A stretch of DNA of 25,548 nt from a virus. Made by a program: the position numbers and the translations under genes. Shown in pieces: positions 1-25,548 of this stretch. The notes under the pieces were generated by a model. That model searched no databases. It was not told the DNA's origin and worked only from the letters and a program-made list of their open reading frames with translations. Each line of letters opens with the position of its first letter. Positions within the stretch are counted from its first letter, which is position 1. The stretch covers positions 1 to 25,548 of the IMG/VR virus record IMGVR_UViG_3300020428_001534, one strand, 5' to 3'.

Positions 1-54
1 ACCAGAATCCCATCCGTCTTGCATATAATCCTTGGTAGGAATTTCTTTGCTCAT
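1..54 (-). CDS. 5' end of an unidentified gene, cut by the window edge
   Basis: An ATG at 54-52 opens a frame that runs off the left edge; the 18 visible residues begin MSKEIPTKDY. Its ATG shares the ATGA tetranucleotide with the TGA stop of the upstream helicase gene, the same coupled arrangement used repeatedly in this window, which is the main reason to believe the start. Too little is visible to assign a family. Its position makes it the last visible member of the helicase/methyltransferase cassette, so its identity would help decide what that cassette does. Confidence 0.6.
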   Translation of the reverse strand, partial: MSKEIPTKDYMQDGWDSG

Positions 55-1232
55 CTCATGTTAGCAATTACAGGTTCGCCCTCGACAAAGGCGGTATCAT
101 AGACAGTCTCTAAACGACGAGCAGTTGATATACCCACATTGTTACTGTAGGTAGGAACAACAATGTTCCCAAACTGCTTGTCTGGTGCAGGACGAATAAC
201 ACGACCAACAGACTGACACATCTCAATGACATTCATATTCCTAAGAAGAATAAGAGATGTCAAACCAGGTACAGAGATACCCTCACTCAAGATTGAGTAG
301 TGTAGAAGAACAAACTTCTTATCAGGATCTTCTCCATATTCTCTCATGGTATCAAAGAACTCATCACGAGATACCTTCTTATTGTTGATAAAAGCACCAT
401 GCCTTGCAGTAATCCAGAATAGATCATATCCTAACCATTTAAGGAAGGAACAGAATTCTGTCTCACTGAGCATCCTCATCATCACCTTAGTATTAGGTGC
501 AGCAACTAGAACCTTCTCCATGTGATCTTCATTTACAATCTGATCTAGGAGAGTCTCACAATCAAGATGATGATCATCCTTCTCTCTAGGAACAGGAATA
601 CTCACAGTCTTAATCTCTGGAGGGAGAATAGTACCAGACTCAACTAACTTGGGTGCAGGTACATTGTAGATAATCCCACCAAAGAGATCATCATTCATTC
701 CTGCTCTCTTATGAGTACTGCTAAACTTAGGAGTAGCAGTAAAGAAATAGCACCCACCATGAACTCTAGTTGCAAAAAATTTAACAGCAGGGTAAAAATT
801 TCTTTGTACACTGTTGTGTGCCTCATCAAAGTAAATAGCATCTACATTAATACCTGACTCAACTACCTTATGCAAAGAATGATAGGTAGTAAAAATAATT
901 CTATGCTGCTTACGGAAGTAATAGCAAAATGTAGAGATCTTATCAGGTTTAGTGGCAGAGTGGTAGTTACCAGAATCTCCACTATGAACATGTAGAACAC
1001 ATGCATCAATAATATGCTCAGTAAATTCTGAACATAACTGATTAGCAAGCAGTAGTCTAGGAGCAACAACTACAATGGTCTTTTGACCAAAGAATGAAGG
1101 TTTACTAAACAAACTCTTGGCATGCTCTATGGCAATCATCGTCTTACCACCACCTGTGGGGACACAAATGATTCCCTTACGCTTATGACGCATAACGTCA
1201 AGTGCTTCTTTTTGGTGTGTACGAAGTTCCAT
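51..1232 (-). CDS. SF2 DEAH-box helicase / translocase
   Basis: This 393-residue protein is a nearly bare superfamily 2 helicase core. Visible motifs are Walker A PTGGGKT (25-31), motif Ia VVAPR (about 54-58), the Walker B box DEAH (136-139), motif III TATP (165-168), motif V around SEGISVPG (316-323) and motif VI QSVGRVIR (340-347) with its arginine fingers. All core motifs look intact, so ATPase activity is expected. No nuclease or DNA-recognition domain is visible, and the N-terminal extension before Walker A is only about 24 residues, shorter than I would expect for T4-like UvsW. It starts 28 bases after the methyltransferase gene and its stop overlaps the next gene by ATGA. The core resembles the translocase parts of restriction enzymes as well as UvsW-type helicases. 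UvsW remains the main alternative; context favours a role with the methyltransferase. Confidence 0.88.
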   Translation of the reverse strand: MELRTHQKEALDVMRHKRKGIICVPTGGGKTMIAIEHAKSLFSKPSFFGQKTIVVVAPRLLLANQLCSEFTEHIIDACVLHVHSGDSGNYHSATKPDKISTFCYYFRKQHRIIFTTYHSLHKVVESGINVDAIYFDEAHNSVQRNFYPAVKFFATRVHGGCYFFTATPKFSSTHKRAGMNDDLFGGIIYNVPAPKLVESGTILPPEIKTVSIPVPREKDDHHLDCETLLDQIVNEDHMEKVLVAAPNTKVMMRMLSETEFCSFLKWLGYDLFWITARHGAFINNKKVSRDEFFDTMREYGEDPDKKFVLLHYSILSEGISVPGLTSLILLRNMNVIEMCQSVGRVIRPAPDKQFGNIVVPTYSNNVGISTARRLETVYDTAFVEGEPVIANMR

Positions 1233-1260
1233 ACGTATATTATATCATACTATGGGAAGG

Positions 1261-1677
1261 TCACTCAAAGAACTGGTCTAATGTTACATCTCCAACAGTT
1301 CCATCAAAACGATAATGATATTCCAATCCATTAGCACACACATAATGAGGATGATCTATAGGTACACCCAATCTGTCACACATCTCATTATGATTATCTT
1401 CCATGAACTCTACAGCATACAACATGTTATTAAGAACATGCTCTCTACTATGCCACCTCATCAATATCTTCTTTAACTGTACAATAAAATTACCATTACC
1501 TGCTGAGTTATCTAAGAATGTAGAAGTTGGATCTTTAAGAACACTCTCAGGTATACCAAGAATCATCTTGTCACATAAAGCAGGTGGAGTGAATACCTCA
1601 GCAGTATTAGCAATCCTCTGATCACTTCTACTGATAGTAGATCCAAGTTTTTGATTGTGTCTATTCTTAGAGGACAT
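1261..1677 (-). CDS. SAM-binding half of an adenine-N6 DNA methyltransferase
   Basis: The 138-residue protein carries the front half of a gamma-type N6-adenine methyltransferase: a motif X-like AEVFTPPALCDKM (26-38), motif I FLDNSAGNGNF (54-64, the DxxxGxG SAM loop), a motif II-like YAVEFMEDN with Glu90, and a motif III-like CANGLEYHY near 114-122. It stops at residue 138, where the next strand and the catalytic NPPY (motif IV) would normally follow, and no NPPY is present. The gene directly upstream encodes a protein with NPPY but a poor motif I; the two overlap by 11 bases (ATG at 1677, upstream stop at 1669-1667), implying coupled translation. I infer that the two chains assemble into one enzyme. 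The alternatives are a decayed fragment or a regulatory SAM-binding protein. The start is a clean ATG. Confidence 0.75.
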   Translation of the reverse strand: MSSKNRHNQKLGSTISRSDQRIANTAEVFTPPALCDKMILGIPESVLKDPTSTFLDNSAGNGNFIVQLKKILMRWHSREHVLNNMLYAVEFMEDNHNEMCDRLGVPIDHPHYVCANGLEYHYRFDGTVGDVTLDQFFE

Positions 1678-2974
1678 TGTTAGTCACCAGATAATCAACT
1701 TCCTCTTTAGTGAAGTTGAACTGAGTATCTAGATCATCATAGTCTGTAATATCAGGTACTTCTGAGTTCTTAACCGCAGCAGTGAATCCACCAGTCCTCT
1801 TATATTTGTCAATATAGAACTGAACTAATGGATGCCCAATAACCTCAGATAATCTCTCACCTTCTTCTCTATCTGTAATAGGACACCATACATTAAGCAT
1901 ACCAATATGTGCATCAGTTATAAATCTCTTCTTATATGAAGTAGAGTATGGTACAACAAACTTCAATACATCACCAGTGTCAGGTTCTATATTAGTCTTC
2001 CGAGGATTATTACCTGTATGTAAGACTTCATACTCACCATCATCACAATAATCTTCAGTAGCAATCGCTTGACCCATCCTCAATGGGATACGTGGATGAC
2101 TAGAGTTAGCAATCTTATTCAAGATAGAATACTCTAATGCTTTATTACCCCATACTGGTACACCATCACGAAGATCCCAATCAAACTCACCATCTTTTGT
2201 AATAACTCTAGTCTTACCTTGATATGGTTCCTTAGTTAAGTGCCAACGACATATAGAGACACCCTCAGTAAAATATTCATCTGCTGTATAATCAATCTTC
2301 TTCAAATTATAGATGGTAGAAGCGAGTTTAAGGAACTTCTTACCAAATCCAGTATCACCAATAAACGATGCAGGAGTAACCTCACATGCATCACCACCAT
2401 CATCCAACAAATCCATATGCTGCATAATGAATTTGTGCCACAACTTATTGTTCTTAGCAGGAGTAGTAGTATCCTGATAAGGAGGGTTAGCAAGAATTGC
2501 TGTTGGACGTAACACTGGTGCTTCGTTAGTGACGGTAATGTTCTTGTCAATATATTTTACTCTATTTGTATGGTTTTCGCAATGATCCCATACCGTCAAT
2601 CCATAAACATTAACATTCTTTTCCAATAGTCTAGCAGTATGAGAACCGCTTGGATCTCCATGTAGGAGAGTCTGTGAAGTGTCTTGTAAGTCAGCGATCA
2701 TTGTATCAAGTAGAGGTCTTGGGATAGTCTGATGGATGTCAGAAGATACTGAGAGGGAATCTAAAGTCTTAGATACCGACTGTCTCATATGTGTCTTAAT
2801 AGTATTGGTCTCTCTACCTATACGACGTGTAAGATTCTCTCTAGTAGTAGGATTCTTCTCAATTACTTTAGCAAGTACACCTTCAGTATCACCACTAACC
2901 TCACCATAAACTGATGAATCTATTATGTCTGATATAGAATTGATGTTCTTACCTTCCTTAATGATATAGAACAT
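1667..2974 (-). CDS. Catalytic/target-recognition half of an adenine-N6 DNA methyltransferase
   Basis: Counting from the ATG at 2974, the 435-residue protein has the catalytic motif NPPY at 164-167 preceded by a hydrophobic strand, and after it a strand-loop typical of Eco57I/type IIG-like methyltransferases (EVTPASFIGDTGFGKKFL, about 198-215). The C-terminal half (about 290-435) has the look of a target-recognition region ending in an N6-methylase-like tail. About 57 residues before NPPY is a Rossmann-like strand-helix-strand with HGDPSGSHTARLL (105-117), where motif I should be, but the GxG glycines are missing. The 138-residue protein encoded next supplies a good motif I. A TTG at 2980 preceded by AGAGAG could start translation two codons earlier. 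A hairpin lies in the 56-62 base gap upstream. The protein is a DNA methyltransferase subunit with fair certainty; target and partnership are inference. Confidence 0.8.
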   Translation of the reverse strand: MFYIIKEGKNINSISDIIDSSVYGEVSGDTEGVLAKVIEKNPTTRENLTRRIGRETNTIKTHMRQSVSKTLDSLSVSSDIHQTIPRPLLDTMIADLQDTSQTLLHGDPSGSHTARLLEKNVNVYGLTVWDHCENHTNRVKYIDKNITVTNEAPVLRPTAILANPPYQDTTTPAKNNKLWHKFIMQHMDLLDDGGDACEVTPASFIGDTGFGKKFLKLASTIYNLKKIDYTADEYFTEGVSICRWHLTKEPYQGKTRVITKDGEFDWDLRDGVPVWGNKALEYSILNKIANSSHPRIPLRMGQAIATEDYCDDGEYEVLHTGNNPRKTNIEPDTGDVLKFVVPYSTSYKKRFITDAHIGMLNVWCPITDREEGERLSEVIGHPLVQFYIDKYKRTGGFTAAVKNSEVPDITDYDDLDTQFNFTKEEVDYLVTNNVL

Positions 2975-3000
2975 ACTCAATGGTATACTCTCTACGATTG

Positions 3001-3032
3001 CCCTGACTACCTTTTGTTTAAGTAGTTCAGGG
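3001..3032 (-). other. Bulged inverted repeat between cassette genes
   Basis: The arms CCCTGACTAC (3001-3010) and GTAGTTCAGGG (3022-3032) form a 10-bp stem with one bulged A and an 11-base loop. It lies just after the stop of the GIY-YIG-like/helicase gene and about 27 bases before the methyltransferase start. In the direction of transcription no T-run follows, so it is not a standard terminator; RNA processing, mRNA stabilisation or translational control are possible. Confidence 0.5.
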
Positions 3033-3036
3033 TTGT

Positions 3037-4812
3037 CTACTTTTTTACGAGTACATCCTCTCTCGTTTGAGCACTATCATTATTACCACCACTGTCACCA
3101 ATCACTACATCCTTTATTACTTTAGATACAGCAGAATGACTGGAGAATATAGAAGCAGAGAAGTCAAACTCAACATCACTCAAATCCATTGAATGAACTA
3201 TACTACCCATTGAAGATATACTAGTCTCAATGTCAGCAGATAATGCACTCTCAAATGCGTCTTGATTAATTTCACTAAATCCATCTTGCCATTCAAAAAT
3301 ATTAGTAAAGTCTGTTACTTCATATTCAGATAACTGAGGATTACTATCACATGCCACCTGATATGCAGTGTAAACCGCCTTCAAGCAACGTTTTCCAGCA
3401 AAGTCAATTACCCACCAGTCATGGTCTCCAGACCCTCCACGGAAGGCAAACTGAGTCCAGAACTCAATAGATTCTCCACCCTTACAGTTCAAAATAGTAT
3501 CAATCTTCTCATTAGTAAAACCTAATACATTTGCAGACTGAGTAATGATAAGTGCTTTATTATTATCACCCATAAACTTCTCAATGTCAGCAGCATCACG
3601 ACCAGTATCACTAGTAACAACTAGAGCAGGATAATAACACTCAACTTCCTTCTTAAACTCATGACATGCTGCTACTGATGGTAAGCACATCATCATATAT
3701 GATCCTTCTAGAAGTCGATCACCAATCCTAAGATTGCGTTGAGGACCAAATGTATTAAAAGCAAATTCCTTTACAAGTTTTGGATAAAGGAACTTCTTAT
3801 CCTTCATCAAAAATATATTACCCATTGCATCTGGGTCATCACCAAAAATCTTCTTATACTCTGCACTCTGATAATCAGTCATTGCAATATTCATCTTAGG
3901 ACGTTCAAAGACTCCTCTCATAACATCCAACTGCTCATCAAAATAAGTATAGATAAACTTCTGATCTTCATTAAACATCCATGCTAACTTATGAGCAGTA
4001 CCAGAGACATATACTGTACGAGTATCTAACTTCTCCTTAAGATCAACAAACTCTTTAGCAGTTCCACCTATATGTGCTTCATCAAATATAAGAATCTCAG
4101 GTTTTGGTATGTCACGTTTAGTCAATGCTTGTACTGTTCCCCACAAAACAATATTAACTGGACGTTCCATCCAATATTCTAATTCCTTCTTCCAACTCTT
4201 ATTCTTAACTGAGATATATCTGACATTTGGGAAGAACTTATCAGAATCCTTCTTCCATGATTGCTCTGGTGACTTCTGTCTAGAACAAACAACACTCAAC
4301 TTGGTATCCCAGTTATCAATATGCTTAAGCATCATTGCAGACTTACCTGATCTAGGTTTAGCAAACAATAAAAAATCAGTGTAATCAGATTGCCATGCTT
4401 TAGAGATCTTATTTAAAAACCTCTGTTGATATGTACGTGGTTCAAATACTTCCCATTTCTTTACTGCACCAGAGAACCATCTCTCTTCAACCATCTGAAC
4501 TACCATATCCATACTATAGATAGACTCATCAAACTCAAAAGTCTCTCTACCAATCTGTGTCATACCAGGTAATTCTTTCTTCAACCAAGCATGTATAACA
4601 TGATCTTGATGACCTATATCCAAATCTTTATCACGTCTTGTAGACTGATCTTCCCAATATCCATGATTCACAAACTCAGAATTAAAGACAGTCAATATCT
4701 GCTTTGCTTTACCATAGTCACCATCACTATGCCTCTGTTTATATGAACGTGTAGTCTCACCAAGATTAAACCTATTAGGAATATTCTTGTAACCATCCAA
4801 ATAAAAATGCAT
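3037..4812 (-). CDS. SF2 ATPase with N-terminal GIY-YIG-like segment
   Basis: Starting at the ATG at 4812 (an in-frame TTG lies immediately upstream) the protein has 591 residues. The middle is an SF2 helicase: Walker A AKPRSGKS (151-158, with Ala in place of the first Gly), DEAH (244-247), motif III VSGTA (269-273) and a motif VI-like QFAFRGGSG (454-462) in which only one of the usual arginines is obvious. Residues 1-100 resemble the T5orf172/MUG113 branch of GIY-YIG nucleases: a first strand FYLDGY, then NLGETTRSYKQR (16-27, compare KIGKTTRSxxxR), then an HVIHAWL helix and GRETFEF (88-94). The usual catalytic Tyr and Glu are not certain. The C-terminal 100 residues are acidic and Ser-rich. 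The gene opens the cassette behind a terminator and precedes the methyltransferase, suggesting a restriction-like or DNA-processing role. The helicase assignment is firm; the nuclease domain is tentative. Confidence 0.82.
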   Translation of the reverse strand: MHFYLDGYKNIPNRFNLGETTRSYKQRHSDGDYGKAKQILTVFNSEFVNHGYWEDQSTRRDKDLDIGHQDHVIHAWLKKELPGMTQIGRETFEFDESIYSMDMVVQMVEERWFSGAVKKWEVFEPRTYQQRFLNKISKAWQSDYTDFLLFAKPRSGKSAMMLKHIDNWDTKLSVVCSRQKSPEQSWKKDSDKFFPNVRYISVKNKSWKKELEYWMERPVNIVLWGTVQALTKRDIPKPEILIFDEAHIGGTAKEFVDLKEKLDTRTVYVSGTAHKLAWMFNEDQKFIYTYFDEQLDVMRGVFERPKMNIAMTDYQSAEYKKIFGDDPDAMGNIFLMKDKKFLYPKLVKEFAFNTFGPQRNLRIGDRLLEGSYMMMCLPSVAACHEFKKEVECYYPALVVTSDTGRDAADIEKFMGDNNKALIITQSANVLGFTNEKIDTILNCKGGESIEFWTQFAFRGGSGDHDWWVIDFAGKRCLKAVYTAYQVACDSNPQLSEYEVTDFTNIFEWQDGFSEINQDAFESALSADIETSISSMGSIVHSMDLSDVEFDFSASIFSSHSAVSKVIKDVVIGDSGGNNDSAQTREDVLVKK

Positions 4813-4836
4813 CAATTTAATTTTACTGAACCTATT

Positions 4837-4956
4837 TTAGCATAAAAAAAACCCCTTGATAGGGGTTTGTGACGGATCGTAATCTGGATCATAGTCTGGT
4901 TCTCTTGGATCAATCCGTGAATCCCACCAAAAGAACTGACATTGATCTAGTCTCAT
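4837..4956 (-). CDS. Possible 39-residue acidic protein
   Basis: A short frame from the ATG at 4956 to a TAA at 4839-4837 follows the fibre gene by 23 bases. The product is acidic and aromatic-rich, begins MRLDQCQFFWW and carries a PDYDPDYDP repeat like the DPNYDPN near the C-terminus of the 278-residue virion protein at 16091-16927. No convincing ribosome-binding site precedes it, and its last codons lie inside the terminator hairpin, which is unusual for a real gene. The biased composition and shared motif argue for coding. Function unknown. Confidence 0.38.
   Translation of the reverse strand: MRLDQCQFFWWDSRIDPREPDYDPDYDPSQTPIKGFFLC
4841..4868 (-). terminator. Rho-independent terminator after the fibre gene
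   Basis: Read on the minus strand, the stem AAACCCCT / AGGGGTTT (arms 4868-4861 and 4856-4849) with a 4-base ATCA loop is followed by eight consecutive Ts. This is a textbook intrinsic terminator about 110 bases after the fibre stop. It separates the tail/fibre transcription unit from the methyltransferase/helicase cassette that starts at 4812, so the cassette probably needs its own promoter or read-through. A TAAAAT box lies just after the T-run, but I see no matching -35. Confidence 0.9.
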
Positions 4957-4979
4957 ATGAACTAAAGGTCTATTTAATT

Positions 4980-7900
4980 TCACCCTTTAGCCTCCACTTT
5001 GTTTAATCTTTCTTTTAATTCTGCAATTTGTAATTGCTGTTCCTTGACTGCTTCAATCAAAAGACCAACCATATTCTGATATGCAACTGACTTAAGTTTA
5101 CTATCAGGATGTGTGGATACGAGTTCTGGAAGAACCTTCTCAACCTCTTGTGCAATCAATCCCATCTCAGCAGCATCATTAGACTTACGTTTGTAATTTA
5201 CACCACGTAACATCTGAACTGTACTTACCGCATGTGGAATAGTCTCAACATCTTTCTTGATACTTTCATCAGATGTAACTGTGATTGTACCTGTAGATGT
5301 TACAGATCCATCAGCAGCAATTCTAACTCTCTCGACGGGATTAGATGCTCCAGTCTCCATTGTACCAAAGCTAATACCAAACTGTCCAGATGATCCTTCA
5401 GATACACCATAGATGAATCCTCTAGTACCATCGTTACCAGTATCGTAACCTTCCCACTTAATACCACCATACTTATAGGCAGAGTTGAGAATTGTATCAG
5501 TCTGTACGAATCTTAAGAAGTTACCGTCTGAATCTCCAGTTGTTGCTGGGTTAGTTGTAATTAATACGTCTGCTTCATGAGTCGAGATACCAACTGTTCT
5601 AAACGTATTAGCATTAAGTTGCTGATTAAAGGTAGTAATACCAGTATTAATCAACCATCCATCAGGTACATTCCAAAGAACATTGTCCATTCGGAATTCA
5701 ACAGTATTCTCAAATAGAACTGCACCAGCAGCATATAAAGAGTAACCTGCCTTTGCCTGTGTAGTTTCAATACCAACCTGTGCTGTGGTAGATATACCAA
5801 CACCATCAAATACCCAAACGTCAGATACGTTTTGTAACTGTGAACCATCACCCTTGAATGATCCACTAAAGATACCAACATAAGCACCATCTGGTGATGC
5901 TTGGATTGGACCAAACTGCTTCCAGTTGTTATCGTCAGTATATACCCAACCAATAGTTCCACCCGAAGATGGTTCTGAGTCAAAGTTTATATCACCTATG
6001 TTACCAGATATAGCAGGAGTAGAGACTCCAACACTATATTTTCTAGCAATAGTTTCTGAACCTTGAATGAATAAACTATTCGCTTCAATTGGAGCGTTTG
6101 TAGTTACCTTCTTATTGAAGACGACAGGACCATTAAACTCAGATACAATATTCTTATCTTTACCACCATCAACCTTAATGCTTCTATTAACAGTTAGTTG
6201 ATCAGTATCCTCAACATCAAATCCAACAGCATTACTATCGGAAGTAATATCTTCACCTCTTACTGTTGGTACTGGTGCTCCAGTAATCAAATCTTGTCCA
6301 GTAGAACCACTAGTAAACTTGTTAACAGTGTACTGGTTACCTTGGTCATCCAAACCATTATAGAATGGAGTACCACCATTATCAGATACAGACTGTGATA
6401 AAATTCTTTCTACATTCTTAAACTGTCTATCCTGTCTTGATGGTAGTGCAGTAGAGTAGTTACCTGGACCATATCCAAGATATTCAAATGTATGACCAGA
6501 AGCACGAATGATTGAGTTACGTCTAAATTCAATTGGTTTAAACTTAACCCTTCTTATCTGTGATCCAATAGGATGGTTCTGTTTCTGTGTTCCAAATAAA
6601 CCACGGAATACATCAACAGTTGTATCTTGAACAACAGTCTCGCTGACACGCATAATCTCGTTGTCAACAATCAAATAATCACCAACGTTCCAGTTATACT
6701 TAAGAGCATTAACAACTGTAAGTGTATTGATTGTTGGGTCTGTTAGAGCAACAGTAATTGCTGTAGTAATACCTGCATACTGTGGTGACAATCTTGCAGA
6801 TGAGAACTCATTGCTAGGATCAATTGCACCTGCTTGAGCAGTAAATCCTGTAGGATATATAACACCAGCTCCTGTTGGTACTACTGCTACAGTAGATACA
6901 CCAACTTTAACTGCAAATGAATTTACACTATAAACATTATCAACAATAAATGATCCATTAAATATAGTCTCATTAAATCCTAAGATCCTTGCAGAATTAT
7001 TATTAAGCAATCCATGAGATTTATTAGTAGTAATACTAGCAATACCAACAGTATGATCAAACGTGAATGACGTTATACCAACTGTCTCACCAGTTACATA
7101 TGAAGTAACGTCTGAGAGAATAGTATTATTAATATTAGTCAGACCATTGGTGTTGACACCAGTTATTGCAGTAGCACCACTAAATTGGTAATTCGCATAT
7201 ACTGTCGTTGCCGAAGATACATTAACTTTAGTAGATTCTCCAACAGGAACACCAGTTACCTTATAAAGATTATTGTAATCTGCAAATACACTATCTCTAA
7301 TACCCTCAACATTCAAGATCTCATTGGTAGCATCATGAATATCAGTTACCTGAACAACACCTTGAACAAATCCTGCGGTAGTAGCAACACCAACAACAGC
7401 AAGTGTATTACCTATACCAAATGCAGATCCACCATCAACAATCTTAACAGCAGTAATCTGACCTGTAGGATTAATTTTAATATTGGCAGTAGCATTTATA
7501 CCAGTTACGGATGTTCCAATACCAACTAAGTTAGCATTATAAAGAGTCTGAATAGATCCAGATCCATTACCATATCCAAAACCAGCACTAGATATTGCAA
7601 CAACATTAACCCTATTAAGGTTGTGATCTAGTTCTGTTGTAAGTGTATGAGCAGTACCAGTGTATGATTCAATCTCAACAATTCCAACACCAGTTGCAAA
7701 ATCTCTAAGGTTGTTATTAACAACTTCCTTAGTAAGACTATTCTGAGGATTATTAACCTCAGTTAAACCAATAGGTGATGGTACAGCAAATGTTCTAGTT
7801 TGATCAGGGTCAGCTATTGGATTATCTCTATCTAACTGTGGATAAAGACTCCTAACTGGTTGTCCAAATCTCATCTCATCGAATGGTTCTACACTAGGAC

Positions 7901-10823
7901 TATTAGAAGCATCAATTAGAGTTAGATGATAAACACCATCCTTGACATTTGCTTTATATTCTTGAATCTCGTCCTTCTTATACAAGAACAAAGTCTTCTT
8001 CATCTCTGTCCTAGTAAATCTTGGAAGAGATGTATTTCTTGAAGAAGTATTGTTCTGGAATACACCTGGATCTGTCTTAATACCAACAGTGAACTCTCTT
8101 CTAGATGTTCTACCTGTTATGGTGTATTGACCATTAAATCCAGTATTACCTAATCCAGTTGTGTTAAGACCAGATACTATATTAGTAATAGCAACTTTAG
8201 ATCCAACAGACAATTCATGTGGAATCTCAGAAGTAAATGTAGCAACACCAACTGTTCCAATACCAGCATCCCAAACAGCATTTGAAATAAATCTTGGGTT
8301 CCTTAATTCAGACGTATTATTAAGTTGAACTGGATCAACAGTATTAAACTTAAGTACCTCTGCATCAGTTACACCACTAGTAGAACTAGATTCCTGAATA
8401 ACAAATGAATCTTCTGGTGGTTTAGATAATACAGTAGAATCTTTAGGTACAACATATCTTACCTTATAGATTCTATCATCTAGAGATCTAGTATCAGGTT
8501 GTCTTGTAATAAATGTCCTTGGAGTTGCAAGACCTAAAGTTGATGTTCCTAAACCTACAACAGAATCATAAATCTCATTAGAAGTAGTACTTACATTAAC
8601 ATACCATTGACCAATACCACTATCATATTGAACAGGGTGACCAATATCACCTGATCCCTTATCCGATACTCTAGATTCAATACTTAAAATACCACCCTTA
8701 CTGTTTATTGATAAAGGAGTTAAACTAATAGTATCATTTAATGTCTGTGCCAATTTAACTTGGTCACTATTAATACCAGAGGTAATTGCATAATAAACTG
8801 AGTTATGATCTACACCATCGGGAAGTTCACCATCATCACTCATTACCCTGACAGATTCACCAGTAATAAACTGGTGACTATCAGTTAAAGTAAAGATGTT
8901 AGAAGTAATACTGTTAATACCAATATTATTCCTACCAACAGTAGTTGTCTTAATAGAACTTACTTCTCTTGCACCAGTACCTTGAGTGTCAGGGAGAATT
9001 ATCCTAGACTTCTTAGTAACTGGACTACCATTAATATTAAATATTGCCTTCAGATTATCATTCTTTGCAGCACCCAGTCTATAACCTTCTAAAACTGTGT
9101 TTGGTGGGTTATTTACATTAAACTCATTATATAAGTATAGTCGAGATGAATTAGCAACACTAACTGTCTTATCAACGTCAACAGGTAAGAATTCAATACC
9201 TATATCTGCTGTTGTAATCTCTTGTGGAGGAATGAAGTGTGTAATATATCCAGTATCATCCCTTGGGAAAGCATCTGCCCTAAATCCCTTACAAACAATC
9301 GCTCTCGAACCAAAGTTAGAGTTAGAGTTTGTAATAGAATGGTCACCACCACTCTCTGCTACGAAGTGATTAGCATAACCAATACCGAATGTAGATACTA
9401 ACTGTAAAAATGCATTGTTAGATGCCTTTATGTGATAGTTGGTGTATGCTGGTTTGTAGAGAGCTCTTGAATCTGTGTGTAAATTAGATACAGCAGTACT
9501 GTCTTCATATACACCAGACGTAGGGTTGTACTTAACAAATGCGTTGTCATCTTTCTGTAGTCCTATACCAGTGAACTGGGCAACAACCATAGATTTGAAT
9601 CCTGCTGCCTTTGCTCCATCAGCATGAAGACCACACATACCATAAACTGATCTCAATGAACAGTTAAAGATATATGGTGAAGCAGAAGTAACCGTATCAA
9701 CAACAACGTTAAGTGTTGGTGATCCACTTACAATATTAGGAAGTGCGTTTGCAGGAGCAGAGGATACATTATACTTAATTCTAGTATCACTCTCTACCTT
9801 GTTAATAACAAATGATCCATTGTATCCACCAACAGGAACTCCTTCAATTCTAATTGGAGTATCAACATCCAATCCTGTAATTGATTCAGTAATATCAACT
9901 GTAATTTCAGTAGTAGATGTATTACCATCACCTGCCTTAATACTACTAATACCAATATTCTGTCCTTGTGAACCAACGATTCTAAATTCATCAATCTTGG
10001 TCTGAACATCTACACCAATTGCAGGGAAGTCTGGAGTAATCTCTCTTCCACTAGAAGATCCATAGAGTAAACCAACCTTTTGATAATACATATCAAGATC
10101 AGTTCTTGTTGTATTGTAATCAAGGTAGGTATCCTTAAACTCAACTGAGTTAACACCATCAGCATACTCAAAACATGTGAGTTTATGGTGTGACTTATTA
10201 GGTACGAATTTATTATTGCCGTAATCTTGGAATATTAATGAATTTGGATCTGCATCAAAGAATGTAAACTGGTTAAAGTAACAAGTACCTGTAACTCTAA
10301 ACAAACATGTTCTATCAATCGTTCCGTCTTCTGGATTTGGAACAAATTTAGGACGAACTTTAGTCTTTCTTAAGTCTAAACCAACAATAGATGTACCACG
10401 AGGAATAATAACTCCACCGTAGACAGAGTTCATCTTATAGAGATCATTATTATCACTCTCAATATCAAAATTAGTATCTAGTGTAAACTCGTTTAAAGTA
10501 TTTGCACCAGAACCACCTCTTGTCATCCAGTTATTACCAGACAAAGGAGCGTCATGAATGGGTATCCATCCTGGACGGTTATCTATAGTATGATCACCTG
10601 GATATACTATAATTGTGGTTCTACTGAACCTATCATTGTCCAACCCCTTCTGATATGAGAATCTGGCTGCCTCTATTAATGCCCTTTGAATAGTCTTAAA
10701 GGGTCTTACCAGAGAATTACCTTGGTTCTCAATACTATCGGTTGAGTCTATACTGGAAGGATCAACGTAAAGAATATCTCCACGACTGTTCTTCAGAAAA
10801 TTATCTAAGCGACTAAGACCCAT
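4980..10823 (-). CDS. Giant tail fibre / tailspike-like virion protein with C-terminal S74 chaperone domain
   Basis: The 1947-residue protein starts with a pectate-lyase-like beta-helix region typical of marine myovirus fibres (DILYVDPSS at 16-24, RPFKTIQRALIEAARF about 40-55, TIIVYPGDHTI about 70-80). A repeated beta-domain follows in at least four copies (about 306-355, 635-695, 857-917 and 1258-1310) sharing a 'H..l..g..v.i..fNG.y.I..f.v' pattern. Around 1432-1466 is a SIIRASGHTFEYLGYGPGNY-type segment, and near 1656 GDGSQLQNV. The end (1851-1947) is a Peptidase_S74 intramolecular chaperone domain: SDESIKKD at 1851-1858 marks the expected self-cleavage point before Ser1851, with a coiled-coil tail (about 1915-1945). 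Known S74 domains trimerise the fibre and are then cut off. The start is a clean ATG under a late promoter. Likely role: host recognition or a structural fibre; the receptor is unknown. Confidence 0.88.
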   Translation of the reverse strand: MGLSRLDNFLKNSRGDILYVDPSSIDSTDSIENQGNSLVRPFKTIQRALIEAARFSYQKGLDNDRFSRTTIIVYPGDHTIDNRPGWIPIHDAPLSGNNWMTRGGSGANTLNEFTLDTNFDIESDNNDLYKMNSVYGGVIIPRGTSIVGLDLRKTKVRPKFVPNPEDGTIDRTCLFRVTGTCYFNQFTFFDADPNSLIFQDYGNNKFVPNKSHHKLTCFEYADGVNSVEFKDTYLDYNTTRTDLDMYYQKVGLLYGSSSGREITPDFPAIGVDVQTKIDEFRIVGSQGQNIGISSIKAGDGNTSTTEITVDITESITGLDVDTPIRIEGVPVGGYNGSFVINKVESDTRIKYNVSSAPANALPNIVSGSPTLNVVVDTVTSASPYIFNCSLRSVYGMCGLHADGAKAAGFKSMVVAQFTGIGLQKDDNAFVKYNPTSGVYEDSTAVSNLHTDSRALYKPAYTNYHIKASNNAFLQLVSTFGIGYANHFVAESGGDHSITNSNSNFGSRAIVCKGFRADAFPRDDTGYITHFIPPQEITTADIGIEFLPVDVDKTVSVANSSRLYLYNEFNVNNPPNTVLEGYRLGAAKNDNLKAIFNINGSPVTKKSRIILPDTQGTGAREVSSIKTTTVGRNNIGINSITSNIFTLTDSHQFITGESVRVMSDDGELPDGVDHNSVYYAITSGINSDQVKLAQTLNDTISLTPLSINSKGGILSIESRVSDKGSGDIGHPVQYDSGIGQWYVNVSTTSNEIYDSVVGLGTSTLGLATPRTFITRQPDTRSLDDRIYKVRYVVPKDSTVLSKPPEDSFVIQESSSTSGVTDAEVLKFNTVDPVQLNNTSELRNPRFISNAVWDAGIGTVGVATFTSEIPHELSVGSKVAITNIVSGLNTTGLGNTGFNGQYTITGRTSRREFTVGIKTDPGVFQNNTSSRNTSLPRFTRTEMKKTLFLYKKDEIQEYKANVKDGVYHLTLIDASNSPSVEPFDEMRFGQPVRSLYPQLDRDNPIADPDQTRTFAVPSPIGLTEVNNPQNSLTKEVVNNNLRDFATGVGIVEIESYTGTAHTLTTELDHNLNRVNVVAISSAGFGYGNGSGSIQTLYNANLVGIGTSVTGINATANIKINPTGQITAVKIVDGGSAFGIGNTLAVVGVATTAGFVQGVVQVTDIHDATNEILNVEGIRDSVFADYNNLYKVTGVPVGESTKVNVSSATTVYANYQFSGATAITGVNTNGLTNINNTILSDVTSYVTGETVGITSFTFDHTVGIASITTNKSHGLLNNNSARILGFNETIFNGSFIVDNVYSVNSFAVKVGVSTVAVVPTGAGVIYPTGFTAQAGAIDPSNEFSSARLSPQYAGITTAITVALTDPTINTLTVVNALKYNWNVGDYLIVDNEIMRVSETVVQDTTVDVFRGLFGTQKQNHPIGSQIRRVKFKPIEFRRNSIIRASGHTFEYLGYGPGNYSTALPSRQDRQFKNVERILSQSVSDNGGTPFYNGLDDQGNQYTVNKFTSGSTGQDLITGAPVPTVRGEDITSDSNAVGFDVEDTDQLTVNRSIKVDGGKDKNIVSEFNGPVVFNKKVTTNAPIEANSLFIQGSETIARKYSVGVSTPAISGNIGDINFDSEPSSGGTIGWVYTDDNNWKQFGPIQASPDGAYVGIFSGSFKGDGSQLQNVSDVWVFDGVGISTTAQVGIETTQAKAGYSLYAAGAVLFENTVEFRMDNVLWNVPDGWLINTGITTFNQQLNANTFRTVGISTHEADVLITTNPATTGDSDGNFLRFVQTDTILNSAYKYGGIKWEGYDTGNDGTRGFIYGVSEGSSGQFGISFGTMETGASNPVERVRIAADGSVTSTGTITVTSDESIKKDVETIPHAVSTVQMLRGVNYKRKSNDAAEMGLIAQEVEKVLPELVSTHPDSKLKSVAYQNMVGLLIEAVKEQQLQIAELKERLNKVEAKG

Positions 10824-10851
10824 TTTATTTTACGAGATAAATCTTTATATG

Positions 10852-11058
10852 TTATATATTTATACCCTCAAGTTCGCAAGTTTTTTCCTTCTCATCAAGT
10901 AAATGCTCAATGGTAGTTGCTACATCATTCATCGCATCACGAATTTCCTTCCTACTACCAGTCTCTTGATGGTAATCTCCTTTGGGTGCATAACGTCTGG
11001 TATATAGTGACCATCGCCATTCATTCATTCCTGGCGAGTGCCATATTTGAACTCTCAT
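10852..11058 (-). CDS. Small conserved-looking phage protein of unknown function
   Basis: The 68-residue product begins MRVQIWHSPGMNEWRWSLY and has a predicted helix rich in Asp/Glu (KEIRDAMNDVATTIEHLL, about 38-55). It overlaps the end of the oxygenase-fusion gene by 38 bases. A second ATG at 11028 would reduce the overlap but would remove the N-terminal WHSPG strand, so I keep the longer form. Its last codons contain the late promoter box of the fibre gene. Similar short Trp-rich/helical proteins are common in cyanophages by my recollection; function unknown. Confidence 0.65.
   Translation of the reverse strand: MRVQIWHSPGMNEWRWSLYTRRYAPKGDYHQETGSRKEIRDAMNDVATTIEHLLDEKEKTCELEGINI
10857..10864 (-). 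promoter_or_regulatory. T4-type late promoter for the fibre gene
   Basis: The minus strand reads TATAAATA exactly, the T4 late promoter -10 word recognised by the gp55-type late sigma factor, preceded by GG. It is 33 bases upstream of the fibre ATG at 10823, which leaves a short leader of about 20 bases. I found no other exact copy on the minus strand by eye. It sits within the last codons of the upstream 68-residue gene. It would give the fibre gene its own late transcript besides read-through from the operon. Confidence 0.75.
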
Positions 11059-12124
11059 ATACGGGGTTGCTCCAATCTGTAGTGAAGTTTCTAAGGTACT
11101 CTATCTTATCTAGCATCTCCCAACTATCCAAAACAAACTCTTCGTTAGCAAAATGCAACTTAACTTTAAGTGCGACTGCTAAACGCATAATGTAGACTCT
11201 TCTAGCATAATCATCAGGTAAAGAAAAGATACTAAACATCATAATATGATTAAGATTGCCCTCTTGAATTAGATACTCAAGATACGTATGTCTTCTACCT
11301 TCGTTATCACCAGTTTGGTGTGGAAATGTGTAACCCATCCTATTACAATAGTCCTTAACGGTCAAAGTTTGGAAGTGCAAATCAATATATCTCGTCTTAA
11401 ATCCCTCATACTCAGCATACATTACAACATTATCATCTTCTTTAATCTCGACCTTACGTGAATGAATGTCTGTATCACCCAATTTCCTAAAGTATGCACC
11501 AGGCCATTTCCTATGAGGTTGACCATCTTTTAATAGAAGTCTAACATCAACACTCATTCTAGTTTTACCAGTTCTATTAGGAGCAGCACCATGAATATGC
11601 TCCTGTGTAAACAATATAAACTGACCATTCTTAAGATTAACTGGTTCACAAGACTTCTTACATTCTTCTTGAAGTCTAAGGTAGTCCCACTCCTTACAAG
11701 CATCAGTAATTGCCCTACTATCCATAAGGTTTACTATTTGCAGAGAGTTACTATCATAGGCATCAGTAAAAGGTAACCACACAGTTCTAAGACCTAGACC
11801 ATTACCAACCCATTGACCTTGATGGAATGGTAAAACAGTTCCATCCTTATCTTGATTGGGTATATTAATCCGTATATTACCAAACCTCTGTACCAATATC
11901 TCACCTAAAGAGATATGATCCTTTATTAATTCATCAAAAATTACATAAAAACATCCATCTGCCAAATCCTTACCAATTATCTTTGCCAACTCTCCTATCT
12001 TCTTGGTGGGAACATGTTCGTGAAGTAAAGATAGATCCTTAACATCAGGATAATATTTTTGAACACTTTTTAAAGCAATTCCTGCCAAAGGATATTGCTT
12101 TACATCATAATGATACTGCCTCAT
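11021..12124 (-). CDS. Fusion of a 2OG-Fe(II) oxygenase-fold domain with a LIC12192-type sporadic carbohydrate cluster domain
   Basis: The 367-residue protein has two parts. Residues 1 to about 235 look like the 'sporadic carbohydrate cluster 2OG-Fe(II) oxygenase' family: LPFHQGQWVGN (98-108) at the first iron-ligand site, LRTVWLPFTDAYDSNSLQIV (112-131), then EHIHGAAPNRTGKTRMSVDVR (175-195) with the distal His (176 or 178) and the 2OG-binding Arg region. Residues about 237-345 resemble the LIC12192 family of the same clusters: YEGFKTRYID, LTVKDYCNRMGYTF, FSIFSLPDDYARRVYI and KLHFANEEFVL. The usual HxD iron motif reads H101-Q-G103, so the carboxylate ligand is missing, as in Fe(II)/2OG halogenases. 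The substrate is probably a sugar or glycan (inference). The start is fixed by an in-frame stop just upstream; it lies in an ATGA with a 14-codon mini-ORF. Family assignment is from memory of motifs. Confidence 0.75.
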   Translation of the reverse strand: MRQYHYDVKQYPLAGIALKSVQKYYPDVKDLSLLHEHVPTKKIGELAKIIGKDLADGCFYVIFDELIKDHISLGEILVQRFGNIRINIPNQDKDGTVLPFHQGQWVGNGLGLRTVWLPFTDAYDSNSLQIVNLMDSRAITDACKEWDYLRLQEECKKSCEPVNLKNGQFILFTQEHIHGAAPNRTGKTRMSVDVRLLLKDGQPHRKWPGAYFRKLGDTDIHSRKVEIKEDDNVVMYAEYEGFKTRYIDLHFQTLTVKDYCNRMGYTFPHQTGDNEGRRHTYLEYLIQEGNLNHIMMFSIFSLPDDYARRVYIMRLAVALKVKLHFANEEFVLDSWEMLDKIEYLRNFTTDWSNPVYESSNMALARNE

Positions 12125-12165
12125 CTCTTTACATCATGGGCACACCCATCACCATCGTATATCAT
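12121..12165 (-). CDS. 14-codon bridging mini-ORF
   Basis: Between ndhS and the oxygenase fusion an ATG at 12165 opens a 14-residue frame (MIYDGDGCAHDVKR) ending in TGA at 12123-12121. Its start shares ATGA with the ndhS stop and its stop shares ATGA with the next gene's start, so it could carry ribosomes across the gap by re-initiation; the downstream gene has no clear ribosome-binding site. With so short a frame this could be chance, and no function can be read from the peptide. Confidence 0.3.
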   Translation of the reverse strand: MIYDGDGCAHDVKR

Positions 12166-12347
12166 TTCGGTCCTATGCCTCCCTCTTCTAAATCTTTGAT
12201 TGGGAACGTAACCATCTTCTCCCAAGGAGAATAGTTATCAAAGAGAACTGCTGCATTAGTACCACTAATTCTCTGAATGAATCCAACATACCCACAGTAT
12301 ATAGAGGTGGGATTCTTCACTGTCACTGTAGTTCCTGGTAAAATCAT
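12162..12347 (-). CDS. ndhS: NdhS-like NDH-1 ferredoxin-docking subunit (auxiliary metabolic gene)
   Basis: The 61-residue product begins MILPGTTVTVKNP, continues with YCGYVGFIQRISG and AAVLFDNYSPWEKMVTFPIKDLE, and matches the cyanobacterial NdhS pattern (MILPGTTVRVTN..YYGFEGQVQR..AAVLFEGG.WDKLVTF.L.ELE) along its whole SH3-like fold. NdhS sits at the ferredoxin-binding site of the thylakoid NDH-1 complex and supports cyclic electron flow and respiration. I use the ATG at 12347, which shares ATGA with the nfuA stop; an earlier in-frame start would add eight residues absent from the family. The insert DNYSP where hosts have a short Gly-rich turn is a small difference. It likely boosts or redirects cyclic electron flow during infection (inference). 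The assignment rests on remembered family sequences but the match is extensive. Confidence 0.82.
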   Translation of the reverse strand: MILPGTTVTVKNPTSIYCGYVGFIQRISGTNAAVLFDNYSPWEKMVTFPIKDLEEGGIGPK

Positions 12348-12580
12348 AATACTTGAATGACTCCTATACAATCAGGAATCTCCATCATTACTTTCTTCTC
12401 TATACCTTGTTTCAATGTCATAGCACTCATAGCACATGTCTCACACGCACCACCCAATCTTACTTTGACATATCCAGTTTCTTCTTCAATCTCTACAAAC
12501 TGAAGAAACCCTCCATCTGCCTCAACATAGGGGGCAAGTTCTTCCAGAACTTTAACTACATTTTCTTCTGTTAATTCCAT
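12344..12580 (-). CDS. nfuA: NfuA / NifU C-terminal-type Fe-S cluster carrier
   Basis: The 78-residue protein is a single Nfu domain: the N-terminal helix (VVKVLEELAPYVEADGG, 8-24), strands to about 42, then GGACETCAMSAMTLKQGIE (43-61) with the cluster-binding CxxC at Cys46 and Cys49, and a final helix-strand. Length and order match cyanobacterial NfuA, which delivers [4Fe-4S] clusters, notably to photosystem I in Synechococcus. The CxxC is intact, so a functional scaffold is expected. It overlaps the upstream 53-residue gene by 10 bases and the downstream ndhS by ATGA, so Nfu and NdhS should be made together. An additional cysteine, Cys71, is not part of the motif. Confidence 0.92.
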   Translation of the reverse strand: MELTEENVVKVLEELAPYVEADGGFLQFVEIEEETGYVKVRLGGACETCAMSAMTLKQGIEKKVMMEIPDCIGVIQVL

Positions 12581-12732
12581 AATCGTGTTAATTGGCGAAC
12601 ATCTGATACACCATACAATGCTTTACAAGTTTGCTCTGCATCTTCTCTCAAATTAGAAGGTGATACAAATTCTACCTTAGTTAATCTATTTGAATTAAGT
12701 AAAATTTGAGCAGACCATTTAGTTTCTTTCAT
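12571..12732 (-). CDS. Small unknown protein (53 residues)
   Basis: An ATG at 12732 overlaps the stop of the 93-residue gene in a TAATG, and the frame ends at TAA 12573-12571, ten bases inside nfuA. The product begins MKETKWSAQILLNSN, then strand RLTKVEFVSPS and helix LREDAEQTCKALYG, ending DVRQLTRLWN. This strand-helix arrangement resembles short 'KVEVxAxNxxDAxxxAxxxYG' proteins that I recall from cyanophages. The exact stop/start junctions at both ends make it a likely real gene. Function unknown. Confidence 0.68.
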   Translation of the reverse strand: MKETKWSAQILLNSNRLTKVEFVSPSNLREDAEQTCKALYGVSDVRQLTRLWN

Positions 12733-13013
12733 TAGTCTAGTGGTAATTCTCTAGGGTTTTCTATTTGATCTTCCAAATCAAAATGCTCAGGATGAATTTC
12801 TTCCATTATAAGATATTGTCCCAATCTAAACAAGTCTTCATTAGAATATGTTATTCCATTAGACTTATTCTGATTTGCTTCCGAAGCAACCTTCTTATCA
12901 GTACACTCTTCTACACTAAGATCTTCAAATGTAAATGGATAACCATTTATAAAACACATTCTAACCACTTGATCTTCATGCCATACATATTCCCAAGTGA
13001 TTTTTAGTTTCAT
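12732..13013 (-). CDS. Unknown acidic 93-residue protein
   Basis: I do not recognise this gene. The product starts MKLKITWEYVWHEDQVVRMC, with a probable beta region to about residue 40, a charged linker (DKKVASEANQNK, about 39-50) and an acidic C-terminal half (EDLFRLGQYLIMEEIHPEHFDLEDQ, about 59-83). There is no signal peptide, membrane segment or catalytic motif. Its ATG lies in the ATGA stop of the upstream oxygenase gene and its TAA overlaps the next ATG by one base, so it is firmly placed in the operon. Confidence 0.75.
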   Translation of the reverse strand: MKLKITWEYVWHEDQVVRMCFINGYPFTFEDLSVEECTDKKVASEANQNKSNGITYSNEDLFRLGQYLIMEEIHPEHFDLEDQIENPRELPLD

Positions 13014-13561
13014 GGTCCTGACGGTGGTTCTTGTAAATATACGTTACCTGCTATAGTTGTCCCTTCATTACCATTCATAACAAAATGCTCTATCCATGAA
13101 GGGAATATAACAATATGTCCTGCAGGAACTTGTGGGATAAAATCCATAGGTATTGTATCAGCATACATACCCCACTGATTCATAATAACTTTTCTAGCAG
13201 GATTCATGTAGACTGTTCTTGAATGTTCAACAGATTCATATATGATAAAACTCCATTGAGCACCAGAATGAATATGTGGATCTTGCCAGTCTTCCTTATT
13301 ATATTTATTTCTCCAGACTTGTCCAATACGAAAAGGTTGATCTGAGAATTGTCCTATACACTCATAAATCACCTTATTAACGTATTCATAACTCTCATCA
13401 ATAAAACGATCCTTCCCCATTGTGGTTTTTATACCACTGAGGAAGGATTGATTGTACTCATCAGACACTAACTCTATCTTATCTAAATCTATTTCCTCTA
13501 TAAAAAAGGGGACTGAGAATATAGGGTTCCATTGTTTAAAAGTGGGCACTCTTTCTACCAT
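13010..13561 (-). CDS. Putative 2OG-Fe(II) oxygenase-fold protein
   Basis: From the ATG at 13561 the protein has 183 residues; an in-frame TTG at 13603 would add 14 residues of unconvincing sequence. It resembles the 2OG-FeII_Oxy_5/TIGR02466-type cupins common in cyanophages: FSVPFFIEEID near the N-terminus (15-25), DPHIHSGAQWSFIIYE (94-109), then VPAGHIVIFPSWIEHFV (145-161) with the distal His159. The expected HxD is replaced by H96-I-H98, and the Arg expected in the last strand is not apparent (GTTIAGNVYL, 167-176), so it may use different ligands or be non-catalytic. An 87-base gap separates it from the upstream sulfotransferase gene. Substrate unknown. Confidence 0.75.
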   Translation of the reverse strand: MVERVPTFKQWNPIFSVPFFIEEIDLDKIELVSDEYNQSFLSGIKTTMGKDRFIDESYEYVNKVIYECIGQFSDQPFRIGQVWRNKYNKEDWQDPHIHSGAQWSFIIYESVEHSRTVYMNPARKVIMNQWGMYADTIPMDFIPQVPAGHIVIFPSWIEHFVMNGNEGTTIAGNVYLQEPPSGP

Positions 13562-13648
13562 AGAGATCTTTTGTACTCCCACCAATGTAAAGGTAGTAAC
13601 CAATTAACAAAACTGAGAATCAATTGATTACCTGCATATTATATATTC

Positions 13649-14269
13649 CTAATACCAACGTGTCAAGTCCTCAGCGTACTTGGTCTTGACGTACTCTTCA
13701 ATCTCGTCCGTCTTCTCAACCTTCTTATAATCTGGATGCTTATACTCTAACATCGAATGTTTAGTATATGGTCTACCTTCCTTTACATGTAATGGTGGGT
13801 CATATAAAGTAAACTCTTTATCATCTAATAATAATCTCATCCATTCTTGGAATTCATCCCCAAAACCATCCTCAAACTTCCATATCTGAGTATCATCACG
13901 CACATAATCTACCATTGGTCTATACCATTCAGTAGGACGAAGATGTTGGTGGAAGAAGTCCCAATCATCTGGATATATTTCATGACTCTTCAGTGACAAG
14001 TATCGTTCAAGTGGATCTCTTACGATACCAAAATGAGGCATAGTTTCTTTAAGATCTTCTTTAAATATCTTCTCGTAATATGCTCTACACCAATGCATAC
14101 ATTCTACTCCCCACATACCATCCCAATCACTAAAATTACCATAGTTCTCATAACCATTTTTCTTTAAGTTATAAAGAATAAATCTACCACCAGTCCTAGG
14201 GATATGAGTAAAGAATACTTTCTTGTGTCTTTTGTCGGGTACATCCCGACATTCCATATAAATGGGCAT
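13649..14269 (-). CDS. Sulfotransferase-family protein, paralogue 1
   Basis: This 206-residue protein has the two PAPS-binding signatures of the sulfotransferase fold: the 5'-phosphosulfate loop region FFTHIPRTGGRFI (19-31) and the 3'-phosphate motif GIVRDPLERYLSLKSH (81-96, RDPxxRxxS). Sulfotransferases move sulfate from PAPS to a hydroxyl or amine of a sugar, lipid or protein. The loop position usually occupied by Lys (IPKTGG) is Arg25. A later segment (YRPMVDY and IWKFEDGFGDEFQEWM, about 135-165) is shared with the gene upstream. At about 200 residues it is shorter than typical carbohydrate sulfotransferases but similar to many bacterial and phage ones. It follows paralogue 2 by seven bases. 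The acceptor is unknown; a virion or host-surface glycan is an inference. Confidence 0.82.
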   Translation of the reverse strand: MPIYMECRDVPDKRHKKVFFTHIPRTGGRFILYNLKKNGYENYGNFSDWDGMWGVECMHWCRAYYEKIFKEDLKETMPHFGIVRDPLERYLSLKSHEIYPDDWDFFHQHLRPTEWYRPMVDYVRDDTQIWKFEDGFGDEFQEWMRLLLDDKEFTLYDPPLHVKEGRPYTKHSMLEYKHPDYKKVEKTDEIEEYVKTKYAEDLTRWY

Positions 14270-14276
14270 TTCAATA

Positions 14277-14837
14277 TTACAGCGTACAATTATATATCAT
14301 AGTAAAGTCATCCTTATAATGTAATTTTACATAATCAACTACAGCATCCGTCTTTATAATCTTTTTATATTCTGGTTGCATATACTCCAATAAAATTGGT
14401 TGCCCATGAATATTGTGGAGAAACTTAGATTCTAATGGTTGAATTATAAAATCATTCTGTAGTATCTCACCCATCCAATCAGCAAAGGCATCACCAAATC
14501 CATCCTCAAATCTCCAAAGATGAGTTTTCATATTAATATAATCTACTTGTGGTCTAAACCATCCCTTTGGATGATGTGGATGAGATTTTAATGATATGTA
14601 CCTTTCTACTGGATCTCGTACAATAGCAATCTGTTCTAAGTACCCTACATTCAAATACTTCTCATATAGTTCTCGATGAAGATGAGAGATCTCAACATCT
14701 TCAATTGGTTCCCATATAATTTGCTCTGGTTCATATCCATTTAATCTTATATTCTCTTGAATAAATCTACCAGCAGTCCTTGGAATATGAACAAACAGAA
14801 ATCGTTTCCCAGTCTCTTTATGATAATACGTAGGCAT
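14277..14837 (-). CDS. Sulfotransferase-family protein, paralogue 2
   Basis: The 186-residue protein matches the neighbouring sulfotransferase across its length: FLFVHIPRTAGRFI (13-26) for the 5'-phosphosulfate loop, AIVRDPVERYISLKSH (71-86) for the 3'-phosphate motif, then FRPQVDY and LWRFEDGFGDAFADWM. It also has Arg in place of the usual Lys in the loop. It is shorter than paralogue 1, mostly between the two motifs. Its ATG overlaps the stop of the upstream prolyl-hydroxylase-like gene by one base (TGATG). The two genes look like a tandem duplication that has since diverged, which suggests two acceptor specificities or a heterodimer (inference). Confidence 0.82.
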   Translation of the reverse strand: MPTYYHKETGKRFLFVHIPRTAGRFIQENIRLNGYEPEQIIWEPIEDVEISHLHRELYEKYLNVGYLEQIAIVRDPVERYISLKSHPHHPKGWFRPQVDYINMKTHLWRFEDGFGDAFADWMGEILQNDFIIQPLESKFLHNIHGQPILLEYMQPEYKKIIKTDAVVDYVKLHYKDDFTMIYNCTL

Positions 14838-15400
14838 CAGGGTCTACTATACCAGAATGAGAGAACGAATCTCTCTGCTTCCTCAACCTTACTAACATAA
14901 TGAAGATGCTGTGAGTTAGAGAATATAATTAACTTCCCTGCCTGTGGTTTGATCTCAATATCTTCAAACACAGTAGAACCACCTTTAAAATCGTGATTCA
15001 AATACAACATTGCTGCAAAAACATCAGGTCTATGTACGTTGTTATCATCTACATGAGGTTTCATAAACGTACCTATGGGCCATCTTACAACACCCACATA
15101 ATCTAGTGCTATCTCATTTTCAAAAGACTTACATAAAGTTGTTACGTTATTAATTACACCACCAAATAATTCATCCGTTGTAGAATTCATGTCTATAGGA
15201 TCTACATTACCACCCAAATATTTTGCACCATAATTTTTATCAAATGGTTGATTTGGAATATATGTAAGAGTCTCGTTTGGATCTGAATGTGTTACAGCAT
15301 CTAGAGGACGATCTTCTTTATTAATATCATATAGATCTATAAATGGTTGACAAAGAGAAGGATCTAAAAAATTCTCTTCAACGTACAGAAGTTTCTTCAT
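14837..15400 (-). CDS. 2OG-Fe(II) oxygenase, prolyl-4-hydroxylase type
   Basis: The 187-residue protein has a complete 2OG-Fe(II) dioxygenase signature: WPIGTFMKPHVDDN (107-120) with the HxD pair His116 and Asp118, AAMLYLNHDFKGGSTVFED (129-147) for the core strands, and the distal His167 with Arg177 (QHLHYVSKVEEAERFVLSFWY, 164-184). The fold hydroxylates a protein side chain or small molecule using 2-oxoglutarate and O2. Phage members of this family are frequent in T4-like cyanophages and their substrates are mostly unknown. The start ATG lies 23 bases inside the cytidylyltransferase gene and is preceded by AGGTGG at short spacing. Of the three oxygenase-fold proteins in this window it is the only one with all expected active-site residues. 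Confidence 0.88.
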   Translation of the reverse strand: MKKLLYVEENFLDPSLCQPFIDLYDINKEDRPLDAVTHSDPNETLTYIPNQPFDKNYGAKYLGGNVDPIDMNSTTDELFGGVINNVTTLCKSFENEIALDYVGVVRWPIGTFMKPHVDDNNVHRPDVFAAMLYLNHDFKGGSTVFEDIEIKPQAGKLIIFSNSQHLHYVSKVEEAERFVLSFWYSRP

Positions 15401-15824
15401 TCCACCTATTCAAAATCCATGAACTACTATTCTTTTTATCATCACCACCAACACCAAAAACAAAACTCACTCTAGGATTATCACCATACTTCTCCATCTC
15501 TGGTATATTACTTTTAGTTCTATCACCACCATTACAAAAAATTACCCTATCATATATTTCAAGTGCCATATAGATTGCATCATTAGCAGTATCATCCTTA
15601 TCTCTAAACTCAATAGCAACATCAACACACTTCAATTCTTTAATTATAGACATCCTCTCTGCCACATTCATAAAATACTTTCCTTTCTTCCTAATTAACC
15701 AATCATCAGAATTAACAGCAACTCCTAGAGTTCCTAATTCTTTTGCTGCTTTAAAAAATGCAATGTGTCCACTATGTAAGGGATCGAATCCTCCACTTAC
15801 TAATACTAAAGTTTTTTCATCCAT
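15378..15824 (-). CDS. Cytidylyltransferase-like nucleotidyltransferase
   Basis: From the ATG at 15824 the protein has 148 residues. SGGFDPLHSGH (10-20) is the HxGH nucleotide-binding motif of the cytidylyltransferase superfamily (TagD/GCT, RfaE C-terminal domain, FAD synthase). A second conserved segment, CNGGDRTKSNIPE (97-109), is followed by GVGGDDKKNSSSWIL in the position of the family's ISST-type motif. The enzyme would activate a sugar or alcohol phosphate to a CDP- or ADP-derivative. I chose the ATG because it overlaps the upstream Lys-rich gene by 8 bases and starts just before the first strand; the open frame upstream is explained by that gene. With sulfotransferases and oxygenases downstream it fits a glycan-modifying group (inference). 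Confidence 0.85.
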   Translation of the reverse strand: MDEKTLVLVSGGFDPLHSGHIAFFKAAKELGTLGVAVNSDDWLIRKKGKYFMNVAERMSIIKELKCVDVAIEFRDKDDTANDAIYMALEIYDRVIFCNGGDRTKSNIPEMEKYGDNPRVSFVFGVGGDDKKNSSSWILNRWNEETSVR

Positions 15825-15921
15825 TGTATTTTTTCTTTTTAGGTTTGTCACTCTCGGTCTGCTTTTTTTTCTTTTTCTTTTTGGTTCCGTTGCCGTTACC
15901 AAGGAAGCGATATCGAGGCAT
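15817..15921 (-). CDS. Small Lys-rich protein (34 residues)
   Basis: A short frame from the ATG at 15921 to TGA at 15819-15817 encodes MPRYRFLGNGNG followed by a run of seven lysines and a second KPKKKKYNG cluster. Its ATG overlaps the TAA of the membrane-protein gene by one base and its end overlaps the cytidylyltransferase start by 8 bases, so the junctions suggest a real coupled gene. Such a basic peptide might bind nucleic acid or membranes; no family is recognised. Confidence 0.6.
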   Translation of the reverse strand: MPRYRFLGNGNGTKKKKKKKQTESDKPKKKKYNG

Positions 15922-16094
15922 TATAATGCAATTTTTAATTTAGAAGGTTTAACAATCTCGACTTGGATTGGTTCACTGAGAATATCAGCAAGTTTATGGT
16001 ATGCTACTGCCGTAGCAACTTGGGGAACAATAAAGGCAACCATTGCTACTATCCAAAAAAAGTAGTAATAGTTTTCTTTAGTTTGAGTTCTCAT
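15921..16094 (-). CDS. Small single-span membrane protein (57 residues)
   Basis: The ATG at 16094 shares ATGA with the stop of the upstream virion gene, and the TAA at 15923-15921 overlaps the next ATG by one base. The product has a short polar start (MRTQTKENYY), one hydrophobic span (about 11-32, FFWIVAMVAFIVPQVATAVA) and a tail LADILSEPIQVEIVKPSK. The span could be an inner-membrane anchor or uncleaved signal. Similar short proteins with an 'LADxLSxPIQVEIVK' tail occur, as I recall, in other cyanophages; function unknown. Confidence 0.75.
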   Translation of the reverse strand: MRTQTKENYYYFFWIVAMVAFIVPQVATAVAYHKLADILSEPIQVEIVKPSKLKIAL

Positions 16095-16927
16095 TTTGTT
16101 TGGGTATTCGGAGGACCAGAGAATCTAGAGTCTAAAAAGTCTTTCTTTTCAGAATCTACTTTGTTTGGATCATAATTAGGGTCAGGATAATCTTCCCAAC
16201 TATCACCTTCATACTCAGTTATGAGTGGATTAACATCCTTTCTCTCACCATAAACATGGTAGAAGCAATCAATTGGTTTGTCATCTGCTTCCTTCACAAT
16301 TATACATTTATTGCAGAATGATACCACATTAAGATGGTAGTGTCTATCTCCAATAGGTTGTAATTGTACTGTAATACTATCCTCATGAACCAAATCCTTC
16401 CAGTAATATGGCAATTCAATCTTATTAGAATCTTTTAGTCTTCCTCTATAATATACTGCTACCTCTGGTCCCTCAATACATGCATGTCTAAGTCTATGTC
16501 CTTTACCTTTGGTAGGATGTACCAAATCAAATGGTTTTGGTGACGCATCTGCTGCTGCAAATCTCGAAGCAAGTTTACCTTTATTACCACAATCTACTCT
16601 ACCAGTAAAAAAAGCATCTCCATCAACATATAATAGATCAGTCTGTGGTCCAGAGATATGAACGGCATTTGGCATCCTACCATTACCTTCAATCTTATTA
16701 TCACCTTTAATCTTTACTGAAAGTGGTGGGAAGATAGCATCAGGATTAACTGTATTAGCAATCATCACTGTTGCTTCCGAAAATAAAAATATCGGAGCAC
16801 CAACAACCATAGGTGCTTCAATATAAGCACCACCTCTAATCTGAGCTTTACCTACACCTAATGCAGCACCAGCATTACCTTCACCGACAAACAGTGTCTT
16901 CCTAATTTCTACGTCTGGAAACTTCAT
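16091..16927 (-). CDS. Virion structural protein, probably baseplate/spike associated
   Basis: The 278-residue protein is beta-rich at the N-terminus (GEGNAGAALGVGKAQIRGG, 15-33; NAVHISGPQTDLLYVDGDAFFTG, 87-109). It has a conserved segment KPFDLVHPTKGKGHRLRH (131-148) then CIEGPEVAVYYRGRL (150-164) and ELPYYWKDLV (171-180), a pattern I recall from phage tail and fibre proteins near S74-type domains. Cysteines at 112, 150, 205 and 208 could matter for stability. The C-terminal 40 residues are acidic and contain DYPDPNYDPN. It is encoded directly after the beta-helix protein (TAATG overlap) and two genes after gp5, so I infer a role at the tail tip or baseplate rather than in metabolism. Confidence 0.7.
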   Translation of the reverse strand: MKFPDVEIRKTLFVGEGNAGAALGVGKAQIRGGAYIEAPMVVGAPIFLFSEATVMIANTVNPDAIFPPLSVKIKGDNKIEGNGRMPNAVHISGPQTDLLYVDGDAFFTGRVDCGNKGKLASRFAAADASPKPFDLVHPTKGKGHRLRHACIEGPEVAVYYRGRLKDSNKIELPYYWKDLVHEDSITVQLQPIGDRHYHLNVVSFCNKCIIVKEADDKPIDCFYHVYGERKDVNPLITEYEGDSWEDYPDPNYDPNKVDSEKKDFLDSRFSGPPNTQTK

Positions 16928-17490
16928 TAAACCTCTCTTTGTTGTTCTTCAAATTTAGATGCACCTTTAGATGGTAATCCTGTAGTAGCACCATCAACAC
17001 AATCAACTAAACCACCAAAGAAGTTTAATGTATTCTGTCCAATGATCTCACAAAGTCCTGACGAGAAGAATTTTACAACAGAATCACCATTAACTTCAAT
17101 AGTCTTCGACTTCATATTAATCTTCTCGTTTGAGTCAAGATTAATTATACCTTGGTTAGCATGAATATCTACATTCTCTGCTTCCATTCTTATTCTACCA
17201 CGATTTGCTCTAAGGACAATATCACCCTCAGCAACATTCAATAAAAATCCTATATCAGTTACAGGTCTCTCACCACAATGTATCTGATAGACACCTGGAC
17301 ATCTATTAATAGTTCCACCCTTCTGAACACCTGTTGACATCATCATCATATAATGTTCAGATTCTTGTCCTGGATGTCCATTCCTAAGAAGAACACCTGC
17401 TAAGGCATTGTTAGGATTAATATGTCCAAACTTTAAATGTCCATAACTATCACTCAGTTTAACTGGATTATGAACTGCTATCTTTGACAT
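16927..17490 (-). CDS. Beta-helix tail-tip protein (gp5 C-terminal/VgrG-like)
   Basis: The 187-residue protein has a regular stretch of short beta strands at about 82-150 (GDIVLRANRGRIRMEAENV, then DIHANQGIINLDSNEKINM, then KSKTIEVNGDSV), which is the repeat style of the needle-forming beta-helix at the end of T4 gp5 and VgrG. The N-terminal part (about 15-75) carries NALAGVLLRNG and a cluster of methionines (YMMMMSTG). In T4 the OB domain, lysozyme and beta-helix are one gp5 chain; here gp5's OB-fold protein is encoded next door and joined by TAATG, so this may supply the separate spike needle (inference). Confidence 0.72.
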   Translation of the reverse strand: MSKIAVHNPVKLSDSYGHLKFGHINPNNALAGVLLRNGHPGQESEHYMMMMSTGVQKGGTINRCPGVYQIHCGERPVTDIGFLLNVAEGDIVLRANRGRIRMEAENVDIHANQGIINLDSNEKINMKSKTIEVNGDSVVKFFSSGLCEIIGQNTLNFFGGLVDCVDGATTGLPSKGASKFEEQQREV

Positions 17491-19994
17491 TACGTACTCT
17501 CCAGTATTCGGTATCCTGTGGATGTATCTACATCTCCTCTATTTAACTCACCAACACAATCAACTACACTAATTATTGGAGTATTAGGTGGTAATTCACC
17601 TATATTATCATCACCAACTCTCTCTATACAAAAACGTGGGATAATAACAGCATTATATCCTGTTTGTGTACGAACACTAATCTTAGGTCTTTCAGTCCAT
17701 CCACTACCACCATTAATAATCTCGACCTTCCTTAAAACACCCCAAGGACCAAATACTGGTCTCAATTCTGCACCAGCAAGATTAGGAGTAATTTCAATAG
17801 TATCTACATCTGCATCATAATTTAAACCAGAATTCTCAACCTCAACACCACATAAAGTTAAAACAACAGGATAACTACCAACATTTAGATTTGGGAAGGC
17901 ATTAAAGTCAGTCTCACCATTAGGACCAGTTCCTGGAATTGGAGTAATTCCTTTTCTACGTGCAATTCTATCTTCCTGTGGATCACCACCATCTTCACCA
18001 ATTCCACGAAGATTACCACCTTGACCTGGAGAAGCACCTGTTCCACCAGTTCCTGAACCATCCAAACGTGGAGTAATTTTACCGCCAGGACCAATTAATA
18101 TCTGATCATCACCACTTAATACTGATTCACCACCACCAACAATACTTCTCTCGCTGGGTGGAATAATTTTATCACCAAGACCACCATCAACATGAGGTGT
18201 AACGGTGTCTATATTTGGTATATTTTCACCAGGATCAAAGCGTTCCCACTTACCATCAACTCTTTTAACTAAAGTTTGATCAGAAGTTGCCCAAGTTCTA
18301 CCATCACCACCCATATCACCATCTGGTTTATTAGGATAACCAAATCCCTCTTCAGGAATAGTAACTGATCCAACATTATATGTTGGACGATTAGTAGTAG
18401 GATCAATACCACCATCTCTTTGTATATTTGCCCTTGCTGTAACCCCACGTCCTTTACCACAATTATCTTTAATAGTGACAAATGGTTGTTTTCTATAACC
18501 TAGTCCACTAGCAATAATATCTACTCCAAGAATATCTCCTGCTGCACTAACAATTGCATTACCTTTAGCATGATTAGATGATCCAGGTTTAAGTCCACCA
18601 CCCCAAAATTCTACTGTAGGAGGACCACAGAATAAAGGACCAACATTACACTGATTAGCAGCACTAACTCCAGCACTAACTACATCATCCATAGAGAAGT
18701 TCTTCAAAGTATCAAAGTCAACCATTAACTTTGAAGCGTTTGATGTAACATTCTTTGCCTGATTTAAGATATTATCAACATCAAATGTTGCTGCTGGTTG
18801 ACCACCATCAAATATACTCCACTCATTTGCTTCTGGACATTCTTGAGCATCATCACATTTAAAGAACCCTACAAGTTGATCAACAAGACCTAGAATAGAA
18901 TCAGCAATACTAAATGAACTACCAAGTATACTAGCAAGTCTTCCCATTATACTATCAACCATATTGCCGATGGTTCCTAAAAGGTTACCAACTAAACCAC
19001 CAACAAAATTCTCAATGGCACACATAGGAATATTAATATACTTATCCATGATCTTGCCCAAGAAGTCACCAACCATATTAAACAGATTCTTAGTAATATT
19101 ACTGTATACGCAAGAAAGTAGTTCTAATGTGGTGTCCTTTGCAGCTTTAACCTTATCCCGATCTAATGGATTAACATCATGATATAACGCTTTAGACTCT
19201 TTATTAATAGTCTCCATCAAATTTTTACGTTGCTCCTTCATCATCCATTTCATACCTCTGGAGACGAAGTTTGCAGCAATGTCTTGCTTAGTTTGAATAT
19301 ACTCTTGCTTCTCCTCAATCCATCCTGTAGTAGTATTCTCCCATTTTTTAAGTTGATCCTGTGCTCTCTCAATATCCTGTTGCATCCCTGAGATTGCTTT
19401 TTGCATCTCACCCATAGGAATCTTTTCACACTCACTAGGTTGTGCTAATCCAATGGTTGCTTCCTTATGCATATTATCATCACCAGCAGCAAGAAGATTG
19501 GGATTCACATTAGACTCAATTGGTTGTCCTTGTGATGCTGGAATACCATCAGTAGGTACTAAATCATCTTTAGTAAACCCACTCATTTGCTTAAACCCAT
19601 TTTCTTTGGGTTGCTCTTTAACTAACTCAGTTGTAGGTTTATTTGCTTTAATACCAAGAATAATAGGACCAGTCTTATTATCTGGATCATCCCATATACC
19701 TTCCACCCAAGTACCTTGAGTGACACCCATACTCAATCCAGTACCTTTATGTCCACTACCCATAGTAGTAGTCCTTACCTCTGCCCAAGGTAATTGATCA
19801 TCTGGAAGTATAGTTTTATCTTTAGGATGAACACCAATAATTCTAACCCTAACTCTTAAACCCCAGTTCTTAATCTCTTTAGCATCCGTAGTGGATTCTT
19901 CTTGTCTAGGCCATGATTCTCTAGGCGCAATGATACCTTCCCAAGTTCTCTTGGAAAGGTGTCCTTCTGCGTTATATAAAGATACGGCTGCCAT
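17490..19994 (-). CDS. gp5: gp5-like baseplate hub protein without recognisable lysozyme domain
   Basis: Residues about 44-115 of this 834-residue protein match the gp5 N-terminal OB fold: GLRVRVRIIGVHPKDKTILP (45-64), LPWAEVRTTTMGSG (68-81) and GTWVEGIWDDPDNKTGPIILG (94-114). T4 gp5 follows this with a lysozyme domain; I see none. Instead come a helical region (about 196-300), a hydrophobic stretch (about 320-380, e.g. FVGGLVGNLLGTIGNMVDSI) and a Cys/Gly-rich C-terminal half with repeated 'GxGY...V.I' beta modules (about 494-508, 540-553, 722-736, 755-780). A low-complexity Gly-rich linker spans about 600-690. The protein should sit at the baseplate centre. Its ATG follows the 75-residue gene by three bases. 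Confidence 0.85.
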   Translation of the reverse strand: MAAVSLYNAEGHLSKRTWEGIIAPRESWPRQEESTTDAKEIKNWGLRVRVRIIGVHPKDKTILPDDQLPWAEVRTTTMGSGHKGTGLSMGVTQGTWVEGIWDDPDNKTGPIILGIKANKPTTELVKEQPKENGFKQMSGFTKDDLVPTDGIPASQGQPIESNVNPNLLAAGDDNMHKEATIGLAQPSECEKIPMGEMQKAISGMQQDIERAQDQLKKWENTTTGWIEEKQEYIQTKQDIAANFVSRGMKWMMKEQRKNLMETINKESKALYHDVNPLDRDKVKAAKDTTLELLSCVYSNITKNLFNMVGDFLGKIMDKYINIPMCAIENFVGGLVGNLLGTIGNMVDSIMGRLASILGSSFSIADSILGLVDQLVGFFKCDDAQECPEANEWSIFDGGQPAATFDVDNILNQAKNVTSNASKLMVDFDTLKNFSMDDVVSAGVSAANQCNVGPLFCGPPTVEFWGGGLKPGSSNHAKGNAIVSAAGDILGVDIIASGLGYRKQPFVTIKDNCGKGRGVTARANIQRDGGIDPTTNRPTYNVGSVTIPEEGFGYPNKPDGDMGGDGRTWATSDQTLVKRVDGKWERFDPGENIPNIDTVTPHVDGGLGDKIIPPSERSIVGGGESVLSGDDQILIGPGGKITPRLDGSGTGGTGASPGQGGNLRGIGEDGGDPQEDRIARRKGITPIPGTGPNGETDFNAFPNLNVGSYPVVLTLCGVEVENSGLNYDADVDTIEITPNLAGAELRPVFGPWGVLRKVEIINGGSGWTERPKISVRTQTGYNAVIIPRFCIERVGDDNIGELPPNTPIISVVDCVGELNRGDVDTSTGYRILEST

Positions 19995-19997
19995 ATA

Positions 19998-20225
19998 TTA
20001 ATCGTCGTAAACTAAACACTCTGGTTCGTCTGGATGCATCTCACAGAATAGTTCAATAGCATTAGGATCGTGATGATCTCCTGCTACTATCTCTTCATGA
20101 TGATGATCTTCATAAACTTCTAGTTCATGCAACTCTTCTTTAACATGCCTACGTGCAGCAGGACTTGTAGTAGGATCTGCAAGAATGTCTTTGTCTTTTT
20201 GGATGTGTTCTTCTATGCTTTTCAT
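19998..20225 (-). CDS. Small acidic His-rich protein between hub genes
   Basis: The 75-residue product has a helical, charged N-terminal half (MKSIEEHIQKDKDILADP, then SPAARRHVKEELHELEVY) and a tail DHHDPNAIELFCEMHPDEPECLVYDD with two cysteines and clustered histidines (HHHEE at about 41-45), which could bind metal. I recall similar small proteins ending in 'ELFCE.NPD..EC.VYDD' beside cyanophage baseplate genes. The start is supported by GAGGA at 20238-20234, eight bases before the ATG, one of the few good Shine-Dalgarno sites here. Function unknown. Confidence 0.8.
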   Translation of the reverse strand: MKSIEEHIQKDKDILADPTTSPAARRHVKEELHELEVYEDHHHEEIVAGDHHDPNAIELFCEMHPDEPECLVYDD

Positions 20226-20254
20226 AGGAAAGTTCCTCGATCTACAGTGATTAT

Positions 20255-21559
20255 TTAGTCAGAATCCGTAGCTCTTCCAAAAGAATCCCGTATAAGATTC
20301 ATTTTAGTTAGAGATACATCTGGTTCCATATGATAACATATATCAGATATCATGTAAAAACCACTCAACTCTTTGTCAGGACGTTGTGTTGTAGCATCTC
20401 CTTGTTCAGGAAAATCACACTTAATTACATCACCTGCACGTAAACCAAGATCACCAGGTACTTTTATAGTTAATTGAGTTGTAAATAATTTATTGTAACG
20501 CATTGCAGATTGAGCGAATACATCAGTTGCTTTAATATTCTCTTCAATTGCTTTCTCAAGTTGATCATCAATATCCCCAGAAGGCATCTCACCAATATCT
20601 AATTTTCTAAAAAACCTTCTACTAACTTCACCAAACTTCTCTTTAAATTCTTCACCAAGTTGAGGAAGATCCATACCACCTTGAGCTTCTTGATCTTCAT
20701 TAGCAACTTCCTGTGCTTCATCATCATATTCATCATTCTGTGGATTATAAGTCTCGACCCTAGATCCATAAGTACCAGTCATCAAATTTCTCTTAACATC
20801 TATAGTACTGTTTGCAGTATACTCCAATATCTTATCATCATAACCATCAGGTGTACCTGTACTTGAGTTGTATATTAGTTTTCTTTTAGGATCTTGTTTG
20901 AATAACATATCTGCTGCTTTAAATCTAAAACCATCATAGGTTAGATAAAAGAAGTAACCTGCTGAATTTTCTGCTTCCTCACAAATTGCCATCTTAGCAA
21001 GTTCAGTACATAACTTCAATGGTTTTTTACCTTGTCCAATAAAGTTGTAATTATTTTTAGTTGCATCAGCCTCATAACTCTTTTCAGTCTGTAAAGACTC
21101 TTTTAAAATACCTTCAACAGATTCGGATATCTCACCATCATACCTAGCATACACCTCAGTCTTACACAAATCATTTGCAAGATATTCCTTTGAGACCAAC
21201 TCAAGATAGTAAGTTGCCTTCTCTGTATGAGTTACAACATTTTTTATATTAGAGACATACAAAGAATTTTCATTCTCAAACTTTAACTTCTCACCAAAAT
21301 TATCTTCAAAAATAATCTCTGCTTTCTCAAACCCAGACATCTTAAGTTCACGCAAAGCAGTTAAACCTTGTTGTCCACTATCAACCACACCTATTCTAAA
21401 TCTATAAGTATTGTCCAAAATACTCTCAAAGTAATTAAAATCTACAATACCCTGAGATATATCAGATTCTTTACCTTCTTCTCTAACAGATTTTATTAAA
21501 CACTTAGTAATATTACCAGCTCTAAGTGTTGCACTTGAAGTTGTTGGTTGATCGGTCAT
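20255..21559 (-). CDS. gp27-like baseplate hub protein
   Basis: The 434-residue protein is mixed alpha/beta with no membrane segment or catalytic motif. Features seen are an early IVDFNYFESILDNTYRFRIGVVDSG segment (38-62), a strand-rich region to about 220, an acidic linker (about 270-300, DEYDDEAQEVANEDQEAQ) and a final beta domain containing LTIKVPGDLGLRAGDVIKCDFPE (366-388) and SGFYMISDICYHMEPD (402-417). The latter resembles the C-terminal part of gp27/gpD-type hub proteins. It is encoded between tape-measure-like proteins and gp5, the expected place for a gp27 counterpart that forms the trimeric base for gp5. The start shares ATGA with the upstream gene's stop. Sequence similarity to T4 gp27 itself is not obvious by eye. 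Confidence 0.75.
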   Translation of the reverse strand: MTDQPTTSSATLRAGNITKCLIKSVREEGKESDISQGIVDFNYFESILDNTYRFRIGVVDSGQQGLTALRELKMSGFEKAEIIFEDNFGEKLKFENENSLYVSNIKNVVTHTEKATYYLELVSKEYLANDLCKTEVYARYDGEISESVEGILKESLQTEKSYEADATKNNYNFIGQGKKPLKLCTELAKMAICEEAENSAGYFFYLTYDGFRFKAADMLFKQDPKRKLIYNSSTGTPDGYDDKILEYTANSTIDVKRNLMTGTYGSRVETYNPQNDEYDDEAQEVANEDQEAQGGMDLPQLGEEFKEKFGEVSRRFFRKLDIGEMPSGDIDDQLEKAIEENIKATDVFAQSAMRYNKLFTTQLTIKVPGDLGLRAGDVIKCDFPEQGDATTQRPDKELSGFYMISDICYHMEPDVSLTKMNLIRDSFGRATDSD

Positions 21560-23592
21560 GATAGTGCTGCCTCCATACTGGTATCACTAGTGGAACTTGT
21601 AGTAAGATCTGGACTATTATTACTACCTTGAGGAACAGCAACCATAGTACTTTTAATTTTTGTCATGGCAATAATCTTTACCTTACCAGATTTATCATAT
21701 TCAGGAGTCTGTGATATTGCACCTGTATCACTAGCAACCTTAGCAATTCTATCAACCTTAAAAACAATTTCCTTTAACTTTTGTGCTTCCTTAAGTTCCT
21801 TCTTAAGTTGAGCAATCTCCTCATTCTTCTTCTCAAGTTTAGTTTTCTTTTTCTTCTTCTTACCGTCACCATCCTTTGCCATCTCATCTGCAAGATTATA
21901 ATCACCTCCACCACTTGCACTCTCAGAAGATACACCTATATCACCCGACTTATCTTTAGGTGGGAAGAATGATTTAATTGCTATAGGAATAGTCTTAAAA
22001 GGATTCATTAATTGTAGAAGATTAGGGAATTTAGATACCCTACCCTCAGCATTAACATAACCAAGACCTTTAAGCCAATTATATAATCCCAATGTCTTGG
22101 CAACCAAAGTCATGGCACTGTGTCTACCACCACCCTCTGGTATATCAATAGCAGTATCCTTTAAGAAATTCTCAACATATCGCTTAATTCCACCACCAAG
22201 CCATTTTGCTACCGCTTTACCTGCTGAGAATATTTTCTTTAAAGATCCTAATAACTTCTTACCTGCTGCACCCCATCCTTTACCCATCAATCCTTCATAA
22301 AGTAAATCACCAACAAACACACCAATAGTTTCACCAATCAATGTTCCTAAAACAGGAATAGGTATAAAGGTTCCTAATGCACCACCTAATGCAGCACCAA
22401 GAGTTCTGAATAATGCTTTACCTAATGGTTCACCAGATACAACAGATACAAGTCCAACAACAAGAGGACCAATAATAGGAATCTTTCCAAAGAATTTTGA
22501 TACAAATGGTTTAGCACTCTTCATTGCAGGAGCAATAAACTTAGCAGCTTTACCAAATATCTTTACAGCAAATCCACCTATTTTACCTGCTGCTTTACCA
22601 GCAAGACCTTTAGCAGCACCAGCACCTTTACCAAGAAATCTTGCTGCTCCTTTAACACCTCCTTTAACAAAGGTATTAAATCTACCCATCTGTCTACCAG
22701 CAAACTTACCAAATCTACCCATACCCTTTTTAAATAATCTTTTAGGTGATAATTTTCTAAACCTTTTTGATAATTTACGAGTAAATTTTAACTTCCTTGC
22801 TTTTGCATTACGTAACTTTTTTCCTAATTTAGTTTTTTTAAATTTATTTCCCCATCTACCTGGTTTGCCAGGTTTTCCACCAGGTTTTTTACCAAATTGT
22901 GGTCCTTTAGCAGTTGCCATCATAAGAATCATGGCAAGATTCAAAAACTTAGTAAAGATGCCAGTAAACTTATCAAACGTCTTTGCTCCACCCTCACCAA
23001 ATACTTTAGTAACTACACCCTTAACAGTATCTACTGCTCGATATCCAATATCAATAAAGGTTGCAACCATATTCAATAAGAATCCAGCAGTCTTCTCAAT
23101 CCATTCAAATACTGGTCCTGCCTTACCAATAAATTTTATAATACCAGGTAAAAATGGTATTAATTTTAATGCTATAAATCCTAGGAATATATTGAGAGCA
23201 TAATTCTTAACAGCATCTACTTCCTTATTAAAGAATCCACCCTTCTTTTTACCTGCTTCTTCCTTAGCACCATCTGCTTTTAATCCCCATGCTGCTTTCT
23301 TCTTTGCTTTAACTGCTTCATAACGCTGATCTCTAATATCCTTCTTCTGTACTCCATAAACATTTCGGAGATGCTCATCAATACTAACAGTCTTCTCTTT
23401 AATTATAATCAGATTATTGAGTAATTCATCTTCACCCGTTCCACTATCACCACCATCAGATCCATCTGCACCATCTGGTTGTTTTCCAACAGAATACTGA
23501 CTACCTTGTGTAGGAACTAATGCTGCTTTTGGTTGTGATTGTGCCTTCTTTTTATCAGACACATTCATTAGTTTACCTGCTTTTATTGCCAT
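21556..23592 (-). CDS. Tape-measure-like tail protein with polybasic and hydrophobic segments
   Basis: The 678-residue protein has a Gly/Asp-rich N-terminus, a hydrophobic segment near 130-157 (LNIFLGFIALKLIPFLPGIIKF), another at about 170-225, a very basic stretch (about 233-310, with clusters such as KFKKTKLGKKLR), then Gly/Ala-rich helices and a long hydrophobic section (about 370-435, IPIIGPLVVGLVSVVSG and LGTFIPIPVLGTLIGE). A Lys-rich coiled coil follows (about 585-620, KTKLEKKNEEIAQLKKEL). This mixture is typical of tail tape-measure or hub-associated proteins that traverse the tube and may enter the host membrane. The start overlaps the upstream stop by one base (TAATG). No peptidase or muramidase motif is visible. 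The specific T4 counterpart is uncertain. Confidence 0.68.
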   Translation of the reverse strand: MAIKAGKLMNVSDKKKAQSQPKAALVPTQGSQYSVGKQPDGADGSDGGDSGTGEDELLNNLIIIKEKTVSIDEHLRNVYGVQKKDIRDQRYEAVKAKKKAAWGLKADGAKEEAGKKKGGFFNKEVDAVKNYALNIFLGFIALKLIPFLPGIIKFIGKAGPVFEWIEKTAGFLLNMVATFIDIGYRAVDTVKGVVTKVFGEGGAKTFDKFTGIFTKFLNLAMILMMATAKGPQFGKKPGGKPGKPGRWGNKFKKTKLGKKLRNAKARKLKFTRKLSKRFRKLSPKRLFKKGMGRFGKFAGRQMGRFNTFVKGGVKGAARFLGKGAGAAKGLAGKAAGKIGGFAVKIFGKAAKFIAPAMKSAKPFVSKFFGKIPIIGPLVVGLVSVVSGEPLGKALFRTLGAALGGALGTFIPIPVLGTLIGETIGVFVGDLLYEGLMGKGWGAAGKKLLGSLKKIFSAGKAVAKWLGGGIKRYVENFLKDTAIDIPEGGGRHSAMTLVAKTLGLYNWLKGLGYVNAEGRVSKFPNLLQLMNPFKTIPIAIKSFFPPKDKSGDIGVSSESASGGGDYNLADEMAKDGDGKKKKKKTKLEKKNEEIAQLKKELKEAQKLKEIVFKVDRIAKVASDTGAISQTPEYDKSGKVKIIAMTKIKSTMVAVPQGSNNSPDLTTSSTSDTSMEAALS

Positions 23593-25548
23593 TATTTCAC
23601 ACCTACAATTCCATACAACTCAAGGTTGTTCTTTCTCTGAGGACTCTCATACACAGCAGGAAAATCTGGAAGTCCCCTATCAGGTACAGATGCTCCTCCA
23701 CCACCAGTACTACCCTCTATACTTGGTGGTAAAGCAGTAACTTCTGTCTCAGGAGTTGGTGGTTCTGGTACAGCAGAAGGTGGTTTAGAAGTAAATTCTA
23801 ATTTAGCAATCCTTTCCTCTAATACAGGTAAAGTATTTGGTGCAAGATTAGCATCTACGTTGATAGTAGGTCCACCTGATAAACCACCTAAAGCATCTTT
23901 AGCTGCACCTGCTGCCTTACCAAGTAAACCAGCAGCACCTTTTGCCATTCCTCTTCCAATACCAAAAGGATCTGCTACATTCATAGCAATATTACCTGCT
24001 GTTTTTAATCCATCCCCAAGACTACCCCAGAATCCTTTTTTCTCTTCTTTAGCTTCTGCAGCCATTGCTGGAGGAGGAGTTAATCCATCAGCACCCGAAG
24101 CACCATCCTTTCCACCTGTAAGATCTACTGTTTCAGAATCCTTCTCACCCAAATCTACTGATATTGGTGCATCAGATTGTTTTGGTGTAGCACCAGCTAC
24201 TAATCCACCACCAGACATCTTCTGAACATTCTCTGCCATCTCAGGAACATTTGATCCTCCAGCAGCAGCGTTCATACCTAAAAGAGTATCAGCACCATAC
24301 TTATCTACTGCACCCGTACTCATCATAATTTCACCAGGTTCAGCTGCGATCAACTGGGTATCTGGTTCTGCACCTGTAACTTTTTCTCCACTTTGAGAAG
24401 TAATCTCTCCACCTTCATTATATAATGGAACTGCTTTTGTTATAGGAACTACTTCTCCACCACGTTCCATTTTTTGAACACCACCAGGAGCACCATCAGC
24501 ACCAGCTTTACCATCTAATGCATCACGACCTGTAATAGTAATATCTTCAACCATTCCACCACCAGTCATGGTTTGAGTTGCATCACCTTCGTCTTTATCA
24601 CCACCACCCATCTTAGACAAACCATACGCAGCTAATCCACCAACTGCTAATGCACCTGCTGCCCACGGATTCGTCGCTATCGCTTTCATAGCTGCAGGTA
24701 TAGCCGTCTTGAGCATAAATGCAGTTACCATCAGAAGTTTACCAACGATAAATTTTATTACCCCACCTAAAGGAGTTGCAAATAATACAAATGCACCTAA
24801 TAATGTCGGCCACCAATCACCAATAAACCTTCCAAGACTCTCAATTTTACCTTTATTAGAAGGATCAGCAAACCAATCAATTAAACCAAGTAACAACTTA
24901 CCTGTAAGAATAGAAGTAAAGAAGTTAACTATCATATCAAGAACACTCTGAACAGGTGCTAGTGCCTTCTTCGCCATAGTCATGATGCCTTTAGCACCAC
25001 CTTCCATCTTACCTTCAGCTTTTGCTCTCTTTTCCTTCTCTTTATTTTTAGATCTACGTTTAATATCATTAAGTATCAACTGAGATTGCATCTTAACTAT
25101 CTCAGCAATAGATTCTACAGTCTCTCTAATAGAATCAATTAAACCAGCAATACCCCATTTACTCTTATCATCTCCTCCTTCCCCAGCATCATCTGGAGTA
25201 ACACCAGCAGCATCTCCTGGCGGTTTCTTATTAAAGAAACTATCCGAATTGATACCACCAGTAGCACCACCACCAGCATCTCCACCTTCTTCTGCATTAC
25301 CTTTTTTTACCTTAAATCTTCCAACCTTACCTTTAACTCTTCTCCATTCTTCTGTTATTAACTCAATCTCTTCATTAGACATGGTGGTGCTACCCATCCT
25401 GCCTTCTCCCATCTTCTCTCTTAAGAGAGTTCTATAGGTAGCATAATCAATACCAACAGTATCATCTAGTCCAATAATTCTTAGTATTCTTTCATCAATC
25501 TCTTCGTCAACTAAATCATCCTCACGAGTACCTTCATATGTCCTACCA
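23592..25548 (-). CDS. Large tail structural protein, 5'-truncated by the window edge
   Basis: The frame is open from its TAA at 23594-23592 to the last base of the window, at least 651 codons, so the true start lies beyond 25548; the internal ATG at 25412 is not the start. The visible N-terminal part reads EIDERILRIIGLDDTVGIDYATY, then LLREKMGEGRM, and GRFKVKKGN after the ATG. There follow a helical charged region (about 90-130 from 25412), hydrophobic segments (about 150-175 and 195-270), a Gly/Ala/Asp-rich middle, and a Pro-rich C-terminus with VLEERIAKLEF. Segments such as EGGEIT, AEPGEIMMSTGAVDKYGADTL resemble phage tape-measure C-terminal repeats. Likely a tail tape-measure or hub-associated protein, sister in style to the next gene. 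Confidence 0.72.
   Translation of the reverse strand, partial: GRTYEGTREDDLVDEEIDERILRIIGLDDTVGIDYATYRTLLREKMGEGRMGSTTMSNEEIELITEEWRRVKGKVGRFKVKKGNAEEGGDAGGGATGGINSDSFFNKKPPGDAAGVTPDDAGEGGDDKSKWGIAGLIDSIRETVESIAEIVKMQSQLILNDIKRRSKNKEKEKRAKAEGKMEGGAKGIMTMAKKALAPVQSVLDMIVNFFTSILTGKLLLGLIDWFADPSNKGKIESLGRFIGDWWPTLLGAFVLFATPLGGVIKFIVGKLLMVTAFMLKTAIPAAMKAIATNPWAAGALAVGGLAAYGLSKMGGGDKDEGDATQTMTGGGMVEDITITGRDALDGKAGADGAPGGVQKMERGGEVVPITKAVPLYNEGGEITSQSGEKVTGAEPDTQLIAAEPGEIMMSTGAVDKYGADTLLGMNAAAGGSNVPEMAENVQKMSGGGLVAGATPKQSDAPISVDLGEKDSETVDLTGGKDGASGADGLTPPPAMAAEAKEEKKGFWGSLGDGLKTAGNIAMNVADPFGIGRGMAKGAAGLLGKAAGAAKDALGGLSGGPTINVDANLAPNTLPVLEERIAKLEFTSKPPSAVPEPPTPETEVTALPPSIEGSTGGGGASVPDRGLPDFPAVYESPQRKNNLELYGIVGVK

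What the first reader, a model, noticed from the sequence alone, without database searches (positions are those of the whole stretch)
1261..2974. Adenine methyltransferase with SAM-binding and catalytic motifs in two overlapping genes
The upstream gene encodes NPPY plus a target-recognition-like C-terminus but has a degraded motif I (GDPSGSH, no GxG). The downstream gene encodes EVFTPP and an intact motif I (DNSAGNG) and ends before NPPY. The genes overlap by 11 bases. Read as one enzyme, the motif order (IV, target recognition, X, I-III) is that of beta-class methyltransferases, yet the parts look gamma/Eco57I-like. Read as a pair, it is a catalytic subunit lacking its SAM loop plus a SAM-binding partner lacking the catalytic loop. 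Either arrangement would be unusual.
Basis: partly seen in the sequence, partly recalled or inferred. Interest (0 to 1): 0.75.

Follow-up and report, generated by a model that had tools for sequence, protein, structure and literature searches.

The report
Two-gene split DNA adenine methyltransferase
A marine phage encodes the methyl-donor-binding half and the catalytic half of one DNA methylase as two overlapping genes; the same split, in successive stages up to re-fusion in swapped order, occurs in many T4-like phages and shows how such enzymes can be rearranged in evolution.

Summary
On the minus strand a 435/437-aa protein with NPPY (1667-2974/2980) overlaps by 11 bases a 138-aa protein carrying motifs X, I, II and III (1261-1677). 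This is a conserved arrangement, not decay: relatives of the 138-aa protein are encoded on 424 IMG/VR contigs and in 55 phage records. In 80 of 90 examined genes an NPPY protein lies just upstream; 37 of 43 distinct partners overlap it. No partner has a clear canonical SAM loop (one doubtful), and 11 of 43 begin at motif IV, including syntenic relatives of this very locus. Intact phage methylases contain both halves in one chain. Aeromonas phages and contig L141 carry single-chain fusions in the permuted order, and the fused model matches beta-class enzymes colinearly but gamma-class enzymes only as swapped pieces. Best reading: the 138-aa protein supplies SAM in trans to the NPPY chain. New here: the small subunit ends in a tail like the phage polymerase's clamp-binding peptide, and a GIY-YIG-like helicase precedes the pair. 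No activity was shown.

The parts
1261..1677 (-). Small subunit, 138 aa: SAM-binding half of an N6-adenine methyltransferase (motifs X, I, II, III), phrog_4376
   Evidence: phrog_4376 1.5e-59; weak matches to the N-terminal SAM regions of type II methylase profiles; invariant T25/E27/F29/T30, G60xG62N63, E90, D94/N95 across 35 homologues
1582..1599 (-). Motif X-like EVFTPP
   Evidence: conserved in alignment A1
1492..1512 (-). Motif I DNSAGNG (canonical GxG SAM loop)
   Evidence: G60, G62 and N63 invariant
1390..1419 (-). Motif II region YAVEFMEDNH with the acidic residue E90
1264..1284 (-). C-terminal tail TLDQFFE, probable sliding-clamp (gp45) binding peptide
   Evidence: tail present in 62 of 67 distinct homologues against 21 of 532 background ORFs; DNA polymerase C-termini in the same genomes end alike
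1667..1677 (-). 11-nt overlap of stop and start, probable translational coupling
   Evidence: the same 11-nt overlap in 12 of 43 distinct partner clusters; 37 of 43 overlap
1667..2974 (-). Large subunit, 435 aa from ATG (437 aa from TTG at 2980): N-terminal helical region, pseudo-SAM half, NPPY catalytic half, target-recognition region
   Evidence: Eco57I and phrog_3689 matches; AF2 model pLDDT 79 with CamA Z 19.1 and M.TaqI Z 18.6 in canonical order
2639..2659 (-). Divergent motif I (GDPSGSH) of the pseudo-SAM half
   Evidence: conserved DPxGxH(S/T) in the clade; no canonical GxG
2477..2488 (-). Catalytic motif IV NPPY
   Evidence: N163, P165 and Y166 invariant in A6
3037..4815 (-). Helicase, 592 aa: SF2/ResIII motor with a GIY-YIG-like N-terminal domain (about residues 1-115); fused to the large subunit in many relatives
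   Evidence: ResIII 1.7e-7, phrog_22930 1.1e-159; fused 1040-1100 aa relatives; one Gly and one Arg invariant in the N-terminal alignment, T5orf172/MUG113 E about 4e-4 in one member

Best explanation
The pair is one two-subunit N6-adenine DNA methyltransferase whose SAM-binding half and catalytic half are separate proteins. The 138-aa subunit holds SAM (motifs X, I, II, III). The 435-aa subunit holds the catalytic NPPY loop and the target-recognition region. The small subunit docks beside the motif-IV strand of the large subunit, where relatives have either nothing or an unusable pseudo-SAM half, and so completes the active site in trans. Overlapping, translationally coupled genes keep the subunits in step. 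The LDQFF-type tail of the small subunit probably binds the phage sliding clamp, so that new phage DNA is methylated as it is copied. Together with the upstream GIY-YIG-like helicase the whole is probably a restriction-modification-type cassette of type ISP-like layout. Shown by sequence and comparison: the split, the complementary motif content, the conservation, the fusions and the loss of the cis SAM half in relatives. Predicted: the folds. Inferred: docking in trans (including displacement of the pseudo half in this window), methylation, clamp binding and restriction.
For: (1) Conserved pairing: 80 of 90 small-subunit genes have an NPPY-type partner within 900 nt upstream, and seven of the ten exceptions lie at contig starts; 37 of 43 distinct partners overlap the small gene. 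(2) Complementary content: no partner matches the small-subunit profile; 42 of 43 lack a canonical motif I, the exception being DPAMGGG in L009; 11 of 43 begin at motif IV. (3) Same locus: L033 and L037 have the same flanks as the window (tail-fibre gene and UvsW) and a catalytic half 57-58% identical to the window's, but no helicase and no pseudo half, then a 139-aa SAM subunit. (4) The P-SSM2 193-aa NPPY protein aligns, from its residues 4-7 on, with residues 80-110 onward of intact phage methylases (KIL1, GAP32, phAPEC8, XbC2; E 1e-12 to 1e-16) whose N-termini carry the SAM half. (5) Rosetta-stone fusions IV-TRD-X-I-III in Aeh1 and phiAS5 relatives and in L141; the fused AF2 model aligns colinearly with beta-class enzymes, but as swapped pieces with CamA (292-408 = 24-158; 1-124 = 155-323). 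(6) In ACG-2014f a NPPY-only gene lies about 100 kb from the SAM gene; both occur in all 26 records, and isolate Syn7803C7 lacks the nuclease-NPPY-helicase cassette yet keeps both. (7) Small subunits paired with and without a pseudo half are equally alike (63% between classes; 65-72% within classes), with almost no class-specific positions. (8) Clamp-type tail 62/67 against 21/532, like the polymerase tails of the same genomes.
Against: No complex was modelled and nothing was assayed. The window's large subunit is predicted to have a complete Rossmann sheet with its own SAM-type half (pLDDT about 90 there), so the small subunit can take that place only by displacing it. The pseudo half keeps a conserved DPxGxH motif and a motif-II-like acid (VWE/VWD), so some ligand binding is possible. 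The GIY-YIG assignment is weak in sequence. The clamp tail is an analogy to polymerase tails, not a binding test.
Confidence: 0.7

Rival explanations
1. The large subunit is a self-sufficient gamma methylase with an unusual SAM loop (DPxGxH), and the 138-aa protein is an accessory SAM-binding or clamp-tethering factor.
For: Complete predicted gamma fold in canonical order with Z about 19 to CamA and M.TaqI; the DPxGxH motif and the acid after strand 2 are conserved in the clade.
Against: Partners of close relatives have no SAM half at all, the pseudo half lost GxG in different ways in different lineages, and natural fusions use the small-subunit type of SAM half as the only one.
Confidence: 0.2
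2. The large subunit is a catalytically dead target-recognition and coupling part of the helicase-nuclease, and the small subunit only makes restriction respond to SAM.
For: Helicase and large subunit are fused in many relatives; one relative has NAPY in place of NPPY (L039).
Against: NPPY is otherwise kept (N163, P165, Y166 invariant), and the pair occurs without any helicase or nuclease in P-SSM2 and L033.
Confidence: 0.08
3. The two ORFs are a recent break, assembly error or decaying remnant of one intact methylase gene.
For: The genes overlap and are out of frame.
Against: The same overlap recurs in many independent contigs and isolates, the gene order is opposite to that of an intact gamma methylase, and the small subunit is under strong conservation.
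Confidence: 0.02

Closest known systems
Gamma-class N6-adenine methyltransferases (M.TaqI, CamA, M.BseCI, type I HsdM, Eco57I family)
   Same: NPPY motif IV; predicted fold of the large subunit; sequence of the SAM half (TIGR02987, PADLOC MTase_II N-termini)
   Different: The working SAM half is a separate gene placed after the catalytic gene; the cis SAM half is divergent or absent
Beta-class amino-methyltransferases (MboIIA, M.RsrI, CcrM, EcoP15I Mod)
   Same: Motif order of the fused relatives and colinear structural alignment
   Different: NPPY rather than D/SPPY; sequence relatives are gamma-type; two chains in the window
Type ISP restriction-modification enzymes (LlaGI, LlaBIII)
   Same: Motor, gamma-type methylase and target-recognition order, fused in relatives such as L016
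   Different: GIY-YIG-like N-terminus in place of the Mrr nuclease; SAM half expelled to a separate subunit; phage-borne
M.AquI, a naturally bisected C5-cytosine methyltransferase (cited in PMC5944983)
   Same: A methylase encoded as two complementing genes
   Different: M.AquI is a C5-methylase split between motif VIII and the target-recognition domain; here the cut lies between motifs III and IV and the gene order is swapped
rv5/phAPEC8-type orphan phage adenine methylases (KIL1, GAP32, phAPEC8, XbC2)
   Same: Homologous to the P-SSM2-type catalytic subunit over its whole length
   Different: Intact, with the SAM half at the N-terminus of the same chain

Membership tests
Gamma-class N6-adenine methyltransferase | Motif IV is NPPY (PMC2890505) | tested here: met
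   NPPY at 2477-2488, invariant N, P, Y in A6
Gamma-class N6-adenine methyltransferase | SAM region (X-I-II-III), catalytic region and TRD in that order in one chain | tested here: inconclusive
   Predicted fold has this order, but the cis motif I is not canonical and the canonical one is in another gene
Beta-class N6-adenine methyltransferase | Order IV...TRD...X-I-III in one chain | tested here: not met
   Met by gene order only in the window; met in one chain in the Aeromonas phage fusions and L141
Beta-class N6-adenine methyltransferase | Motif IV is DPPY or SPPY (PMC2890505) | tested here: not met
   NPPY
Type ISP restriction-modification enzyme | Single chain: Mrr-like nuclease, translocase, gamma methylase, TRD (PMC3874165) | tested here: not met
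   Three separate chains in the window; relatives fuse motor and methylase; N-terminus is GIY-YIG-like, with no Mrr match
GIY-YIG nuclease (helicase N-terminus) | Catalytic G (YIG) and R conserved, family profile match | tested here: inconclusive
   One Gly and one Arg invariant in A5; only one of 16 members matches T5orf172/MUG113 at about 4e-4; clear GIY-YIG (2.7e-15, 6e-16) only in the Klebsiella and Vibrio partners
phrog_4376 | Profile match over full length | tested here: met
   E 1.5e-59, residues 3-136 to 2-132 of 134
Sliding-clamp client with C-terminal PIP-like tail | C-terminal hydrophobic/aromatic tail like that of phage gp43 | tested here: met
   62/67 against 21/532 and matching gp43 tails
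Sliding-clamp client with C-terminal PIP-like tail | Physical binding to gp45 | not testable with these tools
   needs an experiment or a co-fold
Active DNA adenine methyltransferase | Transfers methyl to adenine in DNA | not testable with these tools
   no assay or modification data

The most novel reading that the evidence does not exclude
T4-like phages carry a trans-acting SAM-binding subunit, tethered to the replication clamp, that powers interchangeable catalytic/target-recognition partners. Their genomes preserve the steps of a circular permutation of a methylase: intact, split in canonical order (L128), split with swapped order and divergent cis half (window), split with the cis half gone (P-SSM2, L033), and fused again in the new order (Aeh1, L141). 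This would be a fission-and-fusion route to beta-type topology, distinct from the proposed duplication-and-truncation route.
Probability: 0.4. Interest if true: 0.85.

Novelty: new variant of a known kind. Interest (0 to 1): 0.7.

Why it matters
Methyltransferase classes differ by circular permutation, and the proposed explanation is duplication with truncation (Jeltsch 1999, as cited in PMC5944983). Here living intermediates of another route can be tested biochemically. A SAM half that can serve more than one catalytic partner, one of them 100 kb away, would be a modular way to change methylation specificity. A clamp tether would link phage DNA methylation to replication, and the GIY-YIG-like/helicase cassette points to restriction-modification systems carried by lytic phages, annotated so far mostly as hypothetical proteins.

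Tried and rejected
Assembly or frameshift artefact: rejected, because the overlap recurs in many independent records. 138-aa gene as a remnant: rejected by its conservation. 'Large subunit simply lacks a SAM half': rejected for the window by the predicted fold, though true for 11 of 43 relatives. A pseudo half encoded as a separate ORF upstream of the minimal partners: not found; the ORF upstream is an unrelated protein, by eye a 2OG-Fe(II) oxygenase, in L050 and similar loci, and a tail gene in L033. PADLOC and NCBIfam gave no system-level match for the window proteins. A programmed frameshift joining the two genes: considered, not tested; termination-reinitiation is simpler. Literature: searches for split or permuted adenine methylases in phages found nothing describing this; Bujnicki 2002 is not held. 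The genome-contig scan gave a single hit, a phage-like contig binned in a Rhodobacteraceae MAG. A co-fold of the two subunits could not be run (single-chain tool, both jobs used).

Full report
Observation. The window is a 25.5-kb IMG/VR record, T4-like by content. On the minus strand the order is a tail-fibre-like gene (4980-10823), a helicase (3037-4815), the NPPY protein (1667-2974/2980), the 138-aa protein (1261-1677) and a UvsW-like helicase (51-1232). Profiles give phrog_4376 (1.5e-59) for the small protein, and phrog_3689 (DNA methyltransferase, 3.2e-29) and a sub-threshold Eco57I match for the large one.

Conservation of the pair. The small protein has relatives in 55 phage records and on 424 IMG/VR contigs, of which 80 were fetched. 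A partner with an NPPY-type motif lies within 900 nt upstream in 80 of 90 examined genes; seven of the ten exceptions are at contig starts, and S-SKS1 has an NYPY partner that the search pattern missed. At 90% identity there are 43 distinct partners; 37 overlap the small gene, 34 of these in the same relative frame. Eleven begin at motif IV, nine have only a 50-130 aa extension before it, thirteen have 130-330 aa and ten are fused to a helicase. These classes are by length and by pattern, so individual assignments may be off. A canonical SAM loop was found in at most one partner (DPAMGGG in L009). Where a pseudo half exists its motif I differs by lineage: DPxGxH in the window group, VIESIEVI in Klebsiella PKO111, FDTFLTL in Bellamy, IPQDAHG in L066.

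The window's own clade. L033 and L037 carry, between the same tail-fibre and UvsW genes, a 279-282 aa catalytic protein that starts at motif IV and is 57-58% identical to the corresponding part of the window protein, followed by a 139-aa SAM subunit. The helicase and the pseudo half are absent and not encoded elsewhere on these loci. This is the strongest evidence that, in this clade, the pseudo half is dispensable when the small subunit is present.

Intact and fused relatives. The P-SSM2 193-aa catalytic protein aligns over its length with residues 80-110 onward of intact phage methylases of KIL1, GAP32, phAPEC8 and XbC2; their first 80-105 residues hold the SAM half, which the small-subunit profiles match weakly in the right place. 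In Aeromonas phages Aeh1, phiAS5 and relatives the two halves are one chain in the order IV...TRD...X-I-III, and L141 is a second, divergent fusion. L128 has the split in canonical order, small gene first, with the catalytic gene (279 aa) starting at motif IV (its sequence is). The C-terminus of the fused protein matches the first 93 positions of TIGR02987.

Structure. The fused protein (417 aa) was modelled with mean pLDDT 76 and both halves near or above 90. VIA-align placed beta-class enzymes (MboIIA, M.RsrI, TTHA0409, CcrM, EcoP15I Mod) colinearly across both halves, at Z 8.5-9.8 with rmsd 3.4-4.6. Gamma-class enzymes aligned only in pieces in swapped order: model 292-408 with CamA 24-158, and model 1-124 with CamA 155-323. 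This is a circular permutation. The window's large subunit (435 aa, mean pLDDT 79) gave a complete gamma fold in canonical order, Z 19.1 to CamA and 18.6 to M.TaqI, including a SAM-type half.

How it most likely works. Small subunits paired with partners that lack a SAM half and those paired with pseudo-half partners are equally similar (63% between classes, 65-72% within) and show almost no class-specific residues. The simplest reading is one mode of action: the small subunit presents SAM at the motif-IV edge. In the window type this needs the pseudo half to move aside or to act as a placeholder; that step is an inference and is the main weakness. In ACG-2014f the SAM gene and a NPPY-only gene lie about 100 kb apart in all 26 records, and isolate Syn7803C7 lacks the neighbouring nuclease-NPPY-helicase cassette but keeps both, which suggests sharing in trans.

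Clamp tail. The small subunit ends in TLDQFFE and relatives in GVEQFF, SLEQFF or LLDIFDF; 62 of 67 distinct tails fit a simple pattern against 21 of 532 other ORFs. DNA polymerases of the same genomes end in VNLDSFFS, VTLESFFG, SSLLDMFDF and ATLFDMFDF; the last is nearly the RB69 polymerase tail (ASLFDMFDF), whose C-terminal peptide binds gp45 (PMC3012046; PMC2988020). Binding by the methylase subunit is inferred.

System context. The helicase N-terminus is GIY-YIG-like, with one Gly and one Arg invariant among 16 aligned sequences, but only one member matches a GIY-YIG family profile (T5orf172/MUG113). Klebsiella and Vibrio partners carry a clear GIY-YIG domain; Bellamy, ACG-2014f and Lak-B2 have a separate protein that looks like a PD-(D/E)XK nuclease by eye (Mrr_cat at 0.12 only). 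The layout resembles type ISP enzymes (PMC3874165) without meeting their definition. Restriction is therefore a reasonable but untested role; in P-SSM2 and L033 only the methylase pair is present.

Novelty. Naturally bisected C5 methylases (M.AquI) and permuted methylases are known (PMC5944983), and I found no paper describing a naturally split adenine methylase with swapped gene order in phages; the library holds only open-licence papers. The polarity of the series from intact to fused is my inference; no tree was built.

Noticed in passing
window 1667-1677 and relatives: 34 of 37 overlapping pairs have overlap lengths of 2 modulo 3 (8, 11, 14, 17, 20 ...), so the downstream gene is in the same +1 frame; the common 4-nt ATGA overlap is rare.
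   Followed up: partly
L005/L006 against L162/L163 (ACG-2014f isolates): A nuclease-like, NPPY methylase and helicase cassette next to the SAM gene is present in Syn7803C90 and absent from Syn7803C7, while the SAM gene stays.
   Followed up: partly
L099 (Prevotella phage Lak-B2), about 1-3915: Lak megaphage (read with code 15) has helicase, PD-(D/E)XK-like protein, NPPY protein and a SAM-half protein in a row.
   Followed up: partly
L135, L137 and similar contigs: A small SAM-half protein precedes a full-length methylase whose motif I reads DPACKSG/DPFTKTG; possibly a related two-gene arrangement in canonical order.
   Followed up: no
L004:4515-6002 (Klebsiella phage PKO111 gp114): The GIY-YIG part of this NPPY protein matches PADLOC PD-T4-3 at 6e-11.
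   Followed up: no
L092 (PAHT02000089.1): A contig binned as a Rhodobacteraceae MAG carries an 84% identical 138-aa gene; probably a phage contig.
   Followed up: no
window 4980-10823 minus strand: 1947-aa tail-fibre-like protein whose C-terminus looks, by eye, like an S74-type intramolecular chaperone.
   Followed up: no
L006:6949-7830 (ACG-2014f Dam) and L002:2107-2895 (S-CAM7 methylase): Other DNA methylases of these phages end in TLDSFFN and LTQFFN, so clamp-type tails may be general for cyanophage methylases.
   Followed up: partly
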